Shown here in pieces: positions 1 through 64,000 of a DNA stretch of 64,000 nt. The DNA is from Nocardia xishanensis NBRC 101358. Lineage in GTDB: Bacteria > Actinomycetota > Actinomycetes > Mycobacteriales > Mycobacteriaceae. The number at the start of each line of letters is the position of its first letter. Position 1 is the first letter of the stretch. The stretch spans positions 1 through 64,000 of the forward strand of contig NZ_BDCF01000038.1 of assembly GCF_001613365.1 (NCBI RefSeq), in the 5' to 3' direction. Position numbers and translations under genes: made by a program. The notes under the pieces were generated by a model. The model ran no database searches, was not told the origin of the DNA, and was given only the letters and a program-made list of their open reading frames with translations.

Positions 1-581
1 GCCACCAGCGGCGCGCCGTCGTCGGCCGCGCCCGAGGGGCCCGCCGCGACGAGGCGCACCATCCAGCGGTAGCCGTCCACGCCGATGAAGCGCAGGTCGG
101 CTCCTTCGGTGATGGCCAGGATCTCGCGGCCCCACGGACCGGTCTCCACCGCGACGCGCGCGCCCTCCTTGCGCAGTGAGTCGGCCAGGTCGGCCGCCAC
201 CGCGCGCCACTGGCCCGGCGATTTGGGCGCCGCGTAGGCGGCGACCGTGATGCGGCCGTGCTCGGTGGCCAGGTGCACCGCCTGCGGGGTGCCGTCGGGG
301 CTCATCTCCACCTGTAGCTGGCCGCCGGGCGGCACCGGCAAGATGACCGAACCCAGGTCGAGACGCTGCTCGGCCACCGTGTCCAGCAGCTCGGACACGT
401 CGTCGTAGTCGTACGGGCCGGTCCCCTCGCCCGCCGGGCTGTCGTCGAAACCGGCTGCTTCCTCGACGGATTCGACGATGGGCAGCTCGTCGGTGTCGTA
501 CTCCTCGTCGTCGTACTCGCCGTATTCGTCGTACTGATCCTCGTCGAACCGGTCCGACCGCTTGTTTCTCTTTCCGAACAT
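1..581 (-). CDS. DUF3710 domain-containing protein (3' end outside window)
   Basis: Partial gene reading off the left edge; 193 codons are visible from an ATG. The first 45 residues are strongly acidic (runs of D, E and Y after a basic FGKRNKRSD start), followed by a globular part with RLDLGSVILPVP and GPWGREI, as in the DUF3710 family (mycobacterial Rv2696c). Its function is unknown. It begins 7 bp downstream of the dut stop codon on the same strand, so the two are probably co-transcribed; the same dut-DUF3710 order is found in mycobacteria. The family call rests on sequence character and synteny; the C-terminus cannot be judged. Confidence 0.85.
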   Translation of the reverse strand, partial: MFGKRNKRSDRFDEDQYDEYGEYDDEEYDTDELPIVESVEEAAGFDDSPAGEGTGPYDYDDVSELLDTVAEQRLDLGSVILPVPPGGQLQVEMSPDGTPQAVHLATEHGRITVAAYAAPKSPGQWRAVAADLADSLRKEGARVAVETGPWGREILAITEGADLRFIGVDGYRWMVRLVAAGPSGAADDGAPLV

Positions 582-588
582 CGTCGCC

Positions 589-1089
589 TCACGCCTCCCG
601 GCCGGTCGCCCGGCCCACCCCGTCGGCCTCCGCGCCCAGGCTGGCGTGACCGCCGCTGGACCCGTAGCCGCCCGCACCTCGCGTCGTCTCGTCGAGCTGG
701 TCGACCTCGACGAAGTCGACCAGCTCCACCCGCTGCACAAGCAGCTGCGCGATCCGGTCGCCACGGCGCAGTTCGATGCGCGTGCGCGGATCGTGATTGA
801 TCAGGCACACCTTGATCTCGCCCCGGTACCCCGCGTCGACGGTGCCCGGCGTGTTCACCACCGACAGCCCCGTCTTGGCGGCGAGCCCCGACCTGGGATG
901 GATCAGCCCGACCGTGCCGACCGGCAGCGCCACGGCGACGCCGGTGCCGACCAGCACCCGCTCGCCCGGCTCCAGGATGACGTCCTCGGTGGTGCACAGG
1001 TCCACGCCCGCGTCGCCCGGATGGGCGCGCGTCGGCACGGGAATGCCCGGATCCAGCCGCAGCAGGGGTATCGGTGAAAGTGCGCTCAC
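589..1089 (-). CDS. dut: dUTP diphosphatase (dUTPase)
   Basis: Hydrolyses dUTP to dUMP and pyrophosphate, keeping uracil out of DNA and feeding dTMP synthesis; a cytosolic homotrimer. All five trimeric dUTPase motifs are present: [43 protein letters not shown] and the C-terminal [12 protein letters not shown]. The GTG start giving [15 protein letters not shown] yields 166 aa, close to the roughly 154 aa mycobacterial enzyme; a longer in-frame extension upstream has no family support. The C-terminus runs about 12 residues past motif 5. It is divergent from the DUF3093 gene across 62 bp and followed closely by the DUF3710 gene. Confidence 0.95.
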
Positions 1090-1151
1090 GTTGGTCGAGC
1101 CTACGCGTACCTCGGCGTTCGTCCGGCGGGACGGTGGCCTACTGTTGAGTC

Positions 1152-1664
1152 GTGTCGGACAGGCCCAACCCTTCGGTGACGGACAACGAGAAGCGGACTC
1201 GCCAGCCTTACAGTGAGCGCCTCTGGGTGCCGCTGTGGTGGTGGCCCGTCGCGTTCGGCATCGCCGGGCTGCTCGCCGCCGAGATCCACATGGGCGCACC
1301 GGGAATCCGGGCCTGGCTGCCCTACGTTCTGCTGCTCCCGATCCCCGCGTGGGTGCTGTTGTGGTTGAGCCGCCATCGCGTGGCGGTGACCGAGGACGAC
1401 CGGGGGACGCCGGAACTGCGCGCCGACCGGGCCCATCTGCCGGTGAATTTCGTCGCTCGTGCCGCGGTGGTCGCTCCCACCGCGAAGAGTGCGGCCATGG
1501 GCCGCCAGCTCGATCCCGCCGCGTATGTGCAACACCGTCCGTGGATCGGCCCGATGGTGTTGCTGGTCCTCGATGATCCTGATGATCCGACGCCTTACTG
1601 GTTGATCAGCACCCGCAGGCCGGAGAAGATCCTTGCCGCGCTCGGGCTGCCGAGCGCGGGCTGA
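1152..1664 (+). CDS. DUF3093 membrane protein
   Basis: 170-aa protein of unknown function with a hydrophilic N-terminus, two closely spaced hydrophobic segments (about residues 28-48 and 54-72, the first containing [13 protein letters not shown]), then a soluble C-terminal domain ending in [16 protein letters not shown]. This matches DUF3093 (mycobacterial Rv2698). The GTG start leaves a short intergenic stretch shared with the divergent dut promoter. The topology suggests a hairpin membrane anchor with both ends cytosolic; no catalytic motif is visible. Confidence 0.88.
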
Positions 1665-1719
1665 CAGTCGTCCTCGGCCGAACCTGGTGGTCCGGCCGCC
1701 TTCCGAACTCCGCGGACGA

Positions 1720-2022
1720 TCAGGCCGCGCAATCCATGCAGATCATCTGACCGCCGGATTCGCTGGCCAGCCTGCTGCGGTGGTGAACAAGGAAGCAGCT
1801 GGAACAGGTGAACTCGTCGGCCTGCTTCGGGATCACCCGAACCGAGAGCACTTCCTCGGACAGGTCCGCGCCGGGAAGCTCGAACGACTCCGCGGTATCG
1901 GATTCGTCGATATCCACGACGGCGGACTGCGCCTCGTTGCGACGAGCCTTCAGCTCCTCCAGCGAATCTTCCGACACATCGTCGGATTCGGTGCGCCGCG
2001 GTGCGTCATAGTCGGTTGCCAT
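1720..2022 (-). CDS. DUF4193 zinc-ribbon-like small protein
   Basis: 100-aa acidic protein with a C-terminal four-cysteine pattern (FTCSSCFLV, then MICMDCAA) that looks like a treble-clef or zinc-ribbon metal site. The N-terminal half is rich in D, E and S and contains SLEELKARR. This is the DUF4193 family, very conserved in actinobacteria (Rv2699c in M. tuberculosis) and of unknown function. It is divergently arranged with cei, as in mycobacteria. The cysteine spacing CxxC-x(n)-CxxC can be read directly; metal binding is inferred. Confidence 0.9.
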   Translation of the reverse strand: MATDYDAPRRTESDDVSEDSLEELKARRNEAQSAVVDIDESDTAESFELPGADLSEEVLSVRVIPKQADEFTCSSCFLVHHRSRLASESGGQMICMDCAA

Positions 2023-2398
2023 GTCGTCTTCCCCTCGTCCTTACTCCGTATATCCCGGACCGGCTGCCGACACTCCGATTCCTCGCCGGAATCGCGCGTC
2101 CACACCGCCCCGCCGGTGGTGCACATCACACGTGCACCGGTCACCTATCAGGGAGGATCACTAGGACCCATACCCGGTAGCGCTCGGTAAACGCAGGACA
2201 TGCCCTACTTGTTCCCGCGACCGACCACCGTTTTCGCCGCTGGTGATTCGATCTGGGCCGCCAGACAATAGCGGACCGCGCGACAAAAGTCGCAATCAAA
2301 ACACAGCCGAGTCGAAACTGTCGGGGAATCGACACCAAAGGTCGAACTCGCCGAGACCTTCCGCACCGTCACCGCGACATTTTCGTAGAGTGTGGCTC
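2023..2398. other. Divergent intergenic region between DUF4193 and cei
   Basis: About 376 bp with no supported gene. It must hold the two divergent promoters. It contains a GGTGCAC/GTGCACC inverted repeat (separate entry) and A-rich stretches near 2280-2310. Open frames crossing it are short or are upstream extensions of cei without family support. Confidence 0.6.
2118..2138. promoter_or_regulatory. Inverted repeat GGTGCAC-N7-GTGCACC
   Basis: Perfect 7-bp arms around a 7-bp spacer, about 100 bp upstream of the DUF4193 start and 260 bp upstream of cei. The geometry suits a dimeric regulator, but no cognate regulator is encoded next to it and the repeat may be chance in GC-rich DNA. Confidence 0.3.
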
Positions 2399-3085
2399 GT
2401 GGTTTCACTGATCACCGAAGGCAGCGCGTCGGATTCGCAGGGTCGACCCTACGCGCGGCGCCGCCCCAAACCCTGGCTCATCATGCTCGGCGTCATGGCG
2501 CTGATCTGCGCGATCGTGTGGATCAAGGCGCTGACGACGCAGGACACCGACACGACCGCGATGGCATGCAATTCGCCGAGCCCGGCCAGCGATACGGGCG
2601 CGACGCAAGCGGCTCCCGCCCCGAAATTGGGCCAGCGGGTGGGCCCGTCGCGCCTGGAGGACGTGGAACCCGCGCCGCTCGCGACGAGCAAGGTGCGCGT
2701 GCTCAACGCGAACAACCAGCGTGGACAGGCCGCGCACGTCGCCGCGCAGCTCGGCGACCTCGGCTTCGCGAGCGCACCCGGGACGCAGTACGGCAACGAT
2801 TCCGTATACGTCAACGGCGACCTCGAATGCGCCGGCCAGATCCGCTTCGGCGTGAACGGCAGGCCCGCCGCGGCGTCGGTGCAGCTGATCGCGCCGTGCG
2901 CCGAGCTGATCGAGGACCAGCGCGAGGACGACAGCGTCGACCTGGTGCTCGGGTCGCTCTTCCGTGATCTGCGGCCGAGCAACGACGCCGAAGAGGTGCT
3001 GCGCTCGCTGAAGAACCCGGCGCCGGGCTCCAGCCCCGCGATCGACAGCGACCTGCTCGACGCCGCGCGCACCACGCACTGCTGA
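2399..3085 (+). CDS. cei: Envelope integrity protein Cei-like (LytR_C domain)
   Basis: 228-aa single-pass membrane protein. A short basic N-terminus (about residues 15-27, RRRPKPW) precedes one membrane helix (about 28-46), then a Pro/Ala linker and an extracytoplasmic LytR C-terminal-like domain (TSKVRVLNANNQRGQA through VYVNGDLECAGQIRFG). Mycobacterial Rv2700/Cei has the same layout and is needed for cell envelope integrity. The GTG start was chosen because the sequence from there (VVSLITEGSASD) aligns with the mycobacterial N-terminus; longer frames upstream do not. A strong bidirectional terminator follows. Confidence 0.88.
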   Translation: MVSLITEGSASDSQGRPYARRRPKPWLIMLGVMALICAIVWIKALTTQDTDTTAMACNSPSPASDTGATQAAPAPKLGQRVGPSRLEDVEPAPLATSKVRVLNANNQRGQAAHVAAQLGDLGFASAPGTQYGNDSVYVNGDLECAGQIRFGVNGRPAAASVQLIAPCAELIEDQREDDSVDLVLGSLFRDLRPSNDAEEVLRSLKNPAPGSSPAIDSDLLDAARTTHC

Positions 3086-3134
3086 CGCCGAACAGCTTGA
3101 CCATTCACCCCGGCGTGTAGCCGGGGGCTCACCG

Positions 3135-3170
3135 TGCCGAGCCGCGCCCCCTAAGTGGCGCGGCTCGGCA
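3135..3170. terminator. Bidirectional hairpin terminator between cei and suhB
   Basis: Perfect 14-bp inverted repeat TGCCGAGCCGCGCC / GGCGCGGCTCGGCA with an 8-nt loop, abutting the suhB stop codon and 50 bp after the cei stop. It lies between convergent genes and has no U-tract, as is common in actinobacteria. Confidence 0.8.
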
Positions 3171-4085
3171 TCAACGATCCGGAATCGGCTCGGTCGCTCC
3201 GACTTCCGCGAGCAGCGCGCCGAGTTCCGCTGCGATGCCCGGCGCCGCGGCGACGACGAGATCGCCCGCCGTTCCGCTCGCGGTCGCGGGCGGAAGCGTC
3301 AGGCGCGCTCCGGCTTCGGCGGCGATCAACGCGCCCGCACCCCAGTCCCAGGCGTGCAGTCCGTGCTCGTAGTACGCGTCGACCCGTCCGGCGGCCACAT
3401 GACACAGATCGAGCGCGGCCGCGCCGAAGCGGCGGATGTCGCGTACCCGCGGCAGCACCAGCGCGATCATCTCTGCCTGCCTGGCGCGCCGGTGCCTGCC
3501 GTAACCGAACCCCGTGGCCACCAACGCCATCGAGAGGTCCTCGACCGGATTGCAGCGCAGCTGTTCGACCGCGCCGTCGGCGGCCGTCGCCGTCGCGCCG
3601 AGACCGCGCGCGGCGCTGTAGGTCACCTCCCGCGCGACGTCGACCACCGCGCCCGCGACGGGCTGTCCGTTGCGCAGCGCGGCCACCGAGACGGCGTAGC
3701 CGGGAATGCCGTACAGAAAGTTGACGGTTCCGTCGATCGGATCGACCACCCAATGCACCGCGTCGTCGTCGGCGGACAGGCTGCCGCCGCCTTCCTCGCC
3801 CACGATCGGGTCGCCTGGCCTGTGTTCGGCGAGCAGCCCGCGGATCAGCTCCTCGCTCTCGGTGTCCACCACGGTCACCGGATCGGTGGCGTGACCCTTG
3901 GTCTGCACGGCCCCGTCGGCCGCGGCGCCCTCCGGGCCGAACACTTCGGGGCGGCGAGCGCGCACGTGCGCGGCGGCTCGCTCGGCGAGCTCTACCGCGA
4001 CGCGGCGCAGTTCGGACGCGGTTTCGCGCGGGTCGGCGGCGGAATCTTCGGCTACGGGGCTAGTGGATTGCGGCACGCCGCCCAT
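3171..4085 (-). CDS. suhB: Inositol monophosphatase family protein (SuhB)
   Basis: Mg2+-dependent phosphatase of the inositol monophosphatase family, expected to release inositol from inositol-1-phosphate for mycothiol and phosphatidylinositol lipids; cytosolic. The signature motifs are present: VGEEGGG (metal-binding Glu), WVVDPIDGTVNF (residues about 112-123) and HAWDWGAGALIAAEAGA near the C-terminus. 304 aa from the ATG reading MGGVPQST, similar to mycobacterial SuhB (Rv2701c). A longer frame upstream is Arg/Cys-rich and not family-like. It is divergent from ppgK across 169 bp holding a 14-bp palindrome. Confidence 0.92.
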   Translation of the reverse strand: MGGVPQSTSPVAEDSAADPRETASELRRVAVELAERAAAHVRARRPEVFGPEGAAADGAVQTKGHATDPVTVVDTESEELIRGLLAEHRPGDPIVGEEGGGSLSADDDAVHWVVDPIDGTVNFLYGIPGYAVSVAALRNGQPVAGAVVDVAREVTYSAARGLGATATAADGAVEQLRCNPVEDLSMALVATGFGYGRHRRARQAEMIALVLPRVRDIRRFGAAALDLCHVAAGRVDAYYEHGLHAWDWGAGALIAAEAGARLTLPPATASGTAGDLVVAAAPGIAAELGALLAEVGATEPIPDR

Positions 4086-4133
4086 CGCATCACAGATCCT
4101 CGGAGGCGCGCAGCACCGATCGCGCATTACTCT

Positions 4134-4147
4134 TGTCGTGCACGACA
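4134..4147. promoter_or_regulatory. Perfect 14-bp palindrome TGTCGTGCACGACA
   Basis: A fully symmetric 14-mer in the suhB-ppgK divergent intergenic region, 49 bp from the suhB start and 108 bp from the ppgK start. It has the form of an operator for a homodimeric regulator that could act on both genes. No regulator gene is adjacent. Confidence 0.4.
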
Positions 4148-4254
4148 CAGCGCCGTCGTCGGGCACCCCACCGCACCCGCTCCTGCGGCGGCGTGGGTCC
4201 GGTGCGGCGGGCGCTGTCATCTCACCGGCCAGCTATGGGAACGAGGGGTTAGCC

Positions 4255-5013
4255 ATGTCCGCTCGGGGGCACGCATTCGGTATCGACATCGGCGGCAGCG
4301 GCGTCAAGGGCGCCGTGGTCGATCTAGCCACCGGCGAACTCGTGCACGAGCGGATCAAGATCGCTACCCCGCATCCTTCGACCCCGGAGGCCGTCGCCGA
4401 CGCGGTGGCCAAGCTCGTCGCGGAGGCGGATTGGCCGGGTCCGGTCGGCATCACACTGCCGTCCGTGGTGCTCGAGGGCGTGGCACGCACCGCCGCCAAT
4501 ATCGACAAGGCCTGGATCGGCACCGACGCGCGCGCCCTGTTCTCGGCGGCGCTCGGCGGCAGGCCGGTGACCGTGCTGAACGACGCGGACGCGGCCGGAC
4601 TCGCCGAGGACCGCTACGGCGCGGCGAAGAACTACGACGGTCTGGTGCTGCTACTGACCTTCGGTACCGGCATCGGCTCGGCGCTGCTCTACAACGGCAC
4701 GCTGGTGCCCAACAGCGAACTAGGGCACCTCGAGATCGGCGGCATGGAGACCGAGCACCGCGCCGCGGCATCGATCAAGGATCGCGACGGGCTCAGTTAC
4801 GAGCAGTGGGCCACGGAGGTCAGCACCGTGCTGATCGGTCTGGAGAACCTGTTCTGGCCGAAGGTGTTCGTCGCGGGCGGCGGCATCAGCCGCGACGCCG
4901 ATCAGTGGATTCCGTTGCTGACCAACCGAACTCCGGTGGTTCCCGCCCATCTGCGAAACACCGCGGGCATCGTCGGCGCCGCCATGGCCATAGACGCGGG
5001 TATCGTTCCGTGA
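4255..5013 (+). CDS. ppgK: Polyphosphate glucokinase
   Basis: Phosphorylates glucose with polyphosphate (and usually ATP) as donor. A ROK/hexokinase-fold protein of 252 aa. The N-terminal phosphate-binding motif is FGIDIGGSGVKGAVVD, the sugar-binding segment is VTVLNDADAAGLAE, followed by LLTFGTGIGSALL and SELGHLEIGG. Mycobacterial PpgK (Rv2702) is about 265 aa with the same motifs. The ATG was chosen because the motif starts nine residues in. It lies upstream of sigA in the same orientation, as in mycobacteria, separated by 222 bp, so sigA probably has its own promoter. Confidence 0.95.
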   Translation: MSARGHAFGIDIGGSGVKGAVVDLATGELVHERIKIATPHPSTPEAVADAVAKLVAEADWPGPVGITLPSVVLEGVARTAANIDKAWIGTDARALFSAALGGRPVTVLNDADAAGLAEDRYGAAKNYDGLVLLLTFGTGIGSALLYNGTLVPNSELGHLEIGGMETEHRAAASIKDRDGLSYEQWATEVSTVLIGLENLFWPKVFVAGGGISRDADQWIPLLTNRTPVVPAHLRNTAGIVGAAMAIDAGIVP

Positions 5014-5235
5014 CCGGCGCGGCGGCGGTGCGCGACGAGGCGGAAAACGCGCCAGGCGGGCGTGCGACAACTGGCATCGTGCCGTGAGTACCCTGGTTGG
5101 ATCGTTACAATGGAACATGCCCGGCGGTGAGCCGGAGAAACCCGACCGGCCCTCCGCCGGTGAAACCCGACAGATCGCTCCGCCGGAACACAACTCTGGC
5201 GTGACGCCGCACGAGACCGTCACGAAAGGGCGTAC
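5014..5235 (+). promoter_or_regulatory. sigA upstream region with candidate -10 box
   Basis: 222 bp between ppgK and sigA. TACAAT at 5106-5111 is a plausible -10 element, giving a leader of roughly 115 nt, but I find no convincing -35 17 nt upstream. The leader carries a near-direct duplication of CCGG-N-GAAACCCGAC (around 5131 and 5156). An AAAGG-type ribosome binding site sits at about 5224. Confidence 0.35.
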
Positions 5236-6615
5236 GTGGTAGCCACGACCCGTCAGACCGCCGAATCGGCCGATGCCGACTCCACAGATGTAACCGCAGC
5301 ACGGCCGGTCCGCAAGGCTGCCGCCAAGAAGGCACCGGCCAAGAAGGCCGCGGCCAAGAAGGCGCCCGCGAAGAAGGCCGCGGCCAAGAAGGCCCCCGCG
5401 AAGAAGGCCGCCACCAAGAAAGCGGGCCCCGACGGCGAGCCCGGCGCCGAGGAGGCGCTGGAGGACGAGGCTCTCGATCTCGAGGATCTGGACGATCTGG
5501 AAGTCGACGAGGGCGACCTCACCGACGACGCGGACCTGGAGGACGACGCGGCCGAGGACGTCGCCGAAGACGAAGAGGCTGAAGCCGAGGGCGCCGAGGA
5601 GCCGACGGAGAAGGACAAGGCCTCCGGCGATTTCGTCTGGGACGAGGAGGAGTCCGAGGCGCTGCGCCAGGCGCGCAAGGACGCCGAGCTCACCGCCTCC
5701 GCCGACTCGGTGCGCGCCTACCTCAAGCAGATCGGCAAGGTCGCGCTGCTCAACGCCGAGGAGGAGGTCGAGCTCGCCAAGCGGATCGAGGCAGGCCTCT
5801 ACGCGGCGGAGAAGGTGCGCGAGTTCGCCGAGGCGGGCGAGAAGCTGCCCGTCGCGATGCGCCGCGATTTCAACTGGATCGTGCGCGACGGCAACCGGGC
5901 CAAGAACCATCTGCTCGAGGCCAACCTGCGACTGGTCGTGTCGCTGGCCAAGCGCTACACCGGCCGCGGCATGGCGTTCCTGGACCTGATCCAGGAGGGC
6001 AACCTCGGTCTGATCCGCGCGGTGGAGAAGTTCGACTACACCAAGGGCTACAAGTTCTCCACGTACGCCACCTGGTGGATCCGGCAGGCCATCACCCGCG
6101 CCATGGCCGACCAGGCCCGCACCATCCGCATCCCCGTGCACATGGTCGAGGTCATCAACAAGCTCGGCCGCATTCAGCGCGAGCTGCTCCAGGATCTGGG
6201 CCGCGAGCCCACCCCGGAGGAGCTGGCCAAGGAAATGGACATCACGCCGGAGAAGGTGCTGGAGATCCAGCAGTACGCGCGTGAACCGATCTCCCTCGAC
6301 CAGACCATCGGCGACGAGGGCGACAGCCAGCTCGGCGACTTCATCGAGGACTCCGAGGCCGTGGTCGCGGTCGACGCGGTGAGCTTCACCCTGCTGCAGG
6401 ATCAGCTGCAGTCGGTGCTGGAGACGCTGTCCGAACGCGAGGCGGGCGTGGTCCGGCTGCGCTTCGGCCTCACCGACGGCCAGCCGCGCACCCTCGACGA
6501 GATCGGTCAGGTGTACGGGGTCACCCGTGAGCGCATCCGGCAGATCGAGTCGAAGACCATGAGCAAGCTGCGCCACCCCAGCCGCTCCCAGGTGCTGCGC
6601 GACTACCTGGACTGA
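5236..6615 (+). CDS. sigA: Primary RNA polymerase sigma factor SigA (RpoD)
   Basis: Housekeeping sigma-70 factor, 459 aa. Residues 27-63 are a basic, Ala/Lys-rich low-complexity stretch built on a 10-residue [10 protein letters not shown] unit repeated about three times; residues about 70-130 are very acidic. The conserved part starts near residue 155 with [11 protein letters not shown] (region 1.2) and includes [18 protein letters not shown] (2.3) and [18 protein letters not shown] (2.4), the -10 recognition helix. Region 4.2 holds [18 protein letters not shown] near the C-terminus. The GTG start gives [10 protein letters not shown]. Mycobacterial SigA (Rv2703) has an equally long unconserved N-terminus. 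Confidence 0.97.
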
Positions 6616-6629
6616 GTTCGAACGGACCT

Positions 6630-6689
6630 ACGGGCCCGCATCCTTTGTACCGCTTGCCTTTTCGGCGACGGAACGGGATGTGGGCCCGT
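6630..6689 (+). terminator. Probable sigA terminator hairpin
   Basis: Arms ACGGGCCCGCATCC (6630-6643) and GGATGTGGGCCCGT (6676-6689) pair over 14 positions with one mismatch, and lie 15 bp after the sigA stop codon. The 32-nt loop is long for a classical terminator; no U-run follows. Confidence 0.5.
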
Positions 6690-6854
6690 TGTCGTCTCTG
6701 GCGCCTCGCCGAGAGGTACTGCCGCATACCACTTTCCAAATGGAATCAAACCCGAAAGTGATCCAAAACACTGGCGGGCGCACGGCTTCGAGGGCCCGGC
6801 TGCCGTACAGTCTGACCCACAAGTTTTTCGACGCCGGGCGGTCTCGGCCCAGCC

Positions 6855-8123
6855 ATGGGGATTCACGTGCTCGACATTCACCACTTCACTTACGGGTGGT
6901 TGACACCGATACTGGCCTACATCATGTCCTTCACGGGGTCGCTGCTCGGCTTGCAGTGCGCCGCGCGGGCCCGGGCGGCCGAGGGCAGGGCGGGCTGGCT
7001 GGTGCTCGCCGCGTTCGCCATCGGCGGCACCGGGATCTGGGTCATGCATTTCATTGCGATGCTTGGCTTTTCGATCCGCGGCACGGAGATCCGCTACGAC
7101 GTCCCGCTCACCCTGCTCAGCGCGGCGACCGCGATCGTGGTGGTCGGCATCGGGCTGTTCGTCGTGGTGACGCCGCGGCCGACGCTGGTCGCGCTGTTCG
7201 CGGGTGGCGCCGTCACCGGCCTCGGCGTGGCGGCCATGCACTACCTCGGCATGTTCGCGATGAAGTCGAGCGCGACCATCAGCTACGACCTGCCGACGGT
7301 GGTGCTCTCGGTCGCGATCGCGGTGATCGCGGCGACCGTGGCGCTGTGGTTCACGTTGCGGGTCAACGGTTTTCTGGCGACCACCGGCGCGGCCGGGATC
7401 ATGGGTCTGGCCGTGTGCGGCATGCACTACACCGGCATGGCCTCGATGCACGCGCACCACGCCGGGCACGACGGGCCGGTCGCGGGAACGGGCGCGATGC
7501 AGCTGCTCGCGCCGCTGATCGTCGGCATCAGCATCGTGACGATGATGCTGCTGATCGCGGTGAGCCTCACCTCGATCGAGCACGACATCGATCTGCCGCC
7601 GCTGCGCGCCGCCTCCGTCCGCCCGGCCGCCGACGACCTCGCGCCGGCCCCGCGTCCGCGTCCCGCACCCGCCCGAGCCCTCACCGAGAAATTCACGCCC
7701 GCACCACCGGCCGCCGCGCGCCCCGCCGTCGAGAACATCGCGCCCGCATCGCCGCAATTCACCGTGCGACCCGCCGCCGAGAAGCTCGCGTCCGCATCGC
7801 CGCAATTCACCGTGCGACCCGCCGCCGAGAACATCGCGCCCACACCTCCGCCGGCCACGGTGCGACCCGCACCCGAGGACATCGCGCCCGCCCCACCACC
7901 CGCCACAGTGCGCCCCGCCCCTGAGAACATCGCGTCCACACCCCCGCCGGCCGCGGTGCGACCCGCCGAGAACCTCACACCGACGCCCTCTCCGGGCACG
8001 GTCACCGCCGAGAACGTCGCGCCGACGCCTCCGCCGCGCCCGGAACCGTTCCCTGCCTCCGTCCCACCCGTCAACGGGACACCGTACTGGCCGACGACTC
8101 GCGACGTTCCGCGCCGGAAGTAG
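6855..8123 (+). CDS. MHYT-domain membrane protein with repetitive Pro/Ala tail
   Basis: 422 aa. The N-terminal 250 residues form an MHYT sensor domain of about seven membrane helices with three metal-site motifs, MHFIAMLGF, MHYLGMFAM and MHYTGMASM; MHYT domains are proposed to bind copper and sense oxygen, CO or NO. From residue 289 the protein becomes a cytosolic Pro/Ala/Glu-rich tail built from about six 16-residue units of the type RPAAENIAPTPPPATV. No GGDEF, EAL or kinase domain follows, so any output is unknown. An in-frame GTG four codons downstream (VLDIHHFTYG) has a better spaced purine-rich upstream element and is an equally likely start. Confidence 0.85.
   Translation: MGIHVLDIHHFTYGWLTPILAYIMSFTGSLLGLQCAARARAAEGRAGWLVLAAFAIGGTGIWVMHFIAMLGFSIRGTEIRYDVPLTLLSAATAIVVVGIGLFVVVTPRPTLVALFAGGAVTGLGVAAMHYLGMFAMKSSATISYDLPTVVLSVAIAVIAATVALWFTLRVNGFLATTGAAGIMGLAVCGMHYTGMASMHAHHAGHDGPVAGTGAMQLLAPLIVGISIVTMMLLIAVSLTSIEHDIDLPPLRAASVRPAADDLAPAPRPRPAPARALTEKFTPAPPAAARPAVENIAPASPQFTVRPAAEKLASASPQFTVRPAAENIAPTPPPATVRPAPEDIAPAPPPATVRPAPENIASTPPPAAVRPAENLTPTPSPGTVTAENVAPTPPPRPEPFPASVPPVNGTPYWPTTRDVPRRK
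7719..8050 (+). repeat. 48-bp coding tandem repeat in the MHYT protein tail
   Basis: Five complete 48-bp units (starting at 7719, 7767, 7815, 7863 and 7911), then a 45-bp unit and a degenerate remnant. Each encodes a 16-residue RPA-x-E-x-IAP-type segment. The Gln-Phe-Thr-Val ending is found only in the first two units, and the Pro-Ala-Thr/Ala-Val ending in the later ones, showing stepwise duplication. Confidence 0.85.
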
Positions 8124-8201
8124 CCCCGCGAGCTGCGTTCACCACACGCCGAACGCGGCGTCGGGTCCATTCGACGGCTGGCGACCCGGCAGACTGCTTG
8201 T

Positions 8202-8951
8202 GTGGCAGCCACTCCGATCAGCGCGCCGTGGGTCCGGACCGTCGACCTCGGCGACGAAGTGCGGAAGGGCGTCGAAAGACTGCGCCGCCCGCACCTGCTG
8301 CGCCGCATCCTTCCGGCGATCCGGCGGCATCTGGGGGCGGCACCCGCGAGCACCGCGTACGCCTTCACGCTCTTCGTCACCTGGTGGACGCTGCGGGGCC
8401 TCGGAGAGGCGGTCCAGCACCGGCTGATTCTGTCCGCGTCCACGAATCTCGCCAATATGCGGCGCGATCCGGTACAGGTGCTGGTGGCGTCCGCGTTCTG
8501 GACCGAGGGCAAATTCCCGTGGCTGACCATCCTCGAGTTCCTGGTGGTGATGGCGGCGGCGGAGCGATGGCTCGGCACCGGCCGCTGGATTCTGTTGTTC
8601 GCCACCGGGCACATCGGCGCCACGCTTATCACCGTCACCGGCATCTCCCGCGCCATCGATCGCGGCCTCATTCCACTGCGTGTGGCGATCGCCCCCGATG
8701 TCGGCGCCAGCTACGGGTTCACCGCCGTGCTGGCCGCGATGGCGTTCCGGTTCCGCGGCGTCGTCCGGGCGCTGTGGGCGACGACGCTCGTGGTCGTGCT
8801 CGCCGCGGCGATCTGGATCGGGCCGACCTTCACCGATTACGGCCACCTGTGCGCGGCCCTCATCGGCCTAGCGGTCGGCGGCATCTCGACCGCGTTCTGG
8901 ACTCGCGTCGAACGCCGCCGCGCCGCGGCATCGAGCGCAGACGCGAGCTAG
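8202..8951 (+). CDS. Rhomboid-like membrane protein
   Basis: 249-aa polytopic protein with about six membrane segments after a basic N-terminus. Two residues expected of a rhomboid serine-protease dyad are present: Ser170 in VGASYGFTAVL (GxSxG type) and His215 in YGHLCAALIGLAVG, 45 residues apart on what would be helices 4 and 6. An early helix contains TLFVTWWTLRGLGEAVQHR. It matches the actinobacterial rhomboid-like family better than canonical GlpG. The GTG start follows from the reading frame. The gene is convergent with the antiporter gene, their stop codons overlapping within CTAG. Protease activity is inferred. Confidence 0.7.
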   Translation: MAATPISAPWVRTVDLGDEVRKGVERLRRPHLLRRILPAIRRHLGAAPASTAYAFTLFVTWWTLRGLGEAVQHRLILSASTNLANMRRDPVQVLVASAFWTEGKFPWLTILEFLVVMAAAERWLGTGRWILLFATGHIGATLITVTGISRAIDRGLIPLRVAIAPDVGASYGFTAVLAAMAFRFRGVVRALWATTLVVVLAAAIWIGPTFTDYGHLCAALIGLAVGGISTAFWTRVERRRAAASSADAS

Positions 8952-10129
8952 GCGGCGACCGCAGGGCCTGGCTCGGGTCGCACCAAGCGCACCAGCGGCT
9001 CGACCACCCGCGCCGCGACCGGGCCGAGCACCGCCATCAGCAGCACGTAGGCCGAGGCCAGCGGGGCCAGCTCGCTCGCGACCGCGCCGACGCTCACCGC
9101 CAATCCCGCGATGACGATCGAGAATTCGCCGCGCGCCACCAGGGTCGCTCCCGCCCTGGCACGGCCCATCCGCCGGATGCCCTGCCTGCCCGCGGCCCAC
9201 CATCCGGTCGCGACCTTGGTCGTCGCGGTCACCACGGCGAGCAGCACCGCCCAGCCGAGCACCGGCGGGATCGCGCGCGGGTCGGTGCTCAACCCGAAGG
9301 CGACGAAGAAGATGGCCGCGAACAGATCCCGCAGCGGCTCCAGCAGCTTCGCGGCCTGGTACGCGGTCGATCCGGAGATCGCGATGCCGAGCAGGAACGC
9401 GCCGACCACCGCCGAGACGTTCAGCGCCGAGGCGACGCCCGCCACCAGCAGCGCCGCGCCGAGCAACTTGAGCAGGAACACCTCGTTGTCCGAGCTGTCC
9501 ACGATCGATGACACGTGCCGTCCGTACCGCAGCGCCACCACCAGCACCAGTGTGACCGTCACCAGCGCGATGGCGAGCGTACGCAGTCCGCTCAGAAAGC
9601 TCATTCCCGCGAGAATCGTGGTGAGGATCGGCAGGTATATCGCCATGGCCAGGTCTTCGAACACCAGAATCGAGAGCACGACCGGGGTTTCCCGGTTGCC
9701 GAGCCGCCCGAGATCGTTGAGCACCTTGGCGACGATGCCCGAGGAGGAGATGTAGGTGACGCCGCCCATCGTGATCGCGCCGACGACGCCCCAGCCGAGC
9801 AGCAGCGCCACCAGCACACCGGGGATCGCGTTGACGACGATGTCGACCAAGCCTGCGGCCCAGGACCGCCGCAGCCCGGTCATCAGCTCGGCGGCGGTGT
9901 ATTCCAGGCCGAGCAGCAGGAGCAGCAGCACCACACCGATCTCGCCCGCGACATGGCCGAATTCATTGGCCTCGGCGAGATCGATGAACCCGCCCGACCC
10001 GAACGCCAATCCCCCCAGCAGATAGAGCGGGATCGGCGACATGCCGAACCGTCCCGCCACCCGCCCCAACATGCCTAGAGCGAAGAACACCGCTCCGAGC
10101 TCGAGGAAAGCGAGCGCGGTCTGGCTCAC
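8948..10129 (-). CDS. CPA2-family cation:proton antiporter (KhtU/KefB-like)
   Basis: 393-aa polytopic membrane protein starting with a GTG. About 12 hydrophobic segments are visible, with the CPA2 features GVTYISSSGIVAKVLNDLGR and FEDLAMAIYLP, consistent with K+(Na+)/H+ antiport. There is no C-terminal TrkA-N domain. Instead the gene immediately upstream encodes a separate TrkA-C subunit, with 3 bp between its stop and this start, the two-gene arrangement of Bacillus KhtTU. The likely role is cation efflux or pH homeostasis at the cytoplasmic membrane. Confidence 0.88.
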   Translation of the reverse strand: MSQTALAFLELGAVFFALGMLGRVAGRFGMSPIPLYLLGGLAFGSGGFIDLAEANEFGHVAGEIGVVLLLLLLGLEYTAAELMTGLRRSWAAGLVDIVVNAIPGVLVALLLGWGVVGAITMGGVTYISSSGIVAKVLNDLGRLGNRETPVVLSILVFEDLAMAIYLPILTTILAGMSFLSGLRTLAIALVTVTLVLVVALRYGRHVSSIVDSSDNEVFLLKLLGAALLVAGVASALNVSAVVGAFLLGIAISGSTAYQAAKLLEPLRDLFAAIFFVAFGLSTDPRAIPPVLGWAVLLAVVTATTKVATGWWAAGRQGIRRMGRARAGATLVARGEFSIVIAGLAVSVGAVASELAPLASAYVLLMAVLGPVAARVVEPLVRLVRPEPGPAVAA

Positions 10130-10132
10130 AGG

Positions 10133-10615
10133 TCAACCGTGGGAGAGGATCTTCGCGGCGGCGTCCAAGCCGTCGGGGGTGCCCACGACTACGAGCAGAT
10201 CATCTGCGGCGAAGGTGAAATCGGGTCCTGGCGAGGGGTGCAGCTGACCGGCGCGCATCACCGCGACGATCGAGACCTTGGTGCGGGTGCGCATCGCCGT
10301 CTCGCCGAGGGTGCGGCCCTCGTACGGCGATTCGTCGGCGATCGGCAGCTGCCGGGTGGTGATGCCGGGCAGGTCGCGGTGGTCCTCGCGGAGTGCGGCC
10401 ACCAGTTGCGGAGCGCCGAGCAGGTTGGCGAGCACCGCGGCCTCGTCGCTCGTCAGCGGCACCTGCGCGGCGCACGCGTCCGGGTCGTCGAGTTTGGAGA
10501 CGATCAGGTCGATGCCTCCGTCGCGGTGGTCGACCACGCCGATCCGGCGACCCGACCGGGCCTCGAAGTCTTTGCGTACCCCGATACCGGGTAGAGCGGT
10601 GACGTCGACGTTCAC
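10133..10615 (-). CDS. TrkA-C domain regulatory subunit of the antiporter (KhtT-like)
   Basis: 160-aa soluble protein. The N-terminal half (VNVDVTALPGIGVRKDFEAR) resembles the KhtT N-terminus, and the C-terminal part is a TrkA-C (RCK-C) domain with LPIADESPYEGRTLGE and DDLLVVVGTPDGLDA. RCK-C domains bind small ligands such as nucleotides and gate the attached transporter. The GTG was preferred over the upstream ATG frame because family similarity begins there. It precedes the antiporter by 3 bp in one operon, and is divergent from the histidine kinase. Confidence 0.85.
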   Translation of the reverse strand: MNVDVTALPGIGVRKDFEARSGRRIGVVDHRDGGIDLIVSKLDDPDACAAQVPLTSDEAAVLANLLGAPQLVAALREDHRDLPGITTRQLPIADESPYEGRTLGETAMRTRTKVSIVAVMRAGQLHPSPGPDFTFAADDLLVVVGTPDGLDAAAKILSHG

Positions 10616-10738
10616 TCGTTCAGAGTAGCCCCAGGCGGGCGAAGTCCGTCCGAAGGATCGCGCACGCGCGTGGGCCGGGGGCACGCGTCATCACTTCGGC
10701 GGACCCGCGTTTGCTCGCGCGTGTGCTGTGATGAGGCG

Positions 10739-11959
10739 GTGAAGCAGTGGCACGCGTTGTCGGCGACCGCGCAGGACGTGCTGGTCGCGTTCTTCGCGTT
10801 CGTCTTCGGGGCGTTCCTGTACCTGTCCGGGCTGTACCCGATGGCCGACGGGAGCGCCGATCCGCCGCTGGGCGTCCGGTTCGGTGTGCTCGCGCTGCTG
10901 TGCGCGGCGACGCTGCTGCGGCGGCGAGCGCCGCTGGTGACGCTGGTGGCGGGCCTGGTCCCGCTCACCATCGATCTGGTATTGGGTGCGACGGTGCCGG
11001 TGTGGCTCGTCTACTCGGATTCGATCTACGCGGCCGTCCTGTACGGCTCGCGCGCGGTGTCGCGCTCGGTGACGATCGCCTGTGCCGCGCTGACGACGGT
11101 GATCACGGTGGCCGTGTTCGCCGCGACCGGTGACTGGCGGGCGCTGGTGCTCGCCATCGCGGCGGCGGCGGCCTTCGTCGGCACGCCGATCTGGTGGGGA
11201 CTGTCGGTGCGGACGCACAAGGAGATCGCCGAGGCCGAACGCGCGCGGGCGCAGGCGATGGCGCTGGTGGCCGAGCTGGACCGGCGCGCGGCCATCGCCG
11301 ATGAGCGCAGGACGATGGCGCGCGATCTGCACGACGTCATCGCTGGACACCTCTCGGCCATCGCGATCCAGTCCGAGGCGGCGCTCGGCGAGCTGACCCG
11401 CCGGGATGCCGACCCCGTGATGGCCGGAATCCTGGGCTCGATCCGCGCCAACAGCGTCAGCGCGCTGCAGGAGATGCGCACCATGATCGGTCTGCTGCGC
11501 CGCGACGACGGAACGGAGGACGAAGCCGTCGCACCGCGCACACTGGCCCAGCTGCCGATCCTGGTGGACGCCGCCCGATCGGCGGGAACCGCGGTGCGCG
11601 TTGCGGATTCGCTCGACGGCACCCCGCTGCCCGGCGCGGTGGACCAGGCCGCCTATCGGATCATCCAGGAGGCCTTGACCAATGCGATGAAGCACGCGCC
11701 AGGTCAGCGGGTCGATATCGCGGTGCGCGCCGATCCAGCGTCACTCGACGTCACCGTCCGCAATCCCGCCCGCGCCGCGGCGGTTTCGTCGCAGCCGGCG
11801 AATTCCGCGGCGCCGCACCGCGGCCTGATGAACATGCGCGAGCGCGCCGCAGCGCTGGGCGGAAGCTTCACCGCAGGACCGGAAGCCGAAGGCTGGATGG
11901 TCCGCGCCAGGCTTCCGCTCGGCACGTCCGAGACGAGCGCCGGCGAGGCGCAGGCATGA
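10739..11959 (+). CDS. Two-component sensor histidine kinase (HisKA_3 / NarL-DesK type)
   Basis: 406 aa. An N-terminal membrane module of about five helices (residues 12-160) has no sizeable extracellular sensor. It is followed by a coiled linker and the dimerisation H-box MARDLHDVIAGHLSAI with phospho-acceptor His198, then a HATPase domain with N-box IIQEALTNAMKHAP and G-box HRGLMNMRERAAALGG. The GTG start gives VKQWHALSATAQ. The last codons (ETSAGEAQA) and the stop fall inside the first copy of a 77-bp tandem repeat that continues to just before the response regulator gene. The stimulus is unknown. Confidence 0.93.
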   Translation: MKQWHALSATAQDVLVAFFAFVFGAFLYLSGLYPMADGSADPPLGVRFGVLALLCAATLLRRRAPLVTLVAGLVPLTIDLVLGATVPVWLVYSDSIYAAVLYGSRAVSRSVTIACAALTTVITVAVFAATGDWRALVLAIAAAAAFVGTPIWWGLSVRTHKEIAEAERARAQAMALVAELDRRAAIADERRTMARDLHDVIAGHLSAIAIQSEAALGELTRRDADPVMAGILGSIRANSVSALQEMRTMIGLLRRDDGTEDEAVAPRTLAQLPILVDAARSAGTAVRVADSLDGTPLPGAVDQAAYRIIQEALTNAMKHAPGQRVDIAVRADPASLDVTVRNPARAAAVSSQPANSAAPHRGLMNMRERAAALGGSFTAGPEAEGWMVRARLPLGTSETSAGEAQA

Positions 11960-12036
11960 GCGAACGCAGTGAGCGAATCATGTGCCAGCCCCATCGGGGC
12001 ATGCACGAGACGAGTGCCGGCGAGGCGCAGGCATGA
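11956..12036 (+). CDS. Mini-ORF 1 of the repeat relay (26 aa)
   Basis: ATG overlaps the kinase stop as ATGA. It encodes a 26-residue peptide beginning [17 protein letters not shown] and ending ETSAGEAQA, the ending being identical to the kinase C-terminus. There is no separate ribosome binding site; translation would rely on re-initiation by ribosomes finishing the kinase. No known domain. It could be a coupling leader rather than a functional peptide. Confidence 0.4.
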   Translation: MSERSERIMCQPHRGMHETSAGEAQA

Positions 12037-12113
12037 GCGAACGCAGTGAGCGAATCATGTGCCAGCCCCATCGGGGCATGCCGGAGACGAGTGCCGGCGA
12101 GGCGCAGGCATGA
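12033..12113 (+). CDS. Mini-ORF 2 of the repeat relay (26 aa)
   Basis: Starts in the ATGA that ends mini-ORF 1. Its product differs from mini-ORF 1 by one residue ([11 protein letters not shown] instead of [11 protein letters not shown] at the end). It stops in the ATGA that starts mini-ORF 3. Whether it is expressed cannot be told from sequence. Confidence 0.4.
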   Translation: MSERSERIMCQPHRGMPETSAGEAQA

Positions 12114-12190
12114 GCGAACGCAGTGAGCGAATCATGTGGCAGCCCCATCGGGGCATGCCGGAGACGAGCGCCAGCGAGGCGCAGGCATGA
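12110..12190 (+). CDS. Mini-ORF 3 of the repeat relay (26 aa)
   Basis: Starts in the ATGA ending mini-ORF 2. It has Trp for Cys at position 10 ([10 protein letters not shown]) and Ser for Gly near the end (ETSASEAQA). It stops 19 bp before the response regulator start, which has its own GGAGG at 12201-12205, so the relay would deliver ribosomes close to that site. Confidence 0.4.
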
Positions 12191-12209
12191 CCCGAACGAC
12201 GGAGGCGGC

Positions 12210-12857
12210 GTGACGATTCGCGTGCTGATCGCCGACGATCACGGCGCGATTCGCGCGGGGTTGCGGATGATCCTGGACAGCGCCGAAGGCATCGAGGTGA
12301 TCGGCGAGGCCGCCGACGGGGACATCGCGGTGGCCCAGGCCAAGGCGCTGCGGCCCGATGTGGTGCTGATGGATGTGCGGATGCCCGGCGTGGACGGCCT
12401 CACCGCCACCGAACGCATCACCGCCGACGCGTTGGCGCGTGTGCTCGTCCTCACCACGTTCGACTTGGACGAGTACGTCTTTCGCGCCTTGCGCGCGGGC
12501 GCGTCCGGGTTCGTGCTGAAATCGACGTCGGGACAAGCCCTCGTCGACGCGGTGCGCGCGGTCGCCGCGGGTGACGGGGTGCTGGCGCCGGAGGTCACCC
12601 GCGCCGTGATCGCCGCGTTCGCGTCTTCTGTCGCCGGCGCCGAACCCGTCGCACCGGACGGCTTCGCCGATCTCACCGAACGCGAACGCGAGGTGCTGGA
12701 CTGCCTCGGCGATGGCCTGTCGAACGCGCAGATCGCGGCGCGACTGTTCATCGGGGAAACCACGGTGAAGACTCACGTCTCGCGCGTGCTCACCAAACTC
12801 GGTGTGCGGTCCCGGGTTCAGGCCGCCATTCTCGCGCGGCAGGCGCGCGAGCGCTGA
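12210..12857 (+). CDS. NarL/FixJ-family response regulator
   Basis: 215 aa. The receiver domain holds the acidic pair at ADDH (residues 9-10) and phospho-acceptor Asp55 in VLMDVRMPG, with Lys in FVLKSTSG. The C-terminal LuxR-type HTH contains [15 protein letters not shown] and [20 protein letters not shown]. The GTG start is preceded by GGAGG, and the receiver domain begins immediately; a longer in-frame extension only reads through the upstream repeat. It is the evident partner of the sensor kinase 250 bp upstream, separated by the tandem repeat. Target genes are unknown. Confidence 0.95.
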
Positions 12858-12867
12858 TCGGCGCGGC

Positions 12868-13227
12868 TCACTCCGCCGACGGTGCGAAGGCGCCGTCCGG
12901 GCCGGGCAGGTAGTCCTCCACCGATGTGACGGCGCTCACAGGAAGCGGCCCGTAGAGATGAGGGAAGAGCATTCCCTCCGGATCCGTCGGCACCCCCGGC
13001 TCCCACTTCACCGGATCCACGAGCAGATTCGCGTCGATGCGCAACAGCACCAGGTCGCGCCGCCCGGCGAAGAGCCGGTTGGCGGGCAGGTGCACCTGCC
13101 GGGTAGTGGAAAGGTGAACGAAGCCCACCTCGGCCAGCGACGGCGGCCGGTGCTCGCCGGTTTGCCGAGCGTTGCGCCATTCCGGCAAAGTACAAAGGTG
13201 AACCAGCGTGTGAGTGTCACAGGTCAC
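12868..13227 (-). CDS. DUF952 domain-containing protein
   Basis: 119-aa protein with the DUF952 pattern: LVHLCTLPEWRNA at the start, GFVHLSTTRQVHLPANRLF in the middle, then DLVLLRIDANLL and FPHLYGPLPVSAV. The family has an ADP-ribosyltransferase-like or glutathione-S-transferase-like small fold and no established function. The GTG start gives VTCDTHTLVHL; the longer frame upstream is not conserved in character. It ends 10 bp from the convergent response regulator gene. Confidence 0.85.
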   Translation of the reverse strand: MTCDTHTLVHLCTLPEWRNARQTGEHRPPSLAEVGFVHLSTTRQVHLPANRLFAGRRDLVLLRIDANLLVDPVKWEPGVPTDPEGMLFPHLYGPLPVSAVTSVEDYLPGPDGAFAPSAE

Positions 13228-13360
13228 GGGTAATCTCCCAACAGACCAACTGGATAGGCGTGTTCGTGGGGTGATCGAGTGCGATTCGAGCCCCGAACTG
13301 GAATGTTCGCCGTGAGCGAAATACCAGGTCGTGTTAGAGAAAACACACAGAATCACTTGC

Positions 13361-13387
13361 GGGAACAATGCCCCCGTCCCGAACGTC
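13361..13387 (+). promoter_or_regulatory. Candidate ECF-sigma promoter of the DUF7455 gene
   Basis: GGGAAC at 13361-13366, a 17-nt spacer, and CGTC at 13384-13387. This matches ECF promoters of the mycobacterial SigM/SigE/SigH class (GGGAAC or GGAAC with CGTC or CGTT). The start of transcription would leave an untranslated leader of about 110 nt. The upstream 130 bp back to the DUF952 gene hold nothing else that I recognise. Confidence 0.5.
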
Positions 13388-13502
13388 TGACAGAGTAGTC
13401 ATACCACTGCTGGGAAGTAGCGGTAGCGAGCTCGTGGTGAGTGACCACGGGCCCCACACCAGGTGAACGGACTGTAGTGCCGGGAGCCAGGACGGAGGAG
13501 TC

Positions 13503-13697
13503 ATGCCAGGAACCCTGACAAGCACCCCACTGACCGCGGTCGATCGTTGCGACCGTTGCGGGGCGGCTGCCCGAGTGCGTGCCGTTCTGCCCGCAGGTGG
13601 AGAGTTGCTCTTCTGCCAGCATCACGCGAACGAACACATGGATCGGCTGCGTGAGCTCGAGGCCGTGATCGACACGGAGTCGGCTCCCGCCCTCTGA
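13503..13697 (+). CDS. Small DUF7455-type putative zinc-binding protein
   Basis: 64-aa protein with a CDRCGAAARVRAVL motif and a downstream LFCQHHANEH, giving a C-x2-C ... C-x2-H arrangement typical of a small zinc ribbon, then a charged helix. Small proteins of this kind (DUF7455) are conserved near sigA/sigB in actinobacteria; function unknown. An ATG preceded by GGAGGAG at 13494-13500 gives a strong ribosome binding site. It is followed by a strong terminator. The possible ECF promoter suggests stress-dependent expression. Confidence 0.85.
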   Translation: MPGTLTSTPLTAVDRCDRCGAAARVRAVLPAGGELLFCQHHANEHMDRLRELEAVIDTESAPAL

Positions 13698-13749
13698 CCT
13701 GTTTTCGCTTTCCGACACAACAGCATCGAACAACAGAACATGGCCTTAC

Positions 13750-13782
13750 CCGCAGCGGGCGACGAATCGTCGCCCGCTGCGG
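13750..13782. terminator. Strong bidirectional terminator, perfect 16-bp stem
   Basis: CCGCAGCGGGCGACGA and its exact complement around a single central base, between the convergent DUF7455 and TetR genes. This is one of the most stable hairpins in the window. Confidence 0.85.
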
Positions 13783-13825
13783 CATGTTCGAGGGCTATAC
13801 GTGCCCAACATCACAGTGTTCTAGG

Positions 13826-14581
13826 TCACATCAGCTCGCGTCCACGCTCGGCCAGAATCCCGTCGAGCAGGCGCTCCACCCCGAACTCGAAAGCGCCGTC
13901 CGGGTCCGCGGGCGCCTGATACCGCTCCCCCACCGCCGCACCGACCCGCGCCGCCAGCGGGAACTCCTCGACCGGCATGATCCGCGTCAGCTCCGGGCGG
14001 TAGCGCTCCCACCACTGCGCGTCGCTCAACTCCGCCGCGCCGCGGGCCGCGGCTACCGCCATGCGCGCGTTCCCGGTGGCGAACTCGGTCAGCACCGCTA
14101 CAGCCCGGTCCATCGCCAGGTCCGTGAGACCGATCCCTTCCAGGACGGCAAGCTGGCGTTCGTAACGCCGCATCCGCCCCGGACCGAGCACCGCCCGCCA
14201 TGGCGACACCTCGAGCAGCCACGGGTGGGCGAGCACCTCGGCGCGCACCTGTCGCGCGATCTCGGCGATCCGCTCCCGCACCGGAAGCTCGGCGGGGATG
14301 GGCGCGTCCTCGGCGGCGACGGCGTCGACCATCAGCACGGTCAGCGCCTCTTTGCTCGGCACGTAGGTGTACAGGCTCATCGGCCGCAGACCGAGCTCGG
14401 CCGCGACCGCGCGGACCGACACCTTCTCGTACCCGTCGCGATCGGCCAGCGCGACGGCGGCCGCGACGACGGCGTCGACACTCACCGTCTGCTTCGGTCC
14501 GCGCCCGCCCGTGCGCGGCGGCAGCGCTTGGCGCCACAGCAGGTGCAGCAGCCGCTTCACCTGATCGTCGTCGCTCTCCAT
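13826..14581 (-). CDS. TetR-family regulator (TetR_C type)
   Basis: 251 aa. The N-terminal HTH spans about residues 30-75, with VSVRAVAAELGLRPMSLYTY as recognition helix; the C-terminal domain resembles the TetR/tetracycline-repressor class and ends VERLLDGILAERGRELM. The ATG reading MESDDDQVKRLL was chosen because upstream codons overlap the promoter region. It is divergent from the SNF2 helicase gene with only 61 bp between the starts, which includes a GTACGG...CCGTAC inverted repeat, so autoregulation and control of the helicase pair are plausible. Confidence 0.88.
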   Translation of the reverse strand: MESDDDQVKRLLHLLWRQALPPRTGGRGPKQTVSVDAVVAAAVALADRDGYEKVSVRAVAAELGLRPMSLYTYVPSKEALTVLMVDAVAAEDAPIPAELPVRERIAEIARQVRAEVLAHPWLLEVSPWRAVLGPGRMRRYERQLAVLEGIGLTDLAMDRAVAVLTEFATGNARMAVAAARGAAELSDAQWWERYRPELTRIMPVEEFPLAARVGAAVGERYQAPADPDGAFEFGVERLLDGILAERGRELM

Positions 14582-14603
14582 GGGGCTCCTCGGAACAAAC
14601 CCG

Positions 14604-14634
14604 GTACGGTGTGCGTTGTCACCATACTCCGTAC
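14604..14634. promoter_or_regulatory. Possible TetR operator between tetR and SNF2 gene
   Basis: GTACGG and CCGTAC, inverted over a 31-bp span, in the 61-bp divergent intergenic region. The sequence also contains ATACTCCGTACGCCATACG, with several overlapping half-symmetries. Weak on its own, stronger because the adjacent regulator is divergent. Confidence 0.35.
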
Positions 14635-14642
14635 GCCATACG

Positions 14643-16556
14643 ATGATCTGGGGGTTCGCTCTGCGCAGCACACAGGCCACCTACCTGCCCGACCGCCATC
14701 TCTTCGCGCTGTGGACGTGGACGGGTCACGGCGCGGGACGCGCTCCCACCGGTCTCGGCGACCGCGAAACGCTCGCGCTGGCGGTGCCGACCGGCGGGCG
14801 AGGAGCGATCGAGATCACCGAGGTCGACTGCGCGCTGATCCCGCCCGCGGAACTCGCGGCACTCGACTTGGCCCCGATCTCGGGGACGACACCGACCGGA
14901 AGCGCGAACGGATACGTCACCGACGCCCCGACGACGTCGACGCGCCACACCGAGCCGGATCCGACGGAGGCGGAGACTCTCGACGCACAGCGACTCCCCG
15001 ACGCGGGCGCGTCGCTGCGGGCTTGGCACACCGTGCTGCGTGGCGAACTTGTCGCGCTACCCGCCGCGGCCCACGCGGTGCCGGACGCGTCGGGAACCGC
15101 GATCGTGTCAGAGGCCCGCGCCTTGCACACCCTGCTCGACACCGAGGCGATGGCCGCGCACCTGGCGGCGACGTTGCACGCTGACCTGCGCCCCTACCAG
15201 GCGCGCGGGGTCGGCTGGTTGACCGAGACGACCGCCGCCTTCGGCGGCGCGGTGCTCGCCGACGAGATGGGCCTCGGAAAGACCGTGCAAGCCATCGGTT
15301 TTCTGCTCGGCCGCGCGGCCGAGGGCCCGCAACTCGTGGTCTGCCCGACCTCGCTGGTCGGCAACTGGGCGCACGAGATCACCCGTTTCGCGCCGGACCT
15401 GCGTCCGATCACGTGGCGCGGCGGTGAACTGGCCGTGAGCCCCGGTGACGTCGTCGTGGCCGGTTACCCGATCCTGCGGCTGCACGGCCACGTCCTCGCC
15501 GAACGCGATTGGGCGAGCACGGTGTTCGACGAAGCGCAGGCGCTGAAGAATCCGCGCACCCAGGTCGCCAGGGCCGCCCGCACACTCGCCAGCCCCGCGA
15601 AGGTCGCGCTGACCGGCACGCCGGTGGAGAATCACTTGGAAGAGCTGTGGGCGCTGCTCCATCTGGTCGCACCGCGCCTGTTCGCCCATCGCGGGCAGTT
15701 CCGCCGCCGCTTCGTGCGGCCCATCCAGGAGGGTTCGGCGGCGGCCGCCGCCCGGCTGCGCGACGCCATCGAACCGGTCGTGCTGGCGCGCAGGAAGTTC
15801 CAGGTCGCGGCGGCGCTGCCCGCCAAGATCCACACCGATCTGCTCTGCGATCTGACCGCGGAACAGGAACAGCTCTACGACCGGCTGCTGGACCGGGCCA
15901 TCGACGACGGGTTCGGTTCCGGCGCGCAACGGCAGAGCCGAGTGCTCGCCGCGCTCACCGCGCTCAAGCAGGTGTGCAACCACCCGGGGTTGGTGACCGG
16001 CGACCTCGCAGAGCTAGCCGGCCGCTCCGGCAAGCTCGATCTGTGCACCGACATCATCGCCACCAACCTCGAGACCGATTCCCCGACACTGATCTTCACC
16101 CAGTACCGGCAGACCGGTGAACTGCTGGTCCGCCATCTGGCCGAACAGTTCGGCGTCACCGCGCCGTTCTTCCACGGCGGCCTGAACCAGGCCTCGCGCG
16201 CCGCGATCGTGCGCGACTTCCAGGCCGAGGACGGGCCGCCGGTGCTGGTGCTGAGCCTGCGGGCGGCGGGCACCGGCCTCACGCTGACCCGCGCCGCCGA
16301 TGTCGTCCACTTCGACCGCTGGTGGAACCCCGCGGTGGAGGCGCAGGCCTCCGACCGGGCGCACCGCATCGGCCAGACCCGCACCGTCACCGTCACCACA
16401 CTGACCTCGGGCACCACCGTCGAGGAGCACATCGCGGGCATGCACGACCGCAAATCCGCGCTGACCGACCTCTCGGACTCGGCGGGCATCGCCGCGCTGG
16501 CCCGCCTCGACGACGACCAGCTCGTCGAGATCCTGCGGCGGAAGCGAGAGAACTGA
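14643..16556 (+). CDS. SNF2-family DEAD/DEAH helicase (HelZ-like), short form
   Basis: 637-aa Swi2/Snf2 ATPase. An N-terminal region of about 185 residues precedes the helicase core. Motif I is DEMGLGKT (207-214), motif II is VFDEAQALKNP (DEAQ at 296-299), motif III ALTGTPVENHLEELW, and the C-terminal lobe has IFTQYRQTGELL, SLRAAGTGLTLT and QASDRAHRIGQTR. Actinobacterial HelZ-type proteins are usually near 1000 aa, so the N-terminus is short here. It overlaps the next gene, a SWIM zinc-finger protein, by 1 bp (TGATG), and the two probably work together on DNA or nucleoprotein; the substrate is unknown. Confidence 0.9.
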   Translation: MIWGFALRSTQATYLPDRHLFALWTWTGHGAGRAPTGLGDRETLALAVPTGGRGAIEITEVDCALIPPAELAALDLAPISGTTPTGSANGYVTDAPTTSTRHTEPDPTEAETLDAQRLPDAGASLRAWHTVLRGELVALPAAAHAVPDASGTAIVSEARALHTLLDTEAMAAHLAATLHADLRPYQARGVGWLTETTAAFGGAVLADEMGLGKTVQAIGFLLGRAAEGPQLVVCPTSLVGNWAHEITRFAPDLRPITWRGGELAVSPGDVVVAGYPILRLHGHVLAERDWASTVFDEAQALKNPRTQVARAARTLASPAKVALTGTPVENHLEELWALLHLVAPRLFAHRGQFRRRFVRPIQEGSAAAAARLRDAIEPVVLARRKFQVAAALPAKIHTDLLCDLTAEQEQLYDRLLDRAIDDGFGSGAQRQSRVLAALTALKQVCNHPGLVTGDLAELAGRSGKLDLCTDIIATNLETDSPTLIFTQYRQTGELLVRHLAEQFGVTAPFFHGGLNQASRAAIVRDFQAEDGPPVLVLSLRAAGTGLTLTRAADVVHFDRWWNPAVEAQASDRAHRIGQTRTVTVTTLTSGTTVEEHIAGMHDRKSALTDLSDSAGIAALARLDDDQLVEILRRKREN

Positions 16557-17101
16557 TGGCGGACAAAGAATTCGGCTACACCGCCTGGGGCATGGACTGG
16601 GTCCGGCTCGCCGAGCCGCTGCGCCAGACCCGGCCGGAACCGCTGCTGCCCCGCGCCCGCAGCATCGCCCGCAATCACGGCGTTCGAGCGACCGTCGAGG
16701 GCCGCGTGGTGCGCGCACACATCCATCGCGGTGGCCAAGCCTCGGTGGCCCACCTGGAGGTCGCGCCGCTGCCGGGCCAGGCGGTGGCGGCGATCGCCGA
16801 GGTGATCCCTGATCCGACGCTGCTGACCGACGAGACGCATCGCGCGCTCGTCACGGCCGGTGTGCGTCCGGCGCCGGAGCTCGCGGCCGTCGACTGCTCG
16901 TGCTCGGCGCGCACCGAGCGCTGCGTCCACGTCCTGGCGACGCTCTACGACATGGCGCGGCAAGTCGACGAGAACCCGCGGCTGGCGCTGGAGGTCCGAG
17001 GGTATTTCGAAGCGGCGCACGGCGATCCGGAGATCAGCGCCGAACAGCCGCGCTGGACGCCGATCAACACCCTCGACCCCGCCCGCTACTTCACCAGCTG
17101 A
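16556..17101 (+). CDS. SWIM zinc-finger protein
   Basis: 181 aa. A central SWIM motif, DCSCSARTERCVHVL, provides CxC...CxH metal ligands (residues about 114-126). The N-terminal part (WGMDWVRLAEPLRQTRPE) and the RGGQASVAHLEVAPLPG segment match SWIM proteins encoded next to SNF2 helicases in actinobacteria. SWIM domains bind DNA or protein. The start codon overlaps the helicase stop (TGATG), indicating translational coupling. I infer that it is an accessory subunit of the helicase. Confidence 0.9.
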   Translation: MADKEFGYTAWGMDWVRLAEPLRQTRPEPLLPRARSIARNHGVRATVEGRVVRAHIHRGGQASVAHLEVAPLPGQAVAAIAEVIPDPTLLTDETHRALVTAGVRPAPELAAVDCSCSARTERCVHVLATLYDMARQVDENPRLALEVRGYFEAAHGDPEISAEQPRWTPINTLDPARYFTS

Positions 17102-17104
17102 GCG

Positions 17105-17845
17105 TCAGGCGTTGGTGCCGCTGTCCACGGTGAGAATCGCGCCGGTGATGCTGCGGCCTGCGGGTCCAGCCAGGAACGCTACAGTCGCGGCGACATCGTC
17201 GGCGGCCCCGAAGCGGCCGAGCGCGGTGAGGCCGATTTGGTTCGGGGCGTGTTCGCCGTCGGCCGGATTCATGTCGGTGTCGGTCGCACCCGGCTGCACC
17301 AGGTTCACCGTGATCGAGCGCGGGCCGAGCTCACGCGCCAGCGCCTTGGTGAATCCGTTCAGCGCCGACTTGCTCAGGTTGTAGAGCGCGATGCCGCCGA
17401 ACGGGGCGTGATCGGTCAGATTGCTGCCGATGCTGATGATCCGGCCACCCTCGGTCATGTGCCCGACGGCGGCTTGGGCGCCGACGAACGCCGCGCGGGC
17501 GTGCACGTGCAGCGCGCGGTCGATCTCCTCGACGGTGAACTCCTCGAAAGGCTTGCTCGGGAAGATCCCGGCATTGTTCACCAGCACGTCGAGCCTGCCC
17601 AGTTCCGCGGCGGCGCGGTGCACGGAGTCCGCCACCTCGCCCGCGTCCGCGCTGTCGGCGCGCACGGCGATCGCTCGCCTGCCCAACGCCTCGACCTCGG
17701 CCACCACGGATTTCGCGGCGGTTTCCGCGCTCTGATAGGTCAGCGCGACGTCCGCGCCCGCGGCGGCCAGCCGCCGGGCGATGGCCGCCCCGATCCCCCT
17801 GCTGCCGCCGGTCACCAGTGCCACCTTGCCGGTCAGGTCGGACAT
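17105..17845 (-). CDS. SDR-family oxidoreductase (FabG-like)
   Basis: 246-aa classical short-chain dehydrogenase. Cofactor motif VTGGSRGIGAAIA (about 11-23), NNAGIF, catalytic Ser in ISIGSN and the Tyr-Lys pair in YNLSKSALNGFTKAL, ending in GAILTVDSGTNA. This implies NAD(P)H-dependent reduction of a carbonyl substrate; the substrate is not determined. The start is preceded by AAAAGGAGTAGTACC. It is divergent from a TetR gene, and a long inverted repeat covers both ribosome binding sites, suggesting that the TetR protein controls it. Confidence 0.92.
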   Translation of the reverse strand: MSDLTGKVALVTGGSRGIGAAIARRLAAAGADVALTYQSAETAAKSVVAEVEALGRRAIAVRADSADAGEVADSVHRAAAELGRLDVLVNNAGIFPSKPFEEFTVEEIDRALHVHARAAFVGAQAAVGHMTEGGRIISIGSNLTDHAPFGGIALYNLSKSALNGFTKALARELGPRSITVNLVQPGATDTDMNPADGEHAPNQIGLTALGRFGAADDVAATVAFLAGPAGRSITGAILTVDSGTNA

Positions 17846-17852
17846 CGGTACT

Positions 17853-17944
17853 ACTCCTTTTTGTGTCGATCAGTACATAAATAGCTAAGCCCACGGCAGC
17901 GACGCCGTCAAGGGGTATATTTAACGATCGACACAGAAAGGAGT
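17853..17944. promoter_or_regulatory. Long inverted repeat covering both RBSs of SDR and TetR genes
   Basis: Left arm ACTCCTTTTTGTGTCGATC (17853-17871) and right arm GATCGACACAGAAAGGAGT (17926-17944) are inverted copies with one mismatch in 19 bp, separated by 54 bp. Each arm includes the ribosome binding site of one gene and the adjoining GTGTCGATC. The spacer includes AT-rich TACATAAATAG and GGGTATATTTAACG, likely the divergent promoters. The form fits a pair of operator sites for the adjacent TetR regulator. Confidence 0.7.
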
Positions 17945-17949
17945 TCGCC

Positions 17950-18546
17950 GTGGCCGAACGGGGTCGTCCCCGGGCATTCGACCGCTCGATCGCGCTGCGC
18001 CGGGCCATGGAAGTGTTCTGGGAGCACGGCTACGAAGGCGCGTCGATGAGCGATCTCACCGCCGCGATGGGCATCAACTCGCCCAGCCTCTACGCCGCGT
18101 TCGGCGGCAAGGAAGCGTTGTTCCGGGAAGCCATCGAGCTGTACGGCCGCACCGACGGCGGCTACACCGAGCGCGCCCTGCGCGAGGAGCCCACCGCCCG
18201 TGCCGCCGTCGAGGCGATGTTGCGCGACAACGCCGCGGCATACACGGTCGAGGACAAGCCGCACGGCTGCATGGTGGTGCTGGCGGGCGCGACCTACACG
18301 ACCCGCAATACCGGCGTGCGCGACTTCCTCGTCGAAAAGCGCAGGGGGACCACCGACGACATCCACGCGCGCTTGCTCCGCGGGGTCGCCGAAGGCGATC
18401 TACCCGCGCAGACCGACACCGCCGCACTCGCCGCGTTCTACACGACGGTGCTCTACGGACTGTCCATCCAAGCCAGGGACGGCGCGGCGCTGGACGAGCT
18501 CACCCGGTCCATCGACTGCGCGATGGCGGCGTGGCCCGCGGGCTGA
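17950..18546 (+). CDS. TetR-family regulator (AcrR-like)
   Basis: 198 aa. The N-terminal HTH (residues about 10-55) reads GRPRAFDRSIALRRAMEVFW, then MSDLTAAMGINSPSLYAAFG as recognition helix. The C-terminal ligand domain contains GCMVVLAGATYTTRNTGVR, typical of TetR regulators that control neighbouring oxidoreductases. The GTG start is spaced 6 nt from AAAGGAG. It is divergent from the SDR gene. Repression of itself and the SDR through the long inverted repeat is inferred. Confidence 0.92.
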   Translation: MAERGRPRAFDRSIALRRAMEVFWEHGYEGASMSDLTAAMGINSPSLYAAFGGKEALFREAIELYGRTDGGYTERALREEPTARAAVEAMLRDNAAAYTVEDKPHGCMVVLAGATYTTRNTGVRDFLVEKRRGTTDDIHARLLRGVAEGDLPAQTDTAALAAFYTTVLYGLSIQARDGAALDELTRSIDCAMAAWPAG

Positions 18547-18558
18547 CGACGCGGCGCG

Positions 18559-20325
18559 CTATCGGCGGCGCAGGGCGGCGATGCGGTCGCCGAGCTGTTC
18601 GGCGGTGGCCAGCGCGGTCGGCGGCCCGCCGCACTCGCGGCGCAGCTCGCCGTGGATCACCCCGTGCGGTTTGCCCGTGCGGTGGTGGTGCATGGCCACC
18701 AGGCTGTTGAGTTCCTTGCGCAGCTCGCCGAGCCGGTCCGAGGTGGCCACCCGCTCGGCGGCGGCCGCGACCTGCGGCGCGGGCGTCGCGGACTTCGCCT
18801 CGCCGCGGTCGGCCAGCTGACGGGCCTGCCGGTCGCGCAACAGCGCGCGCATCTGGTCGGCGTCGAGCAGGCCCGGGATGCCGAGGTAGTCGGCCTCCTC
18901 GTCGCTGCCCGCGAACGTCGCGGTGCCGAACGAGGACCCGTCGTAGATCACCTGGTCGAGTTCGGCGTCCGCGGCGAGCGCGATGAACTTCTTCTCGTCC
19001 TCGCCCGGCTCGTCCTTCTGCTTGGCCGCGTCGACGAGCAGCTCGTCGTCGAGGCCGTTCTTCTCCCGGTGCGGCTTGCCGATGACGTGATCGCGCTGCA
19101 CCTCCAGCTGCGCGGCCAGATCGAGCAGGACCGGCACCGAGGGCAGGAACACGCTGGCCGTCTCGCCCGCGCGGCGCGCACGCACGAAACGGCCGATGGC
19201 CTGGGCGAAGTAGAGCGGTGTCGAGGCGCTGGTCGCGTAGACGCCGACGGCGAGGCGCGGCACGTCGACGCCCTCGGACACCATGCGGACCGCGACCATC
19301 CAGGGCTGGGTGTTGTTGCTGAATTCGGCGATCCGGTTCGAGGACGCGGGATCGTCGGAGAGCACCAGCGCGGGCCGCTCGCCCGAGATGTGTTCGAGCA
19401 GTTCGGCGTAGTCGCGGGCGCGCTCCTGATCGGTGGCGATCACCAGGCCGCCCGCGTCGGGCATGCCGGAGGCGCGCTTCTGGCGCAGCCGGATGTCGGC
19501 GGCGCGCAGCACCGCGGAGATCCAGTCGCCCGCGGGGTCGAGCGCGGTGCGCCAGGCGCGCGCGGTCTGTTCGGCGTTGAGCGGCTCGCCGAGTCGGGCG
19601 GAGTGCTCCTCGCCCGCGCTGTCGCGCCAGTGCGCGTCCCCGGAATAGGCCAGGAAGACCACCGGACGGACGACGCCGTCTGCCAGCGCCTCGGCGTAGC
19701 CGTAGGTGTGGTCGGCCCGCGACTTCGGGAAGCCGGATTCGTCGGGCTCGTAGGTGACGAACGGGATCTGGCTGTCGTCGGAGCGGAACGGCGTACCGGT
19801 CAGCGCCAGCCTGCGGGTCGCGTCGCCGAACGCCTCGGCCGCCGCGTCACCCCAGCTCTTGGCGTCGCCCGCGTGGTGGATCTCGTCGAGAACGACCAGT
19901 GTCCTGCGATTTTCGGTGCGCACCCGGTGGCGAGAAGGATGCGACGCGACCTGCGCGTAGGTGACGACCACACCGTGGTAATCGCCGGAGGTGCCGCCGG
20001 TGGCGTTGGAGAAACGCGAGTCGAGCTGGATGCCGTTGCGGGCCGCCGAGGCCGCCCATTGATGCTTGAGGTGTTCGGTCGGCGCGACGACGGTGATCTG
20101 GTCCACGGTGCGATCGGCGAGCAGCTCGGCCGCCACCCGCAGCGCGAAGGTGGTCTTACCCGCGCCGGGCGTCGCCACGGCGAGGAAGTCGCGCGGCTTC
20201 GTGGCCAGGTACTTCGTGAGTGCGCGCCGCTGCCACGCGCGTAGCGAACCGCCCCCGGATGCCGGCTTTCCCGAATCGCCCGGCGTCGCTCCATTTCCCG
20301 CCGCAGCGCCATCCGACCCAGTCAC
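18559..20325 (-). CDS. Superfamily II DEAD/DEAH-box helicase
   Basis: 588-aa helicase. Motif I ATPGAGKTT (51-59), motif II VVLDEIHHAG (DEIH 147-150), motif III LALTGTPFRSD, and C-terminal motifs VRMVSEGVDVPRLAV and FAQAIGRFVRARR. The C-terminal 150 residues carry a charged extension ending DRIAALRRR. The gene neighbours the DUF3039 and YihY genes, as does a similar helicase in corynebacteria. The substrate, whether DNA or RNA, is not established. The GTG start gives VTGSDGAAAG; a Gly/Ser/Pro-rich 25-residue leader precedes the core. Confidence 0.9.
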   Translation of the reverse strand: MTGSDGAAAGNGATPGDSGKPASGGGSLRAWQRRALTKYLATKPRDFLAVATPGAGKTTFALRVAAELLADRTVDQITVVAPTEHLKHQWAASAARNGIQLDSRFSNATGGTSGDYHGVVVTYAQVASHPSRHRVRTENRRTLVVLDEIHHAGDAKSWGDAAAEAFGDATRRLALTGTPFRSDDSQIPFVTYEPDESGFPKSRADHTYGYAEALADGVVRPVVFLAYSGDAHWRDSAGEEHSARLGEPLNAEQTARAWRTALDPAGDWISAVLRAADIRLRQKRASGMPDAGGLVIATDQERARDYAELLEHISGERPALVLSDDPASSNRIAEFSNNTQPWMVAVRMVSEGVDVPRLAVGVYATSASTPLYFAQAIGRFVRARRAGETASVFLPSVPVLLDLAAQLEVQRDHVIGKPHREKNGLDDELLVDAAKQKDEPGEDEKKFIALAADAELDQVIYDGSSFGTATFAGSDEEADYLGIPGLLDADQMRALLRDRQARQLADRGEAKSATPAPQVAAAAERVATSDRLGELRKELNSLVAMHHHRTGKPHGVIHGELRRECGGPPTALATAEQLGDRIAALRRR

Positions 20326-20492
20326 GCAAAAGACAGTAGCGGCCGGGGACGGCGTGTCGCCAAACCGACGCGGCGGTCGCGATCCGCATCACATAATTCA
20401 CCGCGCATAGCCCCGTGTTCGCCTGATGCCCGCCGACACGATGCGGTGACGGACCGGTGCGCGAGCGCGGAGTGCGCGATGCTGTAGTCACG

Positions 20493-21602
20493 ATGACCGA
20501 CGACCGATCCCTACCCGCGAGCGGGCCCGAGCCGATCCACAGCGGTGGTGCGGGCGCATCCGCGCGCGACTCGGGCGTCGTCGCCCGGCGGATCCAGCAC
20601 GCCGGGCGGCAGGCTCGCAGGCTCGTCGCCCGGGTCGCCCAGAAGGCGTGGGGCGATTCGATCTTCGCGAAGTCGGCGGCGGCCGCGTTCTGGCAGACCC
20701 TGTCGCTGGCCCCGCTGCTACTGGGAGTGCTCGGCAGTCTCGGCTATGTCGGCGGCTGGTTCGGGCCCGACACCGTGGAGATCGTGCACGCCAAGATCAT
20801 CACCTTCAGTCGCGAGTTGTTCAGCGAGTCCGTGGTGAACGACCTGATCGAACCGACCGTCGGGGACGTGCTCGGCCGCGGGCGCGGCGCGGTGGTGTCG
20901 TTCGGCTTCGTGCTCTCGCTGTGGGCCGGGTCCTCGGCCATGGCGACGTTCGTCGACTCGATCGTGGAGGCGCACGACCAGCAAGACGCGAGGCACCCGG
21001 TGTGGCAGCGCATCTTCGCGCTGCTGCTGTACGTGCTGTTCCTGGTGGCGGCGGTGTTCATCCTGCCGCTCGTCGCGCTCGGACCCGCCATGATCGGACG
21101 CGCGCTGCCGGACGCCTGGCGGGAACCGGGCCTGCGACTACTGGACAGCTTCTACTATCCCGGCGTCGGCCTGCTGCTCATCGTCGGTCTGACCACGCTG
21201 TACAAACTGGCGCTGCACCGCACGCTGCCCTGGCACCGGCTGTTCGGCGGGGCGCTGGTGGCGGGTGTCTTCTTCATGGCGGCCAGCGAGGTACTACGCC
21301 GGTACCTGTCCTGGATCACCAGGACCGGCGTGAGCTACGGCGCGCTGGCGACGCCGATCGCGTTCCTGCTGTTCACGTTCTTCCTCGGCTTCGCGGTGAT
21401 CCTCGGCGCCGAGTTCAACGCCGCGGTGCAGGAGTTCTGGCCCGCCAGGGCCACGCGCATCGAGCAGATGAAGGAGTGGATCTCCAACCAGGTGCGCGGT
21501 GAGACGCCGGACGAGGAGGCCGACGCCGACGCGGCGAACAGCGCGGAATCGGCGCGCGACATCACCCCGGCCACGCGGGACGCGGTGCGCAGCTCGGGGT
21601 AG
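20493..21602 (+). CDS. YihY/virulence factor BrkB family membrane protein
   Basis: 369 aa with six membrane helices between residues about 60 and 320, including FWQTLSLAPLLLGVLGSLGY, SLWAGSSAMATFVDSIV and YGALATPIAFLLFTFFLGFA, the core of the YihY/BrkB family (once misnamed RNase BN). M. tuberculosis Rv2707 occupies the same place in the gene order. Function unknown; an envelope role is likely. The ATG giving MTDDRSLPASGP was chosen; a further in-frame ATG lies 36 bp upstream. The acidic C-terminal tail is cytosolic. Confidence 0.9.
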   Translation: MTDDRSLPASGPEPIHSGGAGASARDSGVVARRIQHAGRQARRLVARVAQKAWGDSIFAKSAAAAFWQTLSLAPLLLGVLGSLGYVGGWFGPDTVEIVHAKIITFSRELFSESVVNDLIEPTVGDVLGRGRGAVVSFGFVLSLWAGSSAMATFVDSIVEAHDQQDARHPVWQRIFALLLYVLFLVAAVFILPLVALGPAMIGRALPDAWREPGLRLLDSFYYPGVGLLLIVGLTTLYKLALHRTLPWHRLFGGALVAGVFFMAASEVLRRYLSWITRTGVSYGALATPIAFLLFTFFLGFAVILGAEFNAAVQEFWPARATRIEQMKEWISNQVRGETPDEEADADAANSAESARDITPATRDAVRSSG

Positions 21603-21622
21603 TCACGCGGTGCGAGGCGGAC

Positions 21623-21868
21623 TCAGTCGCCCTTGCGCAGGGTCTCGTAGACCTTCTTGCACTCCGGGCAGACTGGCGAACCGGGCTTGGGCGACCGGGT
21701 CACCGGGAACACCTCGCCGCACAGGGCGACCACCACCGTGCCCATGACGGCGCTTTCGGCGATCTTTTCCTTCTTCACGTAGTGGAAGAACTTCGGGGTG
21801 TCGTCGCCCGTCGTCTCGTCGGTGGTCGTATCCGGGCGAACCAGGGTGTCGGTACTCACGGAATCCAT
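21623..21868 (-). CDS. DUF3039 domain-containing protein
   Basis: 81 aa. The conserved core FFHYVKKEKIAESAVMGT, then VVALCGEVFPVTRSPKPGSP and a cysteine pair CPECKKVYETL, gives one Cys plus CxxC and probably binds zinc. It matches mycobacterial Rv2708c in length and position, between YihY and DUF3099. The upstream in-frame extension overlaps the divergent DUF3099 gene and was rejected. Function unknown. Confidence 0.92.
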   Translation of the reverse strand: MDSVSTDTLVRPDTTTDETTGDDTPKFFHYVKKEKIAESAVMGTVVVALCGEVFPVTRSPKPGSPVCPECKKVYETLRKGD

Positions 21869-21967
21869 GATGCCGTATGGCGGCGTCCCAGCGCGCCCGT
21901 GCCCGGCCCCGGTGACGAATCGACCTCGGTGTGTGCGCCCGGGACACCGGAGTGGAAGACTCGGGGT

Positions 21968-22384
21968 ATGCAGCAGCACGGCGACTCCCCCGACGCCGAC
22001 GACATCGGCCGCGGTGTTCGCCCGGACGTCACACCCTCCGCTCCTCCGCCCTCGCGGGGTTACTTCCCCGGCAGCGACGAGAAGCACCCGGTGCTCATCA
22101 CCGAAGCGGCGCCCTCGCTGGAGGATCAGCATCGCGCCCGGGTGCGCAGGTACACGATCCTGATGGCGTTCCGCATTCCCGCGCTGGTGCTGGCCGCGGT
22201 CGCCTACAGCGCCTGGGGCAGCGCACTGATCTCGCTGCTCATCATCGGCGCGTCCATCCCGCTGCCGTGGATCGCGGTGCTCATCGCCAACGACCGCCCG
22301 CCGCGTCGCAAGGACGAGCCGAGCCGCTGGGACCGGCCGCGCAGGGCTATCGAATCCCGGCCGCACAACGCCATCGACGGGTGA
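21968..22384 (+). CDS. DUF3099 membrane protein
   Basis: 138 aa. After a Pro/Ser-rich cytosolic N-terminus comes HPVLITEAAPSLEDQHRARVR, then two hydrophobic helices (about 66-85 and 90-108) and a basic C-terminus (RPPRRKDEPSRWDRPRRA). DUF3099 proteins (Rv2709 in M. tuberculosis) lie next to DUF3039 and have no known function. The ATG reading MQQHGDSPDADD was chosen for its distance from the divergent gene. It is convergent with the MFS gene, 4 bp away. Confidence 0.88.
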   Translation: MQQHGDSPDADDIGRGVRPDVTPSAPPPSRGYFPGSDEKHPVLITEAAPSLEDQHRARVRRYTILMAFRIPALVLAAVAYSAWGSALISLLIIGASIPLPWIAVLIANDRPPRRKDEPSRWDRPRRAIESRPHNAIDG

Positions 22385-22388
22385 ACCC

Positions 22389-23675
22389 TCACACGGCGGC
22401 CGGCCTGCGGATGACGATCGACATCAGCGCCGCGAGCCCGCACAGCGTGCCCGCCACGTACCAGGCCGTGTCGTAGCTGCCCTGGAGGTCGCGAAGCACG
22501 CCGGCACCGGTCGCCGCGATCGCCGAACCGATCTGGTGCGAGGCGAAGACCCACCCGAAGGCCACCGGTCCGTCCGCACCGAACAGCTCCCTGCACAGCG
22601 CGACCGTCGGGGGAACGGTCGCGATCCAGTCCAGTCCGTAGAAGATCACGAAGACCCACATGCTCGGCTCGGTGTGCGGCGAGAACAGTGAAGGCAGGAT
22701 CAACAGCGACGCGCCGCGCAGGGTGTAGTAGGCCAGCAGCAGACAGCGCGGGTCGACCCGATCGGTCAGCCACCCCGAGGCGATGGTGCCCGCCACGTCG
22801 AATATCCCGACCAGCGCGAGCAGCCCGGCCGCCGTGGTCGGCGGCATTCCGTGATCGTGCGCCGCGCTGACGAAATGGGTGCCGACCAGGCCGTTGGTCG
22901 ACGCGCCGCACACCGCGAAACCGCCGGCGAGCAACCAGAATCCGCGCGTGCGCGCGATCCGCGCCAGCACGGTGAGCGCCCGCGTAGCGCCGCCGCGCAC
23001 GGTCGTGCGCGTCCCCACCGTCGAGCCCGGCTCCGCACCGTACGCGGAAACGCCCTTGTCGCTGGGGAAATCGCGGATGAACAAGAGCACCAGCGGCGTC
23101 ACCGCCAGCGCCGCACCGGCCACCACCAGCGCGGGCAGCCGCCAGCCGTGCTCGTGCGCAAGCGCCGAGACCAGCGGGAGGAAGATCAGCTGACCGGTCG
23201 CGCCCGCGGCCGTCAGTACGCCGGTGACCAGCCCGCGGTGCCGCACGAACCAGCGCCCGGTGATGGTCGCCACGAACGGCATCGACATCGAGCCGACACC
23301 GACGCCGACCAGCAACCCCCAGGTGGCGACCAGTTGCCAGGCCTGCGTCATGAAGACGGTCGACCCGCTGCCCGCCGCGACCAGCACCAGCGCGCAGGCC
23401 ACCACCCTGCGGATGCCGAACTTGTCCATCAGCGCCGCGGCGAACGGCGAAATGAGCCCGTAGAGCAGCAGATTCAGCGAGACCGCCAGGCCGATGGTGC
23501 CGTGCGACCAGCCGAACTCCGCGTGCAGCGGATCCATCAGCACGCTCGGCACCGAGCGGAACGCGGCCGCGCCGAGCAACGCGACGAAGCCGACCGCCGC
23601 GACGCCCCAGGCGGGATGCCACCGCGGCGGCGCCGAATCGATGGGCTCGGCGGGGGCGGTGCGCAGTTCGGTCAC
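22389..23675 (-). CDS. MFS transporter
   Basis: 428 aa with about 12 membrane helices. The family features are MDKFGIRRVVACALVL after helix 2, ITGRWFVRHRGLVTGVLTAA (loop 4-5), a central cytoplasmic loop around residues 200-225 and GWLTDRVDPRCLLL after helix 8. This resembles the oxalate/formate or monocarboxylate antiporter branch of the superfamily. The GTG start gives VTELRTAPAEP; a long upstream in-frame extension runs antisense through the VOC gene and was rejected. It is divergent from the VOC gene. Substrate unknown. Confidence 0.9.
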   Translation of the reverse strand: MTELRTAPAEPIDSAPPRWHPAWGVAAVGFVALLGAAAFRSVPSVLMDPLHAEFGWSHGTIGLAVSLNLLLYGLISPFAAALMDKFGIRRVVACALVLVAAGSGSTVFMTQAWQLVATWGLLVGVGVGSMSMPFVATITGRWFVRHRGLVTGVLTAAGATGQLIFLPLVSALAHEHGWRLPALVVAGAALAVTPLVLLFIRDFPSDKGVSAYGAEPGSTVGTRTTVRGGATRALTVLARIARTRGFWLLAGGFAVCGASTNGLVGTHFVSAAHDHGMPPTTAAGLLALVGIFDVAGTIASGWLTDRVDPRCLLLAYYTLRGASLLILPSLFSPHTEPSMWVFVIFYGLDWIATVPPTVALCRELFGADGPVAFGWVFASHQIGSAIAATGAGVLRDLQGSYDTAWYVAGTLCGLAALMSIVIRRPAAV

Positions 23676-23710
23676 CCGCTGAGACTGCCGGAAAACCGCG
23701 CGGCGAACGA

Positions 23711-23726
23711 GTGGCACGAATGCCAC
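23711..23726. promoter_or_regulatory. Inverted repeat GTGGCA-CGAA-TGCCAC
   Basis: 6-bp perfect arms with a 4-bp centre, 36 bp upstream of the MFS start, in the MFS-VOC divergent region. It is a possible operator; no regulator gene is adjacent. Confidence 0.3.
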
Positions 23727-23873
23727 AGAACGTCGAGATCCCGCCAAATCGGTTCGACAGCCCACCGGCCGCGCCCTACTGTGTCCCGGGGCACGGCAGC
23801 GCGATCGCGTGCGCCGTCGCCCAGTGACCACGTCGGCGGTCGCGGGCACGTCCCGCGCGGCACAGGAGACAAC

Positions 23874-24614
23874 ATGATTCGCTGGGTCTGGGCGTTCCTC
23901 GACCGTCCCACACAACGTTTCGACGACTGCGCGGCCTTCTGGTCGACCGTCACCGGCACCCAGCTCTCGCCGCGCCGCGGCGACGACGACCAATTCCTCA
24001 CGCTGCTGCCCGATCCCGCGCTCTTCGCCGCGGCCGGGGTCAAGATGCAGTCGGTGCAGGGCCTGTCCGGCGTGCACTTGGATTTCGACGTCGACGACAT
24101 CGCCGCCGCCGTGCGCACCGCCCTCGATCTGAACGCCGAGCTGGTCGCCAATCACCCGGACTACGCGGTGCTCCGTTCGCCCTCCGGCCAGATCTTCTGC
24201 TTCACCCCGAGCGGACGCGCCAAGGGCCGACCCGCTCCCGCCTTCCACGCCCCCGACGGCACGCTGACCCGCCTCGACCAGGTCTGCCTCGACATCGGCG
24301 CCGCCGATCACGAAGTGGAGACACGTTTTTGGGCCGACCTCACCGGATGGCGGCACACCCCGGGCCGTCTCGCCGAATTCTCCCGCCTGCGCGCCGAGGA
24401 GACGCTGCCGGTCCAGCTGCTGCTGCAACGCCTCGGCGAGGACCGCCCCGCGAGCGCCCACATCGATCTGGCCTCCTCCGACATCGAGGCCACCGCCGCG
24501 TGGCACCAGTCCCTCGGCGCCCGCCTGGTGCAGCGCTACGAGCACTGGATCGTGATGACCGATCCGGCCGACGCGGTGTACTGCATCACCGGCCGCGATC
24601 CGAACGGCGTGTGA
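23874..24614 (+). CDS. VOC-family (glyoxalase-like) protein
   Basis: 246 aa with two tandem vicinal-oxygen-chelate half domains: residues about 1-110 (WVWAFLDRPTQRF, HLDFDVDDIAA, SPSGQIFCF) and about 125-246 (LDQVCLDIGAADHEVETRFW, HIDLASSDIEAT, VYCITGRDP). Such proteins bind a divalent metal and act as glyoxalases, dioxygenases or thiol transferases; no specific substrate is visible. CAGGAGACAAC gives a good ribosome binding site for the ATG. Confidence 0.88.
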   Translation: MIRWVWAFLDRPTQRFDDCAAFWSTVTGTQLSPRRGDDDQFLTLLPDPALFAAAGVKMQSVQGLSGVHLDFDVDDIAAAVRTALDLNAELVANHPDYAVLRSPSGQIFCFTPSGRAKGRPAPAFHAPDGTLTRLDQVCLDIGAADHEVETRFWADLTGWRHTPGRLAEFSRLRAEETLPVQLLLQRLGEDRPASAHIDLASSDIEATAAWHQSLGARLVQRYEHWIVMTDPADAVYCITGRDPNGV

Positions 24615-24709
24615 TCCGCACCCGGGTTCGGCCCCCGCCGCGCTTCGCCTCCCGGTGACACGGGCAACAGGCTGCGGATGCCCGCCGACAGCGGTGGCAG
24701 AGTACCGGT

Positions 24710-26227
24710 GTGCCTACGAACCAGACGACCACCGGATCCCTGCTCACCGCCCTGTGCCCGGAGCTGCGGACGGCGCTGACCCGCGTCGGCTACGACGCCG
24801 ACACTCTGCTGTCGGCGCTGGGTCCTGACGTGCACGCCGCGCTCGGCCGTTCCGAGCCGGTGCCGGTGCGGCGGGCCGCGCGCGCGGCCGGTGAACTCGG
24901 CACGCTGATCCGGCTGCTGTTGCTCGGCGACGCGCTGCCCGAGCGGGAGGTGGCGGCGGCGCTCGCGCCGGTGGACGTCGACCGGGCCGTCGCGGCGGGT
25001 CTGCTGGCGCGCGACGGCGACGAGGTCCGCGCGGCGCTCGATCTGCGTCCGCTGGACGCGGGCGAGGGCAACCGCTGGATCCTGTCGGATCTGGACGACT
25101 CCATGCGCAGGCGCACCCTCACCGAGAATCACGTGCTCGGCGTCGGTCACGCGTCGCTGTCGCTGCTGCGCGCCACGCCCACCCGGCCCGTCGGCTCGGT
25201 CCTCGACCTCGGCACCGGCTGCGGTGTGCAGGCGGTGCACGCCGCGTCCTACGGGCGCACCGTCACCGCGACCGACCTGAACCCGCGGGCGCTGTGGCTC
25301 GCCGAGGCGACCGCCGCGCTCAACGGCCTCGACATCGAACTGCTGGAGGGTTCCTGGTTCGAACCGGTGGCCGGGCGGCGTTTCGACCAGGTGGTCGCCA
25401 ATCCGCCCTTCGTCGTCGGGCCCGCGCGCATCGAGCACACCTATCGTGATTCGGGTCTCGCGCTGGACGGGGCCAGCGAACTGGTCGTCTCCCGTGCGCC
25501 GGAGCTGCTCGCGCCCGGTGGCACGGCGGCCATGCTGGCGGCTTGGGTGCACGTCGACGGGGAGGACTGGCGTCAGCGCGTCTCGTCCTGGCTGCCCGCC
25601 GAGGGCGTCGACGCATGGGTGGTCCAACGCGACGTCGCCGACCCCGCGCTCTACGTCGGCACCTGGCTGCGCGACGCCGGCCTTGACCCGCGCGATCCGG
25701 CGGCGCAGGCCCGCGCCGAACAGTGGCTGGACGCCTTCGCGGCCGCCGACGTGGCGGGCATCGGCTTCGGCTTCGTCTATCTGCGCGCCATCGACGGCCC
25801 CACCGAACTGCTCGCCGAGGACCTGACACACGGCTTCGACGACCCGCTCGGCGCCGAGGCGAGCGCCTATTTCGAGCGTTCGGCCTGGCTGCGCGCGGTG
25901 GCCGGGAACGAAAACCTCGCCTGGTCGGCACGTTTCGCGGTCGCGGAGGCGACCGCGCTGGAGCGGGTGTTCCTCGCGGGAGCCGAGGGCTGGGAGGAAC
26001 GCGTCGCGCGACTGCACCGCGGCGACGGTCCGCGCTGGCAGCACGAGGTGGATGAGACGACGATCTCGCTGGTCGCGGGAATGCGGCCGGACGGGCTGCC
26101 GTTGTACGAACTGATCGAACTGCTGGCGCTCGCCCACGGATTCGAAGAGGTGACGCCGGAGTTCGCGGCCGACGCGCTGACCGTCGTGGCCGGACTGGTC
26201 CGGCACGGGTTGATCGCGCCCGTGTGA
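24710..26227 (+). CDS. Class I SAM-dependent methyltransferase (PrmC/HemK-like core)
   Basis: 505 aa. An N-terminal helical domain (about 1-150) precedes a Rossmann methyltransferase core with SAM motif VLDLGTGCGVQAVHAA (about 165-180), acidic TATDLNPRAL, and the NPPF tetrapeptide in VVANPPFVVG, shared by N5-glutamine and nucleotide methylases. A long C-terminal domain (about 320-505) is particular to the actinobacterial family carrying DUF7059/DUF7782 domains. The product methylated is unknown. The GTG start gives VPTNQTTTGS. Confidence 0.88.
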   Translation: MPTNQTTTGSLLTALCPELRTALTRVGYDADTLLSALGPDVHAALGRSEPVPVRRAARAAGELGTLIRLLLLGDALPEREVAAALAPVDVDRAVAAGLLARDGDEVRAALDLRPLDAGEGNRWILSDLDDSMRRRTLTENHVLGVGHASLSLLRATPTRPVGSVLDLGTGCGVQAVHAASYGRTVTATDLNPRALWLAEATAALNGLDIELLEGSWFEPVAGRRFDQVVANPPFVVGPARIEHTYRDSGLALDGASELVVSRAPELLAPGGTAAMLAAWVHVDGEDWRQRVSSWLPAEGVDAWVVQRDVADPALYVGTWLRDAGLDPRDPAAQARAEQWLDAFAAADVAGIGFGFVYLRAIDGPTELLAEDLTHGFDDPLGAEASAYFERSAWLRAVAGNENLAWSARFAVAEATALERVFLAGAEGWEERVARLHRGDGPRWQHEVDETTISLVAGMRPDGLPLYELIELLALAHGFEEVTPEFAADALTVVAGLVRHGLIAPV

Positions 26228-26375
26228 GCCGCCCGTGTAAGCACGGGGCAACCGGGTATGCGTCGGCGGAGGCATCGGACAGGGAGCCCGTTCCCACCCG
26301 CGGGGGTTCTCAGGAACTTCTCAGACGTAGGTGACCGAAACCGCAGTTCAGGGTCGGTTTATCGGGGCACCAGCG

Positions 26376-26405
26376 GGGAACTTTCTCTCTGTCGGGTCCG
26401 TTGAT
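26376..26405 (+). promoter_or_regulatory. Candidate ECF (SigE/SigH-type) promoter of sigB
   Basis: GGGAAC at 26376-26381, a 17-nt spacer, then CGTTGAT at 26399-26405, 32 bp before the sigB start codon. In mycobacteria sigB is transcribed from a SigE/SigH/SigL promoter of this consensus (GGAAC...GTT). GACAGGAGG just before the start is the ribosome binding site. Confidence 0.75.
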
Positions 26406-26437
26406 CGGAGTGAGACACCACCGACAGGAGGCAAGTC

Positions 26438-27406
26438 ATGACCAGCCCCGCCACCACTCGAGTGCGCACCAGCGAATCGGACCTCGACGCCCAGAGCCCT
26501 GCCGCCGACTTGGTACGCGTGTACCTGAACGGAATCGGTCGCACCGCGCTGCTCTCGGCTGCCGACGAGGTCGAGCTGGCCAAGCGCATCGAGGCGGGCC
26601 TCTACGCCCAGCACCTGCTGGAAACGGGCAAGCGGCTTTCCGCCGGCCGGAAGAAGGATCTCGCCATCATTGTGCGCGACGGCCAGTCCGCACGGGCGCA
26701 CCTACTCGAAGCCAACCTGCGCCTCGTGGTCTCGCTCGCCAAGCGCTACACCGGCCGCGGCATGCCGCTGCTGGACCTCATCCAAGAGGGCAATCTCGGC
26801 CTGATCAGGGCCATGGAGAAGTTCGACTACGCCAAGGGCTTCAAGTTCTCGACGTACGCCACCTGGTGGATCCGGCAGGCGATCACCCGCGGCATGGCCG
26901 ATCAGAGCCGCACCATCCGGCTCCCCGTCCACCTCGTCGAGCAGGTGAACAAGCTGGCCAGGATCAAGCGTGAACTGCACCAGCAGCTCGGCCGCGAAGC
27001 CACCGACGAAGAGCTGGCCAACGAGTCGGGCATCCCGGTCGACAAGATCTCCGATCTGCTCGACCACAGCCGCGATCCGGTGAGCCTGGACATGCCGGTC
27101 GGCAACGACGAAGAGGCGCCGCTGGGCGATTTCATCGAGGACTCCGAGGCCACCTCGGCCGAGTCCGCGGTGATCGCCGGACTGCTGCACCACGACGTGC
27201 GCAGCGTGCTCGCCACCCTGGACGAGCGTGAACAGCAGGTCATCCGCCTGCGCTTCGGCCTCGACGACGGTCAGCCCCGCACCCTGGATCAGATCGGCAA
27301 GCTCTTCGGTCTGTCCCGCGAGCGGGTGCGTCAGATCGAGCGTGAGGTCATGGCGAAGCTGCGCAAGGGCGAGCGGGCCGACCGCCTGCGGGCCTACGCC
27401 AGCTGA
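26438..27406 (+). CDS. sigB: Group 2 (principal-like) sigma factor SigB
   Basis: 322 aa. It lacks the long N-terminal region of SigA. It has region 1.2 [18 protein letters not shown], 2.3-2.4 [18 protein letters not shown] followed by [18 protein letters not shown], and region 4.2 [19 protein letters not shown]. Regions 2.4 and 4.2 nearly match SigA, so the promoter specificity should overlap. In mycobacteria SigB is a stress-induced alternative to SigA. The putative ECF promoter upstream fits induction by a stress sigma factor. It does not immediately precede ideR here: 4.7 kb of other genes intervene. Confidence 0.96.
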
Positions 27407-27475
27407 CCCATCGACGCCGGGTGTTTCCGAGGCGCCCCGGCGTCCGGCTTGGTGGCCGACGCGTCACCGCATAGA

Positions 27476-27532
27476 CGCCGACCGGTGTCCGCGCGACCCG
27501 TCCCCTCCGGGTTCCGCGCGAACCGGTCGGCG
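27476..27532. terminator. Hairpin between sigB and the DUF4333 gene
   Basis: Outer arms CGCCGACCGGT and ACCGGTCGGCG are exact complements (27476-27486, 27522-27532), with an inner CGCGCG/ACCCG...CGGGT pairing. It lies between convergent genes and probably terminates both. Confidence 0.6.
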
Positions 27533-27541
27533 AACTCTTGC

Positions 27542-27847
27542 TCAGGCCGGGTCGACGGCGACGTCGTAGTTGACCGTGTCGCCTTCCACCGAGGTCACCG
27601 TGACGGTGAGACCGAGCGTGTCACCGCCCGCCGCCAAAGTGCAGCGCATGGTCGTGCCGACCTTGCCCGCCAAATCGCCCGGGCAATCGATCGCGTCGGG
27701 CGTTTGCCCGACCTGCTCGGTCAATGTCTGCTTCACCGACTTCTCCAGCTCGCTCTCCTTCACCTCGGGCGTGGTGGAACCGATCTCCACCGAGCAACCC
27801 GCGGCAAGGAACGCGGCGAACAACCCGGCAAGGGCGATGGCTTTCAT
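27542..27847 (-). CDS. DUF4333 putative lipoprotein
   Basis: 101 aa. The N-terminal signal MKAIALAGLFAAFLAAGC ends in an LAAGC lipobox (lipidated Cys18). The mature domain contains VGQTPDAIDCPGDLAGKVG and MRCTLAAGG, two cysteines in the DUF4333 pattern (secreted actinobacterial lipoproteins of unknown function). The ATG of the signal peptide is the clear start; upstream codons are not signal-like. Confidence 0.88.
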   Translation of the reverse strand: MKAIALAGLFAAFLAAGCSVEIGSTTPEVKESELEKSVKQTLTEQVGQTPDAIDCPGDLAGKVGTTMRCTLAAGGDTLGLTVTVTSVEGDTVNYDVAVDPA

Positions 27848-27967
27848 GGCGACACGAACCTCTCTGGTCGAATCCTTCGGATCTTCACCAGATCGGGTGC
27901 CGCACAAGGGCCGTTAACGCCGACGTGCCCCCGAAGCCGATCGGCAGCAGCAGGCCGGTCGCGGTGC

Positions 27968-30655
27968 TCACGCCAATCGGCGCGGGCCGACATCGAACCG
28001 GCTCGGCTCGGGACCGATGCGGCCCCGCGCGTAGAGGATCTCCGCCGAGGTCGGCGAGGCCAGCACCGGATCGAAAGACAGCTCGCGCATTTCCGGGATG
28101 TCGTCGAACAGTGCCGAAATGCGTTGGGCCAGTTCGGCGAGCGTAGCCTTGTCCACCCGCGGGCTGGCGGGCGTGCCGGACAGCAGCGGGGCCGCGCGTG
28201 GCGCGTCGATCAGGGCCGCCGCCTCGTCGCTGGTCAGCGGCAGCGCGCGGTAGGCGCGGTCGCCGAGCATTTCGATGATCATGCCGGACAGGCCGAATTC
28301 GATCACCGATCCGAACGACGGGTCGTCCTGGACACGCAGGATGCAACCGACGCCCTTGGTCGCCATCTTCTGGATGTGCAGCACCGGATCGCCGCAGACC
28401 TCCACCAGGTCGGTGTAGGCCTGCCGCACCGCCTCCGGTCGCCACAGGTCGAGGCGCACGCCCGTCAGATCCGGTCTGCGCCGCCACATTTCCCCGGTCG
28501 CCTTCGCCGCCACCGGATATCCCAGCTCCTCCGCCGCGGCCACCGCCTGCTCGGCGTCGCGCACCTCGCGGAACTCGACCACCTGGATGCCGTAACAGGT
28601 GAGCAGTTCGGCGGCTTCCAAGTCCGTCAGCCAGCGACCACCGGAATCGCCCATCCACCGCGCCACCAGTCTTCTGGCCCGCTCGGTGTCGATCCCGTCA
28701 GGTCGCACCACCACCGAAGCCGGCTTGTCCCGCCACTCCGCGTAGCGGCGGACCCGGGCCAAAGCCCGCGCCGCCCGTTCGGGATCCGGATACGACGGAA
28801 TCGATCCACGCAATGCCATCCCACCCTGGCCGCGCACCGCGAGCAGATGCGGGATGCCCTGCTCGGCGATGAAGGTGGTGAGAATCGGCTTGCCCGCCTC
28901 GGGCACCGCCGCGGCGGCCGACCGGATGGCGTCGGCGAATCCGGCCATCGGCAACGGCACCGGCGGCGCGAAAACCACGATGACGGAATCAATCTCGGTC
29001 GCGCGCAGGGCCTCGACCACGGCGTCCAGATAGGCGCCCGGCGTCGCCTGCGGACCGAGGTTCACCGGTTCGGCCACATCCAGGCCCTCGCCGCGGGCCG
29101 CGTCGACGGCCAGCCAGCTCAGCGCGGTGCTGTTGCTGATCACCGCCAGCCGGGACCCGCCGGGCAGCGGCTGGTAGCCGAGCAGCGCGGCGCAGTCGAA
29201 CAACTCCGAGATCGAGTCCACCTGCACGATGCCCGCCTGCGCGAACAGATCTCGCACGATCGAGCGATCCATGTCGCGCGGCGGCTGGCTGCGCCCCGCC
29301 TGTCGCCCGCTGCTCACCGCGACGATCGGTTTGCTGCGTGCCACCCGGCGCGCGATCCGCGAGAACTTGCGCGGGTTACCGAAACTCTCCAAGTACAACA
29401 GGATCACGTCGGTGTCGGGCGCGGTGTCCCAGTACTGGAGCAGGTCGTTGCCGGACACGTCGGCGCGGTTGCCCGCCGAGACGAACGTGGACAGCCCCAG
29501 GTTGCGCGCGGCGGCCTCGCCGAGAATGGCGGCGCCCAACGGGCCGGACTGACAGAAGAACCCGATCCGCCCGCGCGCGGGCAGCACCGGCGCCAGCGTC
29601 GCGTTCAACGACACCGCCGGATCGGTGTTCGCGATGCCGAGCGCGCTGGGGCCGACCACCCGCATGCCGTGCACCCTGGCGGCAGCCACCAGGTCGCGTT
29701 CGGCGGCGAGGCCCTCCGGACCGGTCTCGCCGAAACCGGCGGTGAGCACCACCAAGCCCTTGACGCCCTTGGCCATACAGTCGTCGAGGACCGAGTCGAT
29801 CGCCGCGGCGGGCACCGCGACCACCGCCAGGTCCACTTCGTCGGGAATCTCGCGCACGGTGGCGTAGGCACGGACGCCGCGCACCGACTTCCGGGTGGGA
29901 TTGACCGGATACACCGGCCCCTGGAACACACCCGACAGCAGATTCGCCAGCACCACACCGCCGACCCGGCCCGCGGCGGGCGTTGCGCCGATCACCGCGA
30001 CCGAACCAGGCGCGAGCAGATTCCCGACGCTGCGCGCCTCGGAGGCGCGTTCCCGCGAATCCCGCACCGACACCAAGGCTTCGGTGGGGTCGATGGCGAA
30101 CTCCAAGTGCAGCACCGAGCCGTCCCTGCTGCGCTCGACCTGATAGCCCGCCTCCCGGAACACGGTGACCATCACGGTGTTCTCGGCGAGCACCTCGGCG
30201 ACGAAGGTCTCGATCTTGCTCTCCGCCGCGGCGCCCGCCAGGTGCTCGAGCAGGATGGAGCCCAGTCCGCGGCCCTGGTGCTCGTCGGCCACCACGAAGG
30301 CGACCTCGGCCGAGCGGGGGCCGGTGCGGTCGAGCAGTTCGTAGCGGCCGACGGCGATGATCTGCTCACCGAGCTCCACCACCAGCCCGACCCGGTTGTG
30401 GTAGTCGAGGTGGGTGGTCCGGTACAGGTCCTTGGGCGAGATGCGCGGGTAGGGACCGAAATACCGCAGGTACCTGGTGCGGTCGGAGAGGGCGGCGTGG
30501 AATTCCTGGAGCTGGTCGCCGTCCTCGGGGGTCACCGGCCGCAGCCGCACCACTCCACCGTCGGAGGCGAGCACGTCGGCGAACCAGTGCTGCGGCGGCG
30601 GGGGCGGCGTCGCGGGGGTGGACGGAGAGTCCGGGACGGGAATCTGCTCAGTCAC
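27968..30655 (-). CDS. GNAT / acyl-CoA synthetase-like fusion (Pat-type protein lysine acetyltransferase)
   Basis: 895 aa. Residues about 30-195 form a GNAT domain with acetyl-CoA loop VADEHQGRGLGSILLEHL. Then come NDP-forming acyl-CoA synthetase modules: CoA binding (VAVIGATPAAGRVGGVVLAN to VNPTRKSVRGV), ligase-CoA (GFFCQSGPLGAAILGEAA) and a C-terminal ATP-grasp (about 680-890). The SHTG phospho-His segment expected after PIVAVSSGRQAG is replaced by RSQPPRDMDRS, so synthetase activity is probably lost, as in Salmonella Pat. The likely role is acetylating acetyl-CoA synthetase and other enzymes. Its GTG overlaps the acuC end by 8 bp, and GGAGG precedes the start. Confidence 0.88.
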   Translation of the reverse strand: MTEQIPVPDSPSTPATPPPPPQHWFADVLASDGGVVRLRPVTPEDGDQLQEFHAALSDRTRYLRYFGPYPRISPKDLYRTTHLDYHNRVGLVVELGEQIIAVGRYELLDRTGPRSAEVAFVVADEHQGRGLGSILLEHLAGAAAESKIETFVAEVLAENTVMVTVFREAGYQVERSRDGSVLHLEFAIDPTEALVSVRDSRERASEARSVGNLLAPGSVAVIGATPAAGRVGGVVLANLLSGVFQGPVYPVNPTRKSVRGVRAYATVREIPDEVDLAVVAVPAAAIDSVLDDCMAKGVKGLVVLTAGFGETGPEGLAAERDLVAAARVHGMRVVGPSALGIANTDPAVSLNATLAPVLPARGRIGFFCQSGPLGAAILGEAAARNLGLSTFVSAGNRADVSGNDLLQYWDTAPDTDVILLYLESFGNPRKFSRIARRVARSKPIVAVSSGRQAGRSQPPRDMDRSIVRDLFAQAGIVQVDSISELFDCAALLGYQPLPGGSRLAVISNSTALSWLAVDAARGEGLDVAEPVNLGPQATPGAYLDAVVEALRATEIDSVIVVFAPPVPLPMAGFADAIRSAAAAVPEAGKPILTTFIAEQGIPHLLAVRGQGGMALRGSIPSYPDPERAARALARVRRYAEWRDKPASVVVRPDGIDTERARRLVARWMGDSGGRWLTDLEAAELLTCYGIQVVEFREVRDAEQAVAAAEELGYPVAAKATGEMWRRRPDLTGVRLDLWRPEAVRQAYTDLVEVCGDPVLHIQKMATKGVGCILRVQDDPSFGSVIEFGLSGMIIEMLGDRAYRALPLTSDEAAALIDAPRAAPLLSGTPASPRVDKATLAELAQRISALFDDIPEMRELSFDPVLASPTSAEILYARGRIGPEPSRFDVGPRRLA

Positions 30656-31913
30656 GGGGGTCCTCCGGGTCCAAGCCGAGCAATCCGAAGCTGGCTCGGC
30701 GCGTTGCCAATACGGCCGTGTCGACGGCCCGCTGCGCACGATCGGCGCGCGCGTCTCCAGTTTCCCCGGTCCCGCCGGGACCGTCCCACGGACGGTATGT
30801 GATGTCGCCCCCTTCGCCCATGGTGCGCGGCGGCTCCGTGTTCGGCGCCACGGAGCGAACCATATCGATCCACTTCTGCGGCACCGCGGTTTCCGGCGCG
30901 ATGTCACGGTCCAGCGCGGTGGCCAGCAGGTGGGTCCAGGATCGCGGCACCACCCGGACCAGACCGTAACCGCCGCCGCCGAGCGCGAGCCAGCGTCCCT
31001 CCGCGTATCGGTCGGCGAGATCGCGCATAGCATGGAACGCCGCGCGCTGCCCGTCCACCGTGAGCTCCATATCGGCGAGCGGGTCCTCGCGATGCGTGTC
31101 CACACCGCATTGGCTCACCACGATCTGCGGGCGGAACGCCGCCACCGCGCTGGGCACCACCGCGTGGAAACCCCGCAGCCACTGGGCATCCCGGGTGCCT
31201 GGCAGCAGCGCGAGGTTGATCGCGGTGCCGTCGGCCGCGCCGACGCCGGTCTCCTCCGGCCAGCCGGTGTTGGGCCACAGGGTCGCCGGGTGCTGATGGA
31301 TCGAGACGGTCAGCACCCGCGGGTCCGCGTAGAAGACGCGCTGCACCCCGTCGGCATGGTGCACGTCGACATCGAGGTAGGCGATGCGGTCGAAACCGTG
31401 CTCGAGCAGCCAGGAGATCGCCACGGCCGCATCGTTGTATATGCAGAAGCCCGAGGCGGTCGAGGCCATCGCGTGGTGCATGCCGCCGCCGATGCTGACC
31501 GCCCGCCTGGTGCGGCCCTCGGCGATCTCGCGCGCCGCGGCGAGCGTGCCGCCGACGATGATCGAGGCCGCCTGGTGCATGCGCGGGAACACCGGGTTGT
31601 CCGGCGAACCGAGACCGTAAGGCGGGGCGAGTGGCTCGTCGGCGGGCGCGACCGCGTGCTCGACCGCCTCGATGTAATCGGCCGTGTGGACGCGCAGCAG
31701 ATCGCCGCGGTCGGCGGGCGCGGGCTCCAGCCGCTCGACACCGTCGAGCAATCCCAGGCTTTCGGCCAGCGTCATGGTGAACTTCAGGCGCGCCGGTTTC
31801 ATGGGGTGCTCCGGCGTCCAGCTGTAGTCGAGGTAGCGATCGCTCCACACGACGGTGCCCGAACTCCGGTGCGCCCCTGGCTCGCGGGACGATGCCGAGG
31901 GTGCAGTGGCCAT
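30648..31913 (-). CDS. acuC: AcuC-like protein deacetylase (class I/II HDAC fold)
   Basis: 421 aa Zn2+-dependent deacetylase of the arginase/HDAC superfamily. SIGGGMHHAMA (catalytic His pair 146-147), YLDVDVHHADGVQ (zinc ligands near 181-185), VVSQCGVDTHREDPLADM and LALGGGGYGLVRVVP are the family motifs. AcuC removes acetyl groups from lysines, classically reactivating acetyl-CoA synthetase. The ATG giving MATAPSASSREP was chosen. It lies directly upstream of, and overlaps, the Pat-type acetyltransferase gene, so writer and eraser are co-expressed. It is divergent from ideR. Confidence 0.93.
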   Translation of the reverse strand: MATAPSASSREPGAHRSSGTVVWSDRYLDYSWTPEHPMKPARLKFTMTLAESLGLLDGVERLEPAPADRGDLLRVHTADYIEAVEHAVAPADEPLAPPYGLGSPDNPVFPRMHQAASIIVGGTLAAAREIAEGRTRRAVSIGGGMHHAMASTASGFCIYNDAAVAISWLLEHGFDRIAYLDVDVHHADGVQRVFYADPRVLTVSIHQHPATLWPNTGWPEETGVGAADGTAINLALLPGTRDAQWLRGFHAVVPSAVAAFRPQIVVSQCGVDTHREDPLADMELTVDGQRAAFHAMRDLADRYAEGRWLALGGGGYGLVRVVPRSWTHLLATALDRDIAPETAVPQKWIDMVRSVAPNTEPPRTMGEGGDITYRPWDGPGGTGETGDARADRAQRAVDTAVLATRRASFGLLGLDPEDPRD

Positions 31914-32098
31914 GCTCGCAACGGTACGCGGGAAGCTACGCGCCCCGTCGGACGTTTGTATGCAGTAGAAAGAGAGCAAGTACGAACACGGCGACAGGCC
32001 GTGCGCCGACAGGGTTCCGATGGTGGGACGCGAACCGACACGGCACACGGTGCTGTCGCCGTGCGTGGGTAGAATTCGTGCCGACGAAGGGGTAACAG

Positions 32099-32788
32099 GT
32101 GAAGGATCTGGTCGACACCACGGAGATGTATCTCCGTACCATCTACGACCTCGAGGAGGAGGGCGTGGTGCCCCTGCGCGCCCGGATCGCCGAGCGCCTC
32201 GAGCAGAGCGGCCCGACCGTGAGTCAGACGGTCGCGCGCATGGAGCGCGACGGGCTGCTGCTCGTCGCGGGCGATCGCCATCTCGAGCTCACCGAGAAGG
32301 GCCGCAGCATGGCCGTCGCGGTGATGCGCAAGCACCGGCTCGCCGAGCGGCTCCTGGTCGACATCATCGGCCTCGACTGGCAGAACGTGCACGCCGAGGC
32401 GTGCCGCTGGGAGCACGTGATGAGCGAGGACGTCGAGCGGCGGCTCGTCGAGGTGCTCAACCACCCCACCACCTCCCCGTACGGCAACCCCATCCCCGGT
32501 CTGGACGAGCTCGGCATCACCGCGCCCACCTCGGTCGAGGAGACTCTGGTGCGACTGTCGGACCTGCCGCACGGCCCGCTGCACGCGGTCGTCGTGCGCC
32601 GCCTCGCCGAGCACATCCAGACCGACCCCGAGGTCATCGGCCAGCTGCGCGAGGCCGGTGTGGTGCCCGACGCGCGCGTGACGGTCGAGACCAAGCCCGG
32701 ATCCGTGATCATCAGCGTGCCCGGCCACGACAGCGGCTTCGAGCTGTCGGACGAAATGGCCCACGCCGTCCAAGTGAAGCTGGTCTGA
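32099..32788 (+). CDS. ideR: Iron-dependent regulator IdeR (DtxR family)
   Basis: 229 aa. The HTH is near residues 25-50, with ERLEQSGPTVSQTVARMERD. Metal ligands of DtxR/IdeR are conserved at the expected positions: Met10, His79, His98, Cys102, Glu105 and His106 (in EACRWEHVMSED). The C-terminal SH3-like domain is VVPDARVTVETKPGSVIISV. Fe2+-bound IdeR represses siderophore genes and activates iron storage in mycobacteria. The start is GTG. TAGAAT at 32070-32075 is a possible -10. galE follows after 3 bp, as in corynebacterial dtxR-galE. Confidence 0.97.
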   Translation: MKDLVDTTEMYLRTIYDLEEEGVVPLRARIAERLEQSGPTVSQTVARMERDGLLLVAGDRHLELTEKGRSMAVAVMRKHRLAERLLVDIIGLDWQNVHAEACRWEHVMSEDVERRLVEVLNHPTTSPYGNPIPGLDELGITAPTSVEETLVRLSDLPHGPLHAVVVRRLAEHIQTDPEVIGQLREAGVVPDARVTVETKPGSVIISVPGHDSGFELSDEMAHAVQVKLV

Positions 32789-32791
32789 TCC

Positions 32792-33772
32792 GTGAAACTT
32801 CTGGTCACGGGTGGCGCGGGCTACGTCGGGGGTGTCTGCGCGCAGGTGCTGCTGGAGGACGGCCACGAGGTGGTCGTCGTCGACGATCTGTCCACCGGTA
32901 ACGCCGACGGCGTCCCCGCGGACGCGCGCTTCGTCGAGGGCGATGTCGCCGAGCTCGCGCCCGCGCTGTTGCGCGACGAAACCTTCGACGGCGTGCTGCA
33001 TTTCGCGGCCCAGTCGCTGGTCGGCGAGTCGGTGCAGCAGCCGGAGAAGTACTGGCACGGCAATGTCGTCAAGACGCTGGAGCTGCTCGAGGCCATGCGG
33101 CTGACGGGCACGCCGCGCCTGGTGTTCTCCTCGACCGCCGCCGTGTACGGCGAACCCGAGCAGGTGCCGATCACCGAGGACGCGCCGACCCGCCCGACCA
33201 ACCCCTACGGCGCGTCGAAACTCGCCATCGACCACGCGATCACCTCCTACGCGATCGCACACGGCCTGGCCGCGACCAGCCTCCGATACTTCAACGTCGC
33301 GGGCGCCTACGGCGGCCTCGGCGAAAACCGCGTGGTGGAAACGCATCTCATCCCGCTCGTGCTCCAGGTCGCGCTCGGCCACCGCAAGGCCATCTCGGTC
33401 TTCGGCACCGACTGGCCGACTCCCGACGGCACCGCGGTGCGCGACTACATCCACATCCGCGATCTCGCCCAGGCCCACCTGCTGGCGCTGAGCTCGGCCG
33501 AGGCCGGCGTGCATCGCGTCTACAACCTCGGCAGCGGCGCGGGATTCTCGGTGCGCGAAGTGATCTCGGCGTGCGAGCGGGTCACCGGCCTGCCCATCGC
33601 CGCCCAGGACGCGCCGCGCCGCCCCGGCGACCCGGCCACACTGATCGCCTCCAGCGAACGGGCGATCGCCGAACTCGGCTGGCGGCCCGAGCACAACGAT
33701 CTCGACGAGATCGTCGCCGACGCTTGGGAGTTCCTGCGCTCGCTGGGTTCCCGCGCGCACAGCGCGCCGTAG
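32792..33772 (+). CDS. galE: UDP-glucose 4-epimerase
   Basis: 326-aa extended SDR. NAD-binding [18 protein letters not shown] at the N-terminus, [12 protein letters not shown] with the catalytic Ser/Thr, and [14 protein letters not shown] with the Tyr-Lys pair. [12 protein letters not shown] and [17 protein letters not shown] are typical of GalE. It interconverts UDP-glucose and UDP-galactose, needed for the arabinogalactan of mycolate-containing envelopes. The start is 3 bp after ideR, so the two form an operon. Confidence 0.93.
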
Positions 33773-33822
33773 CCACACGCCGAACCGGCCGAGCCGCCGC
33801 GCCGGACCGCGCCGACCCCCGC

Positions 33823-35178
33823 TCATCGGATCATCGGTCCGAGGTCGACGCCCAGCCACGCGGCGGTGGCGTAGCCGCTGCGGGCGAGCCTGCGCAGCTG
33901 TTCCGGACGCATGCCCGCGCGTAACGCGGTCTCCAGCAGAATCGCCATCGCGTTGGACGGGTCGGCATCCAAGGCCGCCTCCAGCGCGATGCCGGCGAAC
34001 GGCCCGTCGCCGCGCAGGTAGGCGCTGTAGCCGAGCAGGGCCGCGAACTCCGCGCGATCCGACCCGGAGGAACCGCGGGCCAGGGTCAGCCAAAGCCGTT
34101 CGGCGGCGGCCGCATGGTCGCCCGCGGCCAGCGCGAACATCGCGTCGCGGACCACCCGATCGCGCAGGGCCGCAACGATTTCCGCGATCTCCGGAGCGGT
34201 CAGCAGAGCGCCGGATTCGATGTTGGCGACCTGCCACAGCACATGTTCCAGCGATCGCCTGCGATATCCGGGCAGCTCGTCGTGCCGTACCGCCCTGGCG
34301 AACCGGTCCCTGGCCACCGCCACCGCGCTGTCGAGCTCCGCGCCGACCTCGGCGCACAGCGCCGCGTCCACTGCCACGCGGTCGGTGAGCTCCGAGCGGG
34401 AGCGCAGGATCGGCCGCCCGTCCAGCACATGCGCCAACGCCACCGTGGACGCGCTCGGATCCGGCACCGCGCCGCCCTCGGACCGGTCGGACAGGCTCCA
34501 CCACGGCCGCCCCTCCTCGATTGCCGCCACCGCCCACGCTCCGCCGATCCGAATGCCGTCGGCGCCGAGTCGTTCGGCCAGCGCGCCGATCAACGCCCGG
34601 CCTGCCGCACCGGATCGCGCGCCACGCTGGGCCTTGCGCGCGGGTCGGCCCGCTCGGTCGTCGACGATCACCGCCAACACCTCGGTCGCGCGCTCCGCGG
34701 CGCAGATCTGGCCGATCAGTGCCGCGAACGACGCGGCGAGACCACGACGCCCGCCCTCGGGCTCCAGGTCGAACCGCAGCACCGCGGCTATGGCCGGGCT
34801 CGCGCCGGGCTCGCTGGGCCCGAGCACCGCGACGACGAGGGAGCGAGACGGATAGAAGCCGACCATCGCGGGGACCGCGGCGATCAGTTCGCCCGGATCG
34901 TCGACCCGCAACGGCCGCGCCGAATACCCGCCGCGGTACACCGGCGACGGCTGTCCGCACAGCACACCAGCCGCCGGATCGTCCTCCTCGCCCGTCCTGC
35001 GGGTCCGTGAGCCGACGAAGGAGGGGCGTAGACACAATCGCGGCCGTACACGTTGCGGCCGCCGGTCGATGCGCGCCGAGTCGCTGTGCTGCCGTGCGGG
35101 CGGGCCGGCCGGTTCGCCGCTCTCGCCGCCGCCGCGCCGGGCCCCTGCGTCGCGGGGCGGGTTCGCTGGAGTCGTCAT
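33823..35178 (-). CDS. DUF4192 domain-containing protein
   Basis: 451 aa. An N-terminal about 110 residues is Arg/Pro/Gly-rich and disordered; then LRVDDPGELIAAVPAMVGFY and SLVVAVLGPSEPGASPAI start the DUF4192 domain, with RFDLEPEGG and ILRSRSELTDRVAVDAALC further on. The C-terminal part has repeated alpha-helical AERLWLTLARGSS and AIALEAALDADPSNAMAI-like segments. Mycobacterial Rv2712c occupies the same place after ideR. Function unknown. The ATG giving MTTPANPPRD was preferred to upstream ones. Confidence 0.88.
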   Translation of the reverse strand: MTTPANPPRDAGARRGGGESGEPAGPPARQHSDSARIDRRPQRVRPRLCLRPSFVGSRTRRTGEEDDPAAGVLCGQPSPVYRGGYSARPLRVDDPGELIAAVPAMVGFYPSRSLVVAVLGPSEPGASPAIAAVLRFDLEPEGGRRGLAASFAALIGQICAAERATEVLAVIVDDRAGRPARKAQRGARSGAAGRALIGALAERLGADGIRIGGAWAVAAIEEGRPWWSLSDRSEGGAVPDPSASTVALAHVLDGRPILRSRSELTDRVAVDAALCAEVGAELDSAVAVARDRFARAVRHDELPGYRRRSLEHVLWQVANIESGALLTAPEIAEIVAALRDRVVRDAMFALAAGDHAAAAERLWLTLARGSSGSDRAEFAALLGYSAYLRGDGPFAGIALEAALDADPSNAMAILLETALRAGMRPEQLRRLARSGYATAAWLGVDLGPMIR

Positions 35179-35442
35179 GCCGCCATCCTGCGCGCCGCCC
35201 GGACCGCCGCCGCCCGCCCGACCTGCGGAAACAACGCCCCTGTGGATAGCGGGCACACTGTGGACGAACCAGGGCGGGCCGACGTCCGGCGGCGCGCGAT
35301 GTCGGACCCCGCGAGTATCGGGCCGACGCCCGTGCCGCGCCCTTCCGTGAAAGCCTGTTGCATCGCCGGAGACGACGCGAATCATCTTGTCCCCCAGACC
35401 GGCTCGGCAAGCAACCCGGTCACCGGCTCCGCAGGCCGATCG

Positions 35443-36150
35443 TCAGGCCTCGCGCACCTTCCGCACGGACGTCGTGAACAGCTCGTCGAGCGCCGCGCTG
35501 TCCGCGGGCTCCTCGCCGAATGTCATGTACGTCACCGCGATTCGCACATCGCCCAGCTGTCCGATCAGCGTCCGCATGTGCTGGGTCAGACCGGGTCCGC
35601 CGACGTCGGGTGCCACCGTGCGGCGCAGCGCCAGTATGTCGTCGGCATCGATAAGCGGCGCCGGAACCAGTTCGGTCGACACGGTCGTGGTCGCGCCGGC
35701 GCGGGAGACACGTACCTGGCCGCACCGCCGGACCTGTTCGCGCAGTGTGGAAAGCGGCTGCCGGGTCCGGGTGAGTTCAACGGTCAGCGTAGCGCGGGAC
35801 ACCTCGTCGGCGCCGACCGCGATGGCGGTGTGGTCGGGGCCGAACTGCTGCTCGGCGGGCGCGCATCCGTCCGGCCGCACGGTCGCGCCACGGGTCACGC
35901 CGTTCAGGTCACCCGCCGCCTGGGCCGCCGCTTCCGGGGGCAGTACCACCGCCGGATAGCGCCCGGGGAACTGCGCCGGGCCGGGCAGCAGCGTGGTCAA
36001 TCCCGCCTCGATGTGCCGGACGGTCGTCTGGTGGGCCGCGACCGGGCTTCCGCCGACGAGCGATCCGCAGCCCGCGAGCGTCAGCGCGCACACGGCCGAC
36101 GCGCAGGCGCTCAGCACGCGCGCGCGTCCCTTCGACGCCAGCACAGTCAC
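35443..36150 (-). CDS. Putative secreted lipoprotein of unknown family
   Basis: 235 aa. The N-terminal signal reads VTVLASKGRARVLS then CASAVCALTLAGC, a lipobox with Cys28. The mature part is a soluble domain with GPAQFPGRYPAVVLPPE, a Cys in RPDGCAPAEQQFGP and another in LREQVRRCGQVRV, which may form a disulfide. The layout is like actinobacterial sensor-domain lipoproteins (DUF5642 or PknH-like extracellular domains), but I cannot assign it. The GTG start is uncertain; a GTG three codons earlier is possible. It is divergent from the PAC2 gene. Confidence 0.75.
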   Translation of the reverse strand: MTVLASKGRARVLSACASAVCALTLAGCGSLVGGSPVAAHQTTVRHIEAGLTTLLPGPAQFPGRYPAVVLPPEAAAQAAGDLNGVTRGATVRPDGCAPAEQQFGPDHTAIAVGADEVSRATLTVELTRTRQPLSTLREQVRRCGQVRVSRAGATTTVSTELVPAPLIDADDILALRRTVAPDVGGPGLTQHMRTLIGQLGDVRIAVTYMTFGEEPADSAALDELFTTSVRKVREA

Positions 36151-36444
36151 ACGGCCCACTGTGCCAAACGCGGGTTTCCGCTTCCACGCCGCCACGCCGA
36201 CGGCCCGCCCCGAGCAGGGCGTATCGCTCGGCGCGCTGTGCGGTGTAACCCGCCATGACGAGGGAATACCGGTGTCGAACCGGCCGGGAATGCCTGGGGT
36301 TCGGGCGCTGTTGGCTCGTTCTATGGGTCGGTGTCCGCACCGTGCGCGGTACGTGTCATCGCCATGGGGGACAATAGACATGGGTTCCCCGCTGTGCTGC
36401 CCTCGATCGGCGGCCGCGGTGGACCGCGCAGGAAGGAGTACGCG

Positions 36445-37377
36445 ATGGACTACGAGTCGCGAATGTACGAGCTGGAGTTCCCCGCTCCGCAGTTGTCGTC
36501 CGCCGACGGCGCGGGTCCGGTCCTCGTACACGGGCTGGAAGGCTTCACCGACGCCGGGCACGCTGTCCGCTTGGCCACAACGCACCTGCGCGAGAGCCTG
36601 GAAAGCGAACTGGTCGCCTCGTTCGACGTGGACGAGCTGCTCGACTACCGCTCGCGCCGTCCGCTGATGACGTTCAAGACCGATCATTTCGCCGATTACG
36701 CCGACCCCGAGCTGAACCTGTGGGCGCTGCGCGACACCGCGGGCACCCCGTTCCTGTTGCTCTCCGGTATCGAGCCGGATCTGCGCTGGGAGAAGTTCAC
36801 CACGGCGGTGCGGCTGCTGGCCGAACAACTCGGCGTACGCCGCAGCATCGGCCTGAGCGCCATTCCGATGGCCATTCCGCACACCCGCCCGCTCGGCGTC
36901 ACCGCACACTCGTCCAATCGCGACCTGATCTCCGAGCACCAGCGTTGGCCCGGCGAGCTGCAAGTGCCGGGCAGCGCGTCCTCGCTGCTGGAGTTCCGGA
37001 TGGCCCAGCACGGTCACGAGTCGGTCGGGTTCTCCGTGCACGTGCCGCACTATCTCGCGCAGACCGCGTACCCCGAGGCCGCGCAGACGCTGCTGGAGAA
37101 CGTCGCCGAGAACGCGGGCCTGGAGCTGCCGCTCGCCGCCCTCGGCGAGGCCGCCGCGAGGGTGCGCGAGCAGGTCAACGAGCACATCGCGGGCAACTCC
37201 GAGGTCGAGACGGTGGTCAGCGCTCTGGAGCGCCAGTACGACAGCTTCGTCACCTCCCAGGAACGCCAGTCCAGCCTGCTCGCGGGCGACGGCGAGCTGC
37301 CGAGCGGTGACGAACTGGGCGCCGAATTCGAGCGTTTCCTCGCCGAACAGGGCGGCTACGACGGCGACAACATCTGA
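36445..37377 (+). CDS. PAC2 family protein
   Basis: 310 aa. PAC2-fold signature: GPVLVHGLEGFTDAGHAVRL near residue 25, FLLLSGIEPDLRWEKFTTAV, and GLSAIPMAIPHTRPLGVTAH. The C-terminal third is helical and acidic. PAC2 proteins are related to proteasome assembly chaperones; the mycobacterial homologue is Rv2714. The ATG giving MDYESRMYELEF has AAGGAG 8 nt upstream. The downstream helicase starts 27 bp later, so they may be co-transcribed. Confidence 0.92.
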   Translation: MDYESRMYELEFPAPQLSSADGAGPVLVHGLEGFTDAGHAVRLATTHLRESLESELVASFDVDELLDYRSRRPLMTFKTDHFADYADPELNLWALRDTAGTPFLLLSGIEPDLRWEKFTTAVRLLAEQLGVRRSIGLSAIPMAIPHTRPLGVTAHSSNRDLISEHQRWPGELQVPGSASSLLEFRMAQHGHESVGFSVHVPHYLAQTAYPEAAQTLLENVAENAGLELPLAALGEAAARVREQVNEHIAGNSEVETVVSALERQYDSFVTSQERQSSLLAGDGELPSGDELGAEFERFLAEQGGYDGDNI

Positions 37378-37404
37378 CGCGGGCGCCGCGGTGGCCCGAT
37401 CGCG

Positions 37405-39942
37405 GTGACGGCCGTCGACGACGCCTGCCCTAAGCTGGTCGGAGTGGATCTGACCGAACTGCTCGACATTCCAGGAACCGACGCCGACGCGCTCTACGAG
37501 TCGTTCGGCATGTGGGCCGCCGAGCAGGGCACTCCGCTGTATCCCGCGCAGGACGAGGCGCTGCTGGAGCTGGCGTCCGGATCCCACGTCATCCTGGCCA
37601 CGCCCACCGGCTCCGGTAAGTCACTGGTCGCGGTCGGCGCGCATCTGTTCGCGCTGACCAGGGGCCAGCGCACCTACTACACCGCCCCGATCAAGGCGCT
37701 GGTCAGCGAGAAATTCTTCGCGCTGTGCGAGGTGTTCGGCGCCGACAAGGTCGGCATGGTCACCGGCGACGCGGCGGTCAACGCCGACGCCCCGATCATC
37801 TGCGCCACCGCCGAGATCCTGGCCAACCTCGCGCTGCGCGAGGGCGCGAACGCCGACGTCGGCCAGGTGGTGATGGACGAGTTCCACTTCTACGCCGACC
37901 CGGACCGCGGCTGGGCCTGGCAGGTTCCGCTGCTGGAGCTGCCGCGCGCCCAGTTCCTGCTGATGTCGGCGACCCTGGGCGAGGTGGACTTCTTCGCACG
38001 CGACCTGGAGCGGCGCACCGGCCGCGGCGCCGCGATCGTGGCGGGCTCCGAACGCCCGGTGCCGCTGACCTTTTCGTATGTACGCACGCCGATCACCGAG
38101 ACGCTCGAGGAACTGGTCACCACCCACCAGGCCCCCGTCTACGTGGTGCACTTCACCCAGGCCGCGGCACTGGAGCGGGCGCAGGCGCTGACCAGTGTGA
38201 ACTTCGCCACCCGCGCGGAGAAGGACGCCATCGCGGCGGCGATCGGCGACTTCCGCTTCGCGGCGGGCTTCGGCAAGACGCTGTCGCGGCTGATCCGGCA
38301 CGGCATCGGCGTGCACCACGCGGGCATGCTGCCGAAATACCGCAGGCTGGTGGAGCGGCTCGCCCAGGAGGGACTGCTGAAAGTGGTCTGCGGCACCGAC
38401 ACTCTCGGCGTCGGCATCAACGTCCCGATCCGCACCGTGTTGCTGACCGGACTGACCAAGTTCGACGGTGTGCGCACCCGCAGGCTCAAGGCCCGCGAGT
38501 TCCACCAGATCGCGGGCAGGGCCGGACGCGCGGGCTTCGACACCATGGGCACCGTCGTCGTCCAGGCCCCCGAGCACGAGGTGGAGAACGCCCGGCTGCT
38601 CGCCAAGGCCGGTGACGATCCCAAGAAGCAGCGCAAGGTCCAGCGCCGCAAACCGCCGGAGGGCTTCGTCTCCTGGAGCGAGGAGACCTTCGACCGTTTG
38701 GTCGCCGCCCAGCCGGAGCCGATGGTGTCCCGCTTCGCCGTGACCAACGCGATGCTGCTGAACGTGATCGCGCGGCCGGGCAACTGCTTTCATGCCATGC
38801 GGCATCTGCTCGAGGACAACCACGAGCCGCGGCCCGCGCAGCGCAGACACATCCTGCGCGCGATCCGCCTCTACCGCGCGCTGCGCGACGCCGGGGTGGT
38901 CCAGCAGCTGTCCGAACCCGATGCCACCGGCCGCTACGCCCGCCTGACCGTCGACCTGCAACGCGATTTCGCCCTCGACCAGCCGCTCTCGCCGTTCGCG
39001 CTGGCCGCGCTCGACCTGCTCGACCGCGACTCCCCCGGCTACACCCTCGACGTGGTCTCGCTCATCGAGTCGACCCTCGAGGACCCGCGCCAGCTGCTGA
39101 TGGCCCAGCAGCACAAGGCGCGCGGCGAGGCCGTGGCCGAGATGAAGGCCGACGGCATCGACTACGACGAGCGCATGGAACTGCTCGAGGAGGTCACCTG
39201 GCCCAAGCCGCTGGCCGAGCTGATCGAGCCCGCCTACGAGACCTACCGCGCCGGACATCCGTGGGTCTCGGAGTTCGCGCCCTCCCCCAAGTCCGTGGTG
39301 CGCGACATGATCGAACGCTCGATGACCTTCGCCGAGCTCATCTCGCACTACGAGCTGGCGCGCTCGGAAGGCGTCGTGCTGCGCTATCTGGCCGACGCCT
39401 ACCGCGCGCTGCGCCGCACCGTGCCCGACGCGGCACGCACCGAGGAGCTCGACGACCTCACCGAATGGCTGGGCGAGCTTGTCCGGCAGGTGGATTCGAG
39501 CCTGCTCGACGAATGGGAGCAGCTCACCGGCCCCGGCGCGGAGAGCGACGCCGAGCAGCTCGCCTTCGGCGCGGAGACCATCCGTCCCATCTCGGCCAAC
39601 GAGCGCGCCTTCCGCGTCATGGTGCGCAATGCCATGTTCCGCCGCGTCGAACTGGCCGCGCTGCGCCGCTGGGAGGCGCTCGCCGACCTCGGCATCGGCC
39701 CGGACTGGGCCGAGGAGCTGGCTCCCTACTTCGCCGAATACGAACGCATCGGCACCGGTCCTGACGCGCGCGGCCCCCAGTTGTTCCGGATCGAGCAGCG
39801 TCCCGGTTTCTGGCACGTGCGCCAGGTCATCGACGACCCCGCGGGCGACCACGGCTGGGCCATCGAGGCGGTGGTCGATCTCGCCGAGTCCGACGCCGCG
39901 GGCGAGGTGGTGTTCGACGAGGTCACGGTGTCCGAAGGGTAG
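37405..39942 (+). CDS. DEAD/DEAH-box helicase with DUF3516 C-terminal domain
   Basis: 845-aa superfamily II (Ski2-like) helicase. Motif I LATPTGSGKSLVAV (around residue 70), motif II VVMDEFHFYADPDRG (DEFH near 159), motif III LMSATLGEVDFF, motif V GTDTLGVGINVPI and motif VI FHQIAGRAGRAGFDTMG. After residue 400 comes the long DUF3516 region (VQRRKPPEGFVSW to the C-terminus). Corynebacteria have such a helicase in the same place downstream of dtxR-galE. It probably unwinds RNA. The GTG start is uncertain: a second GTG 13 codons on (VGVDLTELL) is also possible. Confidence 0.92.
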   Translation: MTAVDDACPKLVGVDLTELLDIPGTDADALYESFGMWAAEQGTPLYPAQDEALLELASGSHVILATPTGSGKSLVAVGAHLFALTRGQRTYYTAPIKALVSEKFFALCEVFGADKVGMVTGDAAVNADAPIICATAEILANLALREGANADVGQVVMDEFHFYADPDRGWAWQVPLLELPRAQFLLMSATLGEVDFFARDLERRTGRGAAIVAGSERPVPLTFSYVRTPITETLEELVTTHQAPVYVVHFTQAAALERAQALTSVNFATRAEKDAIAAAIGDFRFAAGFGKTLSRLIRHGIGVHHAGMLPKYRRLVERLAQEGLLKVVCGTDTLGVGINVPIRTVLLTGLTKFDGVRTRRLKAREFHQIAGRAGRAGFDTMGTVVVQAPEHEVENARLLAKAGDDPKKQRKVQRRKPPEGFVSWSEETFDRLVAAQPEPMVSRFAVTNAMLLNVIARPGNCFHAMRHLLEDNHEPRPAQRRHILRAIRLYRALRDAGVVQQLSEPDATGRYARLTVDLQRDFALDQPLSPFALAALDLLDRDSPGYTLDVVSLIESTLEDPRQLLMAQQHKARGEAVAEMKADGIDYDERMELLEEVTWPKPLAELIEPAYETYRAGHPWVSEFAPSPKSVVRDMIERSMTFAELISHYELARSEGVVLRYLADAYRALRRTVPDAARTEELDDLTEWLGELVRQVDSSLLDEWEQLTGPGAESDAEQLAFGAETIRPISANERAFRVMVRNAMFRRVELAALRRWEALADLGIGPDWAEELAPYFAEYERIGTGPDARGPQLFRIEQRPGFWHVRQVIDDPAGDHGWAIEAVVDLAESDAAGEVVFDEVTVSEG

Positions 39943-40038
39943 GGCGGGCGCCCCGGCTCGGATACGGTTTCGACGGATTCGTATCTGGGTAGGGGCCGCT
40001 GATACTCTCTCCGCTGCTGCCCACGCGAAAGATCAACT

Positions 40039-41151
40039 ATGCCCGAATCTCCGTATCTTGTCATCCACTCCGAGCGAGTTCGCGAAAATTACCGTGCGCT
40101 CGATGCCGCCGTCTCCGTCCGAGGGGACAAGGCCCGCATTCGCTTCGCGGTGAAGGCAAGCCCGGTGGCGGAGCTGATCAGCCTGCTCGATGCCGAGGGC
40201 GCGGAGTTCGACGTGGCGAGCATCGGGGAGATCGACCTGTGCCTCGACCTCGGGGTGACGCCGGACAAACTCTGCTACGGCAACCCCATCAAGAAGGCCG
40301 CCGACATCGCCCGCGCCTACGCCAAGGGTGTGCGTCGTTTCGCCTTCGACACCGAGGACGATCTGCTGCGCATCGCCGAGCACGCCCCCGGTTCGGAGGT
40401 CGAGTGCCGGTTCCTGAGCTCGGCCCCGGAGTCGCGCACCCCGTTCGGCACCAAGTTCGGCTGCGCGCCCGCCGAGGCGCTGCGACTGCTGGTGCGGGCC
40501 CGCGATCTCGGGCTGGTCGTGTCGGGGCCCTACTTCCACGTCGGCTCCCAGCAGCTGGATCCCGCGGCGTGGCGGATCGGTATCCAGCAGGCCGGTGAGA
40601 TCGCGGAAGCGTTGGCCGCCAAGGACATTCACATCACCTCGGTGAACATCGGCGGTGGGCTGCCGATCTCCTACGCCGAGTCGGCGCCCGCGCTCGGCGA
40701 GATCGCCGCGGTCGTCAACGCCGCCGCCGCCGAATTCCTGCCCGAGACCGCCGGACTGGTCGTCGAACCCGGTCGCGCGCTGGTCGGCAACGCGGGCACC
40801 ATTCACGCCGAGGTCGTCGGCGTCCGGATCGCACCGGACGGACGGCGCTGGGTGTATCTCGACATCGGCCGCTACAACGGAATGGCCGAGACCGAGAACG
40901 AGTACATCGCCTACCGGTTCGTCACCGAACGCGACGGAGACCCCGTCGACGAGGCGGTGGTCGCCGGTCCAACCTGCGACGGCGACGATGTACTGTATCA
41001 ACGCACACGGGTCCTTCTGCCGACCACGTTGCGAGCCGGTGATCGCGTCACGATCCTCGACACCGGCGCCTATACCGCGAGCTATTCGTCGGTGTCCTTC
41101 AATGGTTTTCCGCCCTTGACCGTTCATGTCTCGGGCGCTGAGCGAGAGTGA
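40039..41151 (+). CDS. Type III-fold PLP decarboxylase (ornithine/lysine decarboxylase-like)
   Basis: 370 aa, alanine-racemase-fold PLP decarboxylase. PLP-Lys39 in RFAVKASP, FHVGSQQ and NIGGGLP for phosphate binding, VVEPGRALVG, and the active-site Cys-Asp of ornithine decarboxylase in GPTCDGDDVLY. The C-terminal Tyr is in YTASYSSVSFNGF. It would make putrescine (or cadaverine) from ornithine (or lysine). The stop overlaps the start of the AdoMetDC-aminopropyltransferase fusion gene (GTGA), which confirms a role in polyamine synthesis. The choice among ornithine, lysine and diaminopimelate rests on this context. Confidence 0.9.
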   Translation: MPESPYLVIHSERVRENYRALDAAVSVRGDKARIRFAVKASPVAELISLLDAEGAEFDVASIGEIDLCLDLGVTPDKLCYGNPIKKAADIARAYAKGVRRFAFDTEDDLLRIAEHAPGSEVECRFLSSAPESRTPFGTKFGCAPAEALRLLVRARDLGLVVSGPYFHVGSQQLDPAAWRIGIQQAGEIAEALAAKDIHITSVNIGGGLPISYAESAPALGEIAAVVNAAAAEFLPETAGLVVEPGRALVGNAGTIHAEVVGVRIAPDGRRWVYLDIGRYNGMAETENEYIAYRFVTERDGDPVDEAVVAGPTCDGDDVLYQRTRVLLPTTLRAGDRVTILDTGAYTASYSSVSFNGFPPLTVHVSGAERE

Positions 41152-42371
41152 GTTTGCCTATGACGGCGGAATTCACCGGCTGGCACGTGCTGGCCGAGTT
41201 CGGTGGTGTCGACGCAGATCTCTGCGACGATCTCGAACGACTCGAATCGGCGTTGCGTGAGTCTCTGATCGCGGCGGGCGTCACCATCTGCGATGTCGTT
41301 CACAAGAAGTTCGATCCGCAGGGGGTGACCGTCCTCGCGCTGTTGTCGGAGTCCCACGCCTCGATTCACACTTATCCGGAGTCCGGCGACATCTTCGTCG
41401 ACGTCTTCACCTGCGGCAGCATCGGTGCGGGCGCGACGAAGGCCGTCGAGATGCTGCGGGACAAGCTGTCTCCCAAAGACGTTCGCATGAAGGTCATTCA
41501 GCGGGGGCACGGCGCGCAGAAGATCGAGGAGCCGGTCGGCGCGGGCCTGACCCGGATCTGGGATCTGCACGATGTGATCGTCGACACCAATACTCCCTTC
41601 CAGCACATGGTCATCGCGCGCACCGAACAGGGCATCAGCCTGTTCTCCGACGACGACCGCCAGTCCACGGAGTTCTCCCAGCTGACCTACCACGAGGCGA
41701 TGATGGTGCCCGCCTTCGTGCTGGCCGAGAAGCTGGACAACGTGCTGATCATCGGCTCCGGCGAGGGCGTCGCGAGCCAGATGTCGGTGGCCGCGGGCGC
41801 CACCCACGTCGACCACGTCGACATCGACCAGCTAGAGGTCGAGCTGTGCGCCGAGCACCTGCCCTACGGCTACACCACCGAGGAACTCGCCGCGGCCGTC
41901 GCGGGCGAGGGCCCGGTCACGGTGCACTACGCCGACGGCTGGGACTTCCTGGCCAACGCGCAGCAGGCGGGCACCCGCTACGACGTCATCGTGATCGATC
42001 TGCCCGACGAGCGGGTCGAGGACGCGCAGCACAACCGGCTCTACGAGTCGGAGTTCCTGTCTCGATGTCGAGCGCTGCTCGCCCCTGGCGGCGTGCTCAG
42101 CGCGCAGGCCGGCTGCGCGACGATGTGGCGCAACGAGACCCTCGAGCGGTCGTGGAAGCGCTTCCACGAGCAGTTCGGCACGGTCGTGCACTACGGCAGC
42201 GACGAGCACGAGTGGTCGTTCCTGTTCGGCCTCGTCGACGCGATCGAGGATCCGGTGCCCGGCATGGTCGACCGCCTGGCCACCCTGCCCTACCGCGCGG
42301 AGACCATCGACGGTCGCGCGCTGGTGCGCGGCGCCATCGAGCCGCACGCGCTGCGTGCGACCGCTCAGTAG
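41148..42371 (+). CDS. S-adenosylmethionine decarboxylase-aminopropyltransferase fusion (SpeD-SpeE)
   Basis: 407 aa. Residues about 1-125 are a bacterial AdoMet decarboxylase with self-processing site LSESHASIHTYPE: pyruvoyl-forming Ser69, His74 and Cys89 align with Ser63, His68 and Cys83 of Thermotoga. Residues about 140-400 are an aminopropyltransferase with SAM-binding IIGSGEGVASQMSV, acidic VDIDQLEVE and VIDLPDERVED. One polypeptide would make decarboxylated AdoMet and transfer its aminopropyl group to a diamine. The usual DxxDP is DLPDE here. The GTG start overlaps the upstream stop by 4 bp; the ATG 12 bp downstream is an alternative. Confidence 0.93.
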   Translation: MSLPMTAEFTGWHVLAEFGGVDADLCDDLERLESALRESLIAAGVTICDVVHKKFDPQGVTVLALLSESHASIHTYPESGDIFVDVFTCGSIGAGATKAVEMLRDKLSPKDVRMKVIQRGHGAQKIEEPVGAGLTRIWDLHDVIVDTNTPFQHMVIARTEQGISLFSDDDRQSTEFSQLTYHEAMMVPAFVLAEKLDNVLIIGSGEGVASQMSVAAGATHVDHVDIDQLEVELCAEHLPYGYTTEELAAAVAGEGPVTVHYADGWDFLANAQQAGTRYDVIVIDLPDERVEDAQHNRLYESEFLSRCRALLAPGGVLSAQAGCATMWRNETLERSWKRFHEQFGTVVHYGSDEHEWSFLFGLVDAIEDPVPGMVDRLATLPYRAETIDGRALVRGAIEPHALRATAQ

Positions 42372-42389
42372 GTCGCTGAAATACGCCGA

Positions 42390-42434
42390 ATCGCATCGGC
42401 GCCAAGGATTTTCGATCCTCGGCGCCGGTGCGAT
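42390..42434. terminator. Bidirectional terminator after the polyamine operon
   Basis: 20-bp arms ATCGCATCGGCGCCAAGGAT and ATCCTCGGCGCCGGTGCGAT pair at 18 positions around a TTTCG loop. It is followed by CCGGCTTTTCG and lies between convergent genes. Confidence 0.85.
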
Positions 42435-42460
42435 CCGGCTTTTCGGGCGCAGACCGGCGG

Positions 42461-43855
42461 TCAGGTGGTGACGGGCGCGGGATCGCCGGAGCGGTCCGGC
42501 TCACCGCCGGGCTCCTTACGCGCCGTCTCCGGCCTCGGCTGCTCGCCTTCCGGGCCGAAGACCAGACCCGCCTTCCACGCGCCGCGTTCGAAGATCCGCT
42601 GCACCGGGGTGGCAACGAACGTCGTGATGATCGTCATCAGCGCCAGGATCGTGTAGAGCTCGCCGTTGATCAGCCCCGCGCTCAGGCCGATGTTCAACAG
42701 GATCAGCTCCATCAGCCCGCGGGCATTGGCCAGCGCGCCCATCGAGGCGGCCTCGCGCCTGCTCATGCCCTGCCAGCGCGCCGCGAGCCCGACCGCGCCG
42801 AATTTGCCCGCGAACGAGACGATCAGCACGATCGCCGCGACGAGCAGCACCTCCGGGTCGAAGATCAGGCTGAGCTGGGTGTTGAGACCGGAGTAGATGA
42901 AGAACGCGGGCAGCAGCAGGTAGGCCACCAGCGGCTCGAAACGCTCTCGGATGGTGTCGAGCAGCTCGCCGCGCGGCATCACAGCGCCCGCCACGAACGC
43001 GCCGAACACCGAGTAGATCCCGCACCAGTCGGTGAACCAGCTGGCCAGCAGCACCACCAGCAACACGACCGACAGCTGCGCGATCGGCAGCCCGCCCGCG
43101 CGCTCGGTGTCGCCGCGTCTGGGCTGCCAGGTCTCCAGCTTGGCCAGGAACCGCCGCGCGACGAACGCCATGAACAGCAGGTAGGCCAGTCCGCCGCCGA
43201 CCGCGAGCAGTGCGCCGTTCATGCTGTCCTTGGTGGTGGCGACGACGGTGGCCAGCAGGATCCACGCGCACGCATCATCGACGGCGGCGCAGGCCAGCGA
43301 CATGGTGCCCAGGCGCGTGTTCAGCAGACCTGAGTCGTAAATGATCCACGCCAGCATCGGGAACGCGGTGATGGCGACGGCCGCCGCCACGAAAAGCCCG
43401 CCCTGCCACGGCTCCACCTTGTCGGTGAAGTATCCGCCCGCGCCGACCATCCACCAGCCGAGCGCGCCGCCGAGCGCCAGCGGCACCGCGACACCCGCGG
43501 ACGAGGTGGCGCCCGCCTTGCGCAGATGCGAGGACAGGATGTCCAGCTTGAACGACGCGCCGACGAGGAACATGTAGAGCACCAGCCCGAGTTGACCGAC
43601 GACGTAGATCGCGCTCAGGTTCGGGTGCGTGATGCTCGCGCCTCCCACCGCGAGCTTCGTCGGGAACAGCCATTCCTGGGCCGCGGGCCAGATCAGACCC
43701 AGAATCGACGGTCCGAGAACGAATCCCGCGACCATGATGGCCACCACCTGCACTTGGCCCAACCGGCGGAACACCGGCCAGAGCAGGCGATAGGTCACCA
43801 GGATGACCGCGAGTTGAAGAAAGAAATGGGTGGTGATTTGCAAGAGCGATGGCAT
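42461..43855 (-). CDS. CPA2-family cation:proton antiporter (KefB-like)
   Basis: 464 aa with about 12 membrane helices. GFVLGPSILGLIWP, YMFLVGASFKLDIL, AITAFPMLAWIIYDSGL and LACAAVDDACAWILLATVV give the double-Asp ion-binding site (AVDDAC) of CPA2 antiporters. There is no TrkA-N domain; the C-terminal about 45 residues are hydrophilic (EPGGEPDRSGDPAP). The ATG reading MPSLLQITTHFF was taken; an upstream Met is preceded by no ribosome binding site. A single gene, unlike the two-gene system at 8.9 kb. Confidence 0.9.
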   Translation of the reverse strand: MPSLLQITTHFFLQLAVILVTYRLLWPVFRRLGQVQVVAIMVAGFVLGPSILGLIWPAAQEWLFPTKLAVGGASITHPNLSAIYVVGQLGLVLYMFLVGASFKLDILSSHLRKAGATSSAGVAVPLALGGALGWWMVGAGGYFTDKVEPWQGGLFVAAAVAITAFPMLAWIIYDSGLLNTRLGTMSLACAAVDDACAWILLATVVATTKDSMNGALLAVGGGLAYLLFMAFVARRFLAKLETWQPRRGDTERAGGLPIAQLSVVLLVVLLASWFTDWCGIYSVFGAFVAGAVMPRGELLDTIRERFEPLVAYLLLPAFFIYSGLNTQLSLIFDPEVLLVAAIVLIVSFAGKFGAVGLAARWQGMSRREAASMGALANARGLMELILLNIGLSAGLINGELYTILALMTIITTFVATPVQRIFERGAWKAGLVFGPEGEQPRPETARKEPGGEPDRSGDPAPVTT

Positions 43856-44056
43856 CGCAGCTCCCCTCCGTCGAGCTGGATTGTGCACTGACACTGTGAG
43901 ATCGCGAGAATCCTCCGTAACGCAACGCAGTGCTCCAGTCTGCGCCTGATCCGCTCACCGTGCCGTCGCTTTCGTCCGGTGCACCGGAGACGGAGACGCC
44001 CGGCGACGCGAGGCCGGAACCGTGGTCCGGGCCGATCGCGTGCGCCGGGCGCCGCC

Positions 44057-44260
44057 TCAGGAATTCCGTGCGCGCCAGTCCGCCACGTTCATCCCGCCGA
44101 CGCCCCAATCCGTCAGCGCCACTTCGTCGATCACCACGAACGTGCTCGCCGGATCCTTGCCCAGCACATCTTGCAGCAGGTCGGTGACGCCCTTGATGAG
44201 CCGGTTCTTCTGCTCGACGGTGACGCCTTCGTCGGTGACTTTGATGTTGACGTACGGCAT
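44057..44260 (-). CDS. 4-oxalocrotonate tautomerase-like protein
   Basis: 67 aa. After Met removal Pro1 becomes the catalytic base (MPYVNIKVTDEG). The body VEQKNRLIKGVTDLLQDVLG and TFVVIDEVALTDWGVGG matches the 4-OT family (Arg in WRARNS region). These enzymes move keto-enol double bonds, often in aromatic degradation. The start codon overlaps the stop of the SDR gene upstream (TAATG), so the two are translationally coupled. Substrate not evident. Confidence 0.9.
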   Translation of the reverse strand: MPYVNIKVTDEGVTVEQKNRLIKGVTDLLQDVLGKDPASTFVVIDEVALTDWGVGGMNVADWRARNS

Positions 44261-44997
44261 TACGCTGCCCTCCCGGAGATGAACCCGCCGTCGACGGGGA
44301 AGATGTGTCCTGTGGTGAATTCGGCGTCCGCCAGATAAAGGACGGCCGCGGTGGTTTCGGCGACTTCGCCGATACGGTTGAGCAAAGCCAAACGGCCCGC
44401 CGCCCTTTCGTCGCCGTCACCGAACAACGGTGTGCGGACGATACCGGGAGCGACCAGGTTGACCCGGATGCCATCGGCCGCCAGTTCGGCCGCCAAGCTC
44501 GTGGTCAGCGCGTGCACTCCGCCCTTGCTGACCAGCGCCGCGGACGCGGGCAACCCGGCGAGCGCGTGGTCGATCAGCACGGTGCCGATGTTCACGATGC
44601 TCCCGCCGCCGCCCTGTTCCCGCATTCTGCGCACCACCGCCTGGGTGGTGAAGTAGGTGCCCTTGAGATTACCGTTCAGGTAGTCGTCCAACTCAGCTTC
44701 GGTGACGTCGACGAACGGCTTGGCGCCGAAGATCCCGGCGTTGTTCACCAGCACGTCCACCCGGCCGAACCGCTCGGCCGCGGCCTGAACCAGCTCGGAA
44801 CCCGTTGCGGCGGAACCGATGTCGCCGACCACCTGGGCGACGCGGCCGGGCGCGCCGAGCTCGGCGGCGACGGCGGCGAGCTTGTCCGGATCGCGCCCGT
44901 TGATCACCACGTTGTCGCCGCGGGCAACCAGCGCCCTGGCGATATCGCGGCCGATCCCACTGGAGGATCCGGTCACGATGACCGTTTTCGCTGACAT
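44260..44997 (-). CDS. SDR-family protein lacking the catalytic Tyr
   Basis: 245 aa. The Rossmann motif VTGSSSGIGRDIARAL and NNAGIFGAKPF are intact, ending in FPVDGGFISGRAA. The YxxxK element is altered: the segment ASAALVSKGGVHALTTSL keeps Lys but has Ala four residues before it, and the Ser loop reads NIGTVLIDHA. Oxidoreductase activity is therefore doubtful, or another residue serves as acid. It is coupled to a tautomerase by TAATG. A perfect palindrome ACGACCGGTCGT just upstream matches one before the TetR gene, so TetR control is likely. Confidence 0.9.
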   Translation of the reverse strand: MSAKTVIVTGSSSGIGRDIARALVARGDNVVINGRDPDKLAAVAAELGAPGRVAQVVGDIGSAATGSELVQAAAERFGRVDVLVNNAGIFGAKPFVDVTEAELDDYLNGNLKGTYFTTQAVVRRMREQGGGGSIVNIGTVLIDHALAGLPASAALVSKGGVHALTTSLAAELAADGIRVNLVAPGIVRTPLFGDGDERAAGRLALLNRIGEVAETTAAVLYLADAEFTTGHIFPVDGGFISGRAA

Positions 44998-45016
44998 GTT
45001 GTTTCCTTTCTTCGAT

Positions 45017-45028
45017 ACGACCGGTCGT
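45017..45028. promoter_or_regulatory. TetR operator copy 1: ACGACCGGTCGT upstream of SDR-tautomerase
   Basis: Perfect 12-bp palindrome 20 bp upstream of the SDR start. It shares the extended string ATACGACCGGTCGTCT with a second copy at the TetR gene. Palindromes around GACCGGTC are typical of TetR operators. Confidence 0.75.
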
Positions 45029-45072
45029 CTTGGAATGGGTGCGAAGCGGCCCGCCGAAGCGGGCAGCGGAAT

Positions 45073-45663
45073 TCAGGGGCGGAAATAGTCGTCCAGGAGG
45101 CGCCGCAGGCACTTGTGCAGCGGGTCGAGCGAGCGGTCGACCTTCATCCGAATGACCGAGCCCTCCCACGACTCGACCAGCAGGTCGGCGAGCTCCTCGG
45201 CCTCGATGTCGCCGCGCACCAGACCCAGTCGCTGCGCCTCGCGCAACGCCTCGGCGACGCCGTCACGCCACGTGCGGAACGCGCCGGACAGCGATTCGCG
45301 CAGCGTCTCGCTCCCCTCCAGCTCGCCACCCAGGTTGGCGATCAAACAGCCGCCGGTGTAATCGGATTCGACGAACTCGTCCATCTGCTTGGCGAAGAAC
45401 GCCCGCAGTCCGGTCACCGGATCCGGCGCGGGCCCGAGCGCCTCGGCGAGATTCCGCTGGATACAGCGTGCGTGGTAGTCGATGACAGCCCGCCCGAAGC
45501 TCTCCTTGCTGTCGAAGTAGTTGTAGAACGAGCCTTTCGGCACGCCGACCGCGTCGAGCACCTGCTTGATGCCGGTGCCGTGATAGCCGTTGGCCAGGAA
45601 CCCGGCGGCGCCTTCCTCCACCAAGAGCTGGCGGGTGTCGTCACTGCGTCGCGGTCGTGCCAT
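45073..45663 (-). CDS. TetR-family regulator
   Basis: 196 aa. HTH near residues 10-55: TRQLLVEEGAAGFLANGYHG and QVLDAVGVPKGSFYNYFDSK. The C-terminal domain with FVESDYTGGCLIANLGGEL is TetR_C_6-like. It lies upstream of the SDR and tautomerase genes on the same strand; identical palindromes precede both the SDR gene and this gene, suggesting autoregulation and repression of the SDR-tautomerase operon. The effector is unknown. Confidence 0.93.
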   Translation of the reverse strand: MARPRRSDDTRQLLVEEGAAGFLANGYHGTGIKQVLDAVGVPKGSFYNYFDSKESFGRAVIDYHARCIQRNLAEALGPAPDPVTGLRAFFAKQMDEFVESDYTGGCLIANLGGELEGSETLRESLSGAFRTWRDGVAEALREAQRLGLVRGDIEAEELADLLVESWEGSVIRMKVDRSLDPLHKCLRRLLDDYFRP

Positions 45664-45675
45664 GCGAGGAAATAT

Positions 45676-45687
45676 ACGACCGGTCGT
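45676..45687. promoter_or_regulatory. TetR operator copy 2: ACGACCGGTCGT upstream of tetR
   Basis: Perfect 12-bp palindrome 13 bp upstream of the TetR start codon, positioned to block initiation. It matches the site before the SDR gene, including flanking AT on the left and CT on the right. Confidence 0.75.
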
Positions 45688-46233
45688 CTAGGAATCGCAA
45701 CCCGAGGGGTCGCGCGTCCGTCGCCAGCCCGCGCATCGCACGGCGAACGCGCTCAGGTGCTCAGCGGCGAACGCCTCGGCCCGCCACTCCACCGACGTCG
45801 CGTCGGCGGTCCACACGTACGTCCACACCACACCCGGCGGGACACATACACCGCCCCCGGAATTTCCAGGGCGCGCTCGCAGCGAGCCGGACCCACCGGT
45901 GTCGGCCGGTTCTCCGTCGAAAACGACTGCGCGCAAGTCATACTCGTCGTCCTCGAAGGCGTCCAGCACCGCCCACTCCCCCGCAGTCAAACCGGAGAGC
46001 AACACCCCGCCCACCGTCGCTCGCCCGTCCGGCACCAAGCCCGGATACACCCGGCCGGGCAGCGCGGCCGCGCGCCATCCGGTCAGCTCTGCGGGCGCCA
46101 GGTCGGGACACCGGCCGAGCAGCTCGCGCAAGACTTCGGGGAACTGCAAGGTGCCGTAGACGAAGAGCGCATGCTCGGCCGCCGACACCCGCTCGAGGCG
46201 TCCGAAGGGATGACCATCGACAACGTGCACCAC
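45688..46233 (-). CDS. Gamma-glutamylcyclotransferase-like (AIG2/GGCT fold) protein
   Basis: 181 aa. FVYGTLQFPEVLREL near residue 24 is the GGCT nucleotide-like loop, and DAFEDDEYDLRAVVF carries the acidic residues of the active site. The C-terminal about 75 residues are extra. The fold acts on gamma-glutamyl amines or cyclises gamma-glutamyl groups; the substrate is not assigned. The GTG start has GAGGAG 5 nt upstream, supporting it over the internal VSAAEHALFVYG start. Its stop lies only 1 bp from the operator upstream of the TetR gene. Confidence 0.82.
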   Translation of the reverse strand: MVHVVDGHPFGRLERVSAAEHALFVYGTLQFPEVLRELLGRCPDLAPAELTGWRAAALPGRVYPGLVPDGRATVGGVLLSGLTAGEWAVLDAFEDDEYDLRAVVFDGEPADTGGSGSLRARPGNSGGGVCVPPGVVWTYVWTADATSVEWRAEAFAAEHLSAFAVRCAGWRRTRDPSGCDS

Positions 46234-46315
46234 AGCTCCTCTCGGCCGTCACCACCACTGTGCCGTATCAGCGGCGGCGGCGCGGACGCGGCTCCGTGAC
46301 CGGGACGGACCGGCG

Positions 46316-47095
46316 TCAGCGCCGTCCCGCGAGCCGCGCGAAGGCGTCGGGATCGTGCGACGAGAACACCGTGATCTCGCCGCCGTGCGCCCGGTTGAGT
46401 TCGAGCAGCCGTTCGCGGTTCTCCCGGAAATCGCGCGACCCCAGGGAACGCAACTCCATGAGCTGCCAGATCAACGGCGTCCTCGGGTGCACCGGGTCGA
46501 CCTCGCTGCCCACGTAGAAGGCGTCGCCCGCGTGCAGCAGCCAGCCGTCGCCGGTATCGACCGCGACGCCGACGTGACCCTCGGTGTGGCCGTACAGCGG
46601 AACGACGAGGATCTCCAGCGGCAGGCCCGGCAGGTCGCGTACCGCGCGGAAGCCGAACCACTCTGCGCCGCCGTCGATTTCGTTGGTCAGCCACTTCGGC
46701 CGGTGCGCCCACTGCGCCCGCTGGTAGCGCAGCCGGTCGAACAGGCCCTTCGCCGAGTTCGCCGCGCGCAGTTCCGGGCCGTGCACGTGCACGGTCGCGT
46801 CCGGGAAATCGGCCAGCCCGCCCGCGTGGTCCAGATCCAGGTGGGTGAGCACGATGTCGCGGACGTCGGCCGGATCGTAGCCGAGACCCTCGATCTGCCG
46901 GACAGCCGTCTCTCGTTCGAGCAGCTTGGCGCCCAGCGAGAATCGCGCGGGCCCCATCATCCGTGCGGGATCCCGCACGCAGTCCAGGCCGTACCCGGTG
47001 TCGACCAAGACCAGCCCGGTGTCCGTCTCGATCAACAGGCAGTGGTCGACCATGCCCAACGCCATCGACCCGCAGTTCAGGTGGTGAATCCGCAC
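46316..47095 (-). CDS. MBL-fold metallo-hydrolase (AHL-lactonase-like)
   Basis: 259 aa. The metallo-beta-lactamase signature is in VLTHLDLDHAGGL (HxDxDH), with later ligands in PLYGHTEGHVGVAVD, LLHAGDAFYVG and FSSHDPDAF. The N-terminus MRIHHLNCGSM is typical of quorum-quenching lactonase-like and sulfur-metabolic MBL proteins. The most likely activity is hydrolysis of an ester, lactone or thioester. No coupled genes. Confidence 0.88.
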   Translation of the reverse strand: MRIHHLNCGSMALGMVDHCLLIETDTGLVLVDTGYGLDCVRDPARMMGPARFSLGAKLLERETAVRQIEGLGYDPADVRDIVLTHLDLDHAGGLADFPDATVHVHGPELRAANSAKGLFDRLRYQRAQWAHRPKWLTNEIDGGAEWFGFRAVRDLPGLPLEILVVPLYGHTEGHVGVAVDTGDGWLLHAGDAFYVGSEVDPVHPRTPLIWQLMELRSLGSRDFRENRERLLELNRAHGGEITVFSSHDPDAFARLAGRR

Positions 47096-47152
47096 CCGCC
47101 GAGCGTCTCAGCCCGCGCGCCCCCGGTCAATGCCGGCCCCGCCCGCGTTCCC

Positions 47153-48061
47153 TCACATCGGCCGCTGCGCGCGGATGATGGCGGCGAGGTATTCGTAGTC
47201 TTCTCTGCGGGCGCTGGAGGCACGGAAGGCGAGGCCGATGGTGCGGCCGGGGGCAGGGTCGGCGAAGTGGGCGGTTTCCAGTGTGCCCCTGGCCGTTTCG
47301 GCGGGGACAGCCATCTCGGGAATGAGGGTGACGCCGAGTCCGCCCGCCACGCACTGCACCACGGTGGCGAGCGAGGCAGCGCGGGTGTCGCCGACGGCGC
47401 CGGGGTGAACGTCGACCGAGCGGCACAGATCCAGAGCCTGGTCGCGCAGGCAGTGTCCCTCGTCGAGCAGCAGAAGGGGCAGCGACCCGAGCACCGCGGG
47501 CGCGATGTCCTTGCGGCCCGCCAGTTCGTGACCGCGCGGGGTCACCAGCACGAACTGCTCTGTGTAGAGCGGAATCTCCACCAGCCCCGAATTCTCGGTG
47601 GGCAACGCGAGCAGCGCGACATCGAGCACGCCGGTGCGCAGCCCCTCCAGCAGGCGCGCGGTCTGATCCTCGACCACCTGCGGCACCAGCGCGGGCAGCC
47701 GCTTGCGCAGCTCGGGCAGCAGTCCGGGCAGCACGTATGGCGCGACGGTCGGGATGATCCCCATGCGCAGTGTGCCGCCGAGCCCGTCGCCGGTGGCCGA
47801 GGCCAGGAAGCGGTCCGCCGCCTCCAGCGTCGCCATAGCCTTGGGCAGCAGTCGCATTCCGGCCGCGGTGACCAGGACCCGACGCGTGCTGCGCTCGATC
47901 AGCTGCAGCCCGAGTCCGTTTTCGAGCGCGGCCAATGCCTGCGATAACGTGGGCTGGCTCACATTGAGCCGGGCGGCCGCGGTGCCGAAGTGCCGGTATT
48001 CCGCGATCGCCACGAACGCACGCAGCTGCGAGAGTGTCGGCTGATAAGTCTGATCAGTCAC
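47153..48061 (-). CDS. oxyR: LysR-family peroxide sensor OxyR
   Basis: 302 aa. The N-terminal winged HTH reads [20 protein letters not shown]. The regulatory domain carries two cysteines, Cys204 and Cys213, in [16 protein letters not shown], the redox pair of OxyR. The GTG start gives [12 protein letters not shown]. It is divergent from ahpC-ahpD, the standard OxyR arrangement in actinobacteria, with an inverted repeat TGATCAGTC...GACTGATCA in between. It is expected to control peroxiredoxin expression in response to peroxide. Confidence 0.95.
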
Positions 48062-48087
48062 GCCTATCAGTGTAGTGCGACTGATCA
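48051..48087. promoter_or_regulatory. OxyR operator candidate in oxyR-ahpC intergenic region
   Basis: Exact inverted repeat TGATCAGTC (48051-48059) and GACTGATCA (48079-48087) with a 19-bp spacer that includes another ATCAG half-site. The left arm overlaps the oxyR start. LysR regulators bind such spaced dyads next to their own gene. Confidence 0.7.
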
Positions 48088-48171
48088 CCTTTACCTTTCA
48101 CTGCCCTTTAGGCAAGATCACAAAGAACGTTCCGCACGCCCAAAACCCCACGAAGGACGAGGAGACAAAGC

Positions 48172-48759
48172 ATGGCCCTGCTGACCATCGGCGACCAGTT
48201 CCCGGCGTACAACCTCACCGCGGTCATCGGCGGTGACCTGTCGAAGGTCGACGCTCAGCAGCCTGACGACTACTTCACCAAGGTCACCAGCGACGACCAC
48301 GCGGGCAAGTGGCGGATCGTCTTCTTCTGGCCGAAGGACTTCACCTTCGTCTGCCCGACCGAGATCGCCGCGTTCGGCAAGCTGAACGACGAGTTCGCCG
48401 ACCGCGACGCCCAGGTGCTCGGCGCCTCGGTGGACAACGAGTTCGTGCACTTCCAGTGGCGCGCGCAGCACGAGGACCTGAAGACCCTCCCGTTCCCGAT
48501 CCTGTCGGACCTCAAGCGTGAGCTGGCCACCGCCACCGGCGTGCTCAACGCCGACGGCGTCGCCGACCGCGCGACCTTCATCGTCGACCCGAACAACGAG
48601 ATCCAGTTCGTCTCGGTCACCGCCGGTTCCGTCGGCCGCAATGTCGACGAGGTGATGCGCGTGCTCGACGCGTTGCAGTCCGACGAGCTGTGCGCCTGCA
48701 ACTGGAAGAAGGGCGATCCGACCATCAACGCCGGTGAGCTCCTCGCCGCCAGCGTCTGA
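48172..48759 (+). CDS. ahpC: Alkyl hydroperoxide reductase AhpC (peroxiredoxin)
   Basis: 195-aa 2-Cys peroxiredoxin. Peroxidatic Cys61 in FTFVCPTEIAAF and Cys174/Cys176 in DELCACNWKKG match M. tuberculosis AhpC, which uses all three. It reduces peroxides and peroxynitrite and is re-reduced by AhpD. An ATG with GAGGAGAC upstream is the start. It is transcribed away from oxyR and followed by ahpD 106 bp downstream, across two hairpins. Confidence 0.97.
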   Translation: MALLTIGDQFPAYNLTAVIGGDLSKVDAQQPDDYFTKVTSDDHAGKWRIVFFWPKDFTFVCPTEIAAFGKLNDEFADRDAQVLGASVDNEFVHFQWRAQHEDLKTLPFPILSDLKRELATATGVLNADGVADRATFIVDPNNEIQFVSVTAGSVGRNVDEVMRVLDALQSDELCACNWKKGDPTINAGELLAASV

Positions 48760-48789
48760 TTCGGGACATCCCACCCCCCAACTGATCCC

Positions 48790-48811
48790 GCTCCCCGCCC
48801 CCGCGGGGAGC
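48790..48811 (+). other. Intercistronic hairpin in ahpC-ahpD
   Basis: GCTCCCCGC / GCGGGGAGC, 9-bp stem with CCCC loop, followed 14 nt later by a smaller CCCCG-TGCG-CGGGG hairpin. With no U-run and a co-oriented ahpD downstream, it may set partial read-through or mRNA processing between the two genes. Confidence 0.55.
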
Positions 48812-48865
48812 GTCATCGAGAACATCCCCGTGCGCGGGGCCTGAACCACACAGAGGAAACGTCGA

Positions 48866-49405
48866 ATGAGCATTGAGAACCTGAAGAACTCCCTCCCCGA
48901 GTACGCCAAGGACCTCAAGCTCAACTTGTCATCGCTCGCGCGCACCACCGTGCTGAACGAACAGCAGCTGTGGGGCACCCTGCTCGCGTCGGCGGCCGCG
49001 ACCCGGTCGGCGACCACGTTGCGCGAGATCGCCGAGGAAGCCGCCGACGTCCTGTCGGCGGAGGCGTACAACGCCGCGCTCGGCGCCGCCTCGATCATGG
49101 GCATGAACAACGTGTTCTACCGGGGCAAGGCGTTCCTCGGTGGCCGCTACGACGACCTGCGGGCCGGTCTGCGCATGCAGATCATCGGCGCCCCCGGCGT
49201 CGACAAGGCCGATTTCGAGCTGTGGTCCTTCGCGGTCTCCTCGATCAACGGCTGCGCCCACTGCCTGGAGGCGCATGAGCACACCCTGCGCGAGGCAGGC
49301 GTCTCCCGCGAGGTGATCTTCGAGTCGCTGCGCGCCGCCGCCATCGTGGCGGGCGTCGGCCAGGCCGTGGAATCCACCGAGACGCTCGCCGCCGCGTCGG
49401 TCTGA
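48866..49405 (+). CDS. ahpD: AhpD alkylhydroperoxidase / AhpC reductant
   Basis: 179 aa. The CxxC active site Cys130-Cys133 with His137 in [13 protein letters not shown] lies where M. tuberculosis AhpD has it, and Glu118 is in FELW. Trimeric AhpD re-reduces AhpC using lipoamide-linked electrons. A good ribosome binding site GAGGAAACG precedes the ATG. Its operon with ahpC and the divergent OxyR gene mark a peroxide-defence locus. Confidence 0.96.
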
Positions 49406-49408
49406 CGC

Positions 49409-49457
49409 GACGACGACCTGGCGGCCCCGTCCTTGTCGGACGGGGCCGTCGTCGTTT
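49409..49457 (+). terminator. Terminator after ahpD
   Basis: GGCCCCGTCC / GGACGGGGCC, 10-bp perfect stem with TTGTC loop, with further outer pairing CGACGAC/GTCGTCG, followed by TTTCG. Confidence 0.88.
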
Positions 49458-49544
49458 CGCCCACCTCGGCGGACCGGGCGGAAAGTGACCAAGGCTACAT
49501 TTGCTAGCTGATAGCCAGCACTGGGAGCCGGTAGGCTCGCGTGC

Positions 49545-50243
49545 ATGGGCACACAGGAACCGGAAGCCGTGGGCACACGGGTCGAGGTGGTGCGCGTATT
49601 CACGGATGCGACCGGCCGCCTCGGCAACCCACTGGGCATCGCCCGCGCGAAAGATGTCGGCGACGCCGACGCGCAGGCGCTCGCGGCACGGGCCGGATAC
49701 AGCGAGACGGTCGTCGTGGAGGACCCGGTCGACGAGATCGCAAGGATGCGGATCTACACCCCCGCCATCGAACTCCCGTTCGCCGGACATCCGTCGGTCG
49801 GCACCGCGTGGTGGTTCGCCGAACAGGGCATACCCGTGCGGGTGCTCGACCTGCCCGCCGGACCGGTGCCCGTCGAGCTGGCCGACGGCCTGACTTGGAT
49901 CAAGGCCCGCGGCGAGTGGGCGCCGGACTTCACCTTCCACCAGCTCGACAGCGTGGACGAACTGACCACCCTGCGGCCCGACGAATTCCCCGGCGGACCG
50001 CACTACCTGTGGTGCTGGACCGACGAGCACCGCGGAGCGATACGCTCGCGAATGTTCGCCCCCACCATGGGCATCGAGGAAGACGAGGCCACCGGCGCGG
50101 CGGCCGTCGCGCTCACCGCGCTGCTGCGGTGCGGGCTGATCATCACCCAAGGCCATGGCTCGCAGTTGTTCACCGAATGGGACTCCGACGGCTGGGTGCG
50201 CCTCGGCGGACGGGTGGTCGCGGACACCGTCGTCGAGCTCTGA
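49545..50243 (+). CDS. PhzF-family isomerase/epimerase, short form
   Basis: 232 aa. The N-terminal half has VRVFTDATGRLGNPLGIA and ELPFAGHPSVGTAWW; the C-terminal half has EEDEATGAAAVALTALL, the family's paired substrate-loop motifs. PhzF enzymes isomerise dihydro-hydroxyanthranilate-like substrates, but most family members have other roles. It is somewhat shorter than the usual 260-300 aa, losing parts of the second domain. A single gene after the ahpD terminator. Its phenazine context is absent. Confidence 0.85.
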   Translation: MGTQEPEAVGTRVEVVRVFTDATGRLGNPLGIARAKDVGDADAQALAARAGYSETVVVEDPVDEIARMRIYTPAIELPFAGHPSVGTAWWFAEQGIPVRVLDLPAGPVPVELADGLTWIKARGEWAPDFTFHQLDSVDELTTLRPDEFPGGPHYLWCWTDEHRGAIRSRMFAPTMGIEEDEATGAAAVALTALLRCGLIITQGHGSQLFTEWDSDGWVRLGGRVVADTVVEL

Positions 50244-50299
50244 TCGCCGACCTGGCGAGCGCCGCTTCTTCGAGCGACGTGTTCACTCGATAACCCGTT

Positions 50300-51022
50300 T
50301 CACCCCAGCGGGGCATGCCCTCCCAAGACGGCGGCGACCAGCATGTACGCCGTGCCGAGATCCATCACCACGTGCGGGGCGACGGCCGATGAGCCACCGC
50401 CGGCCCGGTGCGCGAGCCGATGCCATCCGCCGCCGCGCAGGCACAGCACCGCGACCGCGTCCGCGAGGAAGAGCGCGGCGAGCGTGAAGGCCGCGAGTGG
50501 CGCGGGACCGGTGTGACCGCCGACCGAATGGCCGGACATCGCGTAGAGCATGGCCGCCGCCGTGATGGCGTGGTACCCGATCGCGAAGACCTGTCCGCCC
50601 GCCGCGCCCCCTACCGAACGCCATTCCACGATCCGGCTCACCAGCAGCGCGCCGAACGCGACCATCATGGCGATCAGCACGCCGCGCACCGCGTGCGGGC
50701 TCGCACCGGCCGGAAAGATCAGCATCGCCAGCATGATCAGGCACATGACCAGATGAGCGGCGTCCGATTCCTGATGGTCCACGCGAGTCGTCGGTGAAAG
50801 CGACTGAACCGAAGGCTGATTCGCGGACATGGTCGGCGCGGCAGTCGTAAGTGACTCGAGCAGTGCGACATCCGGCCCAGCCGCATCCGAGTGGTGATCG
50901 ACGGCTTGGACACCGCCGAGAGCCGATCCGGCCACCCGCAGCACCACGATCACCGACGCCACCAAGAACGCCGCCGCCACCGCCCACCGCAACGCGGCGT
51001 ATTCCTGTACGAACTCGGCCAC
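50300..51022 (-). CDS. DUF5134 membrane protein
   Basis: 240 aa. One hydrophobic segment near the N-terminus (RWAVAAAFLVASVIVVLRVA), a hydrophilic stretch to about residue 85, then four or five helices (LVMCLIMLAMLIFPAGASPH, GYHAITAAAMLYAMSGHS, MDLGTAYMLVAAVLGG). It contains several Met and His pairs typical of DUF5134, sometimes linked to copper. Function unknown. The GTG start gives VAEFVQEYAALR; an earlier in-frame Met leads a basic segment. Confidence 0.8.
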   Translation of the reverse strand: MAEFVQEYAALRWAVAAAFLVASVIVVLRVAGSALGGVQAVDHHSDAAGPDVALLESLTTAAPTMSANQPSVQSLSPTTRVDHQESDAAHLVMCLIMLAMLIFPAGASPHAVRGVLIAMMVAFGALLVSRIVEWRSVGGAAGGQVFAIGYHAITAAAMLYAMSGHSVGGHTGPAPLAAFTLAALFLADAVAVLCLRGGGWHRLAHRAGGGSSAVAPHVVMDLGTAYMLVAAVLGGHAPLG

Positions 51023-51145
51023 ACCCCACCACCTTTCGCCGCGGCGATCGTGAGACAGCCCTTCCATGCTCGCATCTCACGCATGGTCAGGGTGGCCTTT
51101 CTCGTGACCCGACGCTCGTGCGAACGGTAGGAAGCCTCACCTCGC

Positions 51146-52975
51146 TCACCGCAGACGAAAAACCGGCCCGTTCGGGCGAAACGGCAACGACGCGCCCGCG
51201 GGAATCAGGTAGGCGTGCTCGCGTCGCACCCGCAACACATCGCAGGCACCGTCGGTGATGATCAGCATCGGGCCGTCGGCGGGAAAATCGTCGGCGCGTT
51301 CGAGCAGCCGCACGCCCGGCTGCAATACGGTGCCGCCGCGACCGCGCACCCGCGCCCCGCGCGCGATCTCCTCGACCGGCAGGTATCCGGCGTCGTAGGC
51401 CGCGGCGTCGCAGTAGACCACCCTGGCGCGCGGCACGTCCCTGGCCAAGGCGTAGGAAGCGATGGCGCCCAGGCATTTTCCGAGCAACGTTCGGTCCATC
51501 GAGCCCGACGTGTCGAGGACGACGCCGAAGGTCGGCAGGCGCGCGGTCTCCTCCGGCCGCACCCAGGCCGGGCGCGGAATATCCGGCGTCGCCGCCTGCC
51601 TGCGCGAGGCGCGCGCGTAACTGCGGCGCTTCTGGGCAGCGAGGACGTGCTCGTCGAACCAGTGCGCCAACTGCGCGTCCCATGGCAGCGGCGGCTGGTC
51701 CATGGCGCGAATCGCCTCCTCCAGCGCCGCGGGGACATAGCCGCGCCCGCTGTTCAGGTGATACGCCAGGCCGGTGCTCAGCGCGTTGCGGTAGTACTCG
51801 TCCAGATCGACATAGCGCCCGGCGCCGCCGGGGTGCGGCAGCGGTTCGCCGAGCACGTCACCGCGACCCCGCCCGCGCAGCGTCGCCAGTTTGCGCAGCC
51901 GCCGCAGATCCACCGAGATGCGGTCGTACACTTCCTCGGCCGAACAGCCTTTCAGCCCGGGGTCGTAGAGCAGCCCTTCGGGCATGACCCCGACCCCGAG
52001 TTCCACCAGCCAACCGTTCACGACGTAGTCGCAGGCGATGTTGAACAGGTACGGGTCGCGCCATCCCGCGCGTTCACCGTGTCGTAGTGCGGCATGCAGC
52101 ATTTCGTGGCCGAGCACGAAACGCCACTCCTCCTGGCTCAACCCGGCCAGCGGGTTGACGTAGATCTCCGCCGCCTCGGCGTTGACCGCGGCGATGGCGA
52201 TATCCCAGCCGCGCGCCAGATCCGCGTCGGCGACCACCGTCATCCCGGCGGCCAGCGCGCCGAGCAGCGGATAGGAGGACACGAACCAGCTCAGCGCCGC
52301 ATCCCAGGCACGAAGCGGCCTACGACCCTCCGGCGTCGTCTCCCCGCCCGCGACGGTCAGCGCGTCGCGGGCGGCCGCGGCGATGCCCGCCGCGAAGCAC
52401 CCCTGATGGTCGGCGTGCTCGGCGGCGGCCGCGCCGCTGATGAGGAAGTCCGGCGGGTCGTCGCGCCGGTATTCGACCGGGACGGCGCTGTCGCGCCAGT
52501 GCGCGGCGGCGGCGCGCTCGTCGGACAGGCTCGGCGCACTCGGGAATTCGATCGGCCGACGCCCGATCTTCATGGTGCTCAGGTACTGGTCGACCACCGC
52601 GCAACAGGCTGCGCGGTAGGCCGGGTGTGGTTCGGCCGCGTCGATGGCCCGGCTCTCGATCAGATCGATCTCGGTGACGATGTCGGCGGGATCGACGCCA
52701 CGCGGATCCAGGTGCCCGAACCCCGCGTGCAGCAAGCAGTGCGCGAAAACCCATGCCCACTCCACGGATTCGGCGCGACGCTTCGGGTGATAGCCGACGC
52801 CGGATCCGGTGATACGCGCCCACACCTCCGGCGGGGTCACGCGCTGGTCGAGCTCGTAAAGCCGTCCCGGCAGGTAGCCGAAGGCACGGTGTGCCCTGAC
52901 CATGCCCCAGCCGTCCAGTACCGCCTGGCGCCAGGGGTCGACGGTCGCGCGGCGCTTCCCGCGCGCGGCGCTCAC
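51146..52975 (-). CDS. VWA-like / DUF2201 putative metallopeptidase
   Basis: 609 aa. A zincin motif HEMLH (290-294) follows an N-terminal all-alpha region. The C-terminal part (about 480-609) is a VWA-like domain starting TFGVVLDTSGSMDRT with the MIDAS motif DTSGS (488-492) and ending in a basic segment. This is the DUF2201 family. It begins 1 bp after the AAA ATPase gene, so the two form a MoxR/VWA-type chaperone pair that may remodel or cleave a target protein or insert metal cofactors. The substrate is unknown. Confidence 0.85.
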   Translation of the reverse strand: MSAARGKRRATVDPWRQAVLDGWGMVRAHRAFGYLPGRLYELDQRVTPPEVWARITGSGVGYHPKRRAESVEWAWVFAHCLLHAGFGHLDPRGVDPADIVTEIDLIESRAIDAAEPHPAYRAACCAVVDQYLSTMKIGRRPIEFPSAPSLSDERAAAAHWRDSAVPVEYRRDDPPDFLISGAAAAEHADHQGCFAAGIAAAARDALTVAGGETTPEGRRPLRAWDAALSWFVSSYPLLGALAAGMTVVADADLARGWDIAIAAVNAEAAEIYVNPLAGLSQEEWRFVLGHEMLHAALRHGERAGWRDPYLFNIACDYVVNGWLVELGVGVMPEGLLYDPGLKGCSAEEVYDRISVDLRRLRKLATLRGRGRGDVLGEPLPHPGGAGRYVDLDEYYRNALSTGLAYHLNSGRGYVPAALEEAIRAMDQPPLPWDAQLAHWFDEHVLAAQKRRSYARASRRQAATPDIPRPAWVRPEETARLPTFGVVLDTSGSMDRTLLGKCLGAIASYALARDVPRARVVYCDAAAYDAGYLPVEEIARGARVRGRGGTVLQPGVRLLERADDFPADGPMLIITDGACDVLRVRREHAYLIPAGASLPFRPNGPVFRLR

Positions 52976-52976
52976 G

Positions 52977-54035
52977 CTATCGCCGCGCGGCCAGGCGCGG
53001 CAGGTCGCGGGTCACCTCGACGAGGAACCAGGAGGGCAGTACGGGCGAGCCGTCGGCGTCCGAGGCGATCACCAATTGCGCGCACTCGACCGAGATCTCG
53101 GCCAGCTCCACGAGCATCGTCTTGGCTCGCAACACGAAACGGTGCACCCCACCGGAGACGTGTTTGCGCGAACCGGGCAGTTCCTTGATCAGCCGCGCGC
53201 GGAAGGTCTCGGACAGGAAGTACAGCAGATCCCGGTCGCCCGGGTCGTGCGGCCAGCCCGCCTCGCCTTTGATCACGGCGTCCAGATCGTAAGCGTGGCG
53301 GATGGTTTTGACGAAGGCGCGGAACGCCGACGCGTGAGCGGGCGTCAGCGTGCCCGCGGCGAGCACGTCGAGCAAGGTGTCGTCGAGGTCGTCGCCGCAG
53401 GAGTGCAGTGCGTCGGAGAGCATGTGCCATCCGCGCGGGGTGGAGAAGGGCGCCTCGGACTTCGGCGCCGCCGACCACAGGTGATCCGGGCGCTGGGTCA
53501 CGTAGCGCACCACCCAAGGGTGAATGTCGTTGTGCGCGGCCCACTTCAACCAGTTGTCCACGTCGGCGCGCAGATGCAGATGCACCATGCGGTTGACCAG
53601 CGCCGAGGCCATCGGCCGCGCCAGCGCGTTGTCGGTGGCGCGGTTGCCCGCGCCGATCACCACCGAACCGACGGGCAGCTCGTAGGAGCCGATGCGGCGG
53701 TCGAGGATCAGCGAGTAGAACGATTTCTGCACCTCGGGCGCGGCCGCGTTCAACTCGTCGAGGAACAGGCAGTAGGGCGTCGGCCTGGCGATGAACTCGG
53801 GCGGCGCGAACCGGCTGCGGTCGCCGACGATCTGCGGCACCCCGATCAGATCCTCCGGCGCCAGCTGAGTGCCCAGCAGCGTGACGCACTCGAGCCGGAG
53901 CGATTCGGCGAACGAACGCACGAGCGAACTCTTGCCGATACCCGGTGCGCCCCAGAGGAACACCGGCCGCACCACGGCGACGTGCAGCAGCAATTCCGGC
54001 AGCTGGTCCGGGGTTACCGTGACCGTCGCCTCCAT
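52977..54035 (-). CDS. MoxR-like AAA+ ATPase
   Basis: 352 aa. Walker A FLWGAPGIGKSS (29-36 for GAPGIGKS), Walker B CLFLDELNAAAP (90-96), sensor region VVIGAGNRATDNALARPM and Arg-finger LVNRMVHLHL. The C-terminus is a helical lid. It matches AAA_5-type MoxR ATPases, which partner with VWA proteins. It is upstream of the DUF2201 VWA gene by 1 bp, indicating coupling. The role, a cofactor- or assembly-related remodelling chaperone, is inferred. Confidence 0.88.
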   Translation of the reverse strand: MEATVTVTPDQLPELLLHVAVVRPVFLWGAPGIGKSSLVRSFAESLRLECVTLLGTQLAPEDLIGVPQIVGDRSRFAPPEFIARPTPYCLFLDELNAAAPEVQKSFYSLILDRRIGSYELPVGSVVIGAGNRATDNALARPMASALVNRMVHLHLRADVDNWLKWAAHNDIHPWVVRYVTQRPDHLWSAAPKSEAPFSTPRGWHMLSDALHSCGDDLDDTLLDVLAAGTLTPAHASAFRAFVKTIRHAYDLDAVIKGEAGWPHDPGDRDLLYFLSETFRARLIKELPGSRKHVSGGVHRFVLRAKTMLVELAEISVECAQLVIASDADGSPVLPSWFLVEVTRDLPRLAARR

Positions 54036-54116
54036 ACCTTTCCTCCCCCGTCGAGCATCACGAGGGTCGAAGGTACGCCCGCCGACCCCGGCCGGGCCAC
54101 CGGTTTTTCCGCTACA

Positions 54117-55154
54117 TCAGGCGAGCGAGGGCGGGCCGTGCCGCTCGGCGGCCGCGCGGGCGAACCTGCCGGGCGAGATGCCGCGCCACTGTTTGAACGC
54201 GTTGGAGAAGCTCGGCGCGCCCGAGTAACCCATGCGGTAGGCGACGTCCTCGACGGTCAGGCCGGTGGCCAGCAGCTCCTCGGCCAGGTTGCCGTAGGTC
54301 TCGCTGGACAACCTGCGGTAGGAGGTGCCCTCGTCGGCCAGGCGGCGGCGCATGGTGCGCAGGCTCATGTGCAGCGCGGCGGCCACGTCCTCCTGCGAGA
54401 CGCGTCCGCCCAGCCTGCGTAGCAACACCTCGCGGACCGATCCGGCGATGCCCTGCGCCAGCCCGCGCCGCCGCAGCAACTGCGCGCACTGCTGTTCGAA
54501 CAATGCCGCGGTGAGCGGACTGGCCTGCGGCAGCGGGTCGTCGAAGCCCGCGGTGTCGAACACGACCAGATGCGGTCCGGCGCCGTCGGTGGCGGTGATG
54601 CCGTACTCGTCCAGCAGCGGCCGCAGCCGCGGACGCAGTCCCCAGGCGACCTCGCCGCCGACGATCGGCGCGGGAGCGTGGTAGACGGTGGCCCAATTCG
54701 TCAGCAGCACAGCGACATCGCGCTCCAGCAGGAAGCCGCGCAACCGATCCGGCACCTCGCGGTCGTCGGCGTAGAGCAACAGCCGCCCGTCCCGGTAGAC
54801 GTGCCGGGTGCGGGCGAAGGTCGTGGTCATCCTGATGTAGCGCATCATCAGCTCCACCGCGGACCGCACGGTCGGGCTGCTGAGCAGCGCCAGTCCGAGT
54901 GCACCGTAAGTGGTGACGTGCGTGCGCATTCCGGCCTCAACCCCGAGACCTGGCCGGTCGCCGAACCGAGTGACCAGATTGCCGATCAGAGCGAGTTCCT
55001 GCGCGGCGGTGACCTCCGTGCCCGGCGTCGTCAGCTGCGCGGGCTCGATCCCGGTGTCGCGCAGGCATTCCTCGAGCGGGACACCGTGGTCGCGCGCCAG
55101 CTCGACCAGCACAGCCGACAAGGCCACCGAACGCCGCCACTCCCATGTGGACAC
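54117..55154 (-). CDS. AraC-family regulator (OruR/ArgR-like arabinose-binding N-domain)
   Basis: 345 aa. The N-terminal ligand-binding domain (about 15-200) resembles PF12625 and includes YGALGLALLSSPTVRSAVEL. The C-terminal double HTH includes DVAAALHMSLRTMRRRLADE and VAYRMGYSGAPSFSNAFKQW. It resembles regulators of lipid or hydroxylated-substrate catabolism. The GTG start with GGAG 5 nt upstream gives VSTWEWRRSVAL, and the upstream ATG lacks one. It is divergent from an SDR gene, which it may control. Confidence 0.88.
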   Translation of the reverse strand: MSTWEWRRSVALSAVLVELARDHGVPLEECLRDTGIEPAQLTTPGTEVTAAQELALIGNLVTRFGDRPGLGVEAGMRTHVTTYGALGLALLSSPTVRSAVELMMRYIRMTTTFARTRHVYRDGRLLLYADDREVPDRLRGFLLERDVAVLLTNWATVYHAPAPIVGGEVAWGLRPRLRPLLDEYGITATDGAGPHLVVFDTAGFDDPLPQASPLTAALFEQQCAQLLRRRGLAQGIAGSVREVLLRRLGGRVSQEDVAAALHMSLRTMRRRLADEGTSYRRLSSETYGNLAEELLATGLTVEDVAYRMGYSGAPSFSNAFKQWRGISPGRFARAAAERHGPPSLA

Positions 55155-55371
55155 GTCTCCATCGTCGTCCGCAATGGCCGGATTCCGCATGGGTTTGGCC
55201 GGACAGCGCAAGGACAGCCGCGCGTCCGGTCCGTCCGCCGCGCGGCGCGCCGAACATCGCGCGGCGCAGGTACAACTGGCCGATATCCGAAATGTCCTGA
55301 CCCGACATCGCATGGCACCGCGACCGCGACGCGTCCTACCGTCGAGTCGAGGCGGAAGCGAGCGAAATCAC

Positions 55372-56100
55372 ATGTCGAAGAAGACACTTGTGGGCAAACG
55401 GGTAGCGATCACCGGCGGTGCGCACGGTGTCGGTAAGGAGACCGCGCTGGCCTTCCTGGCGGCGGGCGCGGACATCGCGCTCGGGGACTCGGACACGGGA
55501 CGGGCGCGCGCGGTCGCCGAGCAGTTCGCACGGATGCACGGCGGCACCATCGTCGGGCTCGCGCTGGACGCCACCGACAGCGCGAAGTTCGCCGAGTTCC
55601 TGGCCCGCGCCGAACGCAAACTGGGCGGACTGGATGTGGTCGTGAACGCCGCCGACGCCGCGCCGACGGGGTCTTTCTTGAGCGAGTCCGACGCCGACTC
55701 GGATTTCCAGATCGACGTCAACCTGCGCGCGGTCGTCACCGGATCCCGGCTGGCCGGAAGGCGTTTCGTGGAGCAGGGGCACGGCCATATCGTCAACATC
55801 GGCTCGGCTGTCGGCGTCACCGCGGCGCTCGGCGCCGCGGTGTACAGCGCGACAAAGCACGCCGTCGTCGGGCTCGGCGCGGCACTGCACCGCGGGCTCG
55901 CCCACCAGGGCGTGCTGGTCAGCACCATCGCCCCCGGCTATGCCCCGGCCCCCGAGATGATCGCCGACGCCATCGTGGATTGCGTCGAGCATCGCAAGGC
56001 CGGACTGGTGGTGGTGCCGCCCGACGGCTGGTTCCGCACCACCGTGCCCGATCCCGTCCAGCTGCGTCAGACCATGCGCCGCATGTTCGGGATGGCCTAA
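55372..56100 (+). CDS. SDR-family oxidoreductase
   Basis: 242 aa. AITGGAHGVGKETALAFLAA at the N-terminus (Gly motif TGGAHGVG), Ser in IVNIGSAVG and VYSATKHAVVGL with the Tyr-Lys pair. The C-terminus is altered: GYAPAPEMIADAIVDCVEHR replaces the usual assembly tail. The product is likely a ketone or alcohol. ATG MSKKTLVGKR. It is divergent from AraC and convergent with the acyl-CoA synthetase gene; stop codons overlap. It probably belongs with them in lipid or steroid metabolism. Confidence 0.9.
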   Translation: MSKKTLVGKRVAITGGAHGVGKETALAFLAAGADIALGDSDTGRARAVAEQFARMHGGTIVGLALDATDSAKFAEFLARAERKLGGLDVVVNAADAAPTGSFLSESDADSDFQIDVNLRAVVTGSRLAGRRFVEQGHGHIVNIGSAVGVTAALGAAVYSATKHAVVGLGAALHRGLAHQGVLVSTIAPGYAPAPEMIADAIVDCVEHRKAGLVVVPPDGWFRTTVPDPVQLRQTMRRMFGMA

Positions 56101-57734
56101 CTCAATTCGCGCAGTAGCCGTTTGAGCACCTTGCCGGTCGGGTTGCGTGGCAGGCTGTCGACGAAGAGCACGTCGCGCGGCACCTTGAACCGAGCCAGGT
56201 GCGCCTTCACGTGCTCGCGCACCTCGTCCTCGGTGAGCGCGTGCCCGGCGCGCACCACGACAACCGCCCGCAGGCGCTGGCCGTAGCGCTCGTCGTCGAC
56301 GCCGAATGCGCTCACCTCCTCGACCGCGGGGTGAGCGGCGAGCAGTTCCTCGACCTCGCCGGGAAAGACGTTCTCACCGCCGGAGACGATCATGTCGTCG
56401 TCACGACCGTCGATGAAAAGCCTTCCTGCGCTGTCGAAATGGCCGACGTCACCGGTGGACATCAGGCCGCCGATACGTACCTTGTCGCCACCACCCGTGT
56501 AGCCCTCGAACTGATAGTCGTTGCCGACGAAGACGCGCCCGGTGCGGCCGGGCGGCAGCTCGGCGTCGTTGTCGTCGAAGATCTTCACCGTGGTGCTCGG
56601 CACCGGGGTGCCGACGCAGCCCGGCTCGACCGCCAGGTCCGCGGGCGTGGCGATGGTCGCGTAGGCCACCTCCGTCGAGCCGTAGAGGTTGTAGACCACG
56701 GGCCCGAACGCCTCGGTGACGCGCACGCACAGCTCCGCGCCCAGCTGCGAGCCCGCGACGAAGATGATCCGCAGCCGCGAGAAGTCGTGGCCGGCACGGG
56801 CTTCTGGCCCGAGATCGACGAGCCGCTGCAGCATCACGGGCACCGCGATCAACGCGGTGGCGCGATGGCGGTGCAGGCTGTCGAGCACCGCGCGCGGATC
56901 GAAACGGCGGCGGATCACCAAGGTCGAACCGAAGCCGACGGCCATCACGGCGTGCGCGAAGCCGAGTGTGTGGAACAGCGGCGCAGGACATTCGGTGATC
57001 TCCTTGACGCGGAAGGGAACCCGGCCGAGGACGGCGCCGAGCGGAGCCAGCGAGGTCGGCTCACGGCGCGGCGCGCCCTTCGGGGTTCCGGTGGTGCCGC
57101 TGGTCAGCAGGATGATTCTGGCGTGGGTGCTCGGCCTGCGCGGCGGCTTCCGTGAGCCGCCCGCGATCAGGTTCTCCAGCGAGTCGACCGCCGGCGCGTC
57201 GGTCCAGGCGCGGTAGCGCCCGCGCGGCGGCCGCAGATCGCCGAGGACGCCCGTGTATTCGTCGTCGTAGACCAGCAGGTCGGCGCCTTCTCTGGCGAGC
57301 ACCTCGCGCAGCTGCGGCCCGGCGAAATCGGTGTTGAGCAGGATGATCTCCGCGCCGCATTTGGCCGCGGCGAACACCGCGTAGTGGAAGCCGCGGTGGT
57401 TGCGCGCCAGCACCGCGACGCCTTCGCCGTCGCGCAGGCCGCGCGCCCGCCACGCATTGGCCAACGCGGTGCTGCGCTCGTCGAGCTCGCGGAAGCTCAC
57501 CGCGCCGAGTTCATCGATGAGCGCGGCCCGGTCCCGGTAGCGCAGCGCCGCGATCGTCACGAGTCCGCCGAGCATGCCCGAGCGCGCCACCGCCATGCCC
57601 ATTCGCGCCAGCCGGTCCGGCCGTTGCGGCGTGGCCAAGCCCGCGCGGACCGCCAGGGTCGCGTAGTAGGTCTCGTCGGCGACGCGGCGGGCCGCGCCGA
57701 GCGCGGCGGAGCCGAAAGTGGTGACACGGTTCAT
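56097..57734 (-). CDS. AMP-dependent acyl-CoA synthetase (FadD-like)
   Basis: 545 aa ANL-superfamily enzyme. The adenylate P-loop is ILLTSGTTGTPKGAPR, followed by NLYGSTEVAYATIA, STGDVGHFDSAGRLFI, DDDMIVSGGENVFPGEVE and catalytic Lys in PRNPTGKVLKRLLREL. It activates a fatty or related acid with ATP and CoA; the N-terminal 50 residues are like mycobacterial FadD12-type. ATG MNRVTTFGSAAL. It converges on the SDR gene, and a GNAT gene starts 121 bp upstream in the opposite direction. Confidence 0.92.
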   Translation of the reverse strand: MNRVTTFGSAALGAARRVADETYYATLAVRAGLATPQRPDRLARMGMAVARSGMLGGLVTIAALRYRDRAALIDELGAVSFRELDERSTALANAWRARGLRDGEGVAVLARNHRGFHYAVFAAAKCGAEIILLNTDFAGPQLREVLAREGADLLVYDDEYTGVLGDLRPPRGRYRAWTDAPAVDSLENLIAGGSRKPPRRPSTHARIILLTSGTTGTPKGAPRREPTSLAPLGAVLGRVPFRVKEITECPAPLFHTLGFAHAVMAVGFGSTLVIRRRFDPRAVLDSLHRHRATALIAVPVMLQRLVDLGPEARAGHDFSRLRIIFVAGSQLGAELCVRVTEAFGPVVYNLYGSTEVAYATIATPADLAVEPGCVGTPVPSTTVKIFDDNDAELPPGRTGRVFVGNDYQFEGYTGGGDKVRIGGLMSTGDVGHFDSAGRLFIDGRDDDMIVSGGENVFPGEVEELLAAHPAVEEVSAFGVDDERYGQRLRAVVVVRAGHALTEDEVREHVKAHLARFKVPRDVLFVDSLPRNPTGKVLKRLLRELS

Positions 57735-57855
57735 GGATCCACCTGAGCTGGGGCACTGGAGAGCCGGGGGCACTCGATATGACGGCGGGTGTCCTCACAG
57801 TAAGGTGTCTCACACAATCCCGTCGAGAGCCCGGCGTGCAACCATGCTGGACGCT

Positions 57856-58350
57856 ATGTCGAGCCACACCGAGGAGCACCCGTCGCGCACCGGCCTGCGC
57901 ATCGCCGTCGACGGCCTCACCGGCCCCGACATCATCGACCTGCTGGCCACCCACCTGGCCGAGATGCACGCCAATTCCCCTGCGGGCAGCATGCACGCGC
58001 TCGATCTCACCGAACTCCGGCAGCCGGGCATCACCTTCTGGAGCGCGCGCGAGAACGACGAACTCCTGGGTTGCGGCGCCCTCAAACAACTCGACGCCAC
58101 CCACGGCGAGATCAAATCCATGCGCACCGCGGCCGGGCACACGGGGCGTGGCGTCGCGGCGGCACTACTGCGGCACATCGTCGGCGAAGCGCGCGCCCGC
58201 GGCTACCGCAGGCTCAGCCTGGAGACCGGCGCCGCACCCTATTATCTTCCCGCCCAACGCCTTTACGCGCGGCACGGCTTCCAGGTCTGTCCGCCCTTCG
58301 GCGAGTACACCGACGACCCGCACAGCGTTTTCATGACATCGGCGCTGTGA
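57856..58350 (+). CDS. GNAT-family N-acetyltransferase
   Basis: 164 aa. Acetyl-CoA binding motif AGHTGRGVAAALLRHIV (motif A) and LETGAAPYYLPAQRLYARHG (motif B), ending FGEYTDDPHSVFMTSAL. This PaiA/ElaA-like layout often acetylates polyamines or peptides. The ATG giving MSSHTEEHPSRT was taken; an ATG four codons upstream is also possible. The longer frame further back lies antisense to the acyl-CoA synthetase start. Substrate unknown. Confidence 0.88.
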   Translation: MSSHTEEHPSRTGLRIAVDGLTGPDIIDLLATHLAEMHANSPAGSMHALDLTELRQPGITFWSARENDELLGCGALKQLDATHGEIKSMRTAAGHTGRGVAAALLRHIVGEARARGYRRLSLETGAAPYYLPAQRLYARHGFQVCPPFGEYTDDPHSVFMTSAL

Positions 58351-58360
58351 ACCGGCGCGA

Positions 58361-59599
58361 TCAGCCCAGCGCTCGGGCGAACCCCGCCACCAGCTCGTCG
58401 ACCTGCGCGTCGGTCATCACGAAGGCGGGCGAGACCTGCATCGCTCCCTGACCCGCGGCTCGGCTCGAAACCCCTTGGGCGCGTAATTGTTTGACGAAAG
58501 ACGGAGCTTCGGACGGTTCGGCCAGCTGCACCGCGGCCACCGCGCCGAGTCCGCTGCGCACCTCGGCCACCCTCGGATGCGCCGCCAGCGGCGCCAGCTT
58601 CTCGTGCAAGGTGGTCTCCAGCCTGGCGGCCTCGGCGAGCAGGTTCTCGCGTTCGATGATGTCGAGGTTGACCAGCCCGGCGACGGCCGCGGCGGCGTGC
58701 CCGCCGTAGGTGTACCCGTGCCGCCACCAGACGCCGCCGCCGAAGAACGGCTCGGCCACCTGCGGCGCGGCGAACACCGCGCCCATCGGCTGATAGCCGC
58801 TGGTCAGCCCCTTGGCGGTGGTCATGATGTCGGGTCGCAGGTCGAATCGGGTCGAGGCGAACCAGCTTCCGCCGATGCGCCCGAACCCGGTGACCACCTC
58901 GTCGACGACGAACAGGATGTCGTGCTCGCGGCAGATGCGGCGGACCTCGCCCAGATAACCCTGCGGCGGCAGGTACACCCCGCCCGCGCCGATGATCGGC
59001 TCGCAGAAGAAGGCGGCGATACGGTCGGCGCCGACCTCTTCGATGAGCGCGAGCAGCGCCTTCGCGTCGTCCCACGCGATGATGCGCGCGTCGGGCATGA
59101 GTTCGCCATACCCCGCACGATTGAGCGGCAGGCCCGCCAAAGCCGTTCCCGCGACGTGCATTCCGTGATAGGCGCGCTCCCTGCCCACCACGATCGTCTT
59201 CTCCGGCCTGCCCACTTCGTGCCAGTAGCGCCTGGCCAGCTTGGCGGCGGTGTCGATCGCGTCGGAGCCGCCCGAGGTGAAGAAGATCTTGCTGCCGGGT
59301 ACCGGGGCGATCGCCGCGAGCCGCTCGGCGAGTTCCCTGGTGGGAGCTTCGGCCAGGTCGCCGAAGTTGGAGTAGTGCGCGATGGTGCGCAACTGGCCGG
59401 CGACCGCGTCGGCCATCTCGGCGCGTCCGTGCCCGATGTTGGCGAACCACAACCCGGCCGTGGCGTCGAGATACCGGGCGCCCGCCTCGTCGTAGACGTA
59501 GGCGCCCGCACCGCGAGCGATCACGAACGCGCCGTCCCGTTCGACGGCGCCCATATCGGCGAAGCCGTGCCACAAGGCGCTGGTGCCGCGCTCGTTCAT
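58361..59599 (-). CDS. Class III aminotransferase (omega-amino acid:pyruvate type)
   Basis: 412 aa PLP enzyme. Features: LDATAGLWFANIGHGRAEM at the substrate entrance, FFTSGGSDAIDTAAKLAR for PLP phosphate, FVVDEVVTGFGRIGG with the PLP-Asp, and PLP-Lys263 in MTTAKGLTSGYQPMG. It transfers an amino group from an omega-amino acid or putrescine-like donor to a keto acid. ATG MNERGTSALWHG overlaps the stop of the upstream membrane protein gene by 4 bp. Donor not determined; polyamines are one possibility. Confidence 0.92.
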   Translation of the reverse strand: MNERGTSALWHGFADMGAVERDGAFVIARGAGAYVYDEAGARYLDATAGLWFANIGHGRAEMADAVAGQLRTIAHYSNFGDLAEAPTRELAERLAAIAPVPGSKIFFTSGGSDAIDTAAKLARRYWHEVGRPEKTIVVGRERAYHGMHVAGTALAGLPLNRAGYGELMPDARIIAWDDAKALLALIEEVGADRIAAFFCEPIIGAGGVYLPPQGYLGEVRRICREHDILFVVDEVVTGFGRIGGSWFASTRFDLRPDIMTTAKGLTSGYQPMGAVFAAPQVAEPFFGGGVWWRHGYTYGGHAAAAVAGLVNLDIIERENLLAEAARLETTLHEKLAPLAAHPRVAEVRSGLGAVAAVQLAEPSEAPSFVKQLRAQGVSSRAAGQGAMQVSPAFVMTDAQVDELVAGFARALG

Positions 59600-60234
59600 G
59601 TCACCACCTCGCTGGGTTCGCGCCACCGCTCGGCGAGCCCGCCGAGAGCGGCGACGGCCACCGCCAGCAGCGCGAACACGCCGGTCAATACGATCGAGCC
59701 GATGATCAGGGAGACATACCCCTGGCCGGTGGGGTCGAGGAAGGGATACGGGTACCAGTCCACGATCGGTCCCCGCGCGAGGGTGTAGAAGCCGTACGCC
59801 GCGGGATAGATCAGCCAGCCGCCGATGAGGCTGCCGGTGACCCCCAGGCTCACCGGCACCAGGATCCAATCCAGCACCAGCACGAGCGGCAGGCTGCGGT
59901 GCAGGATGTCGTTGATCCACTTGTCGGTGAGCATCACGTCGATATTCGCCAGCAGCACGGCGTACACCACGCCGGTGATCAACAGGTAGAGCGTCGCGGC
60001 GCCGCGAAGCGCCTGCCAGCGGCGCGACACCGGGTCCCGCAGGCCGCCGATCAGCAGTACGAGCACCCCGAACACGTTCGACTGGATGGTGAAGTAGCTG
60101 AAGTAGTTCGCGATGGAGAAGGTGTCCGCATCCATATTGCGCAGCGGGATCCAGGCCAGCGCCACGATGCCGAGTACACCGAAGGCAACACGAAGTCCTC
60201 TGACCACCCACGACGTGCCCGAGCCCGCGTCCAT
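59596..60234 (-). CDS. Pr6Pr (FAR-17a/AIG1-like) family membrane protein
   Basis: 212 aa with six helices. ANYFSYFTIQSNVFGVLVLL, NDILHRSLPLVLVLDWILVP and YPAAYGFYTLARGPIVDWYP contain the His of the ADTRP/FAR-17a-like family, and YPFLDPTGQGYVSL follows. Function is unknown in bacteria. The ATG giving MDAGSGTSWVV was preferred; a Met six codons earlier is alternative. The gene overlaps the downstream aminotransferase by ATGA. Confidence 0.82.
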   Translation of the reverse strand: MDAGSGTSWVVRGLRVAFGVLGIVALAWIPLRNMDADTFSIANYFSYFTIQSNVFGVLVLLIGGLRDPVSRRWQALRGAATLYLLITGVVYAVLLANIDVMLTDKWINDILHRSLPLVLVLDWILVPVSLGVTGSLIGGWLIYPAAYGFYTLARGPIVDWYPYPFLDPTGQGYVSLIIGSIVLTGVFALLAVAVAALGGLAERWREPSEVVT

Positions 60235-60373
60235 GGGGCGATCTTCGCACATCGGATGGCGCGCGACCGGCCGAATCACCGCCGTTGGCATACGCTCAGC
60301 TACCGGCTGCGGATGCCGCGGCGGCCCGGCAACGGCGGGCCGTGATGCCCCTCCCGGTACGCTGGACGACGCA

Positions 60374-63300
60374 ATGACCAGGACAGCTGATACCGGAACC
60401 CGCGCGCTCCGCACCCGCCTGGCGAATCTCTCCCTCCGCGACGAGTACCGGCTGCGGCGTCGGCTGGACCGGGCGCGCGACACGGACCTCGACGAGATCG
60501 CCGCCGACATCACCGCCGCCGAGCTGCGCGTGGAAGCGCGCCGCGCGGCGGTGCCGCGGATCCGGTACCCGGAGCAGCTGCCCGTCACCGCCCGCCGCGC
60601 AGACATCGCGAAGGCCATCGCCGACAACCAGGTGGTGATCGTCGCGGGCGAGACCGGCTCCGGCAAGACGACCCAGATCCCCAAGATCTGCCTGGAGCTC
60701 GGTCGTGGCATCCGCGGCGCCATCGGCCACACCCAGCCACGCAGGCTGGCCGCGCGCACCGTCGCCGAACGCATCGCCGAGGAACTGGGTACCGAGCTGG
60801 GCGACGTGATCGGCTACACGGTGCGGTTCACCGACCAGGCCTCCGAACGCACCCTGGTCAAGCTGATGACCGACGGCATCCTGCTCGCCGAGATCCAGCG
60901 CGATCGGCTGCTGCGCCGCTACGACACGATCATCATCGACGAGGCGCACGAGCGCAGCCTCAACATCGACTTCCTGCTCGGCTATCTGAAGCAGCTGCTG
61001 CCGCGCCGTCCCGACCTGAAGGTGATCATCACCTCCGCGACGATCGATCCGGAGCTGTTCGCGCGGCATTTCGCCGACGAAAAAGGCACGCCCGCACCGA
61101 TTGTCGAGGTGTCCGGCCGGTCGTATCCGGTCGAGATCAGGTACCGGCCGCTGAGTCTCGAGCTGCCCGCCGCCGACGAGGACGACGAGGACACCCGCGT
61201 GGTGGACCGCGACCCCGTCGACGCCATCGGCGACGCGGTGCGCGAGCTGTTCGCCGAGGGCGACGGCGACGTGCTGGTCTTCCTCTCCGGCGAACGCGAG
61301 ATCCGCGACACCGCCGACGCACTGCGCGACCTGAAACTGCCGCGCACCGAGATCCTGCCGCTGTACGCGCGGCTGTCGGCCGCCGAGCAGCACCGGGTCT
61401 TCCAGTCGCACACCGGCCGCCGCGTCGTACTGGCCACCAACGTCGCGGAGACCTCGCTGACCGTGCCCGGCATCCGCTACGTGATCGATCCGGGCACCGC
61501 GCGCATCTCCCGGTATTCGATGCGCACCAAGGTGCAGCGGCTGCCGATCGAACCGGTCTCCCAGGCGTCGGCCAGGCAGCGCTCGGGACGCTGCGGCCGC
61601 GTCGCCGACGGCATCGCGATCCGGCTGTACTCCGAGGACGATTTCGAATCGCGGCCCGCCTTCACCGAACCGGAGATCCTGCGCACCAACCTGGCCGCCG
61701 TCATCTTGCAGATGACCGCGCTCGGGCTCGGCGACATCGAGAACTTCCCGTTCGTGGAGGCGCCGGACAAGCGCGCGATCCGCGACGGCATCGCGCTGCT
61801 CGAGGAGCTGGGCGCGCTGGCGCGCGGCGCGGCCAGTCCCGATTCCGCGCTCGCGCTCACGCCGGTCGGCCGCGAGATGGCGCAGCTGCCGGTCGATCCG
61901 CGCATGGCGCGCATGCTGGTGCAGGCCAACGGCAACGGTTGCCTGACCGAGGTGCTGATCATCGTCGCGGCGCTGTCCATCCAGGACGTCCGCGAGCGGC
62001 CCGCCGAGTTCCAGCAGGCCGCCGACGCCAAGCACGCGCGGTTCGTCGTCGAAGGCTCGGATTTCCTCGCCTACCTGCGGCTCTGGGACTACCTCACCGA
62101 GCAGCGCAAATCGTTGTCGTCCAATCAGTTCCGGCGGATGTGCCGCGAGGAGTTCCTGCATTACCTGCGGATCAGGGAGTGGCAGGACCTGCACGGGCAG
62201 CTGCGCACCATCACCAAGGGGCTCGGCTGGTCGGCCGACGGCCGCGGCTCGCGACCTGCCCGCGCGACAACGGAATCCGCGCCTGCGGGCCGCGACGGCT
62301 CCGTCGCGTCGAACCGCAGGCGGCGCGGCGGCCGGGGAGCGGACAAGTCCTCGGAGGTCCCCGTCGTCGCGTCCGGCAACGACGGCCTACCGTGGGATTC
62401 CACCGCGATCCACCAGTCGCTGCTGGCGGGCATGCTCTCGCACATCGGCGTGCGCGAGGCGGAGAGCAGGGAGTTCCTCGGCGCGCGCGGCGCCAAGTTC
62501 ATGATCTTCCCCGGCTCGTCGCTGGCCAAGAAGCCGCCGCGCTGGGTGATGGCCGCCGAACTCGTCGAGACGTCCCGCTTGTTCGGCCGCATCGCGGCCA
62601 GGGTGGAACCCGAGTGGGCCGAGCGGCTCGCGGGCGACCTGGTGAAGCGCACCTACTCCGAACCGCACTGGTCGGCCAAGCGCGGCGCGGCGCGCGCCTA
62701 CGAGCGGGTCACGCTCTACGGTGTGCCGCTGGTGACGAGCCGGCCCGTCGACTACGGGCGAATCGATCCCGAGGTGTCGCGCGAGCTGTTCCTGCGGCAC
62801 GCGCTGGTACAGGGCGAGTGGCAGACCAAACACGATTTCTTCCACCGCAACCGGGAGCTGCTCGACGACGTGGCCGATCTCGAGCACCGGGCCCGCCGCC
62901 GCGACATCCTGGTCGACGACGAGGTGCTGTTCGAGTTCTACGACCAGCGGGTCCCCGCCGAGGTCGTCTCGGCGCGCCACTTCGACAGCTGGTGGCGCAC
63001 GGCGAAGCGGAAAGATCCCGCGCTGCTGGACTTCTCGAAGTCCACCGTGGTCAACGCGAACGCGGCGGCGCTGGACCCGACGGCCTTCCCGGACGCCTGG
63101 CGCCAGGGCGAGCTGAGCTTCCCGCTGACCTACCAGTTCGAGCCGGGCCAGGAGGACGACGGCGTCACCGTGCGCATTCCCGTCGAGCAACTGGCGCACG
63201 TGCGTGCCGTCGGCTTCGACTGGCTGGTGCCGGGCATGCGCGAGGAGCTGGCGGCGGCGCTGATCAAGACACTGCCGAAGACGTTGCGGCGCAGCGTCGT

Positions 63301-64000
63301 TCCCGCCCCCGACTTCGCCGCCGCCGCGCTGGCCGCGCTCACCCCGCGCGCCGAGCCGCTGCGCACCGGCCTGGCCAGGGAGCTGTCCCGGCTCGGCTCG
63401 GTGACCATCACGCCGAACGACCTCGACCCCGCCGCGCTGCCGGACCACCTGCGGATGACCTTCGCCGCGGTCGACGCCAGGGGCCGGGTGCTGGCGAAGG
63501 GCAAGAGCCTCGCCGCGCTCAAGACCCAACTCGCCGAACAGGTGTCGGCGTCGGTGGCGCGGGCGACCGCGGGCGCCGAGCGCGCCGCGGCCACGGTGTG
63601 GACCTCGGAATCCCTCGGCACCGTCGAACCGACGGTGCGCCGCCAGGTCGCCGGGCAGACCGTGACCGGGTATCCCGCGCTGGTGCCCGAGGGCGAGGGC
63701 GTCGCCGTGCGCGTGCTCAGCTCCCCCGCCCAACAGGCCGCCGCGATGCGAGCGGGCACCCGCGCCCTGGTACTGCACGCGATACCTACTTCCGCGCGGA
63801 CCGTCACCTCGGGCCTCTCGCCCACGGATCGCCTTGCGCTGAGCCAGAATCCGTACGGTTCGTTGGAGGGTCTGGTCGAGGACTGCCGCGCCGCGGCCGC
63901 CGACGAGCTGATCGCGGCGGCCGGCGGTCCGGTGCACAGCCCCGACCGCTTCGAGGCGCTCGTCGCCGCGATCCGTCCCCGGCTGGCCACCGAGGTCGCC
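60374..64000 (+). CDS. hrpA: ATP-dependent RNA helicase HrpA (3' end outside window)
   Basis: Partial gene, 1209 codons visible. DEAH-box helicase with motif I VAGETGSGKTTQIP (around residue 93), motif Ia GHTQPRRLAARTVAER, motif II IIIDEAHERSLN (around 190), SAT motif ITSATIDPE, and motif VI QRSGRCGRVADG. After residue 500 comes the HA2/OB region and a long C-terminal DUF3418 part with VTLYGVPLVTSRPVDYGRI. HrpA resolves stalled or colliding ribosomes on mRNA in E. coli. The ATG is followed by TRTADTGTRAL. Full length is expected near 1300 aa, so little is missing. In corynebacteria nrdR and lexA lie beyond. Confidence 0.95.
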   Translation, partial: MTRTADTGTRALRTRLANLSLRDEYRLRRRLDRARDTDLDEIAADITAAELRVEARRAAVPRIRYPEQLPVTARRADIAKAIADNQVVIVAGETGSGKTTQIPKICLELGRGIRGAIGHTQPRRLAARTVAERIAEELGTELGDVIGYTVRFTDQASERTLVKLMTDGILLAEIQRDRLLRRYDTIIIDEAHERSLNIDFLLGYLKQLLPRRPDLKVIITSATIDPELFARHFADEKGTPAPIVEVSGRSYPVEIRYRPLSLELPAADEDDEDTRVVDRDPVDAIGDAVRELFAEGDGDVLVFLSGEREIRDTADALRDLKLPRTEILPLYARLSAAEQHRVFQSHTGRRVVLATNVAETSLTVPGIRYVIDPGTARISRYSMRTKVQRLPIEPVSQASARQRSGRCGRVADGIAIRLYSEDDFESRPAFTEPEILRTNLAAVILQMTALGLGDIENFPFVEAPDKRAIRDGIALLEELGALARGAASPDSALALTPVGREMAQLPVDPRMARMLVQANGNGCLTEVLIIVAALSIQDVRERPAEFQQAADAKHARFVVEGSDFLAYLRLWDYLTEQRKSLSSNQFRRMCREEFLHYLRIREWQDLHGQLRTITKGLGWSADGRGSRPARATTESAPAGRDGSVASNRRRRGGRGADKSSEVPVVASGNDGLPWDSTAIHQSLLAGMLSHIGVREAESREFLGARGAKFMIFPGSSLAKKPPRWVMAAELVETSRLFGRIAARVEPEWAERLAGDLVKRTYSEPHWSAKRGAARAYERVTLYGVPLVTSRPVDYGRIDPEVSRELFLRHALVQGEWQTKHDFFHRNRELLDDVADLEHRARRRDILVDDEVLFEFYDQRVPAEVVSARHFDSWWRTAKRKDPALLDFSKSTVVNANAAALDPTAFPDAWRQGELSFPLTYQFEPGQEDDGVTVRIPVEQLAHVRAVGFDWLVPGMREELAAALIKTLPKTLRRSVVPAPDFAAAALAALTPRAEPLRTGLARELSRLGSVTITPNDLDPAALPDHLRMTFAAVDARGRVLAKGKSLAALKTQLAEQVSASVARATAGAERAAATVWTSESLGTVEPTVRRQVAGQTVTGYPALVPEGEGVAVRVLSSPAQQAAAMRAGTRALVLHAIPTSARTVTSGLSPTDRLALSQNPYGSLEGLVEDCRAAAADELIAAAGGPVHSPDRFEALVAAIRPRLATEVA

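Follow-up and report, generated by a model that had tools for sequence, protein, structure and literature searches.

The closest described relatives of the repeats reported here are the MIRUs of mycobacteria. MIRU units are 40-100 bp long and occur at 41 places in H37Rv, and it has been proposed that they act in regulation or in differential translation (PMC2734929). According to a 2025 review, MIRUs look mobile and insert at start codons, and their internal ORF is coupled to the gene at -4 nt, an arrangement likely to keep any effect on expression small (PMC12548453). Between senX3 and regX3, the spacer known as ETR-D/MIRU04 in the M. tuberculosis complex contains a 77-bp unit whose copy number ranges from 1 to 7, and a 53-bp unit is also present in most type strains (PMC2453075, PMC4213456). 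It is reported that this MIRU-bearing spacer can drive regX3 expression independently of senX3 (PMC4213456). Statements on the range of these repeats differ: senX3-regX3 MIRUs are confined to M. leprae and the M. tuberculosis complex in one source (PMC4213456), while MIRUs are found in many mycobacteria in another (PMC12548453). Another related class is the small ORFs coupled through RTGA (ATGA or GTGA), which are over-represented in mycobacteria and in which the coupling is sometimes kept as the peptide sequence drifts (Shell et al. 2015, PMC4633059). Unlike the ORFs described below, these were found by transcript mapping and ribosome profiling, and the terms MIRU and interspersed are absent from the main text of that report (PMC4633059).

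The window analyzed here is a stretch of 64,000 nucleotides from Nocardia xishanensis NBRC 101358. On its plus strand, a sensor histidine kinase gene (10670-11959; HisKA_3 1.5e-14, HATPase_c 7.5e-07; start codon uncertain) is followed by a response regulator gene (12210-12857), which encodes a receiver domain (Response_reg 6.9e-26) and a GerE/LuxR DNA-binding domain (GerE 3.4e-21). The first 15 named orthologues listed for the regulator all belong to Nocardia. Tandem Repeats Finder reports an array at 11921-12198 with a period of 77, 3.6 copies, 94% matches, and no indels, confirming the three full 77-bp copies that a first-pass annotation had placed between the two genes. The full units (11956-12032, 12033-12109, and 12110-12186; all on the plus strand, as are the features below) are 94-98% identical to one another. 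Each includes a 26-codon mini-ORF that opens and closes in ATGA, as had been described (11956-12036, 12033-12113, and 12110-12190), and the encoded peptides end in -GEAQA or -SEAQA. Since neighboring full units overlap by ATGA, a unit is 81 nt long from ATG to TGA and the period is 77 bp. These ATGA-to-ATGA ORFs also bear out the earlier proposal that duplication preserved both frame and coupling.

The GTG of the regulator at 12210 lies 19 bases beyond 12190, again as first noted. The chain of ATGA overlaps proposed as a relay is present, but it does not end at 12190: an 8-codon ORF (MTRTTEAA; 12187-12213) begins at the last ATGA, and its stop lies inside the GTGA of the regulator start. Because of this last overlap the reading chain is unbroken from the kinase to the regulator, with five 4-nt overlaps in series (kinase, ORF1, ORF2, ORF3, 8-codon ORF, regulator). 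Upstream, a 5'-truncated unit (11922-11959; columns 44-81 of the profile, nhmmer E 4.7e-05, at 1469-1506 of locus L001) forms the C-terminus and stop of the kinase, and about 11 C-terminal kinase residues are encoded by element sequence. The mini-ORF peptides had been said to carry the kinase's own tail. The direction is the reverse: the ETSAGEAQA tail of the kinase is columns 44-81 of the element. A Shine-Dalgarno-like GAGG is found 7 nt 5' of each of the four ATGAs, at 11945-11948, 12022-12025, 12099-12102, and 12176-12179. Each unit also has a small hairpin, GCCCC-ATC-GGGGC (11988-12000 in unit 1; 12065-12077 and 12142-12154 in units 2 and 3). The hairpin variant common to the three window units, GCCCCATCGGGGC, is in none of the 41 other full units. 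In Rfam, the region 11500-12500 has two matches at E <=1, both far under the gathering score and on the minus strand inside the kinase gene.

This locus is like ETR-D/MIRU04 of senX3-regX3 in having tandem 77-bp units between a histidine kinase and a response regulator. Several other characteristics published for MIRUs are found as well. The 77-bp unit falls within ~40-100 bp and occurs at tens of chromosomal places, and it is inserted mostly at start codons, with an internal ORF that overlaps the neighboring genes by 4 nt. Orthologous sites without the unit exist for 14 of the 22 sites queried, and tandem arrays are present at some sites (18 of 44; three units plus a partial one in the window). 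As in the small ORFs of Shell et al. (PMC4633059), the TGA that ends the element ORF shares bases with the RTG at which the next gene begins. Compared with published descriptions, the Nocardia element is like a MIRU in its architectural features. It differs from MIRU04 in its genus, in its operon (HisKA_3 kinase, GerE regulator), and in having a covarying central hairpin. The senX3-regX3 kinase and regulator belong to other classes than HisKA_3 and GerE.

The published flanking primer of ETR-D has no exact match in 401 genomes of the family and 396 Mycobacterium genomes, both being samples of larger groups, so among these no genome of the M. tuberculosis complex was found. With one mismatch it matches 1 of the 401 and 17 of the 396, with one genome common to both. 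The four primer loci that were opened are, by eye, not senX3 (one MmpL-type gene, two ATPase-like regulators, and one threonine-synthase-like gene). The presence of 77-bp arrays at kinase-regulator junctions in two genera is probably a coincidence of a common kind of target. No MIRU-type repeat of Nocardia was seen in the literature searched, whose coverage largely excludes subscription journals. The new items are the Nocardia element family and its covarying hairpin; the MIRU architecture and the idea of coupling were already published.

The element that the first-pass annotation described between the kinase and the regulator is found throughout the genome. Searching the genome with its own 240-bp array gives at least 41 matches, 40 of the 87 candidates from the first look having been scored. 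A core pattern of 21 bases, with three mismatches allowed, matches 54 times compared with 0 for the reversed control, which is far more than chance would give, and a 24-base 5' pattern with up to two mismatches matches 53 times compared with 0 for its control. Profile reading of 45 fetched loci identifies at least 64 units (44 full and 20 partial) at 44 sites, L153 being the sole fetched locus with 0 units. Three rows that had been counted twice where two loci overlap were dropped from the unit count, and both totals are lower bounds because a few further array and 5'-pattern matches were left unfetched. Being scattered through the genome, the element did not arise for the kinase-regulator operon. 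It had been anticipated that a relay would be refuted if the element were scattered elsewhere as non-coding repeats. Scattered it is, genome-wide, but mostly linked to start codons and not as plain non-coding sequence.

The link to start codons can be counted. Here an ORF is called coding-like if it has 60 codons or more and its GC by codon position resembles that of coding sequence, and "genes" at these sites are such ORFs rather than annotated ones. Of the 38 sites that could be tested at the 3' end, 29 have a coding-like ORF starting at the terminal RTG of the element. Of the 34 that could be tested at the 5' end, 17 have one that stops in the 5' RTGA, and both ends are so linked at 11 of 30. 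The background is 683 RTGA sites of the window, the array and the 1.5-kb ends being left out; 166 of these pass the downstream test, 15 the upstream test, and two both. The downstream background is high because an RTG within a gene also passes. Nine of the 38 sites fail the downstream test, including L005 (57 codons) and the window array itself, which fails because the ORF starting at its terminal ATG is the 8-codon link.

Two or more units, partial ones included, are present at 18 of the 44 sites. Identity within arrays is 0.98 (8 pairs, 6 arrays), compared with 0.87 between arrays (772 pairs). This comparison took units of 81 nt and covered six of the 18 multi-unit arrays, the other 12 having a partial or length-variant unit. 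The near identity of standard-length units within shared arrays implies that those arrays grew locally. At L011, two units are visibly diverged from each other.

Sites without the element were sought by joining the flanks of 22 sites with one RTGA left and querying three near relatives. From 14 of the 22 sites, 30 alignments span the join, and these 30 loci were fetched. Within ~20 nt of the join, 17 of the 30 alignments are free of gaps and 13 are gapped. A single ATGA or GTGA is found at the junction in the relatives; where L002 is aligned with L229, the gap made by the aligner falls inside GTGA. The base-level reading covers the sites other than L003, L004, L026, L027, L028, L142, L143, and L149, whose rows vary in spanning the join, being split by the element, or having unequal lengths (L004; L142 in G012). 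Six sites (L008, L009, L015, L016, L030, and L147) have the element in one relative but lack it in another; for example, the L008 site is occupied in G012 and empty in G072 and G027. The empty and occupied sites are a picture of precise insertion at start codons.

At three sites (L016, L018, and L030) the target is the start of a gene that is not overlapped by an upstream stop. By eye, a TA-rich -10-like stretch seems to lie just 5' of ATGA at these sites, as at leaderless genes. The element may also use leaderless start codons.

Other families of small repeats can be compared on placement and structure. Rickettsia palindromic elements are inserted in frame within protein-coding genes. This type of insertion is not what is seen here, the element being at a gene start or junction at the 14 empty sites and at 29 of the 38 start-test sites. 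REP/PATE-type elements, which IS200/IS605-like (Y1) transposases mobilize, carry palindromes at or near their ends and have a cognate Y1 transposase, whereas the covarying hairpin of the Nocardia element is central.

The kinase-regulator junction itself can be followed through 46 loci with orthologues of the regulator. Seven pairs have the same sequence, leaving 39 distinct loci, and two of these have no kinase directly upstream, leaving 37. In 33 of the 37, kinase and regulator overlap directly by RTGA. By scored spacing, 27 are at a -4 overlap, six are at -7, and one has a gap of 5 nt; the six are scored -7 because the aligned start is one codon before the true RTG, and they too are at -4 on reading. 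The spacing is 250 nt in the window, 46 nt in G072, and 29 nt in G027. The junction is empty in G012, whose regulator (95% identity) is about as close as those of G072 and G027. G072 has remnants of the unit, its 46 nt forming a 17-codon ORF from ATGA to ATGA. In G027 the bridge is lost, and the kinase ends in TAA shortly 5' of an ATG in frame with the regulator. An element-like kinase tail is also present in G072 and G027 and, by eye, in none of the last 30 bases of the other orthologues. Direct RTGA overlap is the state of this locus in most relatives, and the window array is an insertion there.

The dispersed sites, the empty sites, and the RTGA-overlapping orthologues therefore indicate a mobile element that entered at a start codon and was amplified afterwards. 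We hold with high confidence that the array is an interspersed element of MIRU type, placed at an RTGA start and amplified locally; it would act as a nearly neutral ribosome relay. Insertion at RTGA would leave intact both the stop of the upstream gene and the start of the downstream one, and it would replace the displaced ribosome-binding site. Ribosomes coming off the kinase would reinitiate at each ATGA, or GAGG would recapture 30S subunits, and the reinitiating ribosomes would travel along the mini-ORFs to the regulator. Such passage would make the insertion nearly neutral. The mini-ORF peptides would need no function of their own, and each extra unit would be one more termination-reinitiation step. 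The persistence of the element is most likely due to its restoring what it separates, namely, stop, start, ribosome-binding site, and closed reading. A ribosome relay from the kinase to the regulator is likely, judging from the order of these signals in the sequence.

The alternative with the best standing is that the array is a translationally inert spacer and that the regulator uses its own ribosome-binding site or a promoter in or near the repeats. The first part has a basis in the Shine-Dalgarno-like GGAGG at 12201-12205, 4 nt 5' of the regulator GTG, because of which a relay may not be needed. The second has a precedent in the senX3-independent expression of regX3 from its spacer (PMC4213456), but no sigma-70-like promoter or terminator was found in 11800-12300 by a scan that spans part of the range of actinobacterial promoters. 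The conservation of the unit argues against inertness. A closed short ORF is present in 41 of the 44 full-length units, and in 39 it has the standard 26 codons; full length means a profile match from the first to the last column, which leaves out the 20 partial units. Full units with lengths of 82 and 79 nt also occur, and one full unit has an internal stop. The columns that vary least in the 44 aligned units include those of GAGG and both ATGAs, with columns 67-69 invariant and column 70 nearly so.

Tests for conservation of frame are equivocal on this alternative. Among 33 units, one per site, with each change taken alone, four stops are seen in the ORF frame compared with 9.8 expected, and 0 are seen in another frame compared with 6.9 expected. 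Synonymous changes number 77 compared with 53 when all are counted, and 22 compared with 20 once each distinct change is counted once. Because stops are also depleted in another frame and the synonymous excess vanishes, variation alone does not show translation. Translation of the mini-ORFs is nevertheless likely from their architecture, and we regard the inert spacer as possible but doubtful.

In L008 (1504-1585), a unit of 82 nt has an extra A (AATCAATG) that breaks the 26-codon ORF. An internal ATG in this unit is in frame with the terminal stop, and more 82-nt matches are found among the relatives and Nocardia genomes.

Less probable still is that the array evolved for its purpose as a relay, in which the number of repeats sets the regulator/kinase ratio and slippage makes the ratio phase-variable, as the first-pass annotation had supposed. 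The unbroken ATGA/GTGA chain from kinase through regulator is consistent with this, as are the 94-98% identity of the window units, which implies that the array grew in place, and the difference of the locus between species (one 17-codon bridge in G072, none in G027). However, the same element is found at 44 sites among the loci read, and of the 37 distinct orthologous loci that have a kinase next to the regulator, 33 are without it. In addition, the frame is unaffected when whole units are lost or gained, so expression would be graded rather than switched, and on-off phase variation by unit number is unlikely. The possibility that the 26-residue peptide itself functions, as a leader peptide or small protein, is very remote: a peptide ending in EAQA is recognizable in most of the 44 full units and a synonymous excess appears if all changes are counted, but the excess is gone with distinct changes, the one peptide tried has no Pfam match at E 0.001, the related element of Mycobacterium keeps the ends with a different and shorter middle, and hairpin covariation offers another reason for conservation.

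The five-pair central hairpin is paired in 95.0% of cells in the 44 aligned units compared with 89.9% in shuffles, and covariation is also seen in a set of 66 units. Its covariation score is reached by 0 of 500 shuffles, and its number of pairs changed on both sides by 35 of 500. When the hairpin is slid by two columns, 74-78% of cells are paired, and two-sided changes number 5 and 6 compared with 7. The alignment contains two units from the window's own array. Because the slid controls come close in two-sided changes and two units are from the same array, the covariation rests on few independent events. Whole-unit RNA folds are only a little stronger than those of shuffles, with z scores of -1.26 (consensus), -1.16 (window unit 1), and -1.99 (unit 3), and the minimum-energy fold of the consensus unit does not include the small hairpin. 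Therefore only the small hairpin is claimed, on covariation. Columns 9 and 15 (e.g., 11964 and 11970 in the window), which are not part of the hairpin, also vary together: of 66 units, 51 have A-T, 10 have G-C, and 5 have A-A. This may be due to subfamily ancestry or a second constraint.

The MIRU-type element inserted at RTGA starts is widespread in Nocardia. At E <=0.001, 125 of 148 Nocardia genomes have a match, the window's own included and some matches being weak (E up to 8.3e-4). In the family sample, 18 of 201 genomes match, and 13 of them are Nocardia. The matches in five genomes of other genera are short and weak (E 1.8e-4 to 9.6e-4, 26-44 nt) and were judged to be at chance level. 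Four candidates per genome were scored for the family and six for Nocardia, so copy numbers are lower bounds.

A covariance model of the unit (R1) finds a related element in 16 of 148 Mycobacterium genomes, with a best E of 4.2e-7 under rough calibration. The assignment of this genome group (g29) to Mycobacterium is a reading from the MmpL-type gene carried. At all eight loci read (L230-L237) the element begins and ends in ATGA, and the coding-like ORF into which it leads has 253-373 codons; at five of the eight the element also follows a coding-like ORF. Six of the elements are 69 nt long and two are 68 nt (out of frame). The tandem period is 65 bp (G484 and G512). Both 65 and 77 leave a remainder of 2 when divided by 3, as ATGA-to-ATGA coupling needs. 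The Mycobacterium element is like the Nocardia unit in that the whole of R1 is matched, and its ends are ATGAGCGA (5') and GCATGA (3'). Unlike the 81-nt Nocardia unit, it has a shorter, different middle in place of the hairpin region. In L232 (~1501-1568), a Mycobacterium copy is found directly 5' of a response-regulator-like gene and 3' of a 403-codon open frame; by eye, this is perhaps another kinase-regulator junction.

A broader reading, which we put forward only tentatively, is that one non-autonomous family in Nocardia and Mycobacterium hits RTGA starts, some without an upstream overlap, carries a translation cassette and, in Nocardia, a hairpin, and makes relays. The cassette of each unit would consist of a closed mini-ORF, the GAGG ribosome-binding site, and the exit ATGA. 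The Nocardia hairpin would be structurally constrained, for mobilization or for reinitiation. Tandem growth would then give a multi-step relay, and five 4-nt handovers would lower or buffer downstream translation stepwise.

With the Nocardia element, the MIRU kind of repeat is extended beyond mycobacteria to another genus, in which numerous sites, empty and occupied, can be compared. The related Mycobacterium element ties the Nocardia and mycobacterial kinds together. Its unit arrays are a natural dosage series for ribosome passage along chained 4-nt overlaps, and the many polymorphic insertions are material for finding the mobilizing enzyme. Tandem-repeat typing loci for Nocardia could also be conceived. 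Note that MSERSERI-type N-termini and EAQA-type C-termini of Nocardia proteins can be derived from the repeat, a point to heed in annotation.

Two other tandem repeats are present in the window. At 7684-7968, a 48-bp repeat of ~6 copies lies within an ORF (6855-8123) and encodes a proline/alanine-rich stretch (e.g., APxPPxxTVRPAxEN). At 5314-5420, a 15/30/45-bp repeat, rich in AAG and GCC, could encode a lysine/alanine-rich tail.
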